From Nitrospirota bacterium (lineage in GTDB: Bacteria > Nitrospirota > Nitrospiria > Nitrospirales > Nitrospiraceae): DNA of 64,000 bases. The notes under the pieces are model-generated. The model saw only the letters and a list, made by a program, of their open reading frames with translations. It was not told where the DNA came from and did not search any database. This document shows, one piece after another, positions 1 through 64,000 of the stretch (its first letter is position 1; the number at the start of each line of letters is the position of its first letter). The stretch covers positions 62,001 to 126,000 of the forward strand of contig JAUSMA010000017.1 in the NCBI GenBank assembly GCA_030645475.1, read 5' to 3'. Both the position numbers and the translations under genes were made by a program.

Positions 1-2
1 TG

Positions 3-1448
3 TTGGAAGCGTCTTCTCCAGCAAAGCGGAGTCCTGTCGAACCCGTCGCGCAGGCTTCAACGCCGGACTCGTCGGCGAAGTCGAGTGAAACCACTAAAAA
101 AGGAGACAGGGCTGGGTTGTCTGTGTCGCTGCAGGACACGGAGGGTGGTCATTTTTCTCGTGGGTCAGCCGACCTGTTGCCGAAGGCGCAAGTCTATTTC
201 CGCGAAATCGCCGAGTTGTATGTCGTTGAGAAGCAGCTTCCCTTGTCGCCGAATGCCTCGGCCGAACAGAAGAAAGAGGCAGAGGAGTTGAAACAGAGAC
301 GGGTGTTGTTGCTCGGTCATACGGACGATACAGGGAGTTCGCAGATCAACGCAGATTTGTCAGAGCGGCGCGCACGCGCGGTCGCGAAAGTGTTTATGGC
401 TGCGAGGGTTCCCAACGGCCAGATTTTTTATCAGGGGGCAGGCGAGACGTTGCCCCTTGCCGACAATCGCACGGAAGAAGGACGAGCCAAGAACCGCAGG
501 GTAGAGATTGTGGATCTTTCCAACGGCGACACGTTTCAACGTTATTTGAATTCGCGAAAACCACGAGTCGACTACTATCGCCCTGTGGCTTCCAAGCCTG
601 AGCCCGCTGCCACAGTTTCTGTCCCTCGGGAGACGAATGCGCAGGAATCAAAAATCCGGGAGAGTAAAGCCTCGGAGAATACGACGCATGAGAAGATAGC
701 TCAGGCGGACAAGCCTCAAGATCGAATAATCCCGGAAACGAAGAAGGCTTCTCCTCCGACAGTTCCTTTGAATCAGCCAACTGTGAAGGCCCCAATACCA
801 GATTCCAGCGCCGTTGCTGCGCGGCCCACGTTGTCGAAGCCGCCTTCGTTAGTCGCGCTAGATTTCGGAGGAAAGTCCGCGCAATCACAGAATACCGTAG
901 TCGCTATAGGGAAGATTGAAGTGCAACGGTCAATCTCAGATGTGATTATTCCCTCTGCCCATGCGGCAGAAGACGATGTCGTCACCACTTGCCGCAACGA
1001 CCGGCCGCGGGTTTCACATGGGGTCAAGTCGCTCCGTGACGACCGCGAGGTGTCGACCGGGGAGTACATGCCGAATCTCTACAATACTTCCTGGGTTGAT
1101 ACGGTGAACGGCCATCTTGTGGCCTTGACCCATGTCGCCGTGTTGCGCGATGGGGGCGCTCCAGCCAGAAATCCTGAGCTGTTGGTGTACGGCAACTTTG
1201 ACCCCATGGATGGAAAAGGGAACGCTCAGAGGAAGCCGGATTATCAGGCTCGTCCAGTGGTGAACACCTATCGTGGCGAGAACGCTTTGCTGTACCGCGT
1301 ATTCACTGATGGACCGATTCGCTGCCTGGATATGGTCATTCCTCACGCCAACCCGCGTGAGGCAAAGGGCTCTTGGCTCTATTACGACCGCACAGGTGGG
1401 GCATTCGTAACGGGATTCAACCCACATATCGCGAAAACGGACAGGTAA
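3..1448 (+). CDS. OmpA-domain envelope protein, 5' end beyond window
   Basis: The reading frame is already open at the window edge, so the TTG at 3 is probably internal and the N-terminus is missing. About residues 50-172 form an OmpA-type peptidoglycan-binding domain: HTDDTG at 106-111, then an arginine-rich SERRARAV helix and NRRVEIV at 164-170. A low-complexity linker rich in Pro, Lys and Glu (about 195-320) leads to a C-terminal domain of about 150 residues that I do not recognise. The protein is probably anchored in the envelope and holds peptidoglycan. It is followed 22 bases later by a membrane-protein gene with a strong ribosome site, so the three genes to 3794 look like one operon. 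Confidence 0.75.
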   Translation: MEASSPAKRSPVEPVAQASTPDSSAKSSETTKKGDRAGLSVSLQDTEGGHFSRGSADLLPKAQVYFREIAELYVVEKQLPLSPNASAEQKKEAEELKQRRVLLLGHTDDTGSSQINADLSERRARAVAKVFMAARVPNGQIFYQGAGETLPLADNRTEEGRAKNRRVEIVDLSNGDTFQRYLNSRKPRVDYYRPVASKPEPAATVSVPRETNAQESKIRESKASENTTHEKIAQADKPQDRIIPETKKASPPTVPLNQPTVKAPIPDSSAVAARPTLSKPPSLVALDFGGKSAQSQNTVVAIGKIEVQRSISDVIIPSAHAAEDDVVTTCRNDRPRVSHGVKSLRDDREVSTGEYMPNLYNTSWVDTVNGHLVALTHVAVLRDGGAPARNPELLVYGNFDPMDGKGNAQRKPDYQARPVVNTYRGENALLYRVFTDGPIRCLDMVIPHANPREAKGSWLYYDRTGGAFVTGFNPHIAKTDR

Positions 1449-1470
1449 ATTCCCGGAGGAGGTTGCCATT

Positions 1471-2922
1471 ATGTCGTTGCTGAATCAGCTGAATCAGTAT
1501 CTCACTGCTATCCTGACGATGGTCGTTCTCGCCACCACGATCGTGCTGTATCTGTCGAGCTTCCGTGTGCGCTTTTGGTGGATGAACTTCTTGTACTCCT
1601 TGCCGGTTATCGGCAAGCTGGCGCGTTTATCTCAGGACAACACTCGCGCATCGCGTGACCAAAGTTGGACAAACGGGGAACGCGCGCTGTGTCATGACTA
1701 CAAGCAGTTTCTTCATCTGACCACTGAGTCGGAGTTTCGCAAGAGACTGGTCTATTTATCGAAGGCCCACGACCTAGGTCGGACACCCCTTCCGGGGTGG
1801 CTCATCCTTCTCCTGGCGACTCTCGTCATTGCGGAAGGTTTAGGCTTTTCCTATCTGCTTGGTTCCTGGATGGCCATGGAGGGTAGTGAGAACACTCGGC
1901 AACTACTGATGGTCGCCATTGTATTTGTGCTGTGCGTGATCCTTCTCTTTATCACCCATAGTGCCGGCCATCAGCTCTATCGAACCGGCCTGATTCGGCG
2001 GTGCGAGAAAGAATGGCGAGACGACGGTCAGCCAGGTAGCTTCAAGAGCGGCAATGTGATGCTGAACGATGGCCAATCGAAAGACGATCAGCAACCAGAA
2101 TACACGCAGTGCGTCAATAGGGTTGGAACGGAGGGGAATTATTTTTGGATCATTAGTGCTGCAATTCTCATTGCACTAATTGCCGTTGGCTCGACATGGA
2201 TGCGAGTCAAACATTTGGAGGGAGAGCTCACCCAAGCAACCACGCAAACAGTAAATCCCTTTCTTTCGAGTGGAGGAACGGCCTTGCCGGGAGATGTTCT
2301 TAAGCCGCAGCAGGAAGCTGAGAATAAGGGTGCCCAGGATGCCGGCAAGGCGACTAGTAGTGAAGGTTTGGCGGCGTTCCTTATGCTGGCCATCATTTTC
2401 GTTGCGACTCAGATGGTCGCCATTTCAGCAGGGTACAGATGGGGGTTTGTGGGCAAAGAGAGCCATCAAGCCTACGAGGGGACGCGCGGGTTTGCAACAT
2501 ATGACGACTACCTGAGATATTTTGAGCCGATCGTTCAAATCGCTCGTGCGAAGCTGCAGGCGTTGCAGCAGCGCCTGATGGAGCGGCCAGCCAACAAGAA
2601 CTTGCGCCTAGAGCACACGTTCGAAGACTACCTTGCCGAAAACCAGCGTCTCACTTCCGGACAGCCTCAGGCCACGCTCAATGCCACGGTGCAAATGCAA
2701 GCTACGGCATCAGTGGAGCCTTCCGAGGCGAGTATTGAAGAACTCCTGAGCCAGTACGATGCAATTTCTCCGGGCGATAAGGAACGTCGAATGCAATTCA
2801 TTAAATCGATTCAACCCGAAACGGTAAAAGAAAGATTCAAGCAGATACTGAGAGATAAGAAAGAGGCTGATTCTAAGCGGAGAGCTGAACGGGAAGATCA
2901 AGAATTGGAGGATTTAGTGTGA
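1471..2922 (+). CDS. Five-helix membrane protein of unknown function
   Basis: 483 residues. Hydrophobic segments are visible at about 11-30, 109-130, 144-163, 224-242 and 290-312, with a charged loop between the first two and a long hydrophilic C-terminal half (from about 315) that looks helical and ends in a Lys/Arg/Glu-rich tail. A GGAGGAGG ribosome site lies 7 bases before the ATG. The stop overlaps the GTG of the next gene, so the two are translationally coupled. I do not recognise the family. Position between an OmpA-domain protein and an exported vWA-like protein suggests it is the inner-membrane part of an envelope-spanning assembly; that role is inference. Confidence 0.75.
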   Translation: MSLLNQLNQYLTAILTMVVLATTIVLYLSSFRVRFWWMNFLYSLPVIGKLARLSQDNTRASRDQSWTNGERALCHDYKQFLHLTTESEFRKRLVYLSKAHDLGRTPLPGWLILLLATLVIAEGLGFSYLLGSWMAMEGSENTRQLLMVAIVFVLCVILLFITHSAGHQLYRTGLIRRCEKEWRDDGQPGSFKSGNVMLNDGQSKDDQQPEYTQCVNRVGTEGNYFWIISAAILIALIAVGSTWMRVKHLEGELTQATTQTVNPFLSSGGTALPGDVLKPQQEAENKGAQDAGKATSSEGLAAFLMLAIIFVATQMVAISAGYRWGFVGKESHQAYEGTRGFATYDDYLRYFEPIVQIARAKLQALQQRLMERPANKNLRLEHTFEDYLAENQRLTSGQPQATLNATVQMQATASVEPSEASIEELLSQYDAISPGDKERRMQFIKSIQPETVKERFKQILRDKKEADSKRRAEREDQELEDLV

Positions 2923-3794
2923 CCATACAGGTGTATAGGGGGACACTATTGCTGCTCAGTTGTATCCTGGGGTTTTATGGGGAGGTGAGTTTTGCTGCGA
3001 CCTCCCCAAACCAGGTCCCCAGTTGTTACGCGCTTAGCAAGGTGAATGTCGAGCCGCCTGAGATCGAAAGAAGTCTTTTTGTGCTGGTGGATCAGACGAC
3101 TGTCTTGGATCCAAAGCTCAAGCAAGTGCTTTTTGATTCTGTGCGCGGTGCCCTTCGTCCAGGAACAAGCTTTACGGTCGTAAGCTTTTCAGCATTCTCG
3201 CAGGGGCGGTACTTGAGTGTCGTTTCAACGGGTGTGCTGGAGCAACTCATTCCCCATGATGTTCGGGACTCAATTAGCGTGAAGTCTCTGAAACACTTTG
3301 ATTCATGTCTAAGTGAGCAAACTAACTACGGGGTAAGGTTGGTCCTGTCGTCAATTGAACAGGCAGTTGCCGAGGCCACTACCGATTTAGCGAAGTCCGA
3401 TGTGTTTACCAGCCTGACCGAGATTTCTCAGATTGTGAAGCAATCGACGGCTCCGCGGCGGATAGTTTTGGTCGTGTCCGATATGCTTGAAAATTCCACC
3501 ATCTCCAGCTTCTATGCGAACAACCGGGTGCGGAAGATTGATCCTGTAAGAGAGATGAAGGTGGTGGAAGAAAATAACGTGATCGGGGATTTTGGCGGGG
3601 CGTCGGTCTATGTGATGGGTGCGGGGCTCATCCCTGACTTATCCAAGGGGAACTCAAAAGACAAATCGAATATTGGCTATCGGGACCCGAAAACCATGGG
3701 AGCATTGAAGCAGTTCTGGACGAATTACTTTACGAAATCCAATGCCAAGCTGGAAGAGTTCGGGATGCCGGCGCTGCTCTCTCCGGTGCAGTGA
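2919..3794 (+). CDS. Exported vWA-like protein
   Basis: 291 residues starting at a GTG that overlaps the previous stop, with GGAGG placed to serve it. Residues 1-27 are a plausible Sec signal peptide (hydrophobic run 9-20, AA at the end). The rest has the layout of a von Willebrand A domain: a beta-strand ending in VLVDQTT (55-61), where D58 and T60 could be part of a degenerate metal-ion site, and a later strand VLVVSDM (183-189) in the place of the conserved second Asp. Such domains usually bind protein partners. It probably acts in the periplasm with its two operon neighbours. The vWA assignment is by pattern only and the metal site is incomplete. Confidence 0.65.
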   Translation: MTIQVYRGTLLLLSCILGFYGEVSFAATSPNQVPSCYALSKVNVEPPEIERSLFVLVDQTTVLDPKLKQVLFDSVRGALRPGTSFTVVSFSAFSQGRYLSVVSTGVLEQLIPHDVRDSISVKSLKHFDSCLSEQTNYGVRLVLSSIEQAVAEATTDLAKSDVFTSLTEISQIVKQSTAPRRIVLVVSDMLENSTISSFYANNRVRKIDPVREMKVVEENNVIGDFGGASVYVMGAGLIPDLSKGNSKDKSNIGYRDPKTMGALKQFWTNYFTKSNAKLEEFGMPALLSPVQ

Positions 3795-3911
3795 CCATGC
3801 GTTTGAAGGATGTATTGGTATTTGCTTCAACTCTTCTCCCTGTAGGGAAACTGGTTTTGTCCCCAAACAGATAGAGGTCGAGCCACTTCTCCGACCCCAG
3901 CACGAACGGCC

Positions 3912-4322
3912 ATGTTTCGCCGAATCGAACTCATCCACCAGTTGATTCCGAAAGAGTACCGCGCATTTTTGAAGACTTTTTGCCAGTCGGGCAACGATGG
4001 TCAACCACTGCCTATTCGGTCTTGGAAATCCGGCCTTATGGGAATCAGCTATGTAGGAGTTGCTGAAGCCTGGGCCGATATTAATGCCCCTAGGCGAGCG
4101 CTTTACAAGAACTGCCGGTTCTATTTTACCGAAGAGGGGTGGAAACGCTATGGCCGTCCAACAGTGGCAGCCTGCCAGAAGGCCGAGCAGCAGTACCGGG
4201 TCATTCGAATCAAGGAACGTTCTGTTGAAGTGATGTACCGCGACGAATTCCAGGTCGCTGTCAGAGCGAGGAAGAAAGCCGCACGGTCTCGTACTCGGAC
4301 AGTTCAGCGCCTACTGGACTGA
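3912..4322 (+). CDS. Hypothetical protein
   Basis: 136 residues, ATG start at 3912, 117 bases after the vWA-like gene, and followed by a strong terminator hairpin at 4347-4381. The middle of the protein (about 60-110) is well ordered, with aromatic-rich strands (RFYFTEEGW, YRVIRIKE, VEVMYRDEFQVAV), and the C-terminus is basic. No signal peptide or membrane segment is visible. I do not recognise the family. It may be the last gene of the envelope module, because the terminator closes the group, but the gap leaves room for its own promoter. Confidence 0.6.
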   Translation: MFRRIELIHQLIPKEYRAFLKTFCQSGNDGQPLPIRSWKSGLMGISYVGVAEAWADINAPRRALYKNCRFYFTEEGWKRYGRPTVAACQKAEQQYRVIRIKERSVEVMYRDEFQVAVRARKKAARSRTRTVQRLLD

Positions 4323-4340
4323 TGATTCATTGTGTTCTAG

Positions 4341-4381
4341 AAACACGCAGGGCTCAACGGCATACCCGCTGAGCCTTGCGT
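4341..4381 (+). terminator. Rho-independent-like terminator, GAAACACG type
   Basis: GAAACACG is followed by a 15-bp stem (4347-4361 with 4367-4381, one mismatch and one G-T pair) and a 5-base loop. The run after the stem on the plus strand is TTCTTTG, only modestly T-rich. It ends the plus-strand gene that stops at 4322 and may also act on the minus-strand gene ending at 4441. The shape matches the hairpins at 4862-4892 and 5503-5535. Confidence 0.65.
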
Positions 4382-4440
4382 TCTTTGCTCTGTTGCGACT
4401 GGCTCTTGAATGTGTCTTTCTTCTATAAGGGCAGCGAACC

Positions 4441-4860
4441 CTAGCCTGCATAGCGCAGGTCGCGCTCGCTGGAGAGTGACAGATAGGCTTCTCCCCATTG
4501 GTGCGGACTGTCGAGGCCCCAGGCTTCATCTGTCGAGATGGGCTTGAACCGCAGGCCATACATCCCTCCGTAGACCAAGTGCGTCAGTCCCGCTCCCGAG
4601 TCTTCGACTAACTGGGCATGAGCCTGGCACACAGGCGACGTGGCATCGTCGCTCCAGCCAATGACCCAGTACCATTCCCCGGAGGGGTTCCGGTCGTAGA
4701 GCTTTACTTGTACGACCGGTCGAGCCGGGCCGATTTCCTTGAACCGGCCAAAGAAGCCGATCTCGCAATTCTCATTTGATTCGACTTCGATAAACAGGGC
4801 AGATCCTCCAGACTCGTTGTCGCCGAGGCTCATTCTAACGCGATACGAGTCATGAAACAC
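4441..4860 (-). CDS. Hypothetical protein
   Basis: Up to 139 residues from a GTG at 4860; that GTG lies inside a copy of the groEL terminator repeat, so the ATG at 4833 (130 residues) is the safer start. The sequence has the look of a small soluble beta-rich protein (VVQVKLYDR, YWVIGWSDD, LTHLVYGGMYGL) with no signal peptide. I do not recognise it. It lies downstream of brnA on the same strand, with 80 bases and the repeated hairpin between them. Its last bases face the terminator at 4341-4381. Confidence 0.5.
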   Translation of the reverse strand: MFHDSYRVRMSLGDNESGGSALFIEVESNENCEIGFFGRFKEIGPARPVVQVKLYDRNPSGEWYWVIGWSDDATSPVCQAHAQLVEDSGAGLTHLVYGGMYGLRFKPISTDEAWGLDSPHQWGEAYLSLSSERDLRYAG

Positions 4861-4892
4861 GAAGGCCCCAGCGGGATCACCGATGGGGCCTT
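4854..4892. repeat. Second copy of the groEL terminator repeat
   Basis: The 29 bases from 4854 to 4882 are identical to 5496-5524, and similarity continues more weakly for about 30 bases. A hairpin forms at 4862-4892 (AAGGCCCCA with TGGGGCCTT plus an inner CGG/CCG). With the copy at 5496 it brackets brnT-brnA. It may act as the terminator of the toxin-antitoxin operon. Confidence 0.7.
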
Positions 4893-4940
4893 TGCATTGC
4901 TCCGATAGTGATCAGAGCGTATCATTTCTTGGCAGGGTAG

Positions 4941-5141
4941 TCAGGCCAAACTTTCCAGCAGTTCCACATCTTTCTTGAGCAGTTGATTGACTAGTTCTGC
5001 TACTGGTTTTCCTTTTCTCTTGGCGATGCGCTCCAGACGCTTGCGCATTGAACTGTCAACGTAGATTGGCAGATTTAGCTCTGCTCCTTTACGGAAAAAC
5101 TTTCCTCTAACGGCTTTTGAGAAGTCATATTCGCGCTTCAT
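4941..5141 (-). CDS. brnA: BrnA-type antitoxin
   Basis: 66 residues. The C-terminal half (LPIYVDSSMRKRLERIAKRK, then a second helix with ELVNQLLKKD) is a ribbon-helix-helix-like DNA-binding segment typical of CopG/BrnA-type antitoxins. The gene starts one base after the brnT stop, and the GGAGG that serves it lies inside the end of brnT, so translation is coupled. In known BrnT/BrnA pairs the antitoxin neutralises the ribonuclease and represses the shared promoter; I infer the same here. The order toxin then antitoxin is the normal one for this family. Confidence 0.75.
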   Translation of the reverse strand: MKREYDFSKAVRGKFFRKGAELNLPIYVDSSMRKRLERIAKRKGKPVAELVNQLLKKDVELLESLA

Positions 5142-5142
5142 G

Positions 5143-5448
5143 TTACACCCTCCGATATTGTTTCGCCTCGGTCCTCGTTGCCTTGCGCGCCGAGATCATG
5201 CGAATTTTCGCGCTGGATTCAGAAATCTCCTGATAGGTATGACAGACGACTAAGAGCTTGCCCATACTATCAAGTCCCAGAGTAATCCATCGGTCTTCTT
5301 GCTGACTATGAGGCTCGTCAAATTCCGATAGCGCGTCAGAATCGTGAAACACTGTTGCTGCATGGTCAAAGGCAACCCCATGTTTGCGGAGGTTCTGCCT
5401 GGCTTTCAAGGGATCCCAAGAGAAATGGTACTGAAACGGTTTGGCCAC
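5143..5448 (-). CDS. brnT: BrnT-type ribonuclease toxin (DUF497)
   Basis: 101 residues from a GTG. The sequence follows the BrnT/DUF497 pattern closely: FSWDPLKARQNLRKHGV at the N-terminus, FDHAATVF, the acidic DEPHSQQEDRWITLG stretch, LVVCHTYQE, and RMISARKATRTEAKQYR at the end. Members are small RNases of the RelE-like fold that cut RNA and slow growth. brnA follows directly. A well-spaced promoter (5455-5483) would start the message at or very near the GTG, so the mRNA may be leaderless. Confidence 0.85.
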   Translation of the reverse strand: MAKPFQYHFSWDPLKARQNLRKHGVAFDHAATVFHDSDALSEFDEPHSQQEDRWITLGLDSMGKLLVVCHTYQEISESSAKIRMISARKATRTEAKQYRRV

Positions 5449-5454
5449 AGCGGT

Positions 5455-5483
5455 ATTATTTCATAAAGCTTCTGATCCGCCAA
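5455..5483 (-). promoter_or_regulatory. Candidate sigma70-type promoter of brnT-brnA
   Basis: On the minus strand, TTGGCG (5478-5483) and AATAAT (5455-5460) are separated by 17 bases. Six bases separate the -10 box from the brnT GTG, so a start point at the usual distance would fall on the GTG itself. No ribosome-binding sequence fits between. Confidence 0.55.
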
Positions 5484-5495
5484 GGGCATGTTCAA

Positions 5496-5537
5496 GAAAC
5501 ACGAAGGCCCCAGCGGGATCACCGCTGAGGCCTTCGC
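5496..5537 (-). terminator. groEL terminator
   Basis: Lies 50 bases past the groEL stop. A 14-bp stem with one mismatch (5503-5516 with 5522-5535) and a 5-base loop is followed on the minus strand by GTGTTTC. It is the better-paired of two near-identical copies; the other is at 4854-4892. Confidence 0.75.
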
Positions 5538-5547
5538 TGCGCACTCC

Positions 5548-5577
5548 GAGCTATCAGCTATACGCTATTAGCTCTTA
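5548..5577. repeat. Family C intergenic repeat, short copy
   Basis: Between groEL and its terminator lies a run of near-repeated words (AGCTATCAGCTATACGCTAT, then TAGCTCTT). The same words occur at 16436, 22582, 39228 and 49981. Confidence 0.5.
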
Positions 5578-5585
5578 TTCTTCTC

Positions 5586-7578
<1,993 letters not shown>

Positions 7579-7838
7579 AACGATACCCTCCTCCTAAAGT
7601 TAACCCAGTGAAAATAAACGATGTAGAACAGGTGCGAACTCGATGGCGTAATCGTGGTACTCCCGACGAGCAGAAGCCCTGGTCTGCTGAACACGGGAGT
7701 AGAGATAGCCTCGGGTTCGTCCAAGTCAAGGGGGAGAAATGGGGAAATTCTTCCACGCCCTCAGAACAGGGACGGAGGCATCATAACCTATTGAGAACGG
7801 GGTATTCTAGACATTCTTTCGGTGGGGATTCCCTGTGG
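7579..7838 (-). promoter_or_regulatory. groES leader region with a candidate promoter
   Basis: The 260 bases between rpoH and groES hold no gene I can support. On the minus strand, TCTCCCCCTTGACT (TTGACT at 7724-7729) precedes TATCTC (7702-7707) by 16 bases. CTTGA preceded by a C-run resembles a sigma32 -35 element, but the -10 CCCCAT box is not clear. I found no CIRCE inverted repeat (TTAGCACTC/GAGTGCTAA). Confidence 0.35.
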
Positions 7839-8855
7839 TCAGATCCGCAAGCGGTCGAAATCTTTGATGTCTTTCTTAATGTAGTCACGCAGGCGCTTGA
7901 TGATTCGAGCTTCCAGCTGCCTGGTGCGCTCTTTTGTAATGGAGTATTTGCCGCCGAGGTCTTCGAGGGTGAGAGGGGTTTCTGAGAGAATCCGGTTTCG
8001 CAAGATGTCTTCGTCCCGTTCGTCGAGCGTCTTAATGAATTCGGCGAGCTTGGTGCGGAAGAGTGTCTGTAGCTGGGTCTGTGCCAGTTGCTCATCGGCT
8101 GGTACCTGTTGCGAGGGCAGCACATCCAGCAGGCTGCCTTCCTGGTCTTCGCCCAGCGGTTGGTCCAGCGATAGTTCCCAGTTGCCCAGCCGCTGACCCA
8201 TTTCGATGACGTCTCGCTCCCGTACATTCAAACGGTCTGCGAGGAGCTTCGTGTCCGGGGCAAAGCCTTCGCGCTCAAGCTTCGCTTTTTCTTTTTTCAG
8301 ATTATAGAACAGCTTGCGTTGATCTTGGGTCGTCCCGATCTTGACCAGCCGGTAGGTATTCAACAAATACCTCAGGATATAGGCTCGCGACCACCAGGCG
8401 GCATAAGCGTAAAAACGCACGTTCTTCGACGGGTCGAATTTCTTGATGGCATGCATAAGCCCGACGTTGCCCTCTTGAATGAGGTCCATGTGGTCGGCGC
8501 CGGTGTGGAGATATTCAGCGGCAATGGAGAGCGAGACCCGCAGGTTGGCCATGATGAGCTTCACGGCGGCTTCGCGGTCCCCGTTGTTCCGGTATTCATG
8601 GAACAGGCGCAGTTCTTCTTCTTTGGTGAGGTAGGGATAGCGCCGGACTTCGGCCAGGTATTGCTGGAGTGCGGTAACCGGCGCCACGGCCGTGATATCG
8701 GAGGCCTGCGCGCCGTCAGGGGTTGCACCGTGAGAGGCTTCGGGAGGCGGGCTGATCTCGGCGATCTCCTCCTCGGACGGGTCCAGGACCTCGGGTTCGA
8801 GCGGTTCTTCGTCTAGATCTTTGTCGCGCGGACTCATAACGGGCGAGATTATCAT
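7839..8855 (-). CDS. rpoH: RNA polymerase sigma factor, RpoH (sigma32) type
   Basis: 338 residues. After an acidic, Pro-rich N-terminal 60 residues come region 1.2 (LQQYLAEVRRYPYLTKEEE), region 2 (HMDLIQEGNVGLMHAIKKFDP, then RFYAYAAWWSRAYI for -10 recognition), region 3 and region 4 (TLEDLGGKYSITKERTRQLE). The stretch QRKLFYNLKK at 179-188 matches the RpoH box that separates heat-shock sigmas from RpoD and RpoS. It directs transcription of heat-shock genes and sits immediately upstream of groES-groEL on the same strand. ATGs at 8855 and 8837 are both possible starts; neither has a good ribosome site. Confidence 0.88.
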   Translation of the reverse strand: MIISPVMSPRDKDLDEEPLEPEVLDPSEEEIAEISPPPEASHGATPDGAQASDITAVAPVTALQQYLAEVRRYPYLTKEEELRLFHEYRNNGDREAAVKLIMANLRVSLSIAAEYLHTGADHMDLIQEGNVGLMHAIKKFDPSKNVRFYAYAAWWSRAYILRYLLNTYRLVKIGTTQDQRKLFYNLKKEKAKLEREGFAPDTKLLADRLNVRERDVIEMGQRLGNWELSLDQPLGEDQEGSLLDVLPSQQVPADEQLAQTQLQTLFRTKLAEFIKTLDERDEDILRNRILSETPLTLEDLGGKYSITKERTRQLEARIIKRLRDYIKKDIKDFDRLRI

Positions 8856-8871
8856 AAAGAACCGTCAGCGG

Positions 8872-8931
8872 AGTGCTGAAAAAGTCCGCCACCGGGGGAA
8901 CGCTGAACGGTGAGCGATGAGTGATGAAAAA
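8872..8931. repeat. Half copy of family A plus family E repeat
   Basis: The gap 8856-9059 between divergent rpoH and the NarK-like gene contains GTGCTGAAAAAGTCCGCCA, one arm of the family A palindrome, followed by GGTGAGCGATGAGTGATGAA, a family E word. The remaining 120 bases show nothing I can name; both genes' promoters must lie here. Confidence 0.5.
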
Positions 8932-9059
8932 GGGGGGCGTCGCTTCTCAGTTCCGCAATCGTCGGTCGGGTTATCGTCCACGGTGGTCGTTCGCTTGCGC
9001 GAATGAAAGGTGGTCCCATATAGTAGACGGCTCTGTAGATTGGGAGAAAGTCGATTGCG

Positions 9060-10286
9060 ATGACGGACATGTTTCTCGCCCTCACTCGTGGCCATTGGCC
9101 CACATTGATTGGATCGTGGCTGCATCTCGCGGTCAGTTTCATGGTGTGGCTGCTGCTTGGCGCCCTGAGCATTGTGCTCGCGGACAGTCTGCAATTGACC
9201 GGTACGCAGACGGCAGTGATCGTCGCGCTCCCGATGTTGGGCGGTGCGTTGCTCCGGGTGCTGGCCGGTTGGAGCAGCGATTGGTACGGGGCGAAGCCGA
9301 CGGGAATATTCATTCTGGTGGGCGAGTTGGCAGTCGTCGTCTGGGGGTGGTTGGGCGTTCATAGTTATGTTGAGCTGCTCGCGGTCGCATTTTTGCTCGG
9401 TATCGCGGGGGCGAGCTTTGCGGTGACCTTGCCGTTGGCGGGCCGGACCTATCCGCCCGCCCATCAAGGGTTGGTGCTGGGCATCGTGGCGTCGGGGAAT
9501 GTCGGCACCGTGTTGATTCTCTTTTGTGCGCCACGGATTGCGGCGATGAGCGGATGGCATGCCGTATTTGGATGGATGGTGCTGCCGATTCTTCTCAGCC
9601 TGGCCGTATTCGTGTTTTTCGTGCGTGACGATCGGCAGAGCCGGCGGGCCGAACGCGATACCCATTGGTGGCACAATGTGGCCCTGATGGTCCGGCACCC
9701 GAAAGCCTATTGGCTCTGCGGGCTCTATGCCGTGACGTTCGGCGGGTTTGTCGGGTTCTGCAGCATGCTGCCGCTCTTCTTCCACGAGCAGTACCACGTG
9801 GATGGCATTGCCGCCGGCTCGATTGCTGCTTTGTGTGGATTGGTGGGCAGTCTCATCCGTCCGCTTGGCGGTCATGCCGCTGACCGGATCGGGGGGTTGC
9901 GAACACTCTTATTGGCCTTACCCTTCGTCGCAGGCTTGGTCGCGGTGCTGGGCCATGTCACGGATGTCACGGTCGCCGTCGGGTTGATCGTCGCAGCCGT
10001 GGGCGCCATGGGGGTCGGCAACGGAGTGATTCTCCAGCTGGCCTCGGAATGGTTTCCCAAACAGATTGGTCTTGCCTCTGGGATCGTAGGGGCGGCGGGC
10101 GGGGTTGGAGGGTTTCTCTTGCCTCTTTGGTTGGGAACGCTGAAAGAGGTTACTGGCTCCTATCGAGTCGGCTTGTGGCTCTTTGCCGCCGCCGCGGCTT
10201 GCGCCTGGGGTACCGTGCTGTTGGCAGAACGACGGGCACAGCGCTTGACTCAGCCTATGGATGCACAGGGCCGTTTTTCCCGTTGA
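9060..10286 (+). CDS. Nitrate/nitrite transporter, NNP (NarK/NasA) family of MFS
   Basis: 408 residues with about 12 membrane segments. The diagnostic NNP stretch is present near 125-158: GASFAVTLPLAG, then YPPAHQGLVLGI and ASGNVGT; the second half carries a matching WFPKQIGLASGIVGAAGGVGG near 330-350. Family members move nitrate and nitrite across the inner membrane as symporters or exchangers. In a nitrite oxidiser it may bring in nitrite or expel nitrate, but direction cannot be read from sequence. It stands alone between rpoH (divergent) and ribBA. A GGGAGAAAG ribosome site lies about 10 bases before the ATG. Confidence 0.85.
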   Translation: MTDMFLALTRGHWPTLIGSWLHLAVSFMVWLLLGALSIVLADSLQLTGTQTAVIVALPMLGGALLRVLAGWSSDWYGAKPTGIFILVGELAVVVWGWLGVHSYVELLAVAFLLGIAGASFAVTLPLAGRTYPPAHQGLVLGIVASGNVGTVLILFCAPRIAAMSGWHAVFGWMVLPILLSLAVFVFFVRDDRQSRRAERDTHWWHNVALMVRHPKAYWLCGLYAVTFGGFVGFCSMLPLFFHEQYHVDGIAAGSIAALCGLVGSLIRPLGGHAADRIGGLRTLLLALPFVAGLVAVLGHVTDVTVAVGLIVAAVGAMGVGNGVILQLASEWFPKQIGLASGIVGAAGGVGGFLLPLWLGTLKEVTGSYRVGLWLFAAAAACAWGTVLLAERRAQRLTQPMDAQGRFSR

Positions 10287-10385
10287 CGGTGAGGGGCCAA
10301 AAAAACCATGTCAAATGTGCAATGTGAAATGATAAATTGATCCTCCCGTACAACGTGCCCCATTAGAATAGCGACCAGCAAAATT

Positions 10386-11594
10386 ATGGCTACTCCATTT
10401 CACAGTATCGAAGACGCGATTAGAGACATTAAGAAGGGGAAGTTCATCATCCTCGTCGATGACGAAGATCGAGAGAACGAAGGCGATCTCGTGATTGCCG
10501 CCGAGCATGTCACGCCCCAAGCCGTCAATTTCATGGCCAAACATGCCCGTGGGTTGATCTGCCTCGCGCTGACTCCCCAGCGGGTCGAAGAACTGCAGTT
10601 ACCGCAGCAGGCGGCCGAGAATACCGCCACGTTCGGGACGGCGTTTACCGTGTCCATCGATGCGCGAAAAGACATTACGACGGGGATTTCTGCGGCAGAT
10701 CGGGCGACGACGATTCATGTCGCCATCGACCCGAAGGCGAAGCCGAGCGATCTGGCGCGGCCCGGTCATATTTTCCCGTTGAAAGCGCAGCAAGGCGGCG
10801 TGCTGAGGCGCGCGGGGCAGACGGAGGGTTCTGTCGATCTGGCGCGGTTGGCCGGGCTGAGTCCTGCCGGTGTGATCTGCGAAATTATGAACGAGGACGG
10901 CACCATGGCGCGGGTGCCGGAGCTGACGAAGTTTGCTAAGGCGCACAAGCTGAAGATGGTCACGATCAAGGCGCTCATTGAATACCGCATGCAGCGCGAG
11001 ACCTTTGTGCGGCGGATGGCCAGTGCGCGGCTGCCGACGACGTTCGGCGATTTCGAGGCGGTGGCCTTCGAAAACGAAGTGGACGGCATTACCCATATTG
11101 CGCTGGTCAAAGGGCGAGTCGATAGCGGGGAGCCGACGTTGGTCCGGGTACATTCCGGTTGTTTAACGGCTGATGCGTTGGGCTCCATCCGTTGCGACTG
11201 CCGAGACCAGCTCCATAAGGCGATGGAAGTGATCCAAAAAGAAGGGCGCGGGGTCCTGCTCTATCTCAATCAAGAGGGTCGTGGTATCGGTCTGCTGAAC
11301 AAGATCAGAGCCTACGGATTGCAGGATCAGGGGTGCGATACCGTCGAGGCGAATCTCCAGTTGGGGTTTAAGGCTGACCTGCGCGATTACGGTGTGGGGG
11401 CGCAGATCCTCGTGAATCTCGGGCTGCACCAGATCCGGCTCATCACGAACAATCCTCGCAAGATCGTCGGCATCGAGGGGTATGGATTGAAAGTGGTTGA
11501 GCGTGTGTCGATCGAGATTCAGCCTGGTGCGGCGAATGTGAAGTATCTGCGGACGAAAAAAAATAAGATGGGGCACATTTTAAAAAAGGTATAA
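10386..11594 (+). CDS. ribBA: Bifunctional riboflavin enzyme RibBA
   Basis: 402 residues. The N-terminal half is 3,4-dihydroxy-2-butanone-4-phosphate synthase ([16 protein letters not shown] near 23-38, then the HIFPLKA region). The C-terminal half is GTP cyclohydrolase II with zinc-binding cysteines in [16 protein letters not shown] and the NQEGRGIGL stretch. Together they make both precursors of riboflavin from ribulose 5-phosphate and GTP. ribH follows after a 150-base gap filled by a family A palindrome. The 99-base leader is too short for, and shows no trace of, an FMN riboswitch. Confidence 0.95.
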
Positions 11595-11595
11595 C

Positions 11596-11715
11596 GGCTG
11601 CTGAAAATGGCCCCCAGCTTCGTTCTCGGCTCAAAACGATCCTCAACGTACCCCTGAGGGTACGCCTCCGGTCGTTTCTCCCTGCGGCCTCGCTGGATGA
11701 CCATTTTGAGCAGCC
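11596..11715. repeat. Family A palindromic element, full copy
   Basis: About 120 bp. The left end GGCTGCTGAAAATGGCC and right end GGCCATTTTGAGCAGCC-like are inverted repeats; the inner part (AGCTTCGTTCTCGG, CTCAACGTACC, TGCGGCCTCGCTGG) is shared with the elements at 38944 and 41091. It occupies most of the ribBA-ribH gap and could form a long cruciform or act as an attenuator. Confidence 0.7.
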
Positions 11716-11745
11716 TATCATTGTCATTGAGTAAGGAATTGGTAC

Positions 11746-12285
11746 ATGAAGCTGCGTAAAGGTTCACAGGATGCGACGGGGTTGCGGTTTGGGATTGTCG
11801 TCGCGAAGTTCAATAAGTTCGTCACGAGTAAGTTGCTGAGTTCCTGCGTCGAGGGGCTGACCTCGCATGGGGTCAAGGCCGACGACATTGAGGTGGTGCG
11901 AGTGCCGGGGGCCTTCGAGATTCCCTTGGTGGCGAGGGCCATGGCGCGGACGAAGCAGTTCAATGCGGTGATTTGTCTCGGGGCGGTCATTCGCGGCGAC
12001 ACGCCGCATTTCGACTACATCAGTGCGGAGGCGAGCCGCGGGATCGGGCAGGCGGCGCTGGATGCCGACGTGCCGATGATCTTCGGCGTCCTGACGACGC
12101 ATACGATTGCGCAGGCGATTGAGCGGGCTGAGCCGACGAAGTTTAACCGTGGGGGCGAAGCGGCCAAGTCTGCGATTGAGATGGCGACGGTGATGCGTCT
12201 GTTACGGGTGGACGAGGAGACTCCGGTGAGCGTGAAGCGTACAACGTCAGCCAAGAAGCGGGCACCGCGGAAGCCCAAGGCCTAG
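11746..12285 (+). CDS. ribH: 6,7-dimethyl-8-ribityllumazine synthase
   Basis: 179 residues. It joins the ribulose-derived four-carbon unit to the pyrimidine intermediate, the step before riboflavin. Family motifs are VPGAFEIPL near 49-57, [15 protein letters not shown] near 75-89 and [12 protein letters not shown] near 113-124. The usual length is about 155; the last 25 residues form an extra Lys/Arg/Pro-rich tail ([16 protein letters not shown]). The stop is two bases from the nusB ATG, so the two are co-transcribed. Confidence 0.93.
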
Positions 12286-12287
12286 CC

Positions 12288-12743
12288 ATGGGAACACGCC
12301 ATCAAGCGAGGGAGCGCGCGCTCCAGATTTTGTTTCAATACGATATTCACGGCAAGTCGGGTCTGTGGCTGGATGTATTTTGGAAGGAGAACGAGGCCTC
12401 CGGAGAGGCGAGGGCCTTTGCTGAACGGCTTGTGGCCGGGGTTTTGGAGCAGAAGCTTGAGCTGGACGCCCTCATCACGAAATACGCCACCAATTGGAAG
12501 ATCAGTCGCATGCCGATCGTGGATCGCAATATTCTGCGTGCCGGCGTCTATGAACTCATGTGGATGGATGATGTGCCGGCCAGGGTGACGATGAATGAAG
12601 CTGTCGAGTTGGCGAAAAGCTTCGGCGATGACGAAGCGTCGAAGTTCGTGAACGGCGTGCTCGACCAGGTGTTGAACAAAGAATTGATGCTGGCCACGAA
12701 ACGGGCCGAAGCGGCTGGCGAGAGTCACGGGGCAAGAGGCTAG
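12288..12743 (+). CDS. nusB: Transcription antitermination factor NusB
   Basis: 151 residues, all-helical, normal length. NusB binds boxA RNA with S10 (NusE) and keeps rRNA transcription processive. Recognisable segments are [13 protein letters not shown] at the start, [18 protein letters not shown] in the middle and [24 protein letters not shown] near 105-128. It directly follows ribH, a common bacterial pairing. The last bases run into a family D repeat. Confidence 0.93.
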
Positions 12744-12818
12744 AGGGGGAACTTCATGCGGTTTTTTCTGTTCGATTCATCAGTGCCTCTTGCCGATAGC
12801 CCCTTGCCGCGAGCCTGC
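12728..12818. repeat. Family D palindromic repeat
   Basis: GGGGCAAGAGGCTAGAGG at the left is answered by CCTCTTGCCGATAGCCCCTTGCC at the right. It overlaps the end of nusB and lies just before purB. Other copies are at 26851, 32789 and 51664. Confidence 0.5.
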
Positions 12819-12832
12819 ACCGTGAGGTGGAG

Positions 12833-14161
12833 ATGATCGATAGATATACCCGTCCCAAGATGAAAGCCATCTGGGAGTTGAAGCGGAAGTACGAGATTTG
12901 GCTCGAAGTCGAGCTGGCTGCCTGTGCGGCGTTCGAGCGGGCTGGACAGGTTCCGCGTGGCACGTCGGCGCGTATTGCGAAGAAAGCCACGATCGATGTG
13001 AAGCGGATCGAGCGAATCGAGAAGGTGACGAAACACGATGTGATCGCCTTCCTCGAATCGCTTGTGGATTCGGTCGGTCCCGAACATCGGTTCCTCCATA
13101 TGGGGCTGACCTCCTCGGATATCGTGGACACCTCCTTGGCCGTGCAGATGACCGAGGCGCTGGATCTCATTCTTGAGGATCTTGACGAGTTGATCGCGGT
13201 GCTGAAGAAGCAGGCGCTGAAGTACAAGAATACGGTCATGGTCGGCCGTTCGCACGGTATCCATGGCGAACCGATCTCGTTCGGCTTCAAGCTGGCTATT
13301 TGGTACGAAGAGGCCCGCCGGCATCGGGAGCGGTTGACGCATGTGAGGCAGGAAATCGCCGTGGGCAAGCTCTCCGGTGCGATGGGCACCTTTGCGCATC
13401 AAGGGCCCGAAGTCGAAGAGTATGTCTGCGCCAAGCTGGGGCTCACGCCGGACCCCGTCTCCAATCAAATTGTGCAGCGCGATCGCCATGCGGCCTATGC
13501 CTCGGCCCTGGCCCTGTTGGCGGCCAGCATCGAAAAGTTTGCAACGGAGATTCGCCATCTGCAACGGACCGAGGTGCTCGAGGCGGAGGAGTATTTTTCT
13601 GCAGGGCAGAAGGGGTCCTCGGCCATGCCGCATAAGCGGAACCCGATTGCCTCGGAGAATCTCTGTGGCTTGGCGCGCGTCGTGCGGGGCAATAGTCTCG
13701 CGGCGATGGAGAACGTCGCCCTTTGGCATGAGCGCGATATCAGCCATTCGTCTGTCGAGCGCGTGATTATGCCGGACAGCACGATTCTGATCGATTATAT
13801 GTTGGGGCGGATCACCGACGTGATCAAGAATCTGGTGGTCTATCCAGAGAACATGCAACGCAACCTCGATCTCACCGGGGGGCTGGTCTATTCGCAACGG
13901 TTGCTGTTGTTGCTGATCGACAAGGGCGCGCAGCGGAAGGAATCGTATGAAGCGGTTCAGCGCAATGCCATGGCCTCCTGGAAAGGGGCCGGGGGATTAC
14001 AAGGGTTAGTCGGCAAGGACCCCTTCGTCTCGAAACATCTCACGGCAAAAGAGATCCAATCCTGTTTTGATCCGAAGTACTATCTGCGCCATCTCGACCA
14101 GATTTTCCGGCGGGTGTTCGGCCCGGTCCCGCGTACACAAGTGAAGAGGGGGAAGCGATGA
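12833..14161 (+). CDS. purB: Adenylosuccinate lyase
   Basis: 442 residues from the ATG at 12833; a GTG six bases earlier is in frame, but GAGG five bases before this ATG and the family start MIDRYTRPKM favour it. The enzyme splits SAICAR and adenylosuccinate, releasing fumarate in AICAR and AMP synthesis. The fumarase-superfamily signature GSSAMPHKRNP lies near 260-270, with GRSHGIHGEP and TSSDIVDTS earlier. Its stop overlaps the start of the chlorite dismutase gene (ATGA), an unexpected coupling. Confidence 0.95.
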   Translation: MIDRYTRPKMKAIWELKRKYEIWLEVELAACAAFERAGQVPRGTSARIAKKATIDVKRIERIEKVTKHDVIAFLESLVDSVGPEHRFLHMGLTSSDIVDTSLAVQMTEALDLILEDLDELIAVLKKQALKYKNTVMVGRSHGIHGEPISFGFKLAIWYEEARRHRERLTHVRQEIAVGKLSGAMGTFAHQGPEVEEYVCAKLGLTPDPVSNQIVQRDRHAAYASALALLAASIEKFATEIRHLQRTEVLEAEEYFSAGQKGSSAMPHKRNPIASENLCGLARVVRGNSLAAMENVALWHERDISHSSVERVIMPDSTILIDYMLGRITDVIKNLVVYPENMQRNLDLTGGLVYSQRLLLLLIDKGAQRKESYEAVQRNAMASWKGAGGLQGLVGKDPFVSKHLTAKEIQSCFDPKYYLRHLDQIFRRVFGPVPRTQVKRGKR

Positions 14162-14949
14162 GGCCTTCTAGAATCGTGCGGTTTGCTTTGCTGGTATTGG
14201 TCGGGCTCATGATGGTGTCGACCTCTCAGGCCGCCGATCGCGACAAACTTCTGAACGAGCCCGGAGTTTACGGGACCATTGCCGCCTTTACGTTGGATGA
14301 GGACTGGGCCAAAGAAGACCAAGCGACGCGCATCGCGCATTTGACGGTCTTGCGGGGTGTGGTCGAACAGCATCGCGAGAAGATTGCGATCGATCTCTAT
14401 CTGACGCGCGGCCTGTCTGATCACGCTGACATCATGTTTCGCATGCATGCTGTTGAGCTGCGCGAGACGCAAAAGTTTCTGCTCGACCTTCAGAGCAGCC
14501 TCTTCGGTAAGCATCTGAAGACGGCCGGCATCATGCACGGACTGACCAAGAAGGCGAATTATGTGCCGGGGTTTCCGGAGCAATTAAAGGCCGACCTCAA
14601 GGCCGCCAGCGAGTCAGGCCCCAAGCCCTATGCGATCGTCATCCCGATCAGGAAGAGCGCCGACTGGTGGGCCCTCGATCAGGAGAAGCGGGCGGCGATG
14701 ATGAAGGAACATACGGAAGCCACGTTGCCCTACCTCAAGACAGTCAAACGGAAGCTCTATCACTCCAGCGGACTCGATGACCTGGACTTCATCACGTATT
14801 TTGAAACTTCCAAACTGGAGGATTTTCACAGCCTGATTCTCTCGCTGGAGAAGGTGAAAGAGTTTCAGTACACCAGACGGTTCGGGCATCCGACGTTAAT
14901 CGGGACGGCGATGTCCTTGCCGGAAATCATGGAAGCATTGGCACAGTAG
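14158..14949 (+). CDS. cld: Periplasmic chlorite dismutase
   Basis: 263 residues: a Sec signal peptide with probable cleavage after QA at 25, then a heme enzyme that turns chlorite into chloride and oxygen. Compared from memory with the well-studied Nitrospira defluvii enzyme, residue n there is n+25 here: heme-ligating His H185 in KEHTE, catalytic Arg R198 in TVKRKLYHS, K166, and the Trp pair W170-W171. All are present, so it should be an active long-type (clade I) Cld. The ATG overlaps the purB stop, and purC starts 31 bases later, so cld is buried in the purine cluster. Its natural role in nitrite oxidisers is unsettled. Confidence 0.93.
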   Translation: MRPSRIVRFALLVLVGLMMVSTSQAADRDKLLNEPGVYGTIAAFTLDEDWAKEDQATRIAHLTVLRGVVEQHREKIAIDLYLTRGLSDHADIMFRMHAVELRETQKFLLDLQSSLFGKHLKTAGIMHGLTKKANYVPGFPEQLKADLKAASESGPKPYAIVIPIRKSADWWALDQEKRAAMMKEHTEATLPYLKTVKRKLYHSSGLDDLDFITYFETSKLEDFHSLILSLEKVKEFQYTRRFGHPTLIGTAMSLPEIMEALAQ

Positions 14950-14980
14950 TTTGCGTGACCGCGGAGATGAAGGGCAGATC

Positions 14981-15685
14981 ATGACCATAGGCAGCATGCT
15001 CTACGAAGGCAAGGCGAAGAAGGTGTTCGCCACGGACAAGCCGGATCAGGTCGTTCAGTACTTCAAAGACGATGCGACGGCGTTCAATGCACAGAAGCGC
15101 GGGACCATCGTCGAGAAAGGCGTCGTCAACAACAAGATATCCGAGCGGCTCTTCCGGTTGCTGGAGCAGGCCGGTGTGCCGACGCATTTTATCGAGAGAC
15201 TGAGCGACCGGGAGTTACTCACGAAGAAGGTGACCATCGTGCCGGTCGAAGTGGTAGTCCGTAACGTCGTGGCCGGCAGTTTGGCGAAGCGGCTGGGGTT
15301 GAAAGAAGGCGATCCCATCGAGCCGGCCATCGTGGAGTGGTATTACAAGAACGATGCGCTGGGTGATCCCCTTATTGCCGATGAACATATCCGATTGATG
15401 AAGCTGGCGACACCGGAGCAGATGACGGAGATCAAGCGGCTCGCGTTGAAGGTGAATAGTGTGTTGCAGCCGTTCTTCCGTGAGCGCCAGATGATCCTCG
15501 TCGATTTTAAATTAGAGTTCGGGCTGCACAACGGTCAGATGATCCTGGCCGATGAGATTTCTCCGGACACCTGCCGATTTTGGGACCAGACGACGAAGGA
15601 GTCGATGGACAAGGATCGGTTTCGGAAGGATTTGGGGAAGATTGAAGAGGCGTATCAAGAAGTGTTGAAGAGAGTCTGTGGGTGA
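14981..15685 (+). CDS. purC: SAICAR synthetase
   Basis: 234 residues from the ATG at 14981, preceded by AAGGGCAG; a TTG start 30 bases earlier is less likely because the family starts close to LYEGKAKKVF. It joins CAIR and aspartate with ATP to make SAICAR. Conserved stretches include VVVRNVVAGSLAKRLG, LVDFKLEFG and DEISPDTCRFWD. It lies just after cld and before a repeat-filled gap; purB upstream uses its product. Confidence 0.95.
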   Translation: MTIGSMLYEGKAKKVFATDKPDQVVQYFKDDATAFNAQKRGTIVEKGVVNNKISERLFRLLEQAGVPTHFIERLSDRELLTKKVTIVPVEVVVRNVVAGSLAKRLGLKEGDPIEPAIVEWYYKNDALGDPLIADEHIRLMKLATPEQMTEIKRLALKVNSVLQPFFRERQMILVDFKLEFGLHNGQMILADEISPDTCRFWDQTTKESMDKDRFRKDLGKIEEAYQEVLKRVCG

Positions 15686-15712
15686 GGGGGCGTAGGGGAC
15701 GGTGAGGCCGTC

Positions 15713-15780
15713 CTCTTTGCTCGCGCAACGCGCGGCCTCAGAAGGCCCTCGTTGGACGCGCGCAGTCGAGGGCAACCTCA
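15713..15780. repeat. Family B intergenic repeat
   Basis: CGCGCAACGCGCGGCCTCAG and CTCGTTGGACGCGCGCAGTC are half-sites of the family B core, here in the reverse orientation relative to 36561 and 45199. Confidence 0.5.
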
Positions 15781-15840
15781 CCATCCCCTTGCAAGTTTCC
15801 CAATCCTTCCTTTAGAGGAAGGGAAGAAGGAAGAAAAAGA

Positions 15841-16077
15841 GTGAAGGGTTTTCTTCGGTTGTTCATGAATTACGGGTTGGTGGCGTCCATTGTGGTGTGG
15901 GCGGCGGTGGTGGGCATGATGGCCTATCGCTTGAACGAGTCACCCTGGCGCTGGGCGTTTGTGGCGCTTGTATTCGGTGGGTTCGGGACGATCGCAGGAA
16001 TTTTCTGGATCAGGAGATACGTGGACAGACAGACCAAAGCATCTGAGCAGGAGAGTGGGGAGGGAAGGGCGACATGA
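15841..16077 (+). CDS. Small two-helix membrane protein
   Basis: 78 residues from a GTG preceded by purine-rich GGAAGAAAAAGA. Two hydrophobic segments at about 12-30 and 38-56 are followed by a charged tail (RRYVDRQTKASEQES). The pattern resembles small AtpZ/AtpI-like or DUF-type membrane proteins, but I cannot assign it. It lies between purC and purS with family B repeats on both sides. Confidence 0.5.
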   Translation: MKGFLRLFMNYGLVASIVVWAAVVGMMAYRLNESPWRWAFVALVFGGFGTIAGIFWIRRYVDRQTKASEQESGEGRAT

Positions 16078-16080
16078 ACG

Positions 16081-16150
16081 CTCTCTGTGCTCGCGGAACG
16101 CGCACGATGAGAATGTGCTCGTTCGACGCGCGCACCTGAGAGCATCCATG
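16081..16150. repeat. Family B intergenic repeat
   Basis: GTGCTCGCGGAACGCGCAC and GTGCTCGTTCGACGCGCGCAC, nine bases apart: two GTGC...GCAC half-palindromes in tandem. Reverse orientation relative to the copies at 36561 and 45199. Confidence 0.6.
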
Positions 16151-16192
16151 CCGCCCTTCGTTGAGGGGTGCAGGAAGAGTTAAGGGGGAATC

Positions 16193-16432
16193 GTGAAAGC
16201 CAAAATTCATGTGACGCTGAAACAGGGAATCTTGGATCCGCAGGGGAAGGCGATCGAGCATGCGCTTGGCTCGCTGGGGTTCAAGAATGCGGGTAATGTG
16301 CGAGTTGGGAAATATATGGAAGTGGATGTGAATGAGACGGATCTGGCGAAGGCCGATGCTGCCGTGAAATCCATGTGCGAAAAGTTGTTGGCCAACACGA
16401 TTGTAGAAGAATATCGGTACGAACTCGGATAG
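16193..16432 (+). CDS. purS: FGAM synthase subunit PurS
   Basis: 79 residues from a GTG, normal length. PurS bridges PurL and PurQ in the three-part formylglycinamidine synthase. The family start KAKIHVTLKQGILDPQGKAIEHAL and the middle VGKYMEVDVN are clear. It lies upstream of purQ and purL, which fits the small-PurL (750-residue) form that needs PurS. Confidence 0.93.
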   Translation: MKAKIHVTLKQGILDPQGKAIEHALGSLGFKNAGNVRVGKYMEVDVNETDLAKADAAVKSMCEKLLANTIVEEYRYELG

Positions 16433-16435
16433 GAG

Positions 16436-16525
16436 CAGCTGGCTTATAGCCTATAGCTTATGGCAGAAGCCCAGACCTCTTTCCGGTCTCGTGCTATACG
16501 CCATTTGCCATACGCCATAAGCTCT
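16436..16525. repeat. Family C palindromic repeat
   Basis: GGCTTATAGCCTATAGCTTATGGC at left answers GCCATACGCCATAAGCTC at right around a GACCTCTTTCCGGTCTCG hairpin. It fills the purS-purQ gap. Confidence 0.55.
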
Positions 16526-16532
16526 GTGAATT

Positions 16533-17255
16533 ATGAAAATAGGCGTGGTGGTTTTTCCAGGCAGTAATTGCGATCACGACTGTGAGCATATCTTTAAGGA
16601 TGTGCTGGGGCAGTCTGTGGAGATGATCTGGCACAAGGAGACCTCGCTGGCGGGGTTGGATGCGATTGTCCTGCCGGGCGGGTTTTCCTACGGTGACTAT
16701 TTGCGGACCGGCGCCATTGCACGGTTTTCGCCGGTGATGGGCTTGGTAAAGGAGTTCGCGAAGGGCGGCGGGATGGTGCTCGGCATCTGTAACGGGTTCC
16801 AGATTCTGCTCGAAGCCGGGTTGCTGCCAGGGGCCATGCTCCGCAACAAGTCGCTGCATTTCATCTGCAAGGATGTGTCGGTGAAGGTTGAGAATGCGGC
16901 GACGGCGTTCACCGGCGCCTGCCAGCCAGGCCAGGTGCTCAAGATTCCGATCGCGCATGCGGATGGAAATTACTACACCGATCCGGTCACGCTCGCGGCT
17001 ATGCAAGCGAACGCGCAGATCGTGCTTCGTTATTGCACTCCCGAGGGCAAGTCGACGCCGGACGCGAATCCGAACGGGTCGCTGGATAATATTGCCGGAA
17101 TCGTCAATGCCGCGGGGAATGTGTTGGGCATGATGCCGCATCCGGAGCGTTGCGCGGAAGCGGTCTTGGGCAACGACGACGGGAAGCTGATCTTCCTCTC
17201 GATGCTGGAGTCGCTGAAGAAAGACAAGAAGCCATTGAAGATGGTGGCTGGCTAA
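16533..17255 (+). CDS. purQ: FGAM synthase glutaminase subunit PurQ
   Basis: 240 residues, class I glutamine amidotransferase. It frees ammonia from glutamine for PurL. GSNCDHD near the N-terminus is the PurQ version of the fold, the nucleophile lies in GICNGFQ (near residue 88), and the His/Glu pair lies in [10 protein letters not shown] near the end. No good ribosome site stands before the ATG at 16533. Confidence 0.95.
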
Positions 17256-17331
17256 GCTCTGCTCTGTCTCTACCTAACAGATGAGTAGATTCTGTCTTTG
17301 AATAAGTAACCTTAGAGTGTGAAGCCAAATT

Positions 17332-19584
17332 ATGGGACCTGTGAGCCAGCCAATGACCAAAGACCTCATCTCGCAACATAACCTGACGGACGACGAGTAT
17401 CAGAAGATTGTCGGGATTTTGGGGCGGGAGCCGAATATCACCGAGCTGGGCATGTTCTCGGTGATGTGGTCGGAGCATTGTTCCTATAAGAGTTCACGCG
17501 TGCATTTGCGGAAGCTGCCGACGACGGGGCCGCGGGTGGTTCAGGGACCGGGGGAAAATGCCGGCGCCGTGGATATCGGCGACGGGCTCTGCGCCGTGTT
17601 CAAGATGGAGTCGCACAACCATCCTTCGTTCATCGAGCCCTATCAGGGCGCGGCGACGGGGGTGGGGGGGATTCTGCGCGATATCTTTACGATGGGCGCG
17701 CGGCCGATTGCCTTGCTCGATGCGCTGCGGTTCGGTGGGTTGGACAACGCGAAGAACCGGCATTTGGTGAAGGGTGTCGTGGCGGGCATTGCCGGCTATG
17801 GCAATTGCATGGGCGTGCCGACGGTCGGAGGCGAAATCGTCTTCAACGATATCTACTCGCAGAATCCGCTCGTGAATGTGTTTTGTCTCGGCATTGCGCA
17901 CAAGGACAAGATTTTTCTTGGAACGGCAGCTGGGATTGGCAATCCGGTGATCTATTTCGGCTCGAAGACGGGCCGCGACGGGATTCACGGAGCGACGATG
18001 GCGTCAGACTCCTTCGACGACCAATCAGAGCAGAAACGGCCGACGGTGCAGGTGGGCGATCCCTTTACCGAGAAGCTGTTGCTGGAAGCCTGTCTCGAAT
18101 TGATGGCGGGCGATCTGTTGGTGGGTATTCAGGACATGGGGGCAGCCGGGTTGACCAGTTCGTCCTGCGAAATGGCGTCGCGTGCCGGCAATGGAATGGA
18201 TCTGGACCTGACCGATGTGCCGCGGCGCGAGCCGGGCATGACGCCCTATGAATTGATGTTGTCGGAATCCCAAGAGCGCATGCTCATGGTGGCGCAGGCG
18301 GGCAAAGAAGACGAATGTATCAGGATCTGCAAGAAGTGGGATTTGGATGTGGCGGTGGTGGGGCGGGTCACGGGCGACGGCATCCTCCGCGTGAGGGATC
18401 AGGGCAAGGTCGTGGCGGAGATCCCCGCAAAGTCGCTGGCCGATGACGGGCCGCGCTACGAGCGCCCCTATTCGCCACCGGCCTATCAGGACATGCTGAC
18501 GAATCTGAACTACGATGCGCTGCCCGATGTGAAGGATGCGAATGCGGCGCTGTTGTCGTTGCTGGAGTCGCCGACGATTGCGAGTAAACGCTGGGTCTAT
18601 GAACAGTACGACCACATGGTGCGGACGAACACGATGATTCGTCCTGGCTCAGACGCTGCGGTGGTCAGGATCAAGGGAACGAATAAAGCTCTTGCCATGA
18701 CGGTGGACTGCAATAGCCGGTATTGCCTGTTGCATCCCTACGAAGGCGCTCGCCTTGCGGTGGCTGAGGCGGCGAGGAACCTGGTCTGTTCCGGTGCGGA
18801 GCCGATCGGGCTGACGGACTGTTTGAATTTCGGGAACCCGGAACGGCCGGACATCATGTGGCAGTTTGTGTTGGCCATCGAGGGGCTGAAGGATGCCTGT
18901 GAACATTTCAAAGTACCCATCGTCAGCGGCAATGTGAGTTTCTACAATGAGACGAACGGTCTCTCAATCTATCCCACGCCGATGTTGGGGATGGTGGGTC
19001 TGATCGAGTCGGTCGAGCAGACGATGACCCAGTGGTTCAAGCAGGATGGGGATGCGATTATTCTCCTCGGCAAGACGAAGGAGGACCTGGGCGGCAGTGA
19101 GTATCTGAAAGTCCTCCATCATCGGGAACAAGGGTCGCCGCCGTTCCTCAGCCTGGAGACGGAAAAATCGCTTCACGACTTCCTGTTGAAGGTGATCCGT
19201 GAAGGAGTCGTGCAATCCGCGCATGATTGTTCGGATGGCGGGCTGTCTGTCGCATTGGCTGAATGTTGCATCTCGGCCCCGGGCGATAGGCGAGGGGCTG
19301 TGGTAAGATTGTCCCTCGATGCGTTGCGGCGGGATGCGCTGCTGTTCGGTGAGAGCCAATCACGAGTGGTGCTTTCCGTGAAGCCGGAGTTGGCCGATCA
19401 GGTTCTCAAGCTTGCAGGGGATGCGGCGGTTCCGGCGATGAAGATCGGAACGGTGGGTGGCGATCGTTTCGTTGTCGAGGCCGAGAAGGGCCAGTGGAGC
19501 GAAGGCTGCCGCATCGATCTCACGATCGATCAACTGTACGACCGATGGGCTTTTTCAATCGAACGTACGCTGAACCAGGCGTGA
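17332..19584 (+). CDS. purL: FGAM synthase large subunit PurL (small form)
   Basis: 750 residues, the Bacillus-type PurL that works with PurS and PurQ to convert FGAR to FGAM with ATP. Visible landmarks are [11 protein letters not shown] near residue 43, the AIRS-type nucleotide motif [23 protein letters not shown] near 80-105, and the second repeat from about 430 ([11 protein letters not shown] near the C-terminus). The ATG at 17332 has no clear ribosome site; one at 17353 is an alternative. purF follows with an 11-base gap. Confidence 0.95.
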
Positions 19585-19595
19585 AACCTAGAAAC

Positions 19596-21092
19596 ATGGA
19601 TATGCCGCACACCAAGAAAGAGTTTCCTGTCCTGTCGCCCGCCATGGCTGGTGATGCACATTTGAACTTGATTTCTCCCGATAAGTTTCACGATGAATGT
19701 GCCGTCTTCGGCATCTATGGCCACAAGGAAGCGGCGAACCTCACCTATCTTGGCTTGTATGCGCTGCAGCATCGCGGGCAGGAAGCCTCCGGCATCGTCG
19801 CGGGCGACGGGGAGCAGTTCCATGTGCATAAGGGCAAGGGACTCGTCGCGGATATCTATAATCCGAAGGCGCTGGATCAATTAACCGGATCGCGGGCGAT
19901 CGGTCATAATCGCTACTCGACAGCTGGCGGAAACGATCTCAAAAATGTGCAGCCGCTCTCGGTGAATTTTGCGCTCGGGAATCTCGCGCTCGCCCATAAC
20001 GGGAACCTCATCAATGCGCAGGTGTTGCGTCACGAGCTCGAAGCCTACGGCGCCATTTTCCAATCCACCTCGGACAGCGAAGTCATCATTCACCTGGTCG
20101 CCCATTCGCGGGCCGATACCTTGTTGGCCCGTATCATCGATGCTTTGAGCCAGGTGCGCGGAGCCTTCTCGGTTGTCATGCAGACGGACGACGCGGTGAT
20201 TGCGGTGCGCGATCCCCATGGGTTCCGTCCGCTCTGTCTCGGCCGGCTGGGTGATACCTATCTCGTGGCATCGGAGACCTGTGCGTTCGATCTGCTCGGC
20301 GCTGAGCTCGTCCGTGAGATCGAGCCAGGAGAACTCGTCGTATTGGACGACAAGGGTGTCACAAGTTATCAGCCCTTTCCGCCGGTCAGTCCCGCCATGT
20401 GCGTCTTTGAATATGTGTACTTTGCCAGGCCGGACAGCAAGATTTTCGGTGCCAACGCAGTCTATGCGACGCGCAAGGCGTTGGGCAGACAGTTGGCGAA
20501 GGAATCCGCAGTCCCGGCGGATATCGTTGTGCCCGTGCCGGACTCCGGGGTGCCTGCCGCGCTTGGGTATGCCGAGGGAGCGGGGATTCAGTTTGAGCTC
20601 GGGCTGATCCGGAACCACTATGTCGGGCGTACGTTCATTGAGCCGGAGCAATCGATCCGCCACTTCGGTGTGAAGGTGAAGCTGAACGCCGTGCCGGAGG
20701 TCTTAGCGGGGAAACGGGTCGTTGTGGTCGATGACTCTCTCGTGCGGGGCACGACGAGCCGTAAGATTGTGAAGATGCTTCGCAATGCCGGGGCCAAAGA
20801 AGTGCATATGCGCATCAGTTCGCCGCCGATCATCTCCCCCTGTTTCTACGGCATCGACACGCCCACCAGGAAGGAATTGATCGCCTCCAGCCATTCCACC
20901 GAAGAGATCCGCAAATACATCACGGCCGACAGTCTCGCCTATTTGAGTCTCGATGGGATGCTGAACGCCGCCCCCGGCACACCGGGCCAATATTGCAACG
21001 CCTGCTTTACCGAGCGGTACCCCATTCCTCTGACCCGCGCTGAGGAATGGCAGTTGGGCCTCTTCGACCCTTCCCTCTCGCAGGATACGTAA
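19596..21092 (+). CDS. purF: Amidophosphoribosyltransferase (Fe-S type)
   Basis: 498 residues from the ATG at 19596; the same frame is open back into purL. It starts purine synthesis by adding ammonia from glutamine to PRPP. An N-terminal propeptide of about 30 residues precedes the nucleophile in [10 protein letters not shown]. The PRPP loop is [13 protein letters not shown]. Cysteines in [14 protein letters not shown] and YCNACF sit where the Bacillus subtilis enzyme holds its 4Fe-4S cluster, so this should be an oxygen-sensitive Fe-S PurF. Last of the pur genes here. Confidence 0.95.
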
Positions 21093-21448
21093 ACCGTCCC
21101 GCTCAAGAGCCATCCGCTCGTCCTCCACACTCTTCACGCTGTAGGGCCTTGTTGAGGCTACTGCCAGACGTTCGACTATCGAAATCCAACGAGCTCCAGA
21201 TCCTGCTTCACGATCCTGACAGACAGACTCTCTCCTTTGACATTCACCGTTCGTTCTTGTGCAGGTCTTCACCTCTCTCGCTACCAAAGTAGGGGCCGTT
21301 CCCAGCTTTTAGGGATCTAGGCAGAGAGAGGGGATTGCATTACCGTGCCTGCATGTCCGCTCAGACTCCTGCAGGCCAAGGGGTCCATGGATATGGAGTG
21401 ACATCACGAGTGCTGGTATTGGCCAGAGACGATAAGGAAGGTGCCACG
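21093..21448. other. 356-base gap after purF
   Basis: No gene or repeat that I can support. A TTGACA at 21238 has no matching -10 box at 17 bases, so I do not call a promoter. The frame of the next gene is open through part of this gap but lacks a convincing start there. Confidence 0.4.
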
Positions 21449-22471
21449 ATGATCATGACGTCGACGCTGCAGGAACTGCTGATCTCGTTCCATGGAGTGG
21501 CGGTCCGGTATCTGGCCTCTTCCCCTGCATTGCTCAGTCCCGTTGCCCTGTTCCGCCAGCACTATCGATGTGATGATGTGGCTCATAATCCGCTCACGAT
21601 TCAATTCGAAGAGGTGGGAAGTCGTGGAGACGTGCCGGTCCATCTATCGCCCTCGGCACGACAACTGTTCTCCGGGACCAAGCCCGCGCTCGGTGACGCA
21701 TTACGCGTTCTCTGGCACTGCACGATCGCACAAGACGGCGGGTGCCTCGTGGTGGATCTTCATGAACAGGGAGCGCTGGTGATCGATGGCGACCGGGGGA
21801 CTGCGCGGGGATATTTCGTTCATCCGGAGGCGATGCATGCCGACTTACGCGCGAGCTTTTTTCATTACGCCTTGGCGGAGCTGTTGAAGAGCCGTCGCGC
21901 GCACATGCTGTATGCCGCGGCGTTGGAGTATCAGGGCTCCGGGGTCCTTATTGCCGGCCACCGGGGGTGCGGTCGAACGACCGCGATGCTCGCACTGCTT
22001 CGCGCCGGCTACCGCTATCTTTCCGACGATCATCCGTTGCTGCGGGATCATGGCTCGAATATAGAACTGCTGTCCTTCCCGATGACGATCGAGGTGACGG
22101 ACTGCACGATCGGGTTCTTCCCTGAGCTCCAGCAGGCCGAGCCAGGCTTGGTGCGCCAGGGTGCCTATAAGAAGCATTTTGATGCAGTGGATCTGTATCC
22201 GGAATCAGTCGGTACGTCCTGTGCACCGGCCATGCTGCTCTTTCCTCTTGTGGCGGATATGCCCTACAGTTGTCTTGAACCGTTGTCCAAGAGCCAGGCG
22301 CTTGACGCCATTCTGCCGCAAGCCGCATTCCTGTCCGATCGGGATATTGCGCGACAGGATTTCCACCCCTTGTCGAGATTGGTGCAGCAGGCCGATTGTT
22401 ATCGCCTGCACTTTGGGCAGGACGTGCTCGATCTGCCTCGACTGATTACTCCCTTGTTGGGACGGAACTGA
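21449..22471 (+). CDS. HprK-like P-loop protein with altered Walker A
   Basis: 340 residues from the ATG at 21449, which has AAGGAAGGT eight bases upstream. The C-terminal half resembles HPr-kinase/phosphorylase-like domains: a strand GVLIAGHRGCGRTT (Walker A loop at about residues 170-177), then GYRYLSDDHPLL, where DD matches the second acidic motif. The invariant Walker A lysine is replaced by arginine, so ATP binding or hydrolysis may be changed. The N-terminal 130 residues look like a separate beta-rich domain. HprK-like proteins of this kind often occur in peptide-modification loci, but no precursor peptide is visible nearby. Substrate unknown. Confidence 0.65.
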   Translation: MIMTSTLQELLISFHGVAVRYLASSPALLSPVALFRQHYRCDDVAHNPLTIQFEEVGSRGDVPVHLSPSARQLFSGTKPALGDALRVLWHCTIAQDGGCLVVDLHEQGALVIDGDRGTARGYFVHPEAMHADLRASFFHYALAELLKSRRAHMLYAAALEYQGSGVLIAGHRGCGRTTAMLALLRAGYRYLSDDHPLLRDHGSNIELLSFPMTIEVTDCTIGFFPELQQAEPGLVRQGAYKKHFDAVDLYPESVGTSCAPAMLLFPLVADMPYSCLEPLSKSQALDAILPQAAFLSDRDIARQDFHPLSRLVQQADCYRLHFGQDVLDLPRLITPLLGRN

Positions 22472-22581
22472 TCTGTCCGTCCTGCATGCTTCCACAATGA
22501 GCCATTGTTTTTTTCTGCCACGTCGACGTTGCCCGGCCTCCATTGCCCCTGAAAAATTCTGCATGGTAGGATAGCAGCGAC

Positions 22582-22680
22582 GAAGAGCTGATGGCGTATA
22601 GCGTATGGCAACAGTAAAGAGTTCGATCTGAAGGCAACTCTTTACACCATCAGCTATATGCTATCGGCTATAAGCTCTTC
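22582..22680. repeat. Family C palindromic repeat, full copy
   Basis: GAAGAGCTGATGGCGTATAG ... TAAAGAGT on the left is answered by ACTCTTTA ... CTATAAGCTCTTC on the right, an imperfect palindrome of about 99 bp ending just before the thioredoxin-like gene. Confidence 0.6.
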
Positions 22681-22697
22681 TCGAAATGGAGGCTCTC

Positions 22698-23231
22698 ATG
22701 AAACGAACATTGTGGGTATTGGGCGCGCTGTTGTCTCCGATCCTTGCGGCCCATCTGGTCCTTGCCGCGGGATCGTTCAAGCTCGGCGAGAAGGCGCCGT
22801 CGTTTACGTTGACAGCCGTTACGGGCGAGACCGTGGGGCTGGATAGCTATAAGGGAAAGGTTGTGGTCCTCGGGCTGTTTCATATCTGTGACCCCTGCAT
22901 GATGCAGGGCACGACGCTGCAAAAAGTGTCAGAGGTCATGAAAGGCAAAGAGGTTGCAGTACTGGGTGTCAATTCGTCTGGCGACTCCAAGAAGAGTGTC
23001 GGCGAGTTTCTGTCCGCCTTTCCGGTGAAAGTCACCTATCCCTATCTGCTCGATCCGAGCAAGGTGACGGATAAATTGTACGGCGGTGGGAAGTTTATTC
23101 CCAACGTGTATGTGATCGATCAACAGGGCGTGATCCGGTGGCAGCGTGTCGGTAATATGGATCTGGCCGGAGATGCGGTGATTGTGGCGGAAGTCGAAAA
23201 GTTGTTGGCGGCTGGAAGCAATAAGATGTAA
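22698..23231 (+). CDS. TlpA/AhpC-like periplasmic thioredoxin-fold protein
   Basis: 177 residues from the ATG at 22698, served by GGAGG (an in-frame ATG at 22686 contains that ribosome site and is less likely). A signal peptide of about 24 residues is followed by a redoxin domain: KLGEKAPSFTLTAVTG, VVVLGLFHICDPC with a CxxC pair (C64, C67), and FIPNVYVIDQQGVIRW near the C-terminus. It probably reduces or transfers disulfides in the periplasm, for example in cytochrome maturation; partner unknown. Confidence 0.8.
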   Translation: MKRTLWVLGALLSPILAAHLVLAAGSFKLGEKAPSFTLTAVTGETVGLDSYKGKVVVLGLFHICDPCMMQGTTLQKVSEVMKGKEVAVLGVNSSGDSKKSVGEFLSAFPVKVTYPYLLDPSKVTDKLYGGGKFIPNVYVIDQQGVIRWQRVGNMDLAGDAVIVAEVEKLLAAGSNKM

Positions 23232-23304
23232 GAAGCAGGAAGACGGGGACTCTCCCTGCTTAGCGGCGAACCGACTTCCGTGAGGGAGAGGAAAGAAGAA
23301 GACG

Positions 23305-23544
23305 ATGGATGAGATGGAAGTGGGCAAGCAGAAGTTTTTGGAGCTGGTGAAGGGGGCCGATGCCGCCGTGCAGGTTGTGATTCCTGTGACGCCTTCAAAT
23401 AGTATGTTTCTGATCTCCCTCACGAAGGGGCCGAATCGGAAATTCATTACGATTTCTGAAGACGACATTATCGATCTGCCGAACGAAGCCAGCATCCTGA
23501 CGAAAGTCACGAAAGTCGTGAAAGATGCCGTCGCCGCATTGTGA
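23305..23544 (+). CDS. Small conserved-looking hypothetical protein
   Basis: 79 residues, ATG at 23305 with GGAAAGAAGAAG upstream. Compact alpha/beta sequence with no cysteine, signal or membrane segment (VQVVIPVTPSNSMFLISLT, FITISEDDIIDLP). I do not recognise it. It lies between the thioredoxin-like gene and the four-gene overlapping set and may belong to either. Confidence 0.55.
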   Translation: MDEMEVGKQKFLELVKGADAAVQVVIPVTPSNSMFLISLTKGPNRKFITISEDDIIDLPNEASILTKVTKVVKDAVAAL

Positions 23545-23589
23545 GTCTGTTCGTGCTATCAACGATCAGTCATCGATTGTTATCCTACT

Positions 23590-24192
23590 ATGAAAAACAT
23601 TCTTCCCGGTATCTGGCAATGGTCCTGGTTCTCTGAGGAGAAGCAGATCGATTTCAACGGGCTCTTTTTGACCGTCGGGGAACATAAGATTCTCGTCGAC
23701 CCTCCTCCGATGACCGGGGACGCGAGTGCCGTGATCCTTCGAAACGGACCTGTCGATTACATCATCGTCACGAATCGCGATCACGTGCGCGAAGCGGTGA
23801 AGTATCAGGATGAGTTTCGCTGTCAGCTGCATGTGCCGGAGGTGGACGCGCCGCTGATGGATCTGAAGCCGTCGAAGACGTTCAAAGATGGGGAATTGCT
23901 CATCGGCGGGATCTGGGTGATCCAGCTCAAAGACCAGAAGTCTCCCGGCGAGTCGGCCCTGTTCATTCAGCAGCGAAAAGGTGTGCTGATTGTCGGCGAT
24001 GCCCTGATCGGAAAACCCGCCGGCTCCGTCAGTATGCTCCCCGCTGAAAAATATGCCGACATGGCGAAAGCTCAGGAGGGACTCCGTCGCCTCCTCAAGT
24101 ACAACTTCGATAGTCTGCTCGTCGGCGACGGGACCTCGATTCTCACCGACGCCAAGCCGGCGGTCGAACGATTGCTCCAGCCCGCATCATGA
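23590..24192 (+). CDS. Metallo-beta-lactamase-fold protein lacking key histidines
   Basis: 200 residues. The order of strands fits the metallo-beta-lactamase fold: LFLTVGEHKILVDPP, VDYIIVTNRDH, and GVLIVGDALIGKP near 135-148. The metal motif HxHxDH is reduced to TNRDH, so the first two ligands are missing and hydrolase activity is doubtful. Its stop overlaps the ATG of the TPR gene, the first of three ATGA or GTGA overlaps that link four genes up to 26520. A structural or binding role is more likely than classical hydrolysis. Confidence 0.65.
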   Translation: MKNILPGIWQWSWFSEEKQIDFNGLFLTVGEHKILVDPPPMTGDASAVILRNGPVDYIIVTNRDHVREAVKYQDEFRCQLHVPEVDAPLMDLKPSKTFKDGELLIGGIWVIQLKDQKSPGESALFIQQRKGVLIVGDALIGKPAGSVSMLPAEKYADMAKAQEGLRRLLKYNFDSLLVGDGTSILTDAKPAVERLLQPAS

Positions 24193-25013
24193 CGCTACGG
24201 AACGGACTTTCCGAAGAACTCAATCGCCAGGGCAACGAGCATTTCTCGCGCGGTCTCTATACCGATGCCTATACCTGTTATGCCAAGGCGTTAGAATGCG
24301 ACCGGCTGACCGGCAACCAACGGGCGTTGGCATCCACGTTGGGCAATCTCGGAAACATTTGTGCGGTCAGCGGGCGTCGAGAGTCGGCGCAGAGCTACTA
24401 CCAAGAGGTGCTGGAGCTGCAGAAGATTCTGGGGGATGAGAAGGGGATCGGGACGACGCTGGGCAACTTGGGAAATCTGAGAGCCGATGCGGGCGAATGG
24501 GATCGTGCCAAGGCCTATTACCTCGAAGCGTTGGATCTCATGAGTAAGGTCCACGATGAGGCGGGCAAGGCGGTATTATTTTCGGATCTTGGCTTGGTCG
24601 CCCGCGAGACCAAAGAGTTCGACCAGGCGATCGGATACTACGAGCAGTCGCTGGTCCTGATGCGGCGGTTGGCGAATCAGGGTGGCGTGGCCGATGCCTG
24701 GCGCATGATCGGGCGAACGTTTTTGATGCAGCAACGGTACGACGATGCCATTGCCTGCTGCCAGACCAGCCAGTCCATTGCCGAGCGTTCGCGCGACGAG
24801 TTGCGGACCGGCGGGGCCCGGTATCTGTTGGCACAATGTTATGAAGAAACCGGCAAGTTGCGAGAGGCGGCAGATCTTCTTGAACTGGTGGTGCGGATGG
24901 ATCGCAAGTACCAGCTGCCGAAACTCGAAGAGAATATTCAACGGTTGGCGGCCCTGCGTGCCAGTCTTGCCGGGCAGGACGGTCCACCACCCCATCGAAA
25001 GGCGCGCGCATGA
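24189..25013 (+). CDS. TPR-repeat protein
   Basis: 274 residues, mostly tetratricopeptide repeats. About six units are visible, each with the W/G/A/P spacing (for example ALASTLGNLGNICAVSGR, GTTLGNLGNLRADAGEWDRA, AVLFSDLGLVARETKEFDQA). Such repeats make protein-binding scaffolds. No signal peptide, so probably cytoplasmic. It overlaps both neighbours by four bases and is certainly co-translated with them. Confidence 0.85.
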   Translation: MTLRNGLSEELNRQGNEHFSRGLYTDAYTCYAKALECDRLTGNQRALASTLGNLGNICAVSGRRESAQSYYQEVLELQKILGDEKGIGTTLGNLGNLRADAGEWDRAKAYYLEALDLMSKVHDEAGKAVLFSDLGLVARETKEFDQAIGYYEQSLVLMRRLANQGGVADAWRMIGRTFLMQQRYDDAIACCQTSQSIAERSRDELRTGGARYLLAQCYEETGKLREAADLLELVVRMDRKYQLPKLEENIQRLAALRASLAGQDGPPPHRKARA

Positions 25014-25447
25014 GTACTGGAGCCCCGACAGCCTGGACGGCATTTAAGGCCTCGCTGGCCCCTGTGTTTCCGCGGTTAATCGAGTTGGAGCCGGGCGGTC
25101 CGATGGCGATGGAACTTGGTCACGATGGATGGCTGTTGGAGCTGACGCCGGACGGGAAGCTTCTCTGCCAGTATGGGATGGCGTTAGACGATGTGATGAC
25201 GCTGCTCTCCGATGGGACGCCGGAGGATCTTGGCACCGACGAGATCGCCAAGCAGGCCAAGTATTATATCCAGCCGGCCGTCGCAAAGTACCGTGCGATT
25301 CTGTTGCAGTCGGGGTTCTCCGAACGGACGGAGATGAACGACAACTATGTGGCGGCCTGCTTTGAACGAAGTGTGGACATGACCAATCCTCTGGCCGCGC
25401 AGGACTTGATGCGTTGGTGTGTGAGGACGATCGGCGTGGAGCGGTGA
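25010..25447 (+). CDS. Hypothetical protein in overlapping operon
   Basis: 145 residues. The N-terminal half reads like a small sensor or chaperone-like fold (MAMELGHDGWLLELTPDGKLLCQYGM), and the C-terminal half is helical. Four cysteines are scattered without a recognisable metal motif. No family recognised. It overlaps the TPR gene by ATGA and the methyltransferase gene by GTGA, so its product is probably made in step with both. Confidence 0.65.
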   Translation: MSTGAPTAWTAFKASLAPVFPRLIELEPGGPMAMELGHDGWLLELTPDGKLLCQYGMALDDVMTLLSDGTPEDLGTDEIAKQAKYYIQPAVAKYRAILLQSGFSERTEMNDNYVAACFERSVDMTNPLAAQDLMRWCVRTIGVER

Positions 25448-26520
25448 GCCGGCAGATCGCGACGTTCGATGATTTGCGCGATGCCATTACGGCCTACCGG
25501 TTACCGCGAGTTCTGATCGCCGCCCTTGAACTGAATCTCTGTACGACCGTCAGTACCAAGACCTGGACGATTCCCGCTCTCGCTCGCGAGATGCAGGTCA
25601 GTGAGCGGGGGTTGTCCATCCTCTGCCGGAATCTCGCGATGGCCGGCCTGCTGAAGAAGAAAGGCGAAACCTACCGGAACAGCCGATTGGGCGCCACGGC
25701 CTTGAACGCAGCGCATCCCGCCTATCGAGGAGACTATCTCCGGCTCATGACAAGCCATTGGGCCGATTGGGGCCGTCTGTTGGAATCGGTACAGAGCGGA
25801 CTGCCGCTCGATCACGATGAACCGGATGAGCCGGACTATCGTCGCCGGTTCACGTGGGCCATGCATCACCGGACCTTGGAGACGGCGCCACAGATTGCCG
25901 CCCAACTCAACCTGCGTGGGGCGCGGACGCTGCTCGATCTTGGCGGCGGTCCCGGTACCTATGCCATGGCTTTCCTCGCAAAGAATCCGCAACTTCGTGC
26001 CACGGTCTGCGACCGTCCCGCAGCCCTCGACGTGGCGAAGGAGATTGCCGCGACTCACAAGGCGGGCTCCCGACTCTCTTGTCTCCCTTTGGACCTGCAG
26101 ACGGACCGCATCCCCGGCACCTACGATGTCATCTGGTATTCGAACGTCCTCCACATCTATTCACCGCAAGACAATCGGGCGGTATTTCAGCGGGCGTTGG
26201 CCGCCTTGAACCCTGGGGGCCGCTTGCTGATTCAGGATGCTTTTCTCCATGACCGGGAAGGACTGCATCCCGATGAGTCGAGTCTCTTTGCGGTCTCGAT
26301 GTTGTTGTTCACTGAGCGAGGCAATACCTATGCGGCAGCCGAAACAAAGGCCTGGTTGACGGATGCGGGATTTACGCGGATCAAGACTGTGCGGATGAAG
26401 AAGGGGACGGAGGACTGGGAGGATGGGATCCTGGAAGCACGGTCTCCTGGAACGCCTGTAAAAACGCGCGTCCGCCGAACACAATCAGCGAACAGTTCGC
26501 GGCCCCGCTCATCACACTGA
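25444..26520 (+). CDS. SAM-dependent O-methyltransferase-like protein
   Basis: 358 residues from a GTG overlapping the previous stop. Residues 1-95 form a winged-helix dimerisation domain (LPRVLIAALELNLC, IPALAREMQVSERGLSILCRNL); the rest is a class I methyltransferase with the SAM loop LLDLGGGPGTYA near 168-178 and ALNPGGRLLIQD later. This matches small-molecule O-methyltransferases such as hydroxyneurosporene or hydroxyindole types. Substrate unknown. Its last 140 bases overlap a convergent membrane-protein gene, and the tail after about residue 335 looks disordered. Confidence 0.8.
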   Translation: MSRQIATFDDLRDAITAYRLPRVLIAALELNLCTTVSTKTWTIPALAREMQVSERGLSILCRNLAMAGLLKKKGETYRNSRLGATALNAAHPAYRGDYLRLMTSHWADWGRLLESVQSGLPLDHDEPDEPDYRRRFTWAMHHRTLETAPQIAAQLNLRGARTLLDLGGGPGTYAMAFLAKNPQLRATVCDRPAALDVAKEIAATHKAGSRLSCLPLDLQTDRIPGTYDVIWYSNVLHIYSPQDNRAVFQRALAALNPGGRLLIQDAFLHDREGLHPDESSLFAVSMLLFTERGNTYAAAETKAWLTDAGFTRIKTVRMKKGTEDWEDGILEARSPGTPVKTRVRRTQSANSSRPRSSH

Positions 26521-26797
26521 AGAACAACAGGGTGCCAATTTCGGCCTGTCCTCCCAAGATGCTTGTGACCGTGGCAAGATCCAAGGCCAATCCCACCGTT
26601 CCATAGATGACGCAGGCCATGGCGGTCCAGGTCCATCCAATCCAGACGAGTCCTGCGAGGGCGAGAGGACAGACAACCAGATAGAGCATCCATGCGATTC
26701 GGCCTGCCGGAGTCGCAGCGGGTGTGAGCTGGGTGGTCTGGGCTCCAATGAGGCAGAGTCCTGCGAGTAGGCCGATGATCGTCCAGGTATGGCGCAT
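26381..26797 (-). CDS. Four-helix membrane protein
   Basis: 138 residues from the ATG at 26797; the frame is open to 26833 but neither start has a clear ribosome site. Hydrophobic segments at about 5-22, 36-54, 58-78 and 86-108 make a small integral membrane protein; the C-terminus is Pro/Ser-rich. It overlaps the methyltransferase gene tail to tail. No family recognised. The membrane pattern supports a real gene, although part of its C-terminus lies opposite the methyltransferase. Confidence 0.5.
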   Translation of the reverse strand: MRHTWTIIGLLAGLCLIGAQTTQLTPAATPAGRIAWMLYLVVCPLALAGLVWIGWTWTAMACVIYGTVGLALDLATVTSILGGQAEIGTLLFFSVMSGAANCSLIVFGGRAFLQAFQETVLPGSHPPSPPSPSSSAQS

Positions 26798-26850
26798 AAA
26801 GAGATGATACCTGCGGTTTGCTCCATACAGCAACAGGACTCCGTCATTCT

Positions 26851-26930
26851 GGCGAGAGACAAGGGGCTAGAGGCTAGGGGCGAAGACTTTACGCCGAAAG
26901 CATGGCGCTTCCCGCTCGCCACTTGCCGGA
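26851..26930. repeat. Family D repeat
   Basis: GGCGAGAGACAAGGGGCTAG followed by AGGCTAGGGGCG, answered weakly by CCCGCTCGCCACTTGCC. It lies between the divergent membrane-protein and DCC genes. Confidence 0.45.
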
Positions 26931-26985
26931 ACAGTTGCACAATTTCGCGCCGAACCGTTGAGTGAGCGACCGTGGGGGAGAGACG

Positions 26986-27402
26986 ATGGCCGATCCATCT
27001 GATAATGCCCCGCAAGTCTGTCTGTTGATCTACGACGGAGAATGCCGCCTCTGCGTCACAGCCAAGAAGGGGCTCGAACGGCTGGAGACGCAGGTAGATG
27101 CCACCACGATCAGGATGGTTCCGTATCAGAGCGAAGAGGCCAAGCAGGCCTTGGGGGCGGTCTATCGGCCTGGTCGCCCCGACGTCGCTTTCCTGATTCG
27201 CTCGAATGGGGAGATTGCCAGTGGGCTCGATGCCTTTCTGGCCCTCCTGCCGGGCCTCAAGGGCGGGCGCATTCTGTCAGGTCTCTTCAGTATCCCGCTG
27301 GTCAAGCCCATCGGCTATCTCTTGTATTGGTGTGTGGCCCGGTGCCGGTACGCGGTCTTTGGCAAGGTTTCTCTGGCCGAGGGCGCGGGAAAACCTCGTT
27401 AA
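26986..27402 (+). CDS. DCC-family thiol-disulfide oxidoreductase-like protein (DUF393)
   Basis: 138 residues from the ATG at 26986 with GGGGGAGAG just upstream. The family mark is at the N-terminus: LIYDGECRLC, giving a CxxC pair (C20, C23) after the YDG turn. DCC proteins have a thioredoxin-like fold and are thought to handle thiols; function is poorly known. A hydrophobic segment near 100-120 (FSIPLVKPIGYLLYWCV) is usual for the family. Confidence 0.8.
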   Translation: MADPSDNAPQVCLLIYDGECRLCVTAKKGLERLETQVDATTIRMVPYQSEEAKQALGAVYRPGRPDVAFLIRSNGEIASGLDAFLALLPGLKGGRILSGLFSIPLVKPIGYLLYWCVARCRYAVFGKVSLAEGAGKPR

Positions 27403-27572
27403 TCGGCTAAAGAACCCCCGTATCACGGTCGCATTCCTCCTCGCATTTTCCCTAATCCAGTGCGGTAAGCCTGCCCGTCTCCCCCCTTTCGGAGGGGGTT
27501 CCTCCCACAGTGGGGAATTTACCCCGAAAGCTGTCAATGCGAGACTCCAGCACAAGCAAGGGGGACCAGCAC

Positions 27573-28493
27573 ATGACGATGATGCAGTGGCTATCTCAGA
27601 CGATAGACGAAATGAGCGAATGGTTCAGGCCGATCTGGCGTGAGTTAGCCCCGGTCTATCAGAGGCGGCAGATCGGCGGGCGGAGGAGGAAGGTCTTGTG
27701 CGTCGCGTTGGCCGTCGTGGCCAGTTTCAGCTCCGGCGTTCCAGCCACCGCCTGGTCCGCAGATGTGCCGTCTCTCGTTCCTGCGAAAGTTAGAAAAGTC
27801 GTGGCAGCTGGGGTTGGCTATGAGAATGCCGAGACCTCCTCGATTACCGTGAAAACCTACGATGCTGAGACTGGTACGGTGTTGACCGAGGACACCTATG
27901 AACTGAACGTGCGAGAGGATGCCACGTCAGCAGCCGGTCAACCGCGTGAGCGGATTTTTGCGGGAGGAGTCGGCCCGGGAGCAGACGGACTCTCAACCTT
28001 TTCCCTTCGCGTCTATGACGCGGCCACAGGCAAGTTTCTCTGGGAAGGTCTCCTCAATCTCAATGTCAGCAATCAGGAGTCGGATTTCACGCACCGGGTC
28101 GTGGCTCATCTTGCGCCACAAGCGATGGTGACTCAGGTCCGAAGCCGGGGCGCGATCGACGGTCAACCCCAGTTCTTCCTTCGTGCGGTCGATTCGGTAA
28201 GCGGACAACTGGTATGGACCGATCATTTCTCAGCGGGCTCTGGTACGCTCGCTCGCGCAGAACGTATCGGCAGGGCGGTCGTCGGCCAGACGGAAGGGTT
28301 CTCGGCTCCTTCTCAACAGATCGAGTTTCGCATCAGGATGTTCGATGATGGGAGCCGGAAGCTGTTGTGGGAAGATACGATCGAGCCGAGCGAGGAGGAG
28401 ACTGAAGTCGCAGTCGGGCAGGATGATGCCGCTGAGATCCTGCCCGCTTGGCATAGTGCAGAACCCAAGGATGTGATCGAGGAAACGATCTAG
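27573..28493 (+). CDS. Exported or membrane-anchored hypothetical protein
   Basis: 306 residues from the ATG at 27573 (AGGGGGA upstream). A 40-residue basic N-terminal region precedes a hydrophobic segment (VLCVALAVVASFSSGV) that ends in TAWSA, either a long signal peptide or an anchor. The rest is beta-rich with three or four similar units, each with the pattern VYDAATGKFLWEG or VDSVSGQLVWTD, reminiscent of a PQQ-like or other beta-propeller blade but too few for a closed propeller. C-terminus acidic. Family not recognised; probably periplasmic. Confidence 0.6.
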   Translation: MTMMQWLSQTIDEMSEWFRPIWRELAPVYQRRQIGGRRRKVLCVALAVVASFSSGVPATAWSADVPSLVPAKVRKVVAAGVGYENAETSSITVKTYDAETGTVLTEDTYELNVREDATSAAGQPRERIFAGGVGPGADGLSTFSLRVYDAATGKFLWEGLLNLNVSNQESDFTHRVVAHLAPQAMVTQVRSRGAIDGQPQFFLRAVDSVSGQLVWTDHFSAGSGTLARAERIGRAVVGQTEGFSAPSQQIEFRIRMFDDGSRKLLWEDTIEPSEEETEVAVGQDDAAEILPAWHSAEPKDVIEETI

Positions 28494-28556
28494 AGAGGAA
28501 GGAGTGGGTTCAATCTATCGAAAGCCAGACCTCTGAAGCGACAATTGTTTTGCTCT

Positions 28557-28590
28557 TCATCGTGCATCGCTCATCGCTCACCGTTTCCCC
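28557..28590. repeat. Family E repeat
   Basis: CATCGTGCATCGCTCATCGC followed by TCACCGTTTCC, the reverse complement of the words at 8895 and 41969. It sits between convergent genes. Confidence 0.45.
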
Positions 28591-28591
28591 G

Positions 28592-30022
28592 CTAGCTCTT
28601 TTTCACCTGCACCTGTAACTGATCGAGCCACCGAGACTGGAATTGCTCATACGACAGCGATAACTGCGATTGCATGGCGGCAGAGAGCGCCTGCCGGGCT
28701 TTGAGATGTGAGAGCAGGCCGTGCACTTGGTGCATGCCGAAGCGGTCGATCAGATAACGAACGGCCGAGTTGGCTTCCTGATAGGCGAGGGCTGCGGTTT
28801 CAGGGGGCAATTCGCCCCATGCCCCTTCTAAGGCAGGCAGAGGAAGCAGCGTGTAGTCCTGCTTCATCATCCGGTCGAGGTCCGACCAGCGATCCTCGGA
28901 CAACTCCATCGCTAACCCTTCATTCAGCCAGGTCGGGAAGGCGCTACTGGCTGGGCCCTGTTGGTCGTGCAGTAGCGCATGGACGAATTCGTGCCGCAGC
29001 ACCTGCCTGAGCCAGGCACGGTTTACCAGGGTGCCTTGCACAGGGACTTGGATGCGTCCGAGCACAGGGTCGAAGAGTCCATCGGCCCAGGCCGGACTGC
29101 CGGTTTCCGATTGGAACGTGGAGTTGGCTTGGAGGACGACGACGATGGGTTTTGACGGGAAATGTCCGAATCGTTGGCCGATCTCCCGATAGGCCTCCTC
29201 CAGAATCTCCAGCACGGCGACCCAGGTTGCCTGATCGGCTTCCCCGTCGAATTTGACGGTAAAGTGGGTGCTGTCCCGGCTGGTGAGCCGCGCATCGCTC
29301 TTCTCGGTTCGGCGGACCTTGGCCGTGACGGTTTTCAGATAGGATTGCACGGCGGGATCTTTGCCCGCGCGGGCTGTGGCCAGGTCGAGGTGGCGGGCGG
29401 CTTCACCGAGTCGGTCCCGTTCCTGAAAGAGCTCGGCCAATGCCAGATGGGGGAACGCTTCGTTCGGAGCCAGGGCCACCAGCTTTTCCAAAAAGCTCTG
29501 CGTCATGGCCGGATCACGGAGCTCCCAGTAGGCATGGGCCAGGTTGAGATGAATGGTCGGGCTTTTACTGTCCAGCGACGAGGCCTTTTTGAATGCATAG
29601 ACCGAGGCAGAGGTCCCTCCGGCCTTTTCGAGTTGGATGCCGAGATTGTTCCACAGCACCGCGACATAGGGACGGGTCTTTTCGTCCGATGATAGGCCGG
29701 GCGGCAGATCGGTCAGTTTGGTTTCTGCGATTTTGACGTTTCCTTTTTCGATTTCGTCGCGAATCGTTTCTAAGAGTTCATGATGCGTCGTGTCCGGGAC
29801 CACCGAGGGATCGATCAGGCGAATCTGTTTCGGTTCCGGCTCTGCGGGACCTGTATATTGTGGTTCTGGTGGCGCCTCCTTTGCGCTTTCCACGACAGTC
29901 TCGGGCTGGCTTGGCGGCGGCGTCAGGAGGTAGGTCGGTTTGAACCAGGCTTGATAGACGATGAACAGCCCCAGGAGGCAGGCGATGGGATACAAAATGT
30001 GGCCAATATTACGGCGGTACAT
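28592..30022 (-). CDS. TPR protein with C-terminal HExxH peptidase-like domain
   Basis: 476 residues from the ATG at 30022 (AGAGG upstream; the frame continues to 30088). An N-terminal membrane anchor (about 10-26) is followed by a Pro/Glu linker, three or so TPR units (about 115-220) and a gluzincin-like domain: HEFVH at 354-358 and the downstream Glu in WLNEGLA (E378) give the expected zinc set of the peptidase MA group. It probably acts in the periplasm facing the cell wall. Substrate unknown. It is divergent from recG across a 200-base gap. Confidence 0.75.
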   Translation of the reverse strand: MYRRNIGHILYPIACLLGLFIVYQAWFKPTYLLTPPPSQPETVVESAKEAPPEPQYTGPAEPEPKQIRLIDPSVVPDTTHHELLETIRDEIEKGNVKIAETKLTDLPPGLSSDEKTRPYVAVLWNNLGIQLEKAGGTSASVYAFKKASSLDSKSPTIHLNLAHAYWELRDPAMTQSFLEKLVALAPNEAFPHLALAELFQERDRLGEAARHLDLATARAGKDPAVQSYLKTVTAKVRRTEKSDARLTSRDSTHFTVKFDGEADQATWVAVLEILEEAYREIGQRFGHFPSKPIVVVLQANSTFQSETGSPAWADGLFDPVLGRIQVPVQGTLVNRAWLRQVLRHEFVHALLHDQQGPASSAFPTWLNEGLAMELSEDRWSDLDRMMKQDYTLLPLPALEGAWGELPPETAALAYQEANSAVRYLIDRFGMHQVHGLLSHLKARQALSAAMQSQLSLSYEQFQSRWLDQLQVQVKKS

Positions 30023-30226
30023 AGAAGACCTCTGTGGATGAGCTCCAATGTAGCACCCTAGGGAAGGGAGGCAAAGAAATGTCGCCAAATTGTACGGGAG
30101 ACAGGGGGGTAGGCTGAAGGCTGAAGTGTTCGGAAGGTCTGACCTAGAGCTTCGAGTCGCGCCGCTCCCGTAAGTCTCGCACCACGACCTTCGGGCTGTC
30201 GTGGTCGTTGAGGCGGGGAAGAGGCT

Positions 30227-32779
30227 GTGTTACGATTCGCCATTGTGATACGGCGCTCTTCCGAGCCCACACCCCCTGAACAGTTTCAGCAATGGCTGGA
30301 CCGAGTCGCGCGTCCGATCGAATTCGCGACTCGCGATGCCTTTGCACATCTCCCCACCGTTAAGAATCTGAATCATTTTGTCTCATCACAGGTCATGCAG
30401 GCCCTATCCGATCGCGTCTATCCTCGGGCGATTGAAGCCTCGTTGCTTCAGCTCAGGAGGTTGTTTCAAGATGACCAGCAGCGGTTCCCGGCAGAGGAGC
30501 AGCAGCGCCGACTGCAGGACGCTATGGCCATCCTCGGGACGTTGCGCAAGGCAGCCTGCGATCCGGCCAGAGCATGGGGCGAACCGGAACCCGTGGTGAT
30601 GCGTGAGCCTGTGATGAATGACATTCCCTCTCGACCATGGTGGGAACAGCCTATTCGTTTCGTGAAGGGAGTCGGCCCGAAGCGCACCGCATTGCTCCAA
30701 CGATTCAGGATCGACACGATTGAGGATGCCTTCTGGACGTTACCGTGGCGGTATGAAGATCGCTCGGTCATGACCCCGATCGGAGAACTGGTGCCTGGGG
30801 CGGAGGCCTCGATCTGCGGCACGATTATCCGAAGCGAGGCCAAGAAGGCCCGCAGTCGCCGCCTCTCCATCCTCGACATTGTGGTAGAGGATGCCACCGG
30901 GCGGCTTCAGGTAGTGTTCTTCAATCAGCCGTTCCTCGAACCGGTCTTCACCGTTGGGACGAGCGTCATGCTGACCGGGCGGGTGATAGCCGGCGCGCAG
31001 GGGTTTGTGGCGATGAAGATGGAGGTCTCGCAATACGAAGTGGTGGGCGCGGAATCCGAAGCGCCGCTGCATGTGGGCCGGATCGTTCCGATATACCACG
31101 AAACCAAAGGCTGGACCTCCCGGCAGATGCGGGTGCTCATGAAAAGCCTGCTGGACGCCCATGCCGCCGAGGCACAAGAGGTGCTGCCGGTCTCGCTCCG
31201 TGCTCGCTATCGATTGCCTCCCATTCAGCAAGCCATCCAGGATGTGCATTTCCCTCAGCCAGGGACTGATGGGGGCCAGCTCGATCGAGGGCTTACGCCG
31301 GCGCATCGGCGTTTAGCGTTCGAAGAACTGTTCGTGCTCCAACTTGCGTTAGCCTCGCGGCAACGAGTCATGAAGGAAGAGGTGAAGCAGGTCTCGTTCA
31401 ATCCGAAAACGCCGCTTCTGGGGAAGCTGGATCGGGCGCTGCCCTTTCAGTTAACCGCAGCGCAAGAGCGGGTGAATCGCGAGATCCTGTCGGACATGAC
31501 GTCGAGCAAACCGATGAACCGTCTGGTGCAGGGCGATGTCGGGTCCGGTAAAACCATCGTGGCGGTGCAGGCGATGGTGCTGGCCTGCGGGTCGGGCTAT
31601 CAGGCTGCCTTGATGGCCCCAACGGAAATTCTCGCCGAACAACATTATCGGACGATGAAGGGATTCCTGGAACCGCTCGGACTGTCCGTGGTGCTGGTGA
31701 GTGGCGGGGGGCGTGCGGCGGCGCGTAAAGCCGTGCGTGAGCAGGTGGCCTCCGGGACCGCGCAGGTCGTGATCGGGACCCATGCGGTCATTCAGCAAGG
31801 CGTCACCTTCGCGAAGCTTGGACTGGTGGTGGTGGATGAGCAACATCGATTCGGCGTGCTCCAACGGAAGACGCTCATGGAAAAGGGCTATAAGCCCGAT
31901 GTGCTGGTGCTGACTGCGACGCCGATTCCACGTACGCTGGCCATGACGGTCTATGGAGACCTGGATGTTTCGGTGATCGACCAGATGCCGCCGGGGCGCA
32001 AGCCGGTTCGGACGTTTCTGTTGAGCGACAGTCAGAAGGGGCGGGCCTATCAGATTCTTCGGGATGAACTACGGAGCGGCCGTCAGGCCTATGTGGTCTA
32101 TCCGCTCATCGAAGAATCGGAGAAGACCGATCTGCAGGCGGCCATGCAAGGAGCCGAGCAACTGCAAGCGAATGAGTTAGCCGAGTTTCGCGTCGGGCTG
32201 TTGCACGGACGAATGAAGTCGGACGAGAAAGAACAGATCATGGCCTCGTATAAGAAGGGGGAGATCCAGGTCCTGGTCGCGACGACGGTGGTGGAGGTCG
32301 GAGTCGATGTGCCCAATGCCACGGTCATGATGATCGAACATGCCGAGCGGTTTGGGCTGGCGCAGTTGCACCAATTGCGCGGACGGGTCGGGCGAAGCGC
32401 ACACCAATCTTATTGTCTGCTGATGGCCTCGGGCGGGGTGCTGTTTCGATCCAAGAAGCCCAAGGAGGCAGGCGAACCGCCGTCAGTGGCCAAGGAGCGG
32501 TTGGACGCGCTGGTGCGATCGACCGATGGATTTGTGATTGCCGAAGAGGATCTTCGCATCCGCGGGCCTGGGGAGTTTTTTGGACTCAGGCAATGGGGCA
32601 TGCCGGAGTTTCGCGCTGCGAACCTGGTGCGGGATGTCGAGCTGCTTCAGCAGGCGCGGCAGGAAGCCTTTGCCCTGCTGAAGCAAGACCCACAGCTTAA
32701 GGCTGTGACGCATCGTGCCTTGCGAGAGACCATGTTGCGGCGATGGGAAACGAAGTTGGATTTGGGGTCGGTGAGTTAA
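30227..32779 (+). CDS. recG: ATP-dependent DNA helicase RecG
   Basis: 850 residues from a GTG at 30227 with GGAAGAGG upstream; a second GTG at 30245 is possible. RecG unwinds branched DNA and rescues stalled forks. Order: an extra N-terminal region of about 130 residues, the wedge domain (OB fold with VGPKRTALLQRF at its front), then helicase motifs: Walker A GDVGSGKT near 435-442, DEQH near 537, TATPIPRT, and the C-terminal LHQLRGRVGR. Typical RecG is about 690 residues, so the N-terminal helical extension is notable. The first 200 bases upstream hold no repeat. Confidence 0.93.
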   Translation: MLRFAIVIRRSSEPTPPEQFQQWLDRVARPIEFATRDAFAHLPTVKNLNHFVSSQVMQALSDRVYPRAIEASLLQLRRLFQDDQQRFPAEEQQRRLQDAMAILGTLRKAACDPARAWGEPEPVVMREPVMNDIPSRPWWEQPIRFVKGVGPKRTALLQRFRIDTIEDAFWTLPWRYEDRSVMTPIGELVPGAEASICGTIIRSEAKKARSRRLSILDIVVEDATGRLQVVFFNQPFLEPVFTVGTSVMLTGRVIAGAQGFVAMKMEVSQYEVVGAESEAPLHVGRIVPIYHETKGWTSRQMRVLMKSLLDAHAAEAQEVLPVSLRARYRLPPIQQAIQDVHFPQPGTDGGQLDRGLTPAHRRLAFEELFVLQLALASRQRVMKEEVKQVSFNPKTPLLGKLDRALPFQLTAAQERVNREILSDMTSSKPMNRLVQGDVGSGKTIVAVQAMVLACGSGYQAALMAPTEILAEQHYRTMKGFLEPLGLSVVLVSGGGRAAARKAVREQVASGTAQVVIGTHAVIQQGVTFAKLGLVVVDEQHRFGVLQRKTLMEKGYKPDVLVLTATPIPRTLAMTVYGDLDVSVIDQMPPGRKPVRTFLLSDSQKGRAYQILRDELRSGRQAYVVYPLIEESEKTDLQAAMQGAEQLQANELAEFRVGLLHGRMKSDEKEQIMASYKKGEIQVLVATTVVEVGVDVPNATVMMIEHAERFGLAQLHQLRGRVGRSAHQSYCLLMASGGVLFRSKKPKEAGEPPSVAKERLDALVRSTDGFVIAEEDLRIRGPGEFFGLRQWGMPEFRAANLVRDVELLQQARQEAFALLKQDPQLKAVTHRALRETMLRRWETKLDLGSVS

Positions 32780-32788
32780 TAAATCATA

Positions 32789-32870
32789 GGCGAGAGGCAC
32801 GAGGCTAGAGGCAAGGGGTGGGAAGCGATTCTCCTCCAAGCCCCTTGCCCTTTGCCTCTAGCCCCTAGCC
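32789..32870. repeat. Family D palindromic repeat, best copy
   Basis: GAGGCTAGAGGCAAGGGG on the left and CCCCTTGCCCTTTGCCTC plus TAGCCCCTAGCC on the right. It lies 10 bases after recG and may act as its terminator although no T-run follows. Confidence 0.6.
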
Positions 32871-32881
32871 AGAGGTGTTAC

Positions 32882-33205
32882 GTGGGCTTACTACAGCGGT
32901 TGAAACATGATTTGAAGGCGGGAGTCGCGACGTTGCGTCTTGGCACGGCGCAGGTGGCGAACCGCGCGTTGGAAGAAACGGAGTTACTGCGTATCCGGCT
33001 CGAAATACGCAAGCTCGATCAGAAATTAGCCGAACTCCATCGGGATGTCGGTGAACGAGCAGTGAACCTTCGCGAGGGAGGCGAGCCGGTTGAGCGGGTC
33101 CTGTACGACGCGGAAATCGGCCGACTTGTCAAAGAGATCCAGGAGCTCAAAGAGACCCGCGGGAAGTTTGAGTCGGAGATGACGGAAGTTCGGATCGACG
33201 TATGA
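32882..33205 (+). CDS. Coiled-coil hypothetical protein
   Basis: 107 residues from a GTG at 32882 (AGGTG upstream). Almost wholly helical with heptad-like Leu/Ile spacing (ETELLRIRLEIRKLDQKLAEL, then EIGRLVKEIQELKE). No signal or membrane segment. Its stop overlaps the ATG of ppx, so the two are co-translated. Function unknown. Confidence 0.65.
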   Translation: MGLLQRLKHDLKAGVATLRLGTAQVANRALEETELLRIRLEIRKLDQKLAELHRDVGERAVNLREGGEPVERVLYDAEIGRLVKEIQELKETRGKFESEMTEVRIDV

Positions 33206-34164
33206 AGGATTCGCCAAATACGATGCGTCTCGCTGGCCTGGATATCGGTACGCTCACCTGCCGTCTGCTCATTGCCGATTTGCTTCCCGATAAGGGGTTG
33301 AAGGAAGTCCGATCCGAGCGACGTATTCTGCGGCTGGGTGAAGGCGTCGATCAGACCAAGCGACTGAACATTATGGCGATGGATCGGGTGATCCAGTGTC
33401 TGAGGGAATGGCGGGAGCTGATCGAGGCTTCTCATGTCGATGCTGTGGCGGTCGTCGCGACGAGCGCCGTGCGCGATGCAGCCAATCGTGACGAGTTTCT
33501 CGATCGCGTAAAACGTGAGGTAGGTTTCGACGTCGAGATCATCACAGGCGACGAAGAAGCTCGGCGGACAATGCTGGGCATTCGCTCCGGCTTGCCCGAT
33601 GGCGTGACCGACGTCCTGGCCCTCGACATCGGCGGAGGCAGCACCGAGTTTATTTTAGACAGGCCAGGCCAAAAGCCGGTCGTGCGCTCGATCGATATCG
33701 GGGTCGTGCGTCTCTGCGAGAGGATCTTGCGTCACGACCCTCCGACTGCCGATGAAGTGCAACAGGCGCGCGAATGGGTCGCAAGAGAAACAAAAGCAGC
33801 AGTCGCCGGCATGGATGGTTATCGGACAGCCACCTTCGTCGGTACGGCGGGGACCATCACCAGCCTAGCCGCCATGGCCCAGAAACTTTCCACCTACGAG
33901 CCAGCCAGAATTCATAACTATCAGTTACAGCTCAGCACGATCCAAGAAACCGAACAGACACTCCTCAGCCGCAATAAAGCCGACCGAGCAGGTCTGCCAG
34001 GCTTAGAAAAGGGCCGCGAAGAAGTCATCGCCGCCGGCGCGATCATCATCCGGACGATCATGGAGACGCTCGGGATGCCGGCGGTGCTGGTCAGCGATCT
34101 GGGCTTGCGCGAAGGGGTACTGATCGATCTGGTTAGGCGAATACGGATGACCGTGAGGACCTAA
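33202..34164 (+). CDS. ppx: Exopolyphosphatase / pppGpp phosphohydrolase family protein
   Basis: 320 residues, the short form of the Ppx/GppA family (ASKHA fold). It hydrolyses polyphosphate ends or pppGpp. Phosphate-binding loops are visible: AGLDIGTLTCRLLIADL at the start, VVATSAVRDA near 85, ALDIGGGSTEFIL near 140 and FVGTAGTITSLA near 210. The choice between Ppx and GppA cannot be made from sequence alone. The last 160 coding bases and about 50 bases beyond are repeated in decayed form at 35042-35250. Confidence 0.88.
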   Translation: MKDSPNTMRLAGLDIGTLTCRLLIADLLPDKGLKEVRSERRILRLGEGVDQTKRLNIMAMDRVIQCLREWRELIEASHVDAVAVVATSAVRDAANRDEFLDRVKREVGFDVEIITGDEEARRTMLGIRSGLPDGVTDVLALDIGGGSTEFILDRPGQKPVVRSIDIGVVRLCERILRHDPPTADEVQQAREWVARETKAAVAGMDGYRTATFVGTAGTITSLAAMAQKLSTYEPARIHNYQLQLSTIQETEQTLLSRNKADRAGLPGLEKGREEVIAAGAIIIRTIMETLGMPAVLVSDLGLREGVLIDLVRRIRMTVRT

Positions 34165-34309
34165 TAGGATCGGACTGTAAGGAATATATGATCGCAAGAC
34201 GTGACACTCAATTGATATTTTGCCATGCATCTGCTTGAAAGCGGCTCTGACATTCGAACAGTTGAGGAGTTATTGGACAGGTTGAGACTGAGTGAGTGAA
34301 GGAGGCGCG

Positions 34310-34966
34310 GTGAGTCTTCTCAGTCGTTTGGCACGCAGATTAGCCGTGAGCCTGGCCGTTGCTGTTCTGATATCCGGGTGTGCCGATATACCGCGAACTT
34401 CATGGAGGCCCCTTTTCAACGGACGGGATCTTGCCGGGTGGGAACATGTAGGCTCAGGTCAGTTCGTTGTTCAAGACGGCTCGCTCAAGACGGAAGGTGG
34501 CATGGGGCTGCTGTGGTACACCCGCGAGACGTTCGGCAACATGGTGATTCGAGTTATCTACCGAAATCCAGGGGGCGTCAACTCCGGGGTATTCATTCGA
34601 GTCCCGGAGAAACCGTCCGAGCCGTGGATGCCTGTCAACCGCGGCTATGAAGTCCAGATCGATGACCGGGCCGATGAGTACCATACGACCGGCGTGCTCT
34701 ATTCTCTGACTCGAGCGACTGCCAGACCGGCTCATGCTGACGAATGGAACATGATGGAGATCACGCTCGATAACGGTTGCACCACTGTAGCGATCAACGG
34801 CGTACAGGTGACTGATTATCGGGAAGGTCAGCCTGTGCCCCCTAAGAAGGAGGATTGGGAGCCCGATCGTGGCCCTAGGCCGCTGGCCGGGTACATCGGT
34901 CTTCAGAACCACAGCAATGAAGATATCGTGTTCTTCAGGGAAGTCAGCGTTCGGACGCTGCGGTAG
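34310..34966 (+). CDS. DUF1080 (3-keto-disaccharide hydrolase-type) lipoprotein
   Basis: 218 residues from a GTG at 34310 with GGAGG five bases upstream. The signal peptide ends in the lipobox LISGC. The remainder is a concanavalin-like beta-sandwich of the DUF1080 family: WRPLFNGRDLAGWEHVG, then GGVNSGVFIRVP and YEVQIDD, and a final GYIGLQNHS. Members bind or cut glycans; activity here is not certain. The gene lies between intact ppx and the second, broken copy of the ppx tail, so it may have arrived with the duplication. Confidence 0.85.
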   Translation: MSLLSRLARRLAVSLAVAVLISGCADIPRTSWRPLFNGRDLAGWEHVGSGQFVVQDGSLKTEGGMGLLWYTRETFGNMVIRVIYRNPGGVNSGVFIRVPEKPSEPWMPVNRGYEVQIDDRADEYHTTGVLYSLTRATARPAHADEWNMMEITLDNGCTTVAINGVQVTDYREGQPVPPKKEDWEPDRGPRPLAGYIGLQNHSNEDIVFFREVSVRTLR

Positions 34967-35041
34967 CCTTCAAGCTCGCGAAATAGCGTTTGCACCAGCT
35001 GCGAATGGAACCAAAGGGGTCTGACTCCTTAAGCTCGGCCT

Positions 35042-35191
35042 GGTCTCGAAAAAGGCCGTTAAGAAGTCATCGCTGCTGGCGCGATCATCATTCGGACGAT
35101 CATGGAGACATTGGGAATGCCGAGCGTGTTAGTCAGCGATCTGGGATTGCGGGAAGGGGTGCTTATCGACCTAGCAACGCGGACACGATGA
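35042..35191 (+). pseudogene. Decayed duplicate of the ppx 3' end
   Basis: Matches ppx from about 34003 to 34164: GLEKGR, then IAAG-like, IIRTIMETLGMP, VLVSDLGLREGVLIDL. The copy has an in-frame TAA at 35060-35062 and a shifted end at 35189-35191. Similarity continues to about 35250 in non-coding sequence (GCAAGACTTGACCCTCAA against GCAAGACGTGACACTCAA at 34192). The rest of the 324-base gap 34967-35290 shows nothing else. Confidence 0.8.
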
Positions 35192-35290
35192 CTGAGAAGT
35201 CTTCGAAGGACCGGACGCTAGAAGTGTTCGGTTGCAAGACTTGACCCTCAACCCAAGACTTGATCTTTAATCGGTTTACGAGAGGGTTAC

Positions 35291-35707
35291 ATGGATTACG
35301 TTGGTTATTTTGCGTCCGCAGCATTAGGCGTCATCGGGTATGTTGGAGCGCAGTTTGCCGTAAAACCCATTTCAGAACTTAGAACGACTAGAGAGGCGAT
35401 TGCCAAGTCACTTGTGCTCTTCGCGAATGCAGACACGGTGGTGAATGTTACGGGCTCCGATGATGCTCGGGCTCGGGAGGCGAGGGCGAAATATCGTGAA
35501 CTGGCCAGTACGCTGATAGCACAAGCTAACTCAATACCCTTCTATGGCGTCTGGTCGTGTCTGCGCATTACTCCTACGTTTAAGGACATCGAAAAGGCAC
35601 GGGCGAACCTAATTGGCTTGTCCAACGCAGTGGGAGTTCAAGGACAGAGCCTCGACAACAGTAGGCGACAGCAGAACATTGAACAGGCTCTGAGACTTAG
35701 AGCCTGA
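35291..35707 (+). CDS. Membrane-anchored hypothetical protein
   Basis: 138 residues, ATG at 35291 with GAGAGGG upstream. One N-terminal hydrophobic segment (about 5-24), then a charged helical body with Ala/Arg-rich stretches. No family recognised. The region 35.2-36.5 kb is visibly richer in A and T than its neighbours, which suggests acquired DNA. Confidence 0.5.
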   Translation: MDYVGYFASAALGVIGYVGAQFAVKPISELRTTREAIAKSLVLFANADTVVNVTGSDDARAREARAKYRELASTLIAQANSIPFYGVWSCLRITPTFKDIEKARANLIGLSNAVGVQGQSLDNSRRQQNIEQALRLRA

Positions 35708-35905
35708 ACTGCTCTATTGGAAAAGTAGGGTTAGCTCATTTTGCTTTAAAGAAGGAACCATTCACTGGATTGTCAGGAAAACTCAGGGGGGATCATCTAT
35801 CTAATTGGATACCTCGACTAACGAAACGCGTGAATATGCTCGATAAACGACTATGGGGCGAATGGTTGTCGAAGCCTTTTTAATGTTTCAAGGGGGAGGC
35901 ACTGG

Positions 35906-36451
35906 ATGCGGACGGAACCTTCGCGACTGGCATCATTCATTGTTGTTGGCTCTTTGCTTGCTGGCTGTGCTGCGCTTACTGGTAGAGTAAGCACTTTGTC
36001 GCATATGGAGCCTCCACATAATCCTCTGTTCAAAGTTATCTCTCCAGATTCCATAAGCCTAACCGAACGCATTATCAGAGAGCATATTGAAAAGAAAATG
36101 GCAGAGCATGGGTATCGAAAGGCTTCCCCCGAAGAGGTTCCGAATGTTGCCGTTATCTACAAATACTCAGTTGGTTCTGGCATAGCCAGCGTTAGTAGCA
36201 GCCCAGACTTTGTTTGGGGAGGTCAAAGGGTAGAATCTTCTTCTGAGTATGCCCGGTTTTTCGAGATCGTCTTGGTAGATCTTGAGAAATCCCAGGCTCC
36301 TGAAGCCATCAGAACTATTTGGCAGGGGGAGGTATATAGTTCAGGTTCATCAACAAACATTTCCAGACTGGCTCCACACTTTATTGATGTCCTTTTTGAG
36401 AACTACGGGGCGACTGTCACAAATAGACGATTCACCCAATTTATCGACTGA
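35906..36451 (+). CDS. DUF4136-like lipoprotein
   Basis: 181 residues from an ATG at 35906 preceded by GGGGGAGG. A signal peptide ends in the lipobox LLAGC. The body has the layout of DUF4136 outer-membrane lipoproteins: LTERIIREHIEKKMAEHGYRKA, then an aromatic-rich strand region and a final helix around HFIDVLFENYG. Probably a small periplasm-facing lipoprotein; function unknown. The 198-base gap before it is AT-rich with no visible element. Confidence 0.65.
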   Translation: MRTEPSRLASFIVVGSLLAGCAALTGRVSTLSHMEPPHNPLFKVISPDSISLTERIIREHIEKKMAEHGYRKASPEEVPNVAVIYKYSVGSGIASVSSSPDFVWGGQRVESSSEYARFFEIVLVDLEKSQAPEAIRTIWQGEVYSSGSSTNISRLAPHFIDVLFENYGATVTNRRFTQFID

Positions 36452-36560
36452 TTGTGCGGCGGCATTCAGGGTCAGGTCTTGTAATCATACATCTCGTCTT
36501 CCGATCGAACGACTCCTTTCCGTGCTCTCCCCGTTACTCTTCAAGTAGGCTAACCAGGCA

Positions 36561-36790
36561 TTCCTTCACTGTGCGCATCCAGCTCGGCATTATTCTAGAA
36601 GTGACCCTTCCAAGCTCGCTTCCTTTTCTATTCATGGGGCGGCCTGGTCGATCCTCGAATGCGCGCGTCGAACGAGCACAGCCTCATCGTGCGCGTTCCG
36701 CGAGCAGGAGGACGGCCAGGCTGCCCCCTCTTCCCCTTCGGAGGCCGCGCGTTGCGCGAGCACGGAAGATCATCAGGCTCCATCCCTTCC
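36561..36790. repeat. Family B dispersed element, long copy
   Basis: About 230 bp. It shares TTCACTGTGCGCAT, AAGTGACCCTTCCAAGC, GCGCGTCGAACGAGCAC, TCGTGCGCGTTCCGCGAGCA and GATCATCAGGCTCCATCCC in the same order with 45199-45370. An extra segment of about 50 bp (GAGGCCGCGCGTTGCGCGAGC) is inserted before the last motif. It fills most of the 443-base gap 36452-36894; the first 100 bases hold nothing I can name. Confidence 0.65.
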
Positions 36791-36865
36791 TCTGTTCCGG
36801 GAGCACAGGGTGCATGGTCAGTCTCTGTGCTCCCAATTCAGCGTTCCCTTTTGCTCGTCGTTGAT

Positions 36866-36871
36866 TATAAT
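36866..36871 (+). promoter_or_regulatory. Candidate -10 box upstream of antitoxin-like genes
   Basis: A perfect TATAAT, 24 bases before the ATG at 36895. The -35 region at the right distance (GTTCCC) is poor, so activity may need an activator. Confidence 0.4.
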
Positions 36872-36894
36872 AGGGCGTCTGGAGTGGTGTTTTG

Positions 36895-37107
36895 ATGAGC
36901 GCGATTCACAAGCAGATTGTGACTGACGAAGAGGGGCGCCCTGTCGGGGTTTTAATCCCCTATGAGGAGTGGCTGCGCATCGAACGGCAGTTGTTGGGTG
37001 CTGCCTCGGCATGCGGAGTTGAACAACTCCGGCATCACGAGGGTGTGATCCGATTGTCGGAGGACCCTGTTGACTATCAGCGTCGCTTGCGCGACGAGTG
37101 GGCATAG
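36895..37107 (+). CDS. Phd-like small protein
   Basis: 70 residues from the ATG at 36895. The start IHKQIVTDEEGRPVGVLIPYEEWLRIE has the look of Phd/YefM-type antitoxins and their relatives (a strand with G-P-VGVLIPYEEW followed by a helix). The C-terminus is charged (SEDPVDYQRRLRDEWA). A partner toxin would normally follow; instead the next gene is an XRE-type regulator seven bases on. Confidence 0.55.
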   Translation: MSAIHKQIVTDEEGRPVGVLIPYEEWLRIERQLLGAASACGVEQLRHHEGVIRLSEDPVDYQRRLRDEWA

Positions 37108-37114
37108 ACCGGTC

Positions 37115-37399
37115 ATGAAAAAGAAAATTACTAAATCCAGCGACAATATCTTTGTTGATCTCGGCTTCGATCCAGCCGAGGCAGCCGTGCTCCAGATGCG
37201 AGCCAATCTCATGAGCGATCTTCGCCTCTACATCGAAAAGCAGAAGCTCACTCAGGCAGCAGCCGCCAAGCGTCTTGGCATCGCACAATCCCGTGTGTCC
37301 GATCTTGTGTGTGGCAAATGGGACAAGTTCAGCCTCGAAATGCTTATCACCCTTGAAGTGCGGCTGGGACGTACCATTCGAGTTGAATTCGCAGAGTAG
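37115..37399 (+). CDS. XRE-family HTH regulator, HigA-like
   Basis: 94 residues from the ATG at 37115. A typical helix-turn-helix: FVDLGFDPAEAAVLQMRANLM before the DNA-binding part LTQAAAAKRLGIAQSRVSDL, then GKWDKFSLEMLITLEVRLG. The same arrangement is common in HigA-type antitoxins of phage-derived HigB/HigA pairs. No HigB/RelE-like gene lies next to it. It may regulate its own operon with the Phd-like gene. Confidence 0.8.
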   Translation: MKKKITKSSDNIFVDLGFDPAEAAVLQMRANLMSDLRLYIEKQKLTQAAAAKRLGIAQSRVSDLVCGKWDKFSLEMLITLEVRLGRTIRVEFAE

Positions 37400-37445
37400 A
37401 GAGTCTTTGTCGCGGCTGATCGCTGAAGGCTGACAGCTTCCCTGC

Positions 37446-38936
37446 CTATTTCTGCGAATACCACCGATAGCCTTGGTTCTCAGAGAAGCTGGCTTTCGGG
37501 GCTCCGCCTGGCTTTTCCAATAACAAGACTTTGAAGTCGAGGAGGCCGAACCAGGCGGGATCGACCACGTCGTGGTAGTGGCAACCATGGAGTTTGGGGA
37601 GCATGTCGCCCAGAGCCTGTTGCAGTTCCTTCTCCGTATAGGCACGCACGGGGAAGGGCTTGTTCATAGCCTGGCAGAACCGCTGAATGGTATAGGCCGC
37701 GCCGGTGCAAAGCACTTTGGTGTCAGGCTTCATGGCGAGGAACTGTGGCAGCGAGAGATAACGTTCCTGGAATCCCAGCCAGCGCACGGCTTGGCGCAAG
37801 TGGCTGTATTGGACTTCGTATTCCGTATGGCCCGGCAGCTTGACCGGTGCCGGCCAGCCTTCTTCGATCCCGAACTCCGTGAGAAAAGCCCTGCCGCCCG
37901 GCTTCAAGACGCGCCAGAGCTCCGCCACGAAGCGAAAGGGGCCGAGGTTGAAGATCACATCTTCCGGCAGGTCCTGGCCCAGCGGCAGCCTTGTGCGTCT
38001 GATCCAATCTAATGCTTCCTGATGCTGCGGCGTCTCGCCCGTTCCCTCTTGGAGTTCTTTCCTGGTCAGCTTTACCGGGGTCATGTCGGCCATGTTTTCG
38101 TTGTCGATGACGAGGTCGACGGAGTTGTCTTTGAAGGGCAGCATTTCGCCGTTGGCGCGGGTGCCGATGCCACCCCAGCCTCCGGTCTTGGCGCGGGTGA
38201 CTTGCAGCTTGAGGAAGGGCTGGGTGATGTCGAGGGAGATGTAGCGGATGGTCTGCTTTTCAAACGGCAACAGTTCCTTGCCCAACTCTCGGGCGAGGTA
38301 GCCGAGTCCGCCGCCTACTTCCACGATGACGCGGGGCTTGGGGTTGAACCAGCCGAGCTTCCGCAATTGTTTCATCAGCAGCCGGCCATAGGTCAAGCCG
38401 TTGAGTGTCTCGTTCGGCTCCCGGAAGAGGTGTGACACGGTGGTTTCGATGAGGTCGAAGTGGCCGTCGTCTTCGCCGCTGTCGGAGAGTTCGTGATGAT
38501 GAAAGTCTTCAAGGTGTTCTTCCCCCTCGAACCCCTCTTGCCCTGACCAGCCTTCCCTGATTTCTTGGAGGAGCAGGTCCCACTTGGCCTTGTGGCGGTG
38601 GCCGCCAGGAGGTTCCGTTCCGAAGTAGCACAGCGAGTAGGTGGGCAGGGACCAATGTTCCAAATGCCACTGCCCAGGCTGTCCATCCGGTCCGCAGATC
38701 TTCGTCCCATATTTTTCCACCAGTGCGCTAACGGAGGTGTGGCCGTTCATCGCCTGGAGCATCTCCAGGCCGGTGCGATTCAATCGCACGATGGGCAGAT
38801 TGTCATCGAGGGGGGCGAACCACCATTCGTCTTCGTGGTGCTGATAGGCGATGAGATCGGGGATATGCCAGGCCAGGAGACTGAGCGTCTCTCCGGTGAG
38901 GCTGAGCGGTTGATGCGCGGCGACAGCTGGTTTCAT
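37446..38936 (-). CDS. PqqD-like domain fused to a class I methyltransferase
   Basis: 496 residues from the ATG at 38936; the frame runs on into a repeat, so this start is chosen. Residues about 24-80 resemble PqqD/RRE peptide-binding domains (PDLIAYQHHEDEWWF, then VRLNRTGLEMLQAMNG and TVSALV-like spacing). A His/Glu/Asp-rich stretch at 130-160 (LEDFHHHELSD) follows. The C-terminal part is a SAM methyltransferase: VIVEVGGGLGYLARELG at 203-219, DITQP, and a later LKPGGRAFLTEFG. PqqD-like domains often bring a peptide substrate to a modifying enzyme, so a peptide or carrier substrate is plausible; none is visible nearby. Confidence 0.65.
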   Translation of the reverse strand: MKPAVAAHQPLSLTGETLSLLAWHIPDLIAYQHHEDEWWFAPLDDNLPIVRLNRTGLEMLQAMNGHTSVSALVEKYGTKICGPDGQPGQWHLEHWSLPTYSLCYFGTEPPGGHRHKAKWDLLLQEIREGWSGQEGFEGEEHLEDFHHHELSDSGEDDGHFDLIETTVSHLFREPNETLNGLTYGRLLMKQLRKLGWFNPKPRVIVEVGGGLGYLARELGKELLPFEKQTIRYISLDITQPFLKLQVTRAKTGGWGGIGTRANGEMLPFKDNSVDLVIDNENMADMTPVKLTRKELQEGTGETPQHQEALDWIRRTRLPLGQDLPEDVIFNLGPFRFVAELWRVLKPGGRAFLTEFGIEEGWPAPVKLPGHTEYEVQYSHLRQAVRWLGFQERYLSLPQFLAMKPDTKVLCTGAAYTIQRFCQAMNKPFPVRAYTEKELQQALGDMLPKLHGCHYHDVVDPAWFGLLDFKVLLLEKPGGAPKASFSENQGYRWYSQK

Positions 38937-38943
38937 GTTTAGC

Positions 38944-39064
38944 AGGATGCTGAAAAAGACCGCCAGCGGCGTTCTCGCTTCACGAAAAGGCTCAACGTAC
39001 CACAAGGGTCCGCCTCGCCTCTTTGCTCGCTGCGGCCTTGCTGGACGGCCTTTTTGAGCATCCT
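38944..39064. repeat. Family A palindromic element, full copy
   Basis: 121 bp with inverted ends AGGATGCTGAAAAAGACCGCC and (reverse complement of the right end) AGGATGCTCAAAAAGGCCGTC. The inner part contains GTTCTCGCTTC, CTCAACGTACC and CGCTGCGGCCTTGCTGG, shared with 11596 and 41091. Directly precedes the PqqD-like gene. Confidence 0.75.
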
Positions 39065-39227
39065 GAAGCTATTGGAGTTTCTATGCATGCGAAACATTTG
39101 AGCTGTACTTTTTTCTTTCACAGAGTTTTCCGCAGCCTGTTGGACAACCTGTGTGAGCGCCGCAGCCTACACGAGGGGCCAGGATTCTCGCAAGGCCCAA
39201 AGGGACGTGAAGCGCCGTTGGTGGGGG

Positions 39228-39356
39228 AGCTGATCGCGAATGGCGTATAGATGATGGCTCGGGGAACGCACGATCTGTCGTGAGAATCAGTCGATCATCG
39301 GGTTGGGCAGTTCCGGCTCTGGTTTCTAGCCATCAGCCATACACTATAGGCTCTTT
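39228..39356. repeat. Family C repeat
   Basis: AATGGCGTATAGATGATGGC at left answers AGCCATCAGCCATACACTAT and AGGCTCTTTTC at right. It and the family A element fill the 434-base gap 38937-39370. Confidence 0.5.
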
Positions 39357-39370
39357 TCTTCAGACAAACG

Positions 39371-39748
39371 TTAGAGCTGGGATGGGATCTGGGGGCCGTC
39401 GGTAACGGTGATGACTCCGCGCATGATGGGATGAATGCGGCAGAGGTAGGGGTAACGGCCGGGAGCGAGTCCGGGGAGTGTAAATGTGCCGTTCGGAAGC
39501 ATGAGGCCGGAGTCGAAGGCGCAGTGATCGCCGTCCTCCAAACAGCCGGTATGGGTGACGGTATGTTCCGTTGCTGTGGGATTTTCCCACTGGATGGGAG
39601 ATCCAGTCGAGACGGTGACGGATTTCGGCACAAAGTAGGGGGAACCACTCTCGATAATGATGGCTGTGTAAGGGGGTGTCGCGGCCGTCGGCCAGGCCGA
39701 GAACAGTCCCAGGGTGAGAAGCAGGGCTATGAGGAGGCGAGGGTTCAT
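39371..39748 (-). CDS. Periplasmic cupredoxin (plastocyanin/azurin-like)
   Basis: 125 residues. A signal peptide of about 23 residues (cleavage near TAA) leads a single small beta-barrel. Type 1 copper ligands are complete: H62 in TEHTVTH, then C103, H106 and M109 in YLCRIHPIMRG. It should shuttle single electrons in the periplasm. In a nitrite oxidiser a copper carrier may link oxidation enzymes to cytochromes, but the partner is not shown. An extra Cys pair (C69, C76) may form a disulfide. Confidence 0.88.
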   Translation of the reverse strand: MNPRLLIALLLTLGLFSAWPTAATPPYTAIIIESGSPYFVPKSVTVSTGSPIQWENPTATEHTVTHTGCLEDGDHCAFDSGLMLPNGTFTLPGLAPGRYPYLCRIHPIMRGVITVTDGPQIPSQL

Positions 39749-40005
39749 GAGGGCTCCCAGACAGTTTTCTTTCTATACCATAGAGCCGTTTGGATGGAGA
39801 AGGATTCGGCTCTCTTCTACTGCCTATTTTATCATGCCGGTGACGCGCGCGTATGGGGGTGAGCCGTCGTGGAGCGGATTGGTTGCAGGAGCGGGTTTGT
39901 GGCATCCTTTCGGAGGCGATGGGGGGTGTGAGTTGCAAGACCCCATAAGTTCATGCTAGATGGAGGCCGCGTCACACATCCACTGGATGAAAGAGGAGAA
40001 TTTCG

Positions 40006-40515
40006 ATGGTGAAGAAGAAACAACCGGCGAAGAAAGCCTCTGCGAAGGCAACGGCCAAAGCCAAAGCAAAACCCAAAGCAAAACCCGCAGTCAAGAAGGC
40101 CGTGAAGAAATCTGCTGCGAAGAAAGTCACGATGAAAACTGCCAAGAAGGCTGCCCCGAAACGTTCTGCGGCGGCACCCAAGCCCGCGCTGAAAAAACCG
40201 GCAGCAAAAACGGTGTCAGCCCCGTCGTCCAAGTCCGCGTCTCCAGCCCACGTCAAGAAGCCCGTGCAGTCGTTCATGGATGAGGACGAGGTCCAGAGGC
40301 CAGTATCCTCGCGGCCGACGGCGTCTCCGATGCCGAAAGATGCCGATCTTGAGGATGAGTTGCTCGATGACGATGTCGATCTGGCCGATGACGCCGACGA
40401 GACCGATGAAGACGTGGAAGAAGAGCTTACGCTGGATGGGGAAGATGAAGACTCGGATTTCCTCGAAAAACCAGAGAGCCTGCTCGAGGACTCAGACGAT
40501 TACCACACGCATTGA
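40006..40515 (+). CDS. Histone H1-like basic protein with acidic tail
   Basis: 169 residues, ATG at 40006 with AGAGGAG upstream. Residues 1-90 are almost only Lys, Ala and Pro (KKxAKK and AKAKPKAKP runs), as in bacterial histone H1-like proteins that bind DNA without a fixed fold. From about 95 the sequence turns strongly acidic (DLEDELLDDDVDLADDADETDED), which could fold back on or compete with the basic half. A strong hairpin follows at 40536. Confidence 0.75.
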   Translation: MVKKKQPAKKASAKATAKAKAKPKAKPAVKKAVKKSAAKKVTMKTAKKAAPKRSAAAPKPALKKPAAKTVSAPSSKSASPAHVKKPVQSFMDEDEVQRPVSSRPTASPMPKDADLEDELLDDDVDLADDADETDEDVEEELTLDGEDEDSDFLEKPESLLEDSDDYHTH

Positions 40516-40535
40516 CACCCGCATGGGATGCCAGG

Positions 40536-40558
40536 TCTCGCCGAGTCGTCCGGCGAGA
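40536..40558 (+). terminator. Hairpin after the histone-like gene
   Basis: Perfect 8-bp stem TCTCGCCG/CGGCGAGA with a 7-base loop, 20 bases past the stop. No T-run follows, so it is only terminator-like. Confidence 0.5.
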
Positions 40559-40642
40559 TGAGGCTGGGACTCTGTTCCGGTTTCATGGTATCCGTTCTGC
40601 CCGTGTAATATCTTCCTGCTGAATACCCGCGATGAATTGCCT

Positions 40643-41089
40643 ATGAGTCATTTTTTGTTCGTGGCCGGGGCTTTGCGAGAGCGCACCTCGGAGGAAAGTG
40701 CTGAGTTGCAACTCGGGCATGGCCTCTGGGGCCTCTGCACCGGACTGATCCGGACGAATCTCCAGACCTACCTCGATGCAGAGTCTCGTGGGTTGGTGTA
40801 TGTGCTGAAGGTCGGGCTCTGTGCCGAGTTTCGAATCCTCTCTCCCGTGTTAGATTTTTCCGCGTTGGACGCGTTCCTCAGCGATGAGTTGAGAACGGAG
40901 GCCAGATTTGGCTTTGTGCGGATCGACGGCGTACGTCGGTTGGCTTGCCCATCCGCTGTGAGTCAACCCCTCTTGCTGAACGTGTTGCAGATTGCCGATC
41001 AGGCCGAACTCACGCGACGTTTAACCTTGGGCATGCATCGGTTGACGCAAGCGGAGTATGACGCAATCATGCAAGTCGCCGCAGCTTAA
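40643..41089 (+). CDS. Hypothetical protein, possibly GGCT-like
   Basis: 148 residues from the ATG at 40643. The start (HFLFVAGALRERTSEESAEL) and the middle SRGLVYVLKVGLCAEFRILS faintly resemble gamma-glutamylcyclotransferase-like folds but the conserved YGSL is absent, so I do not assign it. The C-terminal half is helical. No signal peptide. It ends one base before a family A element. Confidence 0.55.
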   Translation: MSHFLFVAGALRERTSEESAELQLGHGLWGLCTGLIRTNLQTYLDAESRGLVYVLKVGLCAEFRILSPVLDFSALDAFLSDELRTEARFGFVRIDGVRRLACPSAVSQPLLLNVLQIADQAELTRRLTLGMHRLTQAEYDAIMQVAAA

Positions 41090-41090
41090 C

Positions 41091-41300
41091 AGGATGCTCA
41101 AAAAGGCCGTTCAGCAAGGCCGCAGCGAGTGAAGAGCCGAGGAGGTACAAACCGCACTTCGTGTGGGCCGTTCGCCCTTTGAATGGATCTTGGCGAACGG
41201 AAAGGCCCCTCCAGTGATTCCGATATCCGTGAGCCTCTCTTCGGTACGTTGAGGGTCTGAACGATGCGAGAACGAAGCTGGCGGACTGTTTCAGCATCCT
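41091..41300. repeat. Family A palindromic element with internal insert
   Basis: 210 bp, in the opposite orientation to 38944. The ends AGGATGCTCAAAAAGGCCG and (reverse complement) AGGATGCTGAAACAGTCCG are intact. About 90 bp in the middle (TACAAACCGCACTTCGTG to TCCGTGAGCC) are absent from other copies; the insert has its own inverted pair CCGTTCGCC/GGCGAACGG. Confidence 0.75.
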
Positions 41301-41303
41301 GTT

Positions 41304-41948
41304 CTAGATTCGTTGGCCTGTCATGAGCAGATACGCCTCATCGATTGTGTCGACTTCTTTCACCGTCACATTGAGCTGAAGCCCCAATTCGTTCAGGTTC
41401 CATCTCGCGTCATACATCTGCCCGCGCGGAACAAGCACGGTGCGAAACCCTTCTCGTGCAGCCGCCCGAATCTTATCGGGGATACTGCCCACCGGGCCGA
41501 TCTGTCCTCCCGGCTCAATGGTTCCGGTCAAAGCAATGCCTCGCTGAATGCGGTCGCCCTTGAATAGGGCAATGAATCCGACTGTCATCGCCGCCCCGGC
41601 GCTCGGTCCGTCGCTGCCGGTGGGCCGATAGGCGACCCCTTGCACCGAGACGGTTCCACTATGCTGGAGCGAGGGTGTCCGTTCGACGGCATAGCTAAAG
41701 GCCTGAGCCATGGCGCCTAAATGGGCATCGCCCAGCCGTACGCCGGCAAGGAGCCATTGGAGTCGAATGGGATTCGGGTCGGGGTTTTTATCCCACCACA
41801 TCATGAGGACTTCAAACACGCCGAGATTATTTTGGTGAATCGCCGCCAGGACTGGGAGCTCAATGACCGTATCCGCGCGGACTGAGGCTGGGATTCCACA
41901 GAGAAGGGTGAGGACTAACGTGCAAATGGCAGCAAGATGACGTGGCAT
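41304..41948 (-). CDS. Secreted Lon-like (S16) protease
   Basis: 214 residues: signal peptide to about 25 (ASVRA), then a domain that matches the proteolytic part of Lon. The catalytic Ser lies in GSDGPSAGAA (S116) and the Lys in SIPDKIRAA (K159), and the intervening LTGTIEPGGQIGPVG is typical of S16. There is no ATPase domain, so it is a stand-alone periplasmic Ser-Lys protease-like protein. Substrate unknown. Confidence 0.8.
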   Translation of the reverse strand: MPRHLAAICTLVLTLLCGIPASVRADTVIELPVLAAIHQNNLGVFEVLMMWWDKNPDPNPIRLQWLLAGVRLGDAHLGAMAQAFSYAVERTPSLQHSGTVSVQGVAYRPTGSDGPSAGAAMTVGFIALFKGDRIQRGIALTGTIEPGGQIGPVGSIPDKIRAAAREGFRTVLVPRGQMYDARWNLNELGLQLNVTVKEVDTIDEAYLLMTGQRI

Positions 41949-41968
41949 CGTGGGGCTCCTTCGTGGGA

Positions 41969-42060
41969 TGAAACGCTGAGCAGTGAGCGATGAACGATGA
42001 TGAGAGGCACGATTGTCCCTTCAGCGTTCCGCGTTTCTCGTTCAGCGCTGTTCGTTCTCG
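41969..42060. repeat. Family E repeat
   Basis: AAACGCTGAGCAGTGAGCGA followed by TGAACGATGATG, answered by TTCAGCGTTCCGCGTTTCTC. It sits between divergent genes for the Lon-like and pentapeptide-like proteins, so their promoters overlap or flank it. Confidence 0.45.
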
Positions 42061-42146
42061 AAAGTGTAGCAATTTCTGTTGGGCCGTACAGTCATTCAGC
42101 GGTTCTTGTCTTGCGTTGGGCCTTGGCATTCCGTATAAGGGCCTGC

Positions 42147-43208
42147 ATGATGAATCGGATATGTGCAGGGATCATAGCGGGCGGGATGGCGCTTCTCGGT
42201 CTGCCGATCGGTGCCGTGGCGTCAACCTGTTCGGTGGAGCAGTCTGCTTCAGGGCCAGGCGCGGCGTTTACGCTGCATCTTGGCGCGGACTGCACGGAAC
42301 CGGAGCGAGAGGCGCGAGCGGTGGATGCGGCGCAGTTACTCCAGGCGCTCAAGGAGGGGAAGGGGCTCGATCTTTCAGGGGTGGTGGTTCGCGGCGATCT
42401 GTCGCTGGATACCTTGCCAGTTGGTTCGTTGCCGTCCGAGCTTGAGGGGATGAAGGAACTGCAGGGGCGGGAGGTCCGCGTGATTGCCGGTTCCCTGACG
42501 ATCGTCAATTCGGTGGTGCGCGGAGCGATCAGGCACCAATCGAGGCAAGGGCTGCTGGTGGTGAAGGGGCCTGTGACGTTCAGCGGGACTAAGTTCGAAC
42601 AGATCGTGGATCTCTCACAGTCTCTGTTCGTGCAGCCTGTGACGTTGTCAGGTGCGGTGTTCTTGCAAGAGAGCTATTTTGTGCAGGGGCGATTTCTGCG
42701 CGACCTCTTTGCGGAGAAGACGGCCTTTGGCCCCCATGCGCGATTCCATCGATCTGTCTTTCACGGGCCGGTGACATTCCAGCAATCGGGATTCAATGGG
42801 CTGGTGGAGTTCTTGGAAGTGGTCTTCGAGAAGGATGCCAATCTGTCGCGTACCTATTTCAAGTTGGGCACCGGGTTTTCCGGAAGCCGGTTCCAGGGTT
42901 TGGCGGATTTCTCTGAAGCCACGTTTGATCGGGAGGCGTTCTTTACCTTTACCCTGTTCGAGGGAGACGCCTACTTCCGCCGGGCGACGTTCCGATCGAC
43001 GGCAGACTTTTCCGATGCGAAGTTCAAAGGGCGAGAGGACTTTTCCAAAGTCTTTTTCGAACAGGGTCCACTGTTTACCCGAGCGACCAGATCGGCGACC
43101 GGACAGGCTCCCCTGGGGCTCGAAAATCAGACTGTGCAGTATGCGATCATCCTCTCCCTCCTGATCTTCAGTGCCATGCTGATTGCCTATCTGATTCGTT
43201 CGCGGTGA
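42147..43208 (+). CDS. Pentapeptide-repeat-like exported protein with C-terminal anchor
   Basis: 353 residues from the ATG at 42147 (a second ATG follows at once). A signal peptide of about 25 residues precedes a region (about 125-315) of five-residue steps with Phe at the centre (VTFSGTKFEQ, ADFSEATFDREAFFTFTLFEG, ADFSDAKFKGREDFSKVFF), the pattern of a right-handed beta-helix. A single membrane segment (IILSLLIFSAMLIAYLI) ends the protein. It is probably membrane-bound with the helix in the periplasm. Function unknown. Confidence 0.75.
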   Translation: MMNRICAGIIAGGMALLGLPIGAVASTCSVEQSASGPGAAFTLHLGADCTEPEREARAVDAAQLLQALKEGKGLDLSGVVVRGDLSLDTLPVGSLPSELEGMKELQGREVRVIAGSLTIVNSVVRGAIRHQSRQGLLVVKGPVTFSGTKFEQIVDLSQSLFVQPVTLSGAVFLQESYFVQGRFLRDLFAEKTAFGPHARFHRSVFHGPVTFQQSGFNGLVEFLEVVFEKDANLSRTYFKLGTGFSGSRFQGLADFSEATFDREAFFTFTLFEGDAYFRRATFRSTADFSDAKFKGREDFSKVFFEQGPLFTRATRSATGQAPLGLENQTVQYAIILSLLIFSAMLIAYLIRSR

Positions 43209-43243
43209 AGATGGCGGTTTCTCTCTGTGACCACTACTAATAG

Positions 43244-44089
43244 ATGGAGGCTTGCTCCTCTCCCCCCAAAGCTGGTATAAGTCCGCTTGTGGATAACCAC
43301 TCAGACGATACCGAACAAACCGAATTGCCCTATCAGGTTCGCATCGAGAACTTTGAGGGGCCGCTTGATCTCCTGCTCCATCTGATTAAGAAGAGCGAGA
43401 TCAATATCTATGACATTCCCATCCATCTGATTGCCCAGCAATACCTCACTTATATTGAGGCGATGGAAGACCTCAACCTGACGGTCGCAGGGGAGTTTCT
43501 GGTCATGGCGGCGACCCTGATTCAGATTAAATCCAAGATGCTGCTTCCCGTCGATGAGACGGCGGTTGACGAGGAAGATGGGCCGGATCCTCGTGAGGAA
43601 TTGGTACGGCGTTTGCTCGAGTATAAGCAGTTCAAAGAGGCAGCCAACCAGTTGGACGAGCACGAGCGGTTGTGGCGGGAGATCTACAGTCGTGAACAGA
43701 GCCCGACGGTCGAATTGGAGTCGGATGAGTCGCTGATGGTCGATGTCAGCTTGTTCGATCTCGTGGATGCGTTGCAGGGGATTTTGAATCGCAATCCCGG
43801 CAAGACCTTCATGGATATCCTACCCGATAATTTGACGGTTCGGGATCGGATGAATTCGATCTTAGAAATGTTGGAAGGGCAGGAGTCGGTAAACTTCGTC
43901 GATCTCTTCGAGCCGTCCTGTCATCGGCTGGTGATCATCGTGACATTTTTGGCCTTGCTGGAGCTCATGAAGCTTCGAACGGCCCGGATATTCCAGGCGG
44001 AGCATTTTGGGCCGATCCTTGTGTCGCGCGCCTTTTCACTCGTGCCAGACCCGGCGGAATTAGATGATGCTGAATGGAGGGGAGCATGA
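43244..44089 (+). CDS. scpA: Segregation and condensation protein A
   Basis: 281 residues as drawn. ScpA is the kleisin that joins SMC heads to ScpB in chromosome condensation. Landmarks: YQVRIENFEGPLDLLLHLI, then IYDIPIHLIAQQYL, GEFLVMAATLIQIKSKMLLP, and the C-terminal winged helix near VIIVTFLALLELMK. The ATG at 43244 and a GTG at 43289 are both possible; the family usually starts near the second. The stop overlaps scpB by ATGA. Confidence 0.93.
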   Translation: MEACSSPPKAGISPLVDNHSDDTEQTELPYQVRIENFEGPLDLLLHLIKKSEINIYDIPIHLIAQQYLTYIEAMEDLNLTVAGEFLVMAATLIQIKSKMLLPVDETAVDEEDGPDPREELVRRLLEYKQFKEAANQLDEHERLWREIYSREQSPTVELESDESLMVDVSLFDLVDALQGILNRNPGKTFMDILPDNLTVRDRMNSILEMLEGQESVNFVDLFEPSCHRLVIIVTFLALLELMKLRTARIFQAEHFGPILVSRAFSLVPDPAELDDAEWRGA

Positions 44090-44946
44090 GCTCAACCGTG
44101 GAACAGGAAACAGTCGACATGACATTGGTGGAACCAACGCCGCTTCTTGACGGCGGCGAGGTGCCGGAGCCTGAAGTCGTTGCTCAGGAAGCCGTTGCCG
44201 AGACGACGATGAACAGCCAGGCTGTCGCCATCGACGTGCGGGAACTGAAAGCGATTCTTGAAGCCGTCTTGTTCGTGTCGCCCGAACCGGTGCCGGTGGC
44301 GAGGTTGATGTCGATTGTGGGGACGGTCTCAAAAGCCGAAGTGGTGCAGGCTTTGGATATTCTCGCGCACGACTTGGATCAGGAAGGGCGCGGCATTCAG
44401 CTGGTGCAGGTTGCAGGCGGGTATCGGCTGGTGACGAAGCAGGAGTATGGGCCCTGGTTGAAGCGAATGGATAAGGCGAAGGCGGCGCAAAAGCTCTCGC
44501 GCTCCGCCCTCGAATCCCTCGCCATTATTGCCTACAAGCAGCCGCTCGTGCGGGCTGAGATCGAAGAGATTCGTGGCGTCGAAACGTCCGGTGTGTTACG
44601 CACCCTGTGCGAGCGTAAGCTGGTGCGGATCGTCGGGCGAAAAGACGTGCCAGGCCGGCCTATCATGTACGGCACCACCAAGTTCTTCCTTGAGCATTTC
44701 GGCCTACAAGACCTGACCCAGCTTCCTCCGTTGCGTGAGTTCAAAGAACTGGGCGAATCCGAGCAGGCGCTCTTGCCGATTGAACAGGAGTCGTTGCTAA
44801 CGGTTGAGACATCCGAATCGTCCTATTCTGAAGACCTTCCCGTCACGAGTGACCTTGCGGAAGGTGAGGCGGTATTGGCCTTTGATGTAGAAACCAACGA
44901 GACGGTACTTCAAGATTCGCTCGAAGAGCCGGTTGAACAGGCGTAA
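44086..44946 (+). CDS. scpB: Segregation and condensation protein B
   Basis: 286 residues from the ATG at 44086, preceded by GGAGGGGAGC and overlapping the scpA stop. Two winged-helix domains are present: LKAILEAVLFVSPEPVPVARL and SRSALESLAIIAYKQPLVRAEIEEIRGV, the family signature. The first 45 and last 60 residues are acidic and probably disordered extensions. It works with ScpA and SMC. Confidence 0.93.
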   Translation: MSSTVEQETVDMTLVEPTPLLDGGEVPEPEVVAQEAVAETTMNSQAVAIDVRELKAILEAVLFVSPEPVPVARLMSIVGTVSKAEVVQALDILAHDLDQEGRGIQLVQVAGGYRLVTKQEYGPWLKRMDKAKAAQKLSRSALESLAIIAYKQPLVRAEIEEIRGVETSGVLRTLCERKLVRIVGRKDVPGRPIMYGTTKFFLEHFGLQDLTQLPPLREFKELGESEQALLPIEQESLLTVETSESSYSEDLPVTSDLAEGEAVLAFDVETNETVLQDSLEEPVEQA

Positions 44947-44947
44947 T

Positions 44948-44972
44948 AGGATGCTGAAAAAGTTCGCCAGCG
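44948..44972. repeat. Half copy of family A
   Basis: AGGATGCTGAAAAAGTTCGC with CAGCG, one arm only, directly after scpB. The next 180 bases (to 45152) contain GCGCACGAAGCGCGAGAC and a run of AGTTCGAAG words but nothing I can classify. Confidence 0.55.
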
Positions 44973-45152
44973 TCTTGATAGCGCACGAAGCGCGAGACAG
45001 GCGAGAATAGCGCGATTAGAAGTTCGAAGTTTGCGGTTCGAAGTTCTGGAAGCCTCGGACTTAGAACCGAGACTCCCGCCCCCCTTGATTCCCCATTTCC
45101 TTCCACCTCCCCACATCTTTCAAAAACGGGAGCCTGAGTGCTCCTTGAATTG

Positions 45153-45370
45153 CGCGCGTCAACGAGGGCCTTTTGTCCCGGCAGGGAGTCGGCAGGCTGT
45201 TCTTCACTGTGCGCATTTGGACGATCCCACACCTCGAAGTGATCCCTCCAAGCCGCTCATGTTCTCTTCAGGGGATGGGGGCTGATTGATCTTCCACTGG
45301 CGCGCGTCGGACGAGCACATTCTTATCGTGCGCGTTCCGCGAGCACAGAAGATCATCAGGCTCCATCCCC
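45153..45370. repeat. Family B dispersed element, long copy
   Basis: 45199-45370 aligns with 36561-36790: TTCACTGTGCGCAT, GAAGTGATCCCTCCAAGC, GCGCGTCGGACGAGCACA, ATCGTGCGCGTTCCGCGAGC and GATCATCAGGCTCCATCCC. A partial half-site (GCGCGCGTCAACGAGGGCC) lies at 45158. Confidence 0.65.
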
Positions 45371-45486
45371 GTTCCCCCGTTGACTCCCCTCAAGCCGCTT
45401 TGTTAGACTTCCCGTTCTCAATCTAAGTTGTTGAAAGAGGCGAAGTTCTTCGATTTCACCCGGTCCTGTCACACGAGGCACCACCA

Positions 45487-48468
45487 ATGATTAAAGCATG
45501 GCTATTCGACGAGATGTTTCGGTTTGATCGAACGCATCTGACCATCGAAGAAATTCAGGGAGAATGGGGTGCCGGTGATTCAATCGCCGAAGAAGAAGAG
45601 CTCCCTCCGGCTCCGGCGAACGTGGCCGCAAAACCGGGGAATGGCCGGGTGACCATTACCTGGGACTCCGTTCCCGATGCCATGTACTACAATCTCTATT
45701 TCAAGACGACCAAGGGCGTGATGATCAAGTTCTCCGACCTCACGCGTCCGATTGCCGGCGACGATGATTTCAAAGCCGTCATTGGGGTGACAAAAGAGAA
45801 TGGCGCCTGTGTGGAAGGCATTCAGAGTCCGTTTGTCCATGACGATCTGGCCAACGGGACTTGCTATTACTATGTGGTGACCGTCGTCACGCAAAAGGGG
45901 GAGAGCCTCGAGTCGAAAGAGGTCATGGCGATTCCCTCGCCCTATCTGTTGGCGATGTCTATCGGCCGAGAAGGCGTGGATGACGGGGAGTTCAGCTCGC
46001 CCACGGGAATCACGCTCGATAAAGACGGCAATATCTACGTGGCCGACACCGATAACCATTCGATTCAGAAGCTCGATAAAACCGGAAAATTTCTCGCGCG
46101 TTGGGGCGGCGATCCCTCTTCTCAGGAAGGGAGCTTCTACTATCCGCGTGGTTTGGCGGTCGGGCCGAACGACGTGTTGTACATCGCAGACAGCGGGAAT
46201 AACCGCATCCAGAAATTCGACCTCGACGGCAATGTGATGCAGGCCTGGGGCAAGTTCGGGTTTGCATGGCGTGGGGCGGATCTGGGCCGGTTCGACGTGC
46301 CCTGGGGATTGGCGACGGACGCCGAGGGGAACCTCTATGTCTCCGACACGAGCAACGCGCGGATTCAGAAGTTCACGTCTGATGGACAGGCTCTGCTCAA
46401 GTGGGGTCGTGACGGCAGCTTCGATGGCGCGTTCTTTTTCCCGCGTGGCGTAGCCGTCGACTTTGTCGGCAACATTTTCGTGGCGGATGAAAGCAATAAT
46501 CGTATTCAGAAGTTCGATGCGCGCGGGAGCTTCCTGGCCAAGTGGGGCCGTGAGGGCGCAGGCCCTGGGCAGTTCAAGTCCCCCTGGGGCATTGCTTGCG
46601 ATGCGCTCGGCAATGTCTATGTGGTCGACACCGGGAACCACCGCATTCAGAAGTTTGACGGCAACGGGACGTTCCTCTGTGCCTGGGGTAATCGCGGACG
46701 GGCAGAGTCGCAGCTCAATTATCCCTACGGGATCGCGGTTGACAAAGAAGGCGCGGTCTATGTAGTCGACAGCGGCAATGGCCGCATCCTCAAGTATGTG
46801 CCGACGGAGGAAGAGCTCAATCGCGGGAAGGACGCCGCGGCCATCAGTCAGGTCCCGAGTGAGACGCCGCCGCCCTACAGTGTGGCAGTCAAAGCAGGAG
46901 ATACGGAAGCCTTCCTGAGCTGGATGGAGGTCCCTGGCGCCCATTCCTATAACCTGTACTTCAATACCATTCCGGAGCTCACCACGCAGACGGCGACAAA
47001 AATCGAAGGCGTGACGAACCCCTATGCGCACACCGGGCTTTCGAACGATACCCCCTATTTCTATGCCGTGACCGCCGTATTCGAGACCGGCGCTGAAAGT
47101 GCGTTGTCGAGCGAAGTCACGGCCACGCCGGTCCTCATCGATATCACGGCGCCGCAAAATCCCTATGCCGTGATCAATCATGGCGCCTTCATGACGAATA
47201 CGCCGGAAGTCATCGTCACGATTTCAGCGAACGATGTCGATACCGGAGTGGCGGCCTATTTTATCTCCGAGGCGCCGATGACCCCCATGGCGGGGACGCC
47301 GGGATGGGTCGATGTGACGCCGGCTACCAAGTTCGGCGCAACGATTCCGTTTATTTTGTCGCTGGGAGACGGGCAGAAAGCGATCTACGTCTGGTTTAAG
47401 GATTTGGGCGGAAACGTCTCCACTCCGGCCAGCACCACGATTTTGGTCAACACGTCGGGGTACCTGTGCGTGGCTGAATGGGGCCGGACCGGCCGCGGTG
47501 CGTCGCTGTTGCATGGCGGCGAATTTATGGCTCCGGTGTATGGCATGTGTGTCGATCAGCAAGGGTCGTTGTTCGTGGTCGATAACGGCAACAACCGCAT
47601 TCAGAAATTCGACAATGCCGGAAACTTCATCATTCTCTGGGGTAACTTCGGTTCTGCCAATTCGAATTTCCACAACCCGACCGGCATCGCCTGCGACGGC
47701 AAGGGCGACGTCTGGGTGGTCGATACGAACAATCATCGCGTTCAGAAGTTCGACGGGAAACTCGGCGGCTATCTCATGAAATTCGGGTCGCGCGGAAACG
47801 GCGAAGGCCAATTCAACTCACCCTGGGGTATCGCGGTCGACCGGGTGCGCGGGTATGTCTACGTGGTCGACAGCGCCAACTTCCGCGTGCAGAAGTTCGA
47901 CATGAACGGCGAGTTCATCATGTCCTGGGGCAGCTTCGGGAACGGAGATGGCCAGTTCTACTTCCCGCGCGGTGTGGCTGTGGATCAGACAGATGGATTT
48001 GTGTACGTCGTCGATATGGGAAACCATCGGATTCAGAAGTTCGACACCAGCACCAACGTGTTGCCACAGTTGTTGACCAAGTGGGGCGGCAGCTCTGAGC
48101 CGGGCCATGCCAGCAGTCCGCTGGCCCAAGAGGCCGGTCAGTTGCGGTCTCCCTGGGGTATTACGGTCGATGGCGCCGGCGATGTGTATGTGACGGACAC
48201 CGGCAACCATCGCATCGAGAAGTTCGATAAAGAAGGCAATTTCATCACCCAGTGGGGTGGGTTCGGAAACGGAAAAGGGCAATTCAATTTCCCCTACGGT
48301 ATCGCGGTCGATGTCAGGGGCAGCGTATTTGCCGTCGATAGCGGAAATACCAGGGTCGAACAGTTCATGCCGGCCGACGAGGGGAGCGAACGGCTCCAGG
48401 AAGATGCCGAGAGCGTGGCTGAAATCGAAAATGCACAAGTGACAGGAGTAGCGTCGAAGAAGTCGTAA
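45487..48468 (+). CDS. Double NHL-propeller protein with fibronectin III-like linkers
   Basis: 993 residues. Order: FN3-like domain (about 40-150), six NHL repeats (about 155-440, each ending in RIQKFD or close to it), FN3-like (about 455-550), an Ig-like linker (about 555-655), then six more NHL repeats (about 660-965; RIQKFD, RVQKFD, RIEKFD variants). Each six would close a beta-propeller. NHL propellers bind protein or RNA partners. No signal peptide is visible, which is odd for an FN3/NHL protein, and no catalytic motif was seen. Its start at 45487 has no strong ribosome site (ACGAGGCACC). Confidence 0.85.
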   Translation: MIKAWLFDEMFRFDRTHLTIEEIQGEWGAGDSIAEEEELPPAPANVAAKPGNGRVTITWDSVPDAMYYNLYFKTTKGVMIKFSDLTRPIAGDDDFKAVIGVTKENGACVEGIQSPFVHDDLANGTCYYYVVTVVTQKGESLESKEVMAIPSPYLLAMSIGREGVDDGEFSSPTGITLDKDGNIYVADTDNHSIQKLDKTGKFLARWGGDPSSQEGSFYYPRGLAVGPNDVLYIADSGNNRIQKFDLDGNVMQAWGKFGFAWRGADLGRFDVPWGLATDAEGNLYVSDTSNARIQKFTSDGQALLKWGRDGSFDGAFFFPRGVAVDFVGNIFVADESNNRIQKFDARGSFLAKWGREGAGPGQFKSPWGIACDALGNVYVVDTGNHRIQKFDGNGTFLCAWGNRGRAESQLNYPYGIAVDKEGAVYVVDSGNGRILKYVPTEEELNRGKDAAAISQVPSETPPPYSVAVKAGDTEAFLSWMEVPGAHSYNLYFNTIPELTTQTATKIEGVTNPYAHTGLSNDTPYFYAVTAVFETGAESALSSEVTATPVLIDITAPQNPYAVINHGAFMTNTPEVIVTISANDVDTGVAAYFISEAPMTPMAGTPGWVDVTPATKFGATIPFILSLGDGQKAIYVWFKDLGGNVSTPASTTILVNTSGYLCVAEWGRTGRGASLLHGGEFMAPVYGMCVDQQGSLFVVDNGNNRIQKFDNAGNFIILWGNFGSANSNFHNPTGIACDGKGDVWVVDTNNHRVQKFDGKLGGYLMKFGSRGNGEGQFNSPWGIAVDRVRGYVYVVDSANFRVQKFDMNGEFIMSWGSFGNGDGQFYFPRGVAVDQTDGFVYVVDMGNHRIQKFDTSTNVLPQLLTKWGGSSEPGHASSPLAQEAGQLRSPWGITVDGAGDVYVTDTGNHRIEKFDKEGNFITQWGGFGNGKGQFNFPYGIAVDVRGSVFAVDSGNTRVEQFMPADEGSERLQEDAESVAEIENAQVTGVASKKS

Positions 48469-48499
48469 GCGCGGCGACAAGGGATTGAGGATCTAGTGA

Positions 48500-49975
<1,476 letters not shown>

Positions 49976-49980
49976 AGCCA

Positions 49981-50086
49981 AGAGCGAATGGCGTATGGCC
50001 GATAGCCTGAACGCCGGTCGCGTATCTCCTCCGTTGCTCACCCATTTTCTTTCTACTGCTATCAGCCCTCAGCTATAAGCTCTTTT
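49981..50086. repeat. Family C palindromic repeat
   Basis: AATGGCGTATGGCCGATAGC on the left, CTGCTATCAGCCCTCAGCTA and TAAGCTCTTTTC on the right. It fills the whole guaB-guaA gap. Confidence 0.55.
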
Positions 50087-50092
50087 CAAAAC

Positions 50093-51652
50093 ATGGAACT
50101 TTGGCACAATAGAATTCTGGTTCTCGACTTCGGGTCGCAATATACCCAGCTGATTGCGCGACGCATCCGCGAGGCGCATGTCTATTCTCAGATCTTGCCC
50201 TGTACCGCTTCCATGGCGACCATTCTCGCCTATCGCCCGCAAGGCATCGTGTTATCCGGTGGCCCCTCCAGCGTGTATGAGAAGAAGGCGCCGAGCGTTT
50301 CTAAGGAACTATTCGACCTCGGGATTCCCATCCTCGGCATTTGTTATGGCATGCAGCTGGTGACACACCTCTCCGGCGGAGAGGTGGCCAAGTCCAAGCA
50401 TCGGGAGTACGGCCGAGCCGATCTGACCATCGACGACAAGAGCGATCTCTTCAAGGGCATCGGCACAAACGGGTCGACCGTTGTCTGGATGTCGCATGGG
50501 GACCGTATCGAACGGATGCCGCCTGGCTTCCGATCCATCGCGCATACCGGTAATTCGCCGATTGCTGCGATGAAGCGCGACGATCACAAGCGTCGGATCT
50601 ATTGCCTGCAGTTTCATCCGGAAGTGGTGCATACGCCTGAAGGGACGACGTTGCTTCGTAACTTCGTCTACGACATTTGCGGTTGTAAGCCGACGTGGAC
50701 GATGGAGTCCTATGTGGAGACGGCGGTGCAGCAGATTCGCGAGCAGGTCGGCAAGGAGCGGGTGATCTGTGCCTTGAGCGGGGGCGTCGACTCTTCTGTG
50801 GCTGCGGCATTGACGCATCGCGCGATCGGCGATCAGCTCACCTGCATTTTCGTCGACAACGGCCTGCTTCGGACGGGGGAGAAGGAGCAAGTCAAACAGA
50901 CGTTTGCCAAACAGCTCCACTTGAACTTGCGCATGATCGACGCGTCCGATTCGTTTCTGGCTAAGCTCAAAGGGGTGATCGATCCCGAGCGTAAGAGGAA
51001 AGTTATCGGGAAACAGTTCATCGAACAATTCGATGCGGAAGCGAAGAAGAAATCGGGCGGAGTGAAATTTCTCGTTCAAGGCACGCTCTATCCCGATGTC
51101 ATTGAAAGTGTGAGCTTCAAGGGGCCGTCGGCCACGATCAAGACGCATCACAATGTTGGCGGGTTGCCGGCGCGGATGAAGCTGAAGCTGATCGAACCGT
51201 TGCGCGAACTGTTCAAGGACGAAGTCAGGGTATTGGGGAAGGAATTGGGCCTTCCCGATGAGATCGTGTGGCGGCAGCCTTTCCCAGGACCTGGTCTGGC
51301 GATCCGGGTGCTCGGCGCAGTGACGAAGGAGCGATTGACGATCCTTCGAGCGGCCGAGTCCATTCTCGATCAGGAGATTCGCGCCGCCGGTTTGTATCGG
51401 GAGATTTGGCAATCGCTCGCCGTGCTTCTGCCGATTAGGACTGTGGGCGTCATGGGCGATCAACGGACCTATGAGCATGTCATTGCGCTTCGTGCCGTGA
51501 CCAGTTTGGATGGCATGACGGCCGATTGGGCCAAGATTCCGAATGACGTATTGGGCAAGATCTCGAACCGGATCATCAACGAAGTGAAGGGTGTGAACCG
51601 GGTGGTGTACGACATCAGTTCGAAACCGCCGGCCACAATCGAGTGGGAATAA
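50093..51652 (+). CDS. guaA: GMP synthase (glutamine-hydrolysing)
   Basis: 519 residues. The N-terminal class I glutaminase ([18 protein letters not shown], nucleophile in GICYGMQ, HPEVVHT) feeds ammonia to the C-terminal ATP pyrophosphatase ([10 protein letters not shown] loop near 226) that turns XMP into GMP. The dimerisation tail ends [12 protein letters not shown], as usual. It works directly on the product of guaB. Confidence 0.97.
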
Positions 51653-51663
51653 AGAGCTGGTTA

Positions 51664-51699
51664 GTGGCACGAGGCGAGAGGCTAGGGGATTAGGGGATA
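51664..51699. repeat. Family D repeat, short copy
   Basis: GTGGCACGAGGCGAGAGGCT followed by AGGGGATTAGGGG, in the gap between guaA and the pseudouridine synthase gene. Confidence 0.4.
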
Positions 51700-51706
51700 G
51701 ATTGAA

Positions 51707-52594
51707 ATGACAGACAAGACTGGAAAAAATACTCCGCGCCCCTTGCCTAATGCCGCTGACCCTTTGCCTGAAGGCGGGGTACGCCTGCAGAAAATCATTG
51801 CCGGATCAGGGCTCGCTTCGCGGCGGAAGGCCGAGGAGTGGATTGCCGCCGGGCGCGTGACCGTCAACGGTAAAGTCGTGACGGAGCTCGGCACCAAGGT
51901 CGATCCGGAGCGCGCCCACATCAAGGTGGACGGCAAGCACCTGAGTTCCGCTCAGCCGTATGTCTATCTGCTGCTGAATAAGCCGAAGAACGTGATGTCG
52001 ACGTTGAACGATCCGGGAGGTCGGCCGACGGTGAAGGACTATCTCCGGGGAATTTCGGTGCGGGTATTTCCCGTCGGGCGATTGGACTTCGATAGCGAAG
52101 GGTTGATGCTCTTGACCAATCACGGCGATTTGGCGCAGACGCTGCTCCACCCCCGTTACCATGTGCCGAAGACCTATCTGATTAAAGTGAAGCAGGTGGT
52201 GACGGATGACCATATCCGGCAGTTAGAGCAGGGTGTGCAGTTGGAAGACGGCATGACCGGTCCAGCTGTGGTGAAGAAGGTGAAGAAAGCCAAGCTGAAT
52301 TCCTGGCTGGAGATTACGATCCGCGAAGGGCGCCAGCATCAAGTGAAGCGAATGATGGAAGCGGTCGGCCATCCGGTCTTGAAGCTCACGAGAATTAAGA
52401 TGGGACCGTTGTCGTTGGGCGATTTGGGGGCCGGAGAGTTTCGGTACCTGACCGACCGTGAAGCGAACGCCCTGCGCGAACTCGCCGAGCATAAACTCGC
52501 CACGGAAGAGGCTGCAGAAAAGCAGGTTCCCAGGCCGAAGAAGCGGATCAGCCGGGTTGGATGGGCTCGTTCGAAGAAAGCGAAGGTGGTATGA
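51707..52594 (+). CDS. 23S rRNA pseudouridine synthase, RluB/RsuA family
   Basis: 295 residues. An S4 RNA-binding domain ([22 protein letters not shown], residues about 25-80) is followed by the catalytic domain with the essential Asp in [15 protein letters not shown]. The C-terminal tail is Lys/Arg-rich. Members modify one uridine in 23S or 16S rRNA; RluB is the likeliest by length and S4 domain but not certain. Its stop overlaps the aspS start. Confidence 0.88.
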
Positions 52595-54354
52595 AGGTCA
52601 GGACTCATCGGTGCGGCGAACTTACCAAAGCCGCGGTCGGGCAAACCGTCGTTTTAAACGGGTGGGTGCAGCGGCGGCGCGACCATGGCGTCGTGCTGTT
52701 CATCGACCTGCGTGATCGAACCGGGCTGACGCAGGTGGTGTTCAATGCCGAGCGGAATGCCGGCATGCACCAAGCTTCCCATGCGTTACGGAGCGAATGC
52801 GTCGTGTCGGTGACCGGTCAAGTCATGGCCCGCCCCGACGAGTCGAAGAATCCCAACCTGCCGACGGGCGAGATCGAAGTCTTCGTGGATGCCATTGAGA
52901 TTCTGAACGAGTCGAAGACGCCGCCGTTCATGATCGAAGACGATGCCGAAGTGACCGAGTCGATCCGGCTGAAGTACCGCTACCTGGATCTTCGTCGTCC
53001 GAAGATGCAGAAACTCTTAACCATCCGGCACAACATCATGCAGGCCGTCCGCGGCTTCCTGAACGCAGAACGCTTCCTTGAGGTCGAAACGCCGATTTTG
53101 ACCAAGAGTACGCCGGAAGGCGCGCGGGACTATCTGGTACCCAGCCGGGTGAATCCCGGTCAGTTCTATGCGCTGCCTCAATCGCCGCAGCTCTTCAAAC
53201 AAGTGCTCATGGTGAGTGGCGTCGATCGCTACTACCAGATTGCGCGTTGCTTCCGCGACGAGGATTTACGCAACGACCGGCAGCCGGAATTTACCCAGAT
53301 CGATCTCGAGATGTCGTTCGTCGATCGGCTGGATGTCATGAGCTTGATGGAGCAGATGATCGTCACCGTGTTTCGTGACGCGGGCGGCGTACAGTTGCCG
53401 ACTCCATTTCCGCGCATGACCTATGCCGAGGCGATGGGACGCTATGGCTCTGACAAGCCTGATTTACGTTTCGACATGCCGCTGCATGATGTGACGGCTT
53501 TTGCGGCAGCCAGCGATTTCAAGGTGTTTAAGGAGGCGGCGACCAAGGGCGGGATCGTGAAGGCCTTGATCGTCAAAGGCGGCGCGGCCACTCCTCGGAG
53601 CCGGATCGATGCGCTCGGTGAGATGGCCAAGACATTCGGCGCCAAGGGGCTGGCCTGGCTCAAGATCACCCCCGAAGGGCAACTGGAGTCTGTCATCGCC
53701 AAGTTTTTGGATGCCAAGGCCTTCGCAGCGGCTCTTCCTGAGGCCAAGCCGGGTGATTTAGTCCTCTTCGGTGCCGACAAGGCTGCCATTGTTCATGACG
53801 TGTTAGGTCGCATCAGGTTATCGCTCGGTGAAGAGTTGAAGCTGATCGATACCACAGCCTGGAAGCCCGTCTGGGTTACCGAGTTCCCCTTGCTGGACTA
53901 TTCGCCGGAAGAGAAGCGGTATATCTTCATGCACAACCCGTTCGCCGCGCCGATGGATGAAGACCTGGCGCTGCTGGATTCGGAGCCGCTCAAAGTACGG
54001 GCGAAGGCCTACGACATGGTGCTCAACGGCAGCGAAATCGGCGGCGGGAGTATCCGGAACCATCGGAGCGATATCCAGCTACGCATTCTCGATTTGCTCG
54101 GCATCAACAAGGAGCAGTCGCAGGCGAAGTTCGGATTCTTACTCGATGCGCTCGAATTTGGCGCGCCTCCACACGGCGGGATTGCCTTCGGGCTCGATCG
54201 GTTGATCATGTTGTTGGGACATGCCGACTCGATCCGCGACGTGATCGCGTTCCCCAAAACGCAACGGGCCCAATGTCCGCTGACCGATGCCCCCTCGGCC
54301 GTCGGCACCGATCAGTTGAAGGAATTGCGCATCAAGCTCGATCTCGTCGAATAG
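52591..54354 (+). CDS. aspS: Aspartyl-tRNA synthetase
   Basis: 587 residues from the ATG at 52591, which overlaps the previous stop and has GAAGGTGG upstream. Bacterial-type class II enzyme: OB-fold anticodon domain ([14 protein letters not shown]), motif 2 [18 protein letters not shown], the bacterial GAD insert (about 290-420) and motif 3 [10 protein letters not shown]. It charges tRNA-Asp. Whether it also charges tRNA-Asn cannot be told from what is visible. Confidence 0.96.
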
Positions 54355-54372
54355 GGAGGAGTCATTCGTCCC

Positions 54373-55536
54373 ATGGCAGGCAATTCGTTCGGTCACATCT
54401 TCACCGTCACCTCATTCGGCGAGAGCCATGGTCCCGCGATTGGTTGTGTCGTGGATGGCTGCCCGCCTGGTATGGCTCTCTCGGTTGATGACATTCAATT
54501 GGATCTCGACCGGCGCAAGCCCGGCACCTCACGCCATGTCACACAGCGGCAGGAATCCGACACCGTCGAGATCCTCTCCGGTGTCTTTGAAGGCAAGACC
54601 ACCGGCACGCCGATCGCGCTCCTCATCCGGAACGAAGACTCCCGCAGTAAGGACTACGGCAACTTGGTCGATACCTTTCGCCCCGGCCACGCAGACTATA
54701 CCTATTGGCAGAAGTACGGAATCCGCGATCATCGCGGCGGGGGGAGATCCTCTGCTCGTGAAACGGCTGTGCGAGTGGCAGCGGCAGCCATTGCGAAGAA
54801 ATGGCTCAACGAAACGTATGGCATCGTGATCCGCGGCTATCTCAGCCAACTTGGGCCACATGAAGTCCCGTTCAAGACCTGGGATGCTGTAAGTGCCAAT
54901 CCGTTTTTTGTGGCTGATCCCACCGGAGTAGCCAAGCTTGAATCGTTTATGGATGAGCTGCGGAAGGCCGGCGATTCAGTCGGCGCCAGGATCACGACGG
55001 TTGCCGAGCATGTGCCTGTCGGCTGGGGTGCACCGGTTTATGCCAAGTTGGACTCAGATTTGGCCGCGGCCATGATGAGCATCAATGCCGTGAAGGCCGT
55101 GGAAATCGGCGTGGGGTTTGGCTCCGTCACGCAACGGGGGTCGGAGCATAGCGACGAACTGACCCCGGAAGGGTTTGTGACGAATCATGCAGGCGGTATC
55201 CTCGGCGGTATTTCCACGGGGCAGGATGTCGTGGTCACGATCGGGATCAAGCCGACGTCGAGTATTCGTGTGCCCCGCCGTTCCATCGACAAGCAGGGGA
55301 ACGCCGTGACGGTCGAGACCAATGGCCGCCATGATCCCTGTGTCGGTATCAGAGCCACACCGATTGCCGAAGCCATGATGGCGCTGGTGCTCATGGACCA
55401 TGCCCTCCTGCATCGCGCGCAGAACGCCGATGTGAAGACGTCGACACCAAAGATTGCCGGTTCTTCGAAGAAGAGCGTTTCTTCCACGAATAAGACATCC
55501 ACTGCGAAGATCAATCCGGATCCTGCCGAAGCGTAA
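54373..55536 (+). CDS. aroC: Chorismate synthase
   Basis: 387 residues. FMN-dependent final step to chorismate. The start [18 protein letters not shown] is the family signature, with [13 protein letters not shown] near 120-132 and RPTSSI-like [10 protein letters not shown] near 295. The last 30 residues are a Ser/Lys/Thr-rich extension not needed for the fold. GGGAGGAG precedes the ATG by about 12 bases. Confidence 0.96.
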
Positions 55537-55621
55537 TCTTGGTGCGCATACACATTCCCTGTCCCTAGGGTAACATGGCCGACATCCGAGGTATTGTTAC
55601 GCCTCATGAGGAGAGTAGACG

Positions 55622-56086
55622 ATGATGGAAATCTATACAGATGGTGCCTGTAGCGGGAACCCTGGGCCAGGAGGCTGGGGCGCCCTGCTGCGTATCGGCG
55701 ATGCCGAAACGCAGCTCTGCGGCGGGGAGCCGGCGACGACGAACAACCGCATGGAGCTGCTTGCGGTGATCGAGGCGTTGCAGTCGCTCACTGAGCCGGT
55801 GGAAGCGCATGTCTACACCGATTCGCAGTATGTGCAAAAAGGCATCAGCGAATGGATCCATAACTGGAAGCGACGAGGCTGGAAAACTGCGAGCAAAGAG
55901 CCGGTTAAGAATGAGGATTTGTGGCGTCGCCTCGATATCCTGACTGTTGGCCATACCCTTGAATGGCGCTGGGTGCGGGGGCATAACGGTCATCCGGAGA
56001 ACGAACGGGTGGACGCATTGGCCCGTGCCGGCCTCGAACAGTCACGCCGCGCCGGCAAAGCGGTCGGCGGCCCGGTCGAACGGTAG
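55622..56086 (+). CDS. rnhA: Ribonuclease HI
   Basis: 154 residues, normal length. It cuts RNA in RNA-DNA hybrids. The catalytic acids are in [17 protein letters not shown] (D7), [20 protein letters not shown] and [10 protein letters not shown] near 123-132. The substrate-handle region NWKRRGWKT is present. Two ATGs in a row at 55622/55625 follow a GAGGAG site. Confidence 0.95.
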
Positions 56087-56143
56087 GTTAGTGTTACGCT
56101 GGTATGCGAGATAGGTTAGGCGTTGGCCTCCAAGCGTTTCTCC

Positions 56144-56950
56144 ATGACGAACTCTCCTCCAATTCTCGACATTCAGCATGCGACGGTCTATCGGGGTGAC
56201 ACCTGTGTCTTCAGCGATTTTTCGTTGTCGCTTCAAGAGGGTGAACATGTCGCCATCCTCGGACCCAACGGGGCAGGCAAATCGACCCTCTTGAAATTAC
56301 TGGCGGGAGAAGTCCATCCCTTTCCGCATGATGAAACCCATATCCGTTTATTCGGCGAAGAACAGTGGAATGTCTGGGACGTCCGCAAGCGCTTAGGGAT
56401 GGTGTCCCATGACCTTCAACGTCAGTACATGGACCAAGTGACCGGCCTGAAAGTGATTCTGTCCGGTTTCTACGCCAGTATCGGCATCTATGGCCATCAA
56501 AACTTTAGCTATGGGCAGATCGTCAGGGCAGACAAGATGTTGGAGGAGATGGGTGCCAGTTCATTGAGGGAGCGACGGTTTGGGGAGATGTCCACGGGCG
56601 AGCAGCGACGCTGCCTGCTGGGCCGTGCGTTGGTGCATGACCCGACTGCGTTAGTGCTGGATGAACCCACCAGTGGGCTCGATCTGACGGCGACCTTTCA
56701 CTATTTGGATCTCGTTCGTTCCCATATACAAAAGGGGAAAACGCTGCTGCTGGTGACCCACCATATTCATGAGATCCCGCCTGAAGTCGAGCGAGTGATC
56801 CTTTTGAAGCAAGGGAAGGTTCTCCAGGACGGTGAGAAACGTGCTGTCCTCACAGAAGCCAACCTCAGTATGTTGTTCGATTGCTCGGTATCGTTGGCTC
56901 AGGCCAATGGCTGGTATCAAGCGCTGCCAGGGCACAGCGCACCGCACTGA
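56144..56950 (+). CDS. ABC-type ATPase without a visible permease
   Basis: 268 residues from the ATG at 56144. A single nucleotide-binding domain: Walker A GPNGAGKST near 40-48, signature MSTGEQRRCLLGRAL, Walker B LVLDEPTSGLDL and the switch His in VTHHIHEIPPEVE. The arrangement and the final LLKQGKVLQDG resemble the ModF/YlmA group of soluble ATPases. No transmembrane partner is encoded nearby. It is convergent with the HtrA-like gene, six bases apart. Confidence 0.85.
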   Translation: MTNSPPILDIQHATVYRGDTCVFSDFSLSLQEGEHVAILGPNGAGKSTLLKLLAGEVHPFPHDETHIRLFGEEQWNVWDVRKRLGMVSHDLQRQYMDQVTGLKVILSGFYASIGIYGHQNFSYGQIVRADKMLEEMGASSLRERRFGEMSTGEQRRCLLGRALVHDPTALVLDEPTSGLDLTATFHYLDLVRSHIQKGKTLLLVTHHIHEIPPEVERVILLKQGKVLQDGEKRAVLTEANLSMLFDCSVSLAQANGWYQALPGHSAPH

Positions 56951-56956
56951 ACTCTT

Positions 56957-57982
56957 TCATCCTCCTCCCAGGGTGACCGTAAAGGTCAAATCTGCATCGA
57001 TGCGACGTACTTTGACGGCGACTTTCTGTCCCGGTGTCGTTCGTTCAATGAGATAGTTTTTCAGATGGGCGGCGTCGTTGATCTCAGTGCCTTCTATAGC
57101 AATGATGATGTCGTGCTTCTGAATGCCGGCTTCTTTGGCTGGTTCGGACACGTCCTTCACCGCCATGCGCCACTTGGTGCCGTCCTTCACTGGCATCATG
57201 TGAATGCCCATCTTCGAGAAGGCCAGGGGTTTTCCCTCCAGGGCGGCGTTTACGATTCGGTTGGCGAGAATCGCCGGGATGGCAAATGCCATGCGGCTGC
57301 AACGCGCGGTGGAATCGTCTCGTTCAGTTTGGATGATGGCGTGCATGATCCCGACCACCTCTCCCTTGTCATTGAAGAGCCCGCCGCCGGAGTTGCCGCT
57401 GCAGGCGGCTACGTCGGCCTGGATCAACCTGGTGTCCACCGTTTGGAGGAAGGTATTCGTATTGCCTAAGTGTCCGAAGGACATGGTCGGGCCCCAGCCC
57501 ATCGGATAGCCGACGGTGAAGACTTCCAGGCCTGGCTGTACGTCACCGGAGGCGAATGAGGCACTGGCGCGAAGCTTGGCGCGGTGGGCTTCTGCGATGC
57601 GATAGATGACGACGTCCATGAAGGCGCTGTCTCCAACCAGGTCGGCCGGGAGTTCGTGGAGATCGGTGGTCAGGACATGGATCTGTTTCTGAATGACGGG
57701 TCCAGTGGTGACATCCTGTTTCTCTGCCGCGTGCCGGGCGGTGACGATGTAGCCGTCGCGCAGGTGAAATCCAGTTCCGCGGACGAGAATCTTTCCCGGT
57801 GTAGTGGGGGTGCGTTGATCCTGCGTGTCTTCGAGAATGCCGACGGTCGCGAGCTTGGCGCGATCAAGTGCGGCGGGTGCAATCTCGGCCTGCGCAGGAG
57901 ACGTGAGGCCGACCATTGGGAGTGCGAGAAGGCACAGAGTCCAGTTGCGTAAAAAAGAATGAACGACAAACATGCAGCACAT
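56957..57982 (-). CDS. HtrA/DegP-like trypsin-type protease with one PDZ domain
   Basis: 341 residues from the ATG at 57982 (AAAGGA upstream; another in-frame ATG at 57997). Signal peptide to about 32, then a chymotrypsin-like domain with the complete triad H84 (TARHAAE), D123 (SAFMDVVIY) and S198 (CSGNSGGGLF), then one PDZ domain at about 255-335 (VSEPAKEAGIQKHDIIIAIEG). It probably degrades or checks damaged envelope proteins. Shorter than DegP and with one PDZ, like DegS. Confidence 0.85.
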   Translation of the reverse strand: MCCMFVVHSFLRNWTLCLLALPMVGLTSPAQAEIAPAALDRAKLATVGILEDTQDQRTPTTPGKILVRGTGFHLRDGYIVTARHAAEKQDVTTGPVIQKQIHVLTTDLHELPADLVGDSAFMDVVIYRIAEAHRAKLRASASFASGDVQPGLEVFTVGYPMGWGPTMSFGHLGNTNTFLQTVDTRLIQADVAACSGNSGGGLFNDKGEVVGIMHAIIQTERDDSTARCSRMAFAIPAILANRIVNAALEGKPLAFSKMGIHMMPVKDGTKWRMAVKDVSEPAKEAGIQKHDIIIAIEGTEINDAAHLKNYLIERTTPGQKVAVKVRRIDADLTFTVTLGGG

Positions 57983-58126
57983 GGGAGATCCTTTCATAAG
58001 AAAATCCAGTAGACGGCACTAGTATAATCCAGAGTGCCTGGTGGGAGAAATGGGGGGGCGGTAAGACTGGTAAGCCAGGACAAGACGCGGTATGCATGGT
58101 ATGGTATTCACATAAAGGAGTGTCCT

Positions 58127-58423
58127 ATGGCTACGATGATGAATGGAACGCAGATGGTGTCTCTGTTGTTGCTGCTGGTGTTGGTTGTCTGTGCGGCCGG
58201 TCCTGTTTTGGCCGAAGAATCGCAGGGAATGATGGAGCGGGTTGAAACGACGGCGAAGCGCGTCGGTCAGAAGATTGAGGACAAGACAAAAGCCGTCGTG
58301 AAGAAAGTCGAGGACAAACACATCGGCGACAAGATCGAACAGAAACTGAAGAAGGCGGCCAACAAGACCGCTGAAGGGTTTGAAAAAGCGGGCAAGAAGA
58401 TCGAGCAGAAACTCAGCAACTAG
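58127..58423 (+). CDS. Small exported Lys-rich protein
   Basis: 98 residues from the ATG at 58127 with AGGAG upstream. Signal peptide to about 30 (PVLAEE), then a repeated amphipathic Lys/Glu pattern (KRVGQKIEDKTKAVVKKVEDKHIGDKIEQKLKK in short units of about 11). It resembles small exported helical proteins of the YtxH/late-embryogenesis-like kind. Function unknown. Confidence 0.65.
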   Translation: MATMMNGTQMVSLLLLLVLVVCAAGPVLAEESQGMMERVETTAKRVGQKIEDKTKAVVKKVEDKHIGDKIEQKLKKAANKTAEGFEKAGKKIEQKLSN

Positions 58424-58459
58424 CGCCCCGCTCCTCCTGATACGAGACTGTTCAGCATA

Positions 58460-58909
58460 TTACTTCTTGCGAAAACCGAAAAATGTCCCGGCTCCTGCCG
58501 CGCCGGCGGAGGGAAGATAGCCGGAGAGAAACTGTTTGAGCCCTTCAGCGCCACGCTGGAGCGCAGCCATGCTGTGCATAATCTGTGTTTCAATCGCGCT
58601 CCAGTCCAGATCTACCCACCCCGTCCCTTTGAGGACGGCGATACCGGCGAAAATCCCACCGACGACCAGGGCTGCCATCTTCAAAAATCGACGGAATGCC
58701 CACCCGATGAAAAACCCGCCGATGTAGCTGCCTCCCAACTGGGCGGCGGCGGGCGAATCGGCATAGTCGGCTACCCACGCGGCAAGCCCAGCGGCCATCG
58801 TGGCACCTGCAGCCAACACGGAATTGGCGCGCCAGGGCGCATCGGCCAGAAGGGCTGCAGCGATCCCCTGAGAGGACGGTTCTGGCTGTTGATCCTGATC
58901 GATGTCCAT
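58460..58909 (-). CDS. FUN14-like membrane protein
   Basis: 149 residues. The FUN14 pattern is seen in its central part: QLGGSYIGGFFIGWAFRRFLKMAALVVGG, followed by a second hydrophobic segment, WVDLDW, and a C-terminal glycine-rich hydrophobic stretch (PSAGAAGAGTFFGFRKK). A preceding hydrophobic run (about 30-50) gives three to four segments. Role in bacteria unknown. It is followed by the YpfJ-like gene on the same strand upstream. Confidence 0.7.
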   Translation of the reverse strand: MDIDQDQQPEPSSQGIAAALLADAPWRANSVLAAGATMAAGLAAWVADYADSPAAAQLGGSYIGGFFIGWAFRRFLKMAALVVGGIFAGIAVLKGTGWVDLDWSAIETQIMHSMAALQRGAEGLKQFLSGYLPSAGAAGAGTFFGFRKK

Positions 58910-58921
58910 AAAATAGCGGGG

Positions 58922-59785
58922 CTATAGCCGACTGCCGGCGAAGGCGTCGCAGGCTTTCGGGTCACCAGTCTCCAAGCCCTTTCGGAGCCAGGTCATCCGT
59001 TGTTCTGAGGAGCCATGTGTCCAGCTTTCCGGTTGCACCTGGCCCCGCGCCATCTTTTGGAGCCGGTCGTCTCCAATGGCGGAAGCGGCGCGTAGTCCTT
59101 CTTCGAAGTCGCCTGGTTCGATCAGATTACGATCGCGTTTGGCATGATGTCCCCACACGCCGGCGAAGCAATCGGCTTGCAGCTCCATGCGGACGGAGAG
59201 CGCGTTGCCTTCTGCTTCGGAGCCCTGCCGCTGAAGCCGATGTACTTTTTCTGCGATGCCCAGCAAATTTTGAACATGGTGTCCGACTTCGTGTGCAATG
59301 ACGTAGGCCTGCGCAAAATCGCCCGGTGCGCCGAGGCGCTGAGACATCTCGTCGAAAAACGATAGATCGAGGTAGAGCTTGTGGTCGCCGGGGCAATAGA
59401 AGGGGCCGACCGCTGACGAGGTGGTGCCGCAGGCCGACTGGACCGCGCCGGAAAAGAGCACCATGCGAGGGTTTTCGTACCGCTGTCCAAGCAGCCCTGT
59501 CCAGGTCGTTTCTGTATCGGCGAGGACGACAGAGGCGAACTTGCCGAGCTGATCGCTCGGGGCTCCGATGCGGCCAGGTTCAGAGGGTGCCGATGACTCC
59601 GTCATGTTCTGCACGCCGTCGAGCATGTTGAGAAGGGTTAAGGGATTAGTCCCGGTAAAATAGCTGACGGCAAGGACTAGGACGATGCCGCCGATGCCGA
59701 GCCCGCCCACGCCTCTAATCCTCGCAGGACTCATCCCGCGGCGGTCTTCGACATTGCTGCTTTCCCGTTGTCCTTCCCAGCGCAT
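58922..59785 (-). CDS. Neutral zinc metallopeptidase, YpfJ type
   Basis: 288 residues from the ATG at 59785, chosen because AGGAG lies seven bases upstream and the family begins MRWEGxRES; the frame is open further without support. One membrane segment (about 25-43), then the conserved domain with HEVGHH at 165-170 and the downstream LQADCFAGVW. The proteins are predicted zinc peptidases anchored in the inner membrane. The gene ends 12 bases before the FUN14-like gene start, so co-transcription is likely. Confidence 0.9.
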   Translation of the reverse strand: MRWEGQRESSNVEDRRGMSPARIRGVGGLGIGGIVLVLAVSYFTGTNPLTLLNMLDGVQNMTESSAPSEPGRIGAPSDQLGKFASVVLADTETTWTGLLGQRYENPRMVLFSGAVQSACGTTSSAVGPFYCPGDHKLYLDLSFFDEMSQRLGAPGDFAQAYVIAHEVGHHVQNLLGIAEKVHRLQRQGSEAEGNALSVRMELQADCFAGVWGHHAKRDRNLIEPGDFEEGLRAASAIGDDRLQKMARGQVQPESWTHGSSEQRMTWLRKGLETGDPKACDAFAGSRL

Positions 59786-59826
59786 GAGGATCTCCTGATT
59801 CGTACGATCAGTATCGAGCGGGCTGT

Positions 59827-60483
59827 TTAGGCCGGTTCTTTTTCCATCGATTGGATGAACTTGTCGGCTTCGGCGATGGAGCGGTTCATATCCTTGACGA
59901 GCTGATCGACTTGGGCGTCGACTTTCACCAACTCGCCTTTGATCGCAGCCAATGCACGGGCATTGAGGTTGTGTTTCAGATAGAGCACTTGGTCGCGGAG
60001 CGGCTTCAAGACAGGATCGATGCGCTGTTCGGCCCGCTTCATGGCGCTGAGCATCTCGTTGTAGCGGGCTTTGGTCTGTGCGAGCTTCTCCTCGCTCTTC
60101 CGCCGCAGGTCCGCGCTGGAATATTGGCCGAGTTCGGCCTTCCATTCCGAAAAGAGCGAGTCTGCGACGCTTTCGACGTCTTTGATGCGTTTTCGTACGG
60201 CCTCGGCGCTGTCTTCACTGCTTTGCAGCTCACTGTTGAGTTGCTTATAGGTGGCTTCCAGCTCTCCGCCTTGATAGGCCACGACCTTCCCGAATTTCTC
60301 CAGGGCACTTTGAATATCTTTCTTCGCCTCTTCCTGCGCGTCACGGGCCGATTTGACTCGACTGCTCAGGATATCGCGCTTGGCATAGCCCATCTTATCC
60401 ATCGCGGCGATATAGGCCGTGTCGCAGCCTGATAGGCCAAGAGGGATCACGAGGAGCATGATGATCAGCGCGCGTCTCAACAT
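59827..60483 (-). CDS. DUF2959-like lipoprotein
   Basis: 218 residues from the ATG at 60483 (TGAGGT upstream; open frame continues to 60555). The signal peptide ends in the lipobox LGLSGC. The rest is a long helical coiled-coil-like body (YIAAMDKMGYAKRDILSSRVKSAR start is typical of DUF2959). Function unknown. 42 bases before the ypfJ-type gene on the same strand. Confidence 0.85.
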   Translation of the reverse strand: MLRRALIIMLLVIPLGLSGCDTAYIAAMDKMGYAKRDILSSRVKSARDAQEEAKKDIQSALEKFGKVVAYQGGELEATYKQLNSELQSSEDSAEAVRKRIKDVESVADSLFSEWKAELGQYSSADLRRKSEEKLAQTKARYNEMLSAMKRAEQRIDPVLKPLRDQVLYLKHNLNARALAAIKGELVKVDAQVDQLVKDMNRSIAEADKFIQSMEKEPA

Positions 60484-60631
60484 AGGTACCTCAGTGAGAG
60501 AAATGGGGCCAATTCCTACGCAATGATTCTGAAGACCGATCGCGTGATGCATCATAACTGAAGCAGGGAACCGGGGGAAGGCCTCAATCGAAGTGTAGGA
60601 TTCGTGCTTGATTGCACTGAGGAGTCTGGGC

Positions 60632-60659
60632 GGAGGTGCCCACGCTGGTGAGCACCTCC
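60632..60659 (-). terminator. Hairpin after the OmpA lipoprotein gene
   Basis: GGAGGTGC (60632-60639) pairs perfectly with GCACCTCC (60652-60659), with an inner CAC/GTG pair. It lies 14 bases past the stop on the minus strand; no T-run. Confidence 0.55.
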
Positions 60660-60672
60660 TGAAAGCCGCTGG

Positions 60673-61836
60673 TTACCGAGAGGCAGGCATACTGGGCTCA
60701 ACTTGACTGGCGATTTGCTTGAGGTCTTTCGGGTAAAGCACGATTTCAATGCGGCGGTTGGATGAACGGCCTTCTTCTGAATCGTTTGCCGCGATCGGGT
60801 GCGTATCTGCGTAGCCGACGGCGGAGAGGTACTGGCGGTCCACGGTGCCCTGATCGATCAGGTAGCGCACCACGGTCGTGGCCCGCGCTGTGGAAAGCTC
60901 CCAGTTTGTCTTGAAGCGATCTTGCAGCTTCGAGCTGATCGGCACATTGTCGGTGTGGCCTTCGATTCGAATCTGTTTGTCTGTGACCGTTTTCAACACG
61001 TCGGCGACTTGCTTCAGCACTTTGATGCCGGCTGGCTTCACCTGTGCCTGGCCGGAGTCGAATAGCACACGATCGACCATATTGATGGTGAGACGGTCGC
61101 GGACTTGCTGGATCGTAATATTCCCTTTCGCAATTTCATCTTGAAGCGATTTCGAGAGGTCTTCTTGGGTGCGAGTCAGTCGTGCGATCTCTTCCTCTTT
61201 CGCCAGCCGTTCTTGTTCCAGCCGAGCCTTGTCCGCTTCTCCGGCTTTCAGACGTTGACGTTCCTGCTCCAGACTGGCGGTCAACTGGGCTTGCTGTTGC
61301 TGGAGCTGCTCGCGTTCCTTCGCGATGCGGGTGGCGTTGGCCTCAAGCTCAGATGCCTGCTTCTGGAGCTTCGCGATTTCCTCTTGCGCGGAGGCACTTC
61401 CGCTCGCGAGTTTCTGTTCGAGATCGGTGATGTGGCCGCGCACCGTGCCGAGTTCGCCGTTCAATTGTCCCTTCTCCAGCTCCAGACTGTCGAGGCGAGA
61501 TTGCAACTCGTTTGAGCGTGCCGCAAGCGCTTCGCGTTCTTTGGTTAACGAGGCTGCTTGCCGTTCGGCGGCTTTTCGTTGCGTGGATTCCTGGTCCAGA
61601 TTCTGTTGTAACCCCGCCAATTGTTGTTGAAGCTGCTCGGCCTGCGATTGAGACTTCTTCTTGAGCGCATCCAGATCCGCGGCTTGCTGGGCGGACGTTT
61701 TCTTCGCGGCCTCAAGTTCCGTGAGTGCTTTTGTATGGGTTTCTGTGCTTACACAGCCTCCCACGGCCATCGCGCAGAGCATGGCCCAAGCAGGGGCCTG
61801 AAGTCTCTTGGCTCGATTGGTCAACAGTCGTCGCAT
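60673..61836 (-). CDS. OmpA-family lipoprotein with long coiled coil
   Basis: 387 residues from the ATG at 61836 with GGAGGAG upstream. The signal peptide ends in the lipobox AVGGC. Residues about 40-245 are an unbroken coiled coil rich in Gln, Glu and Ala. The C-terminal 120 residues are an OmpA domain (VLFDSGQAQVKPAG, IEGHTDNVPI, NRRIEIVLYP). It should sit in the outer membrane or as a lipid-anchored protein and bind peptidoglycan at the end of a long spacer. The coiled coil might span the periplasm. Confidence 0.88.
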   Translation of the reverse strand: MRRLLTNRAKRLQAPAWAMLCAMAVGGCVSTETHTKALTELEAAKKTSAQQAADLDALKKKSQSQAEQLQQQLAGLQQNLDQESTQRKAAERQAASLTKEREALAARSNELQSRLDSLELEKGQLNGELGTVRGHITDLEQKLASGSASAQEEIAKLQKQASELEANATRIAKEREQLQQQQAQLTASLEQERQRLKAGEADKARLEQERLAKEEEIARLTRTQEDLSKSLQDEIAKGNITIQQVRDRLTINMVDRVLFDSGQAQVKPAGIKVLKQVADVLKTVTDKQIRIEGHTDNVPISSKLQDRFKTNWELSTARATTVVRYLIDQGTVDRQYLSAVGYADTHPIAANDSEEGRSSNRRIEIVLYPKDLKQIASQVEPSMPASR

Positions 61837-62117
61837 AGTCTCCTCCTGTGAATGATGGCGGACTGAGTCTTGAGGAGAGAAGCAAGCGCAATGCCTAACC
61901 ATGCATAGGCGCGCGTGAAGAGAACCGGTCATTTCTCATGGAGTTAAAGAGTGGACGGTCGCTTGGGGGCAAGTGCCGCCAGGGGAATGGAGCATGGCGC
62001 TGCAATCGCTGTAGGGTTTGCCCTGCAATGGTTGGGCTGGCGATCGAGCGAGCCGATTGATTGATTGAAGCGGGGGAGGGAGTTCGGTTGTGTGGGTGTG
62101 CACGCACGGCTGCAGGC

Positions 62118-62141
62118 GGGGCGCAGCAGTGGCTGCGCCCC
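62118..62141 (-). terminator. Perfect hairpin after the 62-residue gene
   Basis: Ten-bp perfect stem GGGGCGCAGC/GCTGCGCCCC with a 4-base loop, 11 bases beyond the stop at 62152 on the minus strand. No T-run, but the stem is very stable. Confidence 0.6.
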
Positions 62142-62151
62142 AAAGCAGAAC

Positions 62152-62340
62152 TTACTTTCCGCTCATGTCCTTCTTCTCGTCCTTCTTCTTCTCATCGTCT
62201 GCCTTGCCGCCGGTCGTATCCTTCTTTTCCTTCAGGTCCTTCTGCTCAGCAGGGGCTGGTTCAGCGGCGAAGGTCATGGGGACGCCGAGTCCAACGGTCA
62301 GGAATGCGGCTAAGGCGAGCATCTGTGCGAAACGAGTCAT
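62152..62340 (-). CDS. Small exported Lys/Asp-rich protein
   Basis: 62 residues, ATG at 62340 with AGGAGG upstream. Signal peptide to about 25 (TFAAE), then a short tail almost only of Lys, Asp, Glu and Gly (KEKKDTTGGKADDEKKKD). Perfect terminator-like hairpin follows. Function unknown; the strong ribosome site and hairpin suggest it is well expressed. Confidence 0.65.
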   Translation of the reverse strand: MTRFAQMLALAAFLTVGLGVPMTFAAEPAPAEQKDLKEKKDTTGGKADDEKKKDEKKDMSGK

Positions 62341-62641
62341 GATAAAACCTCCTAGGTGAGTATGAAAGTGAAGGATGCGCTGCAGGGAGTACAGAGCAAG
62401 TGTGGTGCCGGGAGGGGAGGCGTGCCATATCGGCCAGAATTATTCAGAGATTCGGAGCTTCAAGGGATGGAAGGGATGTCGGAGGAAACTACGTAGCCCA
62501 TGAAAATGGAGTATGTCCTGTAGGGAAACGCCTGCAATCATACAGTTAGGGGAGTTGCATGAGGGGGAGATGCAGCGTCGCCTGTACGTTGTGCTGTTGA
62601 GGATGGTTGGCTATAGTAATCGCATTTCTTCGTCGCGCCTC
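62341..62641. other. 300-base gap before the rluE-type gene
   Basis: No gene, repeat family or clear promoter that I can support. The frame of the rluE-type gene is open back to 62513, but the conserved domain begins after 62642. Confidence 0.4.
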
Positions 62642-63238
62642 ATGCACATGCCGACCATTCGCACAATTGCCTTCAATAAGCCCTACGGGGTACTGCCCTG
62701 CTTTACCGATCCCGATGGACGGCCGACATTGGCTGACTACATCGATCTGCCGGGCGTCTATGCCGCGGGACGTCTCGATCTGGATAGTGAAGGGTTGTTG
62801 CTTCTGACGTCGGATGGGACGTTGGCGCACCACATCACAGATCCGCAGCACAAGTTGCCGAAACTGTATCTTGCACAGGTCGAGCGCATTCCGACCGAGG
62901 AGGAGCTGGAGCAATTGCGAAAGGGAGTGCTGCTAAGCGGCAAAAGGACCAGGCCTGCTGAAGTCCGTCTCTTGGCTGATGCCCCCCAATTGCCCGATCG
63001 CCCTGTGCCAATCCGTTTCCGTAAAAATGTGCCGACTGCCTGGGTGGAGATCACGTTACGCGAGGGGCTGAATCGGCAGGTCCGGCGCATGACCGCCGCC
63101 GTGGGGCACCCGACATTACGACTGGTGCGAATCGCAATCGGCCCCGTCAAGTTGGCGGATCTTGCTCCTTGCCAGTGGCGGGAATTGACAGCTGACGAAA
63201 TGGCGAAGATCAGAAAATTCGGTAGTGCATCAGTTTGA
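62642..63238 (+). CDS. 23S rRNA pseudouridine synthase, RluE type
   Basis: 198 residues from the ATG at 62642; a second ATG at 62648 is as good. No S4 domain, unlike the 51707 gene. The core reads IRTIAFNKPYGVLPCF, then the catalytic GRLDLDSEGLLLLTSDG and LREGLNRQVRRMTAAVGHPTLRLVRI, as in RluE, which modifies U2457 in E. coli 23S rRNA. The target here is inferred. Confidence 0.88.
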   Translation: MHMPTIRTIAFNKPYGVLPCFTDPDGRPTLADYIDLPGVYAAGRLDLDSEGLLLLTSDGTLAHHITDPQHKLPKLYLAQVERIPTEEELEQLRKGVLLSGKRTRPAEVRLLADAPQLPDRPVPIRFRKNVPTAWVEITLREGLNRQVRRMTAAVGHPTLRLVRIAIGPVKLADLAPCQWRELTADEMAKIRKFGSASV

Positions 63239-63287
63239 ATCTGGCCGGTAATTGAAAAGCCGCCGTGACTGTGGCATGCTTAGCGGT

Positions 63288-63530
63288 ATGCAAAAACCAA
63301 AAAGGCCCCGCGATCCCAACCAACTCGGTAAGCTCATTGTTGACCTCAGCGTTGGCGAAGCCGACGACTCCACCAACATGCCAGATGAGAGCGGGAAAGA
63401 CCCTGCCGCTGTTGCCTTGGGCAAAAAGGGCGGAGCAGCACGGGCAGCCTCACTCAGTAAGGCGCGTAGATCCGAGATTGCGACTAAGGCCGCAGCTACT
63501 AGGTGGAAACAGAAACGAAAATCAAAATAG
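63288..63530 (+). CDS. Small basic protein of a widespread accessory family
   Basis: 80 residues from the ATG at 63288. The layout is characteristic: an N-terminal PKRPRDPNQLGKLIVDLSVGE, a linker, then DPAAVALGKKGGAARA and a Lys/Arg-rich end (SEIATKAAATRWKQKRK). I recall similar small proteins from many bacterial genomes, usually annotated hypothetical or as histone-like. The basic tail suggests nucleic-acid binding. It faces the minus-strand gene ending at 63536. Confidence 0.65.
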   Translation: MQKPKRPRDPNQLGKLIVDLSVGEADDSTNMPDESGKDPAAVALGKKGGAARAASLSKARRSEIATKAAATRWKQKRKSK

Positions 63531-63535
63531 AAAAA

Positions 63536-64000
63536 TTAATTTAGGCCGTCATCCTGACTCTCATCATTATAACTATCGTCATATTCGCCTGACATCCTGG
63601 CCTCTTCTGCTTGCTGATTAAAATTGTAATCAAACATAGGAAGCGATGCGCCATATGCATTATTGAGATCATAAGATTGCTTCTCAATGGAATGTCGCTT
63701 TACGTCATTGGCAATTCCCTGCCAGCTTTGATCAAAGGCTTCTTTCACCACAGCCGGTTTCCCGATACGAACATCTACCCATAGCGACGTTTGCTGACCT
63801 TTGTAGTTCTTTACAGCGTGTTTCGTCCGCACCTTGTTGCCCTGAGGGTCAAGATAGGTATCTTGCTGTAGCGCCCGCCTCATATCCTGCATGCACTGTT
63901 TCTTGGCACTAATAGGCTCCCTCTGGTATCGGCCAGTCTGTACGGCCCATTCAGCGGCCTGATCCACATCAATCGTATCTGTGCCGTTCACATTGGCCCA
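63536..64000 (-). CDS. Hypothetical accessory protein, 5' end beyond window
   Basis: The frame stays open to the window edge; an in-frame GTG at 63991 gives 151 residues, but the real start may be further on. The N-terminal part (AAEWAVQTGRYQREPISAKKQC, ALQQDTYLDPQGNKVRTKHAV) matches a pattern I recall from conserved hypothetical proteins on plasmids and genomic islands. The C-terminus is acidic. Function unknown. It converges with the basic 80-residue protein, five bases apart. Confidence 0.65.
   Translation of the reverse strand, partial: WANVNGTDTIDVDQAAEWAVQTGRYQREPISAKKQCMQDMRRALQQDTYLDPQGNKVRTKHAVKNYKGQQTSLWVDVRIGKPAVVKEAFDQSWQGIANDVKRHSIEKQSYDLNNAYGASLPMFDYNFNQQAEEARMSGEYDDSYNDESQDDGLN

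Follow-up and report, generated by a model that had tools for sequence, protein, structure and literature searches.

Proteins of the YbjN family are often annotated as sensory-transduction regulators. Structures are at hand for E. coli YbjN (6vu7), E. amylovora AmyR (5frk) and D. radiodurans DR_1245 (4h5b), and their fold, as well as that of the class I type III secretion chaperones SycT, ExsC and CesT, is like the one predicted for S145, a 145-residue protein encoded by a Nitrospirota bacterium. The AmyR paper reports that YbjN proteins act via protein-protein contacts with no enzymatic action, and it has a section headed gene regulation by specific interactions (PMC5398634). According to a second paper, DR1245, which is of the YbjN type, binds DdrB and its loss slows growth (PMC3575483). 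S145 differs from both groups in that it has no sequence match to them and is co-encoded with a tetratricopeptide protein (TPR) rather than an effector; Pfam found no effectors among the ten scanned genes of the window, by which we mean the whole 64,000-nucleotide stretch that was analysed. The Methyltransf_2 O-methyltransferases (2r3s, RedM, MmcR and DSYB) have both domains in common with MT, a methyltransferase-like protein of the same locus (profile matches of 4e-36 to 4e-26), however, MT is separable from its operon. The metallo-beta-lactamase-fold protein of the locus (MBL) shares the motifs TNxDHxR, KTPGE, GD and GDG with 2p97, a PF14597 member titled 'Hypothetical protein'. No description of the gene cluster was found in the literature searched by title and start of abstract, with subscription papers and preprints outside that search.

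Gene order and overlaps

The family-wide order is redoxin, s79, MBL, TPR, S145 and MT. The features of the window are as follows.

22686..23231, + strand: redoxin (AhpC-TSA/Redoxin domain), 181 aa, conserved neighbour; PF00578 1.1e-18, PF08534 1.6e-16
23305..23544, + strand: s79, acidic, 79 aa, core member without Pfam match
23590..24192, + strand: MBL, PF14597 metallo-beta-lactamase-fold protein with altered active site, core member
24189..25013, + strand: TPR, 274-aa tetratricopeptide protein, core member; PF13424 2e-35
25010..25447, + strand: S145, acidic (pI 4.5), 145 aa, core member with a secretion-chaperone/YbjN-like predicted fold
25444..26520, + strand: MT, SAM O-methyltransferase-like with dimerisation domain, accessory; PF00891 2.1e-18, PF08100 3.1e-9
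26986..27402, + strand: DCC1-like thiol-disulfide oxidoreductase, recurrent neighbour; PF04134 3.9e-14, start codon by eye

This unit is kept together in most of the examined relatives of nitrite-oxidising Nitrospira, and its terminal methyltransferase can be lost. An earlier note on this DNA had described four overlapping genes at 23590-26520, and the reading frames are present as claimed, with overlaps of ATGA at 24189 (MBL/TPR), ATGA at 25010 (TPR/S145) and GTGA at 25444 (S145/MT). MT starts at GTG 25444; a longer open reading from TTG 25414 is also possible. Twenty loci were picked from 15 genera of the window's family, with start codons chosen by script as those closest to the homologous start. 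MBL, TPR and S145 follow one another in 19 of them, the 20th being cut by a contig end, and an MT reading frame of at least 333 aa lies downstream in 18/20 at a gap of -4 to 1212 nt (three gaps exceed 400). The tightest pair is TPR/S145, which has a gap of -4, a 4-nt overlap, in 20/20 loci and all 15 genera. The same overlap is found between MBL and TPR in 3/19 loci and between S145 and MT in 6/18. Among nearer relatives (80 loci, named records) it occurs in 73/79 for TPR/S145, 52/76 for MBL/TPR and 74/78 for S145/MT. The sister-family loci that were sampled also keep the core order, and the genes are widespread in both families. In Nitrospira moscoviensis (NZ_CP011801), s79 to S145 span 1236983-1239165. 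The note's suggestion of a conserved uncharacterised unit is thus borne out, as the genes are not scattered in relatives and the overlaps are not confined to the window. It also held that the overlaps force co-translation of the four proteins. Co-translation is not forced, because only one of the three overlaps holds across genera and S145 is preceded by a Shine-Dalgarno-like AAAGG of its own (read by eye); with this site, even the TPR/S145 overlap need not mean coupled translation. A consensus scan of 22450-27600 gave one promoter-like site against 1.4 expected and seven terminator-like sites against 3.7 expected (sd 1.9), none clearly splitting the unit, and no Rfam families were found in 20000-30000.

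The class was searched in 116 genomes, 82 inside the order Nitrospirales and 34 outside it. TPR, which has a mean column identity of 80% (20 rows), is present in 89/116 at E <= 1e-60 and s79 in 102/116. Outside the order, 16 of the 34 genomes have two or more core genes side by side (loci were read in 24). The TPR-S145 pair occurs in 3/3 genomes of family f3, one of which has s79-MBL; s79 stands with S145 in 6/7 of f7, with the whole TPR between them in three; MBL and TPR are adjacent in 6/6 of f8 and also in f40. In f6 (G267), three different contigs carry TPR, S145 and MBL. Since only pieces of these four genes stay adjacent outside the order, and in several combinations, s79, MBL, TPR and S145 are regarded as linked. 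In f7, S145 stays beside s79 even where TPR is present only in part (G337, G338) or was not seen at all (G335), which argues against TPR and S145 being an obligate pair. In a mirror-tree comparison of distance matrices (171 locus pairs), TPR and S145 showed no co-evolution above background (partial r -0.19), and with the purine genes removed no usable signal was left, the largest partial r being 0.35 for redoxin/TPR.

The earlier note was right that the upstream thioredoxin-like and 79-residue genes may belong to the neighbourhood: s79 is part of the family-wide order, and the redoxin gene is adjacent in 18/20 sampled family loci (absent in L081, with L072 cut by a contig end) and in 9/9 sister-family loci. 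The redoxin has a signal-like N-terminus, read by eye, and a CDPC motif. The DCC1-like gene adjoins s79-TPR-S145 in f7 and MBL-TPR in f40. Thiol-redox or cofactor genes that recur near the pieces encode redoxin, the DCC1-like protein, DUF971 and pterin-4a-carbinolamine dehydratase and, once, rhodanese and Rieske proteins. The neighbours behind this redox/cofactor link are not the same from family to family and may be left over from an ancestral gene order. PurF lies upstream in 17/20 sampled loci, and from PurF to a RecG-like gene the family shows largely conserved synteny. A phage origin was rejected, as PHROGs searches with s79, MBL and S145 gave one chance-level match for s79 (E 0.25) and none for the other two. 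A defence origin was rejected as well; PADLOC gave no matches for s79, MBL and S145, generic TPR matches for TPR and a partial mad2 match for MT (1.7e-10).

The MBL protein and the methyltransferase

MBL belongs to PF14597, Lactamase_B_5 (101 bits, cut-off 28.4), carries the motifs TNRDHxR, KxxGE, GD and GDG, and matches 2p97, which we take to come from Anabaena, over nearly its full length (8.6e-30). The earlier note had it as a degenerate protein that lacks its first two metal ligands. The first two His ligands are absent and, judging from the order of the motifs, so are the third and fourth; the signature of a catalytic metallo-hydrolase, HxHxDH plus further His ligands, is not present in MBL. 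The term degenerate does not fit, since the replacements are invariant and the trait is common to 2p97. All 120 aligned relatives have Asn at position 62, Lys at 117, Asp at 180 and V, L or I at position 60, and the altered site (Asn, Asp-His, Lys, Asp, Asp) is kept throughout, with the mapping of these positions onto metal ligands resting on motif order. Read from this alignment, the altered site is a fixed variant rather than the product of decay, because the same replacement residues occur in all 120 relatives. MBL is here co-encoded with TPR and s79.

MT scores above the cut-off for both Methyltransf_2 domains (66.9 bits for PF00891 and 37.0 for PF08100) and matches PDB 2r3s at 4.3e-36. 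Its solved relatives include the small-molecule O-methyltransferases RedM, MmcR, SibL and DSYB, and His237, presumably the catalytic residue, is invariant in 18/18 rows. MT is a separable accessory methyltransferase that is lost in some relatives. It is broken or undetected beside an intact s79-MBL-TPR-S145 in 16/16 loci that were selected because their MT match was weak and in 2/4 comparison loci; the total of 18/20 inspected loci comes from a single genus, with 16 of them picked in this way. The MT of L239 was counted as intact because its single stop comes only at the C-terminus (query position 338 of 339). In a biosynthetic cluster a tailoring enzyme is kept with the core genes, which is not the case in these 18/20 loci of one genus. 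No MT relatives adjoin the core pieces that were fetched outside the order. The decayed MT genes are a natural experiment that separates the role of MT from that of the core.

Predicted folds of S145 and s79

S145 has no Pfam match, and 0/26 of its relatives match YbjN or chaperone family profiles at E <= 1. It is therefore not filed as a member of YbjN or of the class I secretion chaperones. Its AlphaFold2 model (pLDDT 86.9, pTM 0.80) has a helix, three strands, a long helix, two strands and a helix. Among the first 34 structural rows, 26 belong, judged by title or protein name, to type III secretion chaperones or to YbjN proteins (Z 5.2-8.0), and the named YbjN and chaperone structures score Z 5.8-8.0. 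The best match is SycT, with an rmsd of 3.4 over 103 residues and a Z of 8.0, a value within the range reachable by models with no clear match. The unrelated phage T4 MotA is tied with chaperones at rank 5 (Z 7.0), and Foldseek alone found nothing below E 0.03 for the model. A match to 7rdr, 'Circular tendon repeat protein' (E 1e-10), was judged an artefact of the repetitive target, and no single stretch of it was over the threshold. With moderate confidence, S145 is predicted to fold like the secretion chaperones and YbjN proteins, and it is probably a small dimeric protein of this type. The earlier note had left the protein unassigned, which holds for Pfam but not for the predicted fold. In a profile search that covered the phylum, relatives of S145 were found in 0/157 genomes outside the class. 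The acidic residues E72, D73, D77 and E78 of S145 are invariant.

No family match was found for s79. The best of its five AF2 models, which range in pLDDT from 57.0 to 85.0, has a pLDDT of 85.0 and a pTM of 0.69 and is predicted to be alpha-beta-beta-beta-alpha. A fold like that of the ribosome hibernation factor HPF was rejected as too weak (best Z 5.6, best Foldseek E 0.05).

Proposed role and competing explanations

It is tentatively proposed that s79, MBL, TPR and S145 form the core of a cytosolic complex that binds a client or helps to assemble it, with MT as accessory. TPR and S145 would be made together and bind each other, and S145 and the TPR solenoid would hold an unassembled client protein. 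MBL may provide a ligand-binding or one-metal site, not classical two-zinc hydrolysis, formed by Asp64, His65, Asp137 and Asp180, with Lys117 replacing a His ligand. s79 could act as a small adaptor, and MT, as a separable member acquired by the operon in the order, would methylate a small molecule or a protein. The client would most likely be a redox or metal-cofactor protein, since genes with thiol-redox or cofactor functions are found repeatedly near the pieces.

The unit may instead be a regulatory module in which the YbjN-like S145 and TPR titrate a regulator and MBL senses a ligand. The section on gene regulation in the AmyR paper points this way (PMC5398634), and TPR, S145 and s79 match no enzyme family. 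However, no DNA-binding domain match was found in the unit's proteins, and wide presence with high conservation fits a constitutive function better, which makes this reading unlikely. It is less likely still that a small molecule is the substrate of MBL and MT, with TPR and S145 as scaffolds. One operon with two enzyme-like folds, the small-molecule O-methyltransferases among the solved relatives of MT and the S145/MT overlap of near relatives are consistent with such a biosynthetic unit, but MBL has no His ligands, the core pieces fetched outside the order stand without an adjacent MT relative, and MT decays beside an intact core. The last point makes one pathway of four co-translated proteins unlikely. 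Of the biosynthetic or assembly unit put forward in the earlier note, the assembly half is compatible with the data and the single, obligately co-translated four-gene biosynthetic half is not supported. Equally doubtful is that the genes have no joint function and merely belong to a slowly shuffled ancestral stretch beside purine genes. The synteny from PurF to the RecG-like gene, with redoxin and DCC within it, and the separation of the pieces outside the order would fit, but the core genes adjoin there in other combinations, they are adjacent in L119 and L121-L122 with none of the window's purine genes nearby, and the TPR/S145 overlap is constant in the 20 sampled loci while the flanking gaps vary.

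Nitrospira rank among the main oxidisers of nitrite, and some of them oxidise ammonia completely. In the order Nitrospirales both the full operon and NxrB-like subunits are found. TIGR03478 matches at E <= 1e-30 are found in 59/82 order genomes and in 1/34 class genomes outside the order; none is over the model's cut-off, most are reading frames of about 435 aa, and we infer from them that the proteins are NxrB-like. A role in nitrite oxidoreductase only was rejected, since it fails to explain the core pieces in class members with no TIGR03478 match. This rejection is weak, as 23 order genomes also have no match, perhaps owing to poor assembly of multi-copy genes. It is improbable, though conceivable, that the assembly complex is a Nitrospiria-specific system in which a secretion-chaperone-like protein and a TPR scaffold, independently of any secretion system, mature a central redox enzyme, with nitrite oxidoreductase or a partner as a possible client in Nitrospirales. 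The operon is present in most genomes examined, and no S145 was found in the 157 genomes of the phylum searched outside the class, which points to lineage-specific physiology. Should the core indeed form an assembly complex, the protein it serves would be one that is conserved in Nitrospira and depends on assistance in folding or in receiving its cofactor.

Gene order, overlaps and a separable methyltransferase

The unit lies on one strand of a 3.75-Mb genome in 71 contigs.

22686-23231 (+), redoxin
23305-23544 (+), s79, 79-residue protein
23590-24192 (+), MBL, metallo-beta-lactamase-fold protein (PF14597)
24189-25013 (+), TPR, tetratricopeptide protein
25010-25447 (+), S145, 145-residue protein
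25444-26520 (+), MT, O-methyltransferase-like protein

The nearest named relatives of S145 are from Nitrospira and Nitrospirota metagenome-assembled genomes, and N. moscoviensis carries the same genes. Of the 147 genomes in the source's own family, 138 have S145 (106 of the 109 of good quality). For MBL, 144 of the 147 gave a match at E <= 1e-3, strong in 139 (E <= 1e-50) and in the remaining five weak, to other MBL proteins only. The MT count, 146 of 147 at E <= 1e-10, takes in a second MT, ~35% identical and located elsewhere in the genome, that is present in many family genomes. Among 20 family loci chosen by hand for spread across 15 genera, the order redoxin-s79-MBL-TPR-S145-MT is kept save in L072 (contig end), L081 (no redoxin), L077 (no MT) and L074 (fragmentary MT), and the S145-to-MT gap reaches 424 nt in L066, 1212 nt in L067 and 1195 nt in L072. 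Contig-end and MT exceptions aside, the neighbourhood of the four genes in the earlier note is conserved across the sampled family loci, and the redoxin and s79, raised there as possible members, stand within the conserved order. PurF lies upstream in 17/20 loci, and downstream there is a minus-strand open reading frame in 19/20 and often a DCC1-like gene. The sister family has the same six-gene order in 9/9 fetched loci, all with a 4-nt s79/MBL overlap given the first start codon.

Two neighbours of the unit were also observed. An HprK-related kinase-like gene (21335-22471, +; HprK_rel_A 48.5 bits, below the cut-off of 200) has a homologue upstream in 6/20 family loci. A 150-residue reading frame (26381-26833, -), with no Pfam family above cut-off, overlaps the MT 3' end by ~140 bases with its own 3' end on the opposite strand, and has a homologue downstream in 19/20.

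The four reading frames and three overlaps described earlier were confirmed, but not the proposal that the overlaps force co-translation. With each start codon chosen by script close to the homologous one, the 4-nt overlap occurs at TPR/S145 in 20/20 diverse family loci, at MBL/TPR in 3/19 and at S145/MT in 6/18; in 80 named-record loci, the top-ranking 80 among 153 confirmed matches, it occurs in 73/79, 52/76 and 74/78, respectively. Together these counts make the tight overlap general for TPR/S145 only. Coupled translation of that pair is not proved because, as judged by eye, S145 is preceded by its own Shine-Dalgarno-like AAAGG and no such stretch is evident before TPR.

MT is separable from the core, s79, MBL, TPR and S145. 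Twenty loci of one genus were compared, 16 selected for a weak MT match and four for comparison. In the weak-match loci MT is undetected in seven (one, L233, ends 0.8 kb past S145) and reduced to broken or partial remnants in nine. It is intact in two comparison loci (L238, L239) and broken in two, with a frame break near codon 284 in L236 and stops plus frame breaks in L237. The four core genes have no internal stop across the matched stretch in 20/20. Draft assemblies may contain errors, yet the same pattern appears in separate genomes.

Core pieces outside the order

The S145 profile matched 80/245 phylum genomes: 62/62 in the family, 14/15 in the sister family, 4/11 in the rest of the class and 0/157 outside the class. 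Searches within the class (116 genomes) found s79 in 102, MBL in 103 at 1e-8 and TPR in 89 at 1e-60. The class set includes 34 genomes from outside the order Nitrospirales; at least two core genes are adjacent in 16 of them, with loci taken from 24 (those of G258, G269, G280, G288, G330, G341, G342, G344, G346 and G347 were left out).

The pieces retained differ among families. Family f3 has TPR-S145 in 3/3 and s79-MBL in G243; in G333 MBL is abutted only by a weak partial s79-like match. In f7, s79 accompanies S145 in 6/7 genomes (the exception, G340, is represented by a 4-kb contig). A whole TPR lies between them in G272, G319 and G339, TPR is partial in G337 and G338 (L246, L247), and it was not seen beside the retained s79 and S145 in G335 (L249). 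MBL-TPR occurs in f40 and in 6/6 f8 genomes, once cut by a contig end, and in f6 the pieces are scattered over separate contigs. Recurrent partners are DCC1-like (f7, f40), DUF971 (f3, f7, f8) and pterin-4a-carbinolamine dehydratase (f7, f8) genes, and one MFS transporter type recurs in f4, f8 and f41 (f8 versus f4 copies, 48% identity). The iron-sulfur scaffold HCF101 carries DUF971 as its C-terminal domain, and PMC7980591 calls the domain's function elusive. The window's own genome has MFS, DUF971 and dehydratase relatives on other contigs. No MT relative stands beside core pieces in the loci fetched outside the order; f6 has a weak profile match (4e-4) to a different methyltransferase 7 kb from S145.

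Several local arrangements were seen as well. A GHMP-kinase gene, homoserine-kinase-like by eye, directly follows TPR-S145 in 3/3 f3 loci (L119, L213, L252). The block pterin dehydratase-DUF971-MBL-TPR is present in 6/6 f8 genomes (L208, L240, L241, L242, L243, L244; TPR cut in L244), with an MFS transporter after it in five. In f6 L120 (~6079-10283) S145 without TPR lies near genes resembling those of ectoine/hydroxyectoine synthesis by eye, one of which was confirmed as an aminotransferase class III.

Protein folds and a possible role of the core

The earlier note called MBL degenerate; the site is better described as a fixed alternative, because T61, N62, D64, H65, R67, K117, G120, E121, D137 and D180 are invariant in 120 aligned relatives and 2p97 has the same pattern. 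The alignment holds 97 family, nine sister-family and 14 other class sequences, including close relatives and some duplicate genomes, and positions were mapped to the usual ligands by motif order.

Of the first 34 structural rows for the S145 model (pLDDT 86.9, pTM 0.80, 59-row alignment), 26 are, judged by title or protein name, YbjN proteins or type III secretion chaperones; the other eight include T4 MotA three times, up to Z 7.0. Foldseek E-values are poor, and the best Z of 8.0 would not by itself prove fold kinship. For s79 (pLDDT 85.0, pTM 0.69) the five models diverge, from 57.0 to 85.0. The matched parts of the unit are known folds or families, and s79 has weak structural matches only.

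It is possible, and we suggest it tentatively, that the core is a cytosolic client-binding or assembly complex. For how such folds behave in general there is support from papers on AmyR/YbjN (PMC5398634) and DR1245 (PMC3575483), reported to be protein-binding proteins of similar fold. Distance matrices gave no co-evolution signal between the unit's proteins, no Pfam match to the secretion-chaperone/YbjN family was found among 26 S145 relatives, and some f7 genomes have S145 without a whole TPR, all of which count against a client-binding or assembly complex. Confidence in this reading is slightly lowered by the f7 genomes just named and by the ribosome-site-like sequence ahead of S145. No title or abstract opening listed in our literature searches described this gene combination, its lineage-wide conservation, or a TPR protein with a secretion-chaperone-like neighbour. 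The best-supported description of s79-MBL-TPR-S145 is a protein-interaction module accompanied by an accessory methyltransferase; the module may serve in assembly of a client and may have a redox or cofactor link.
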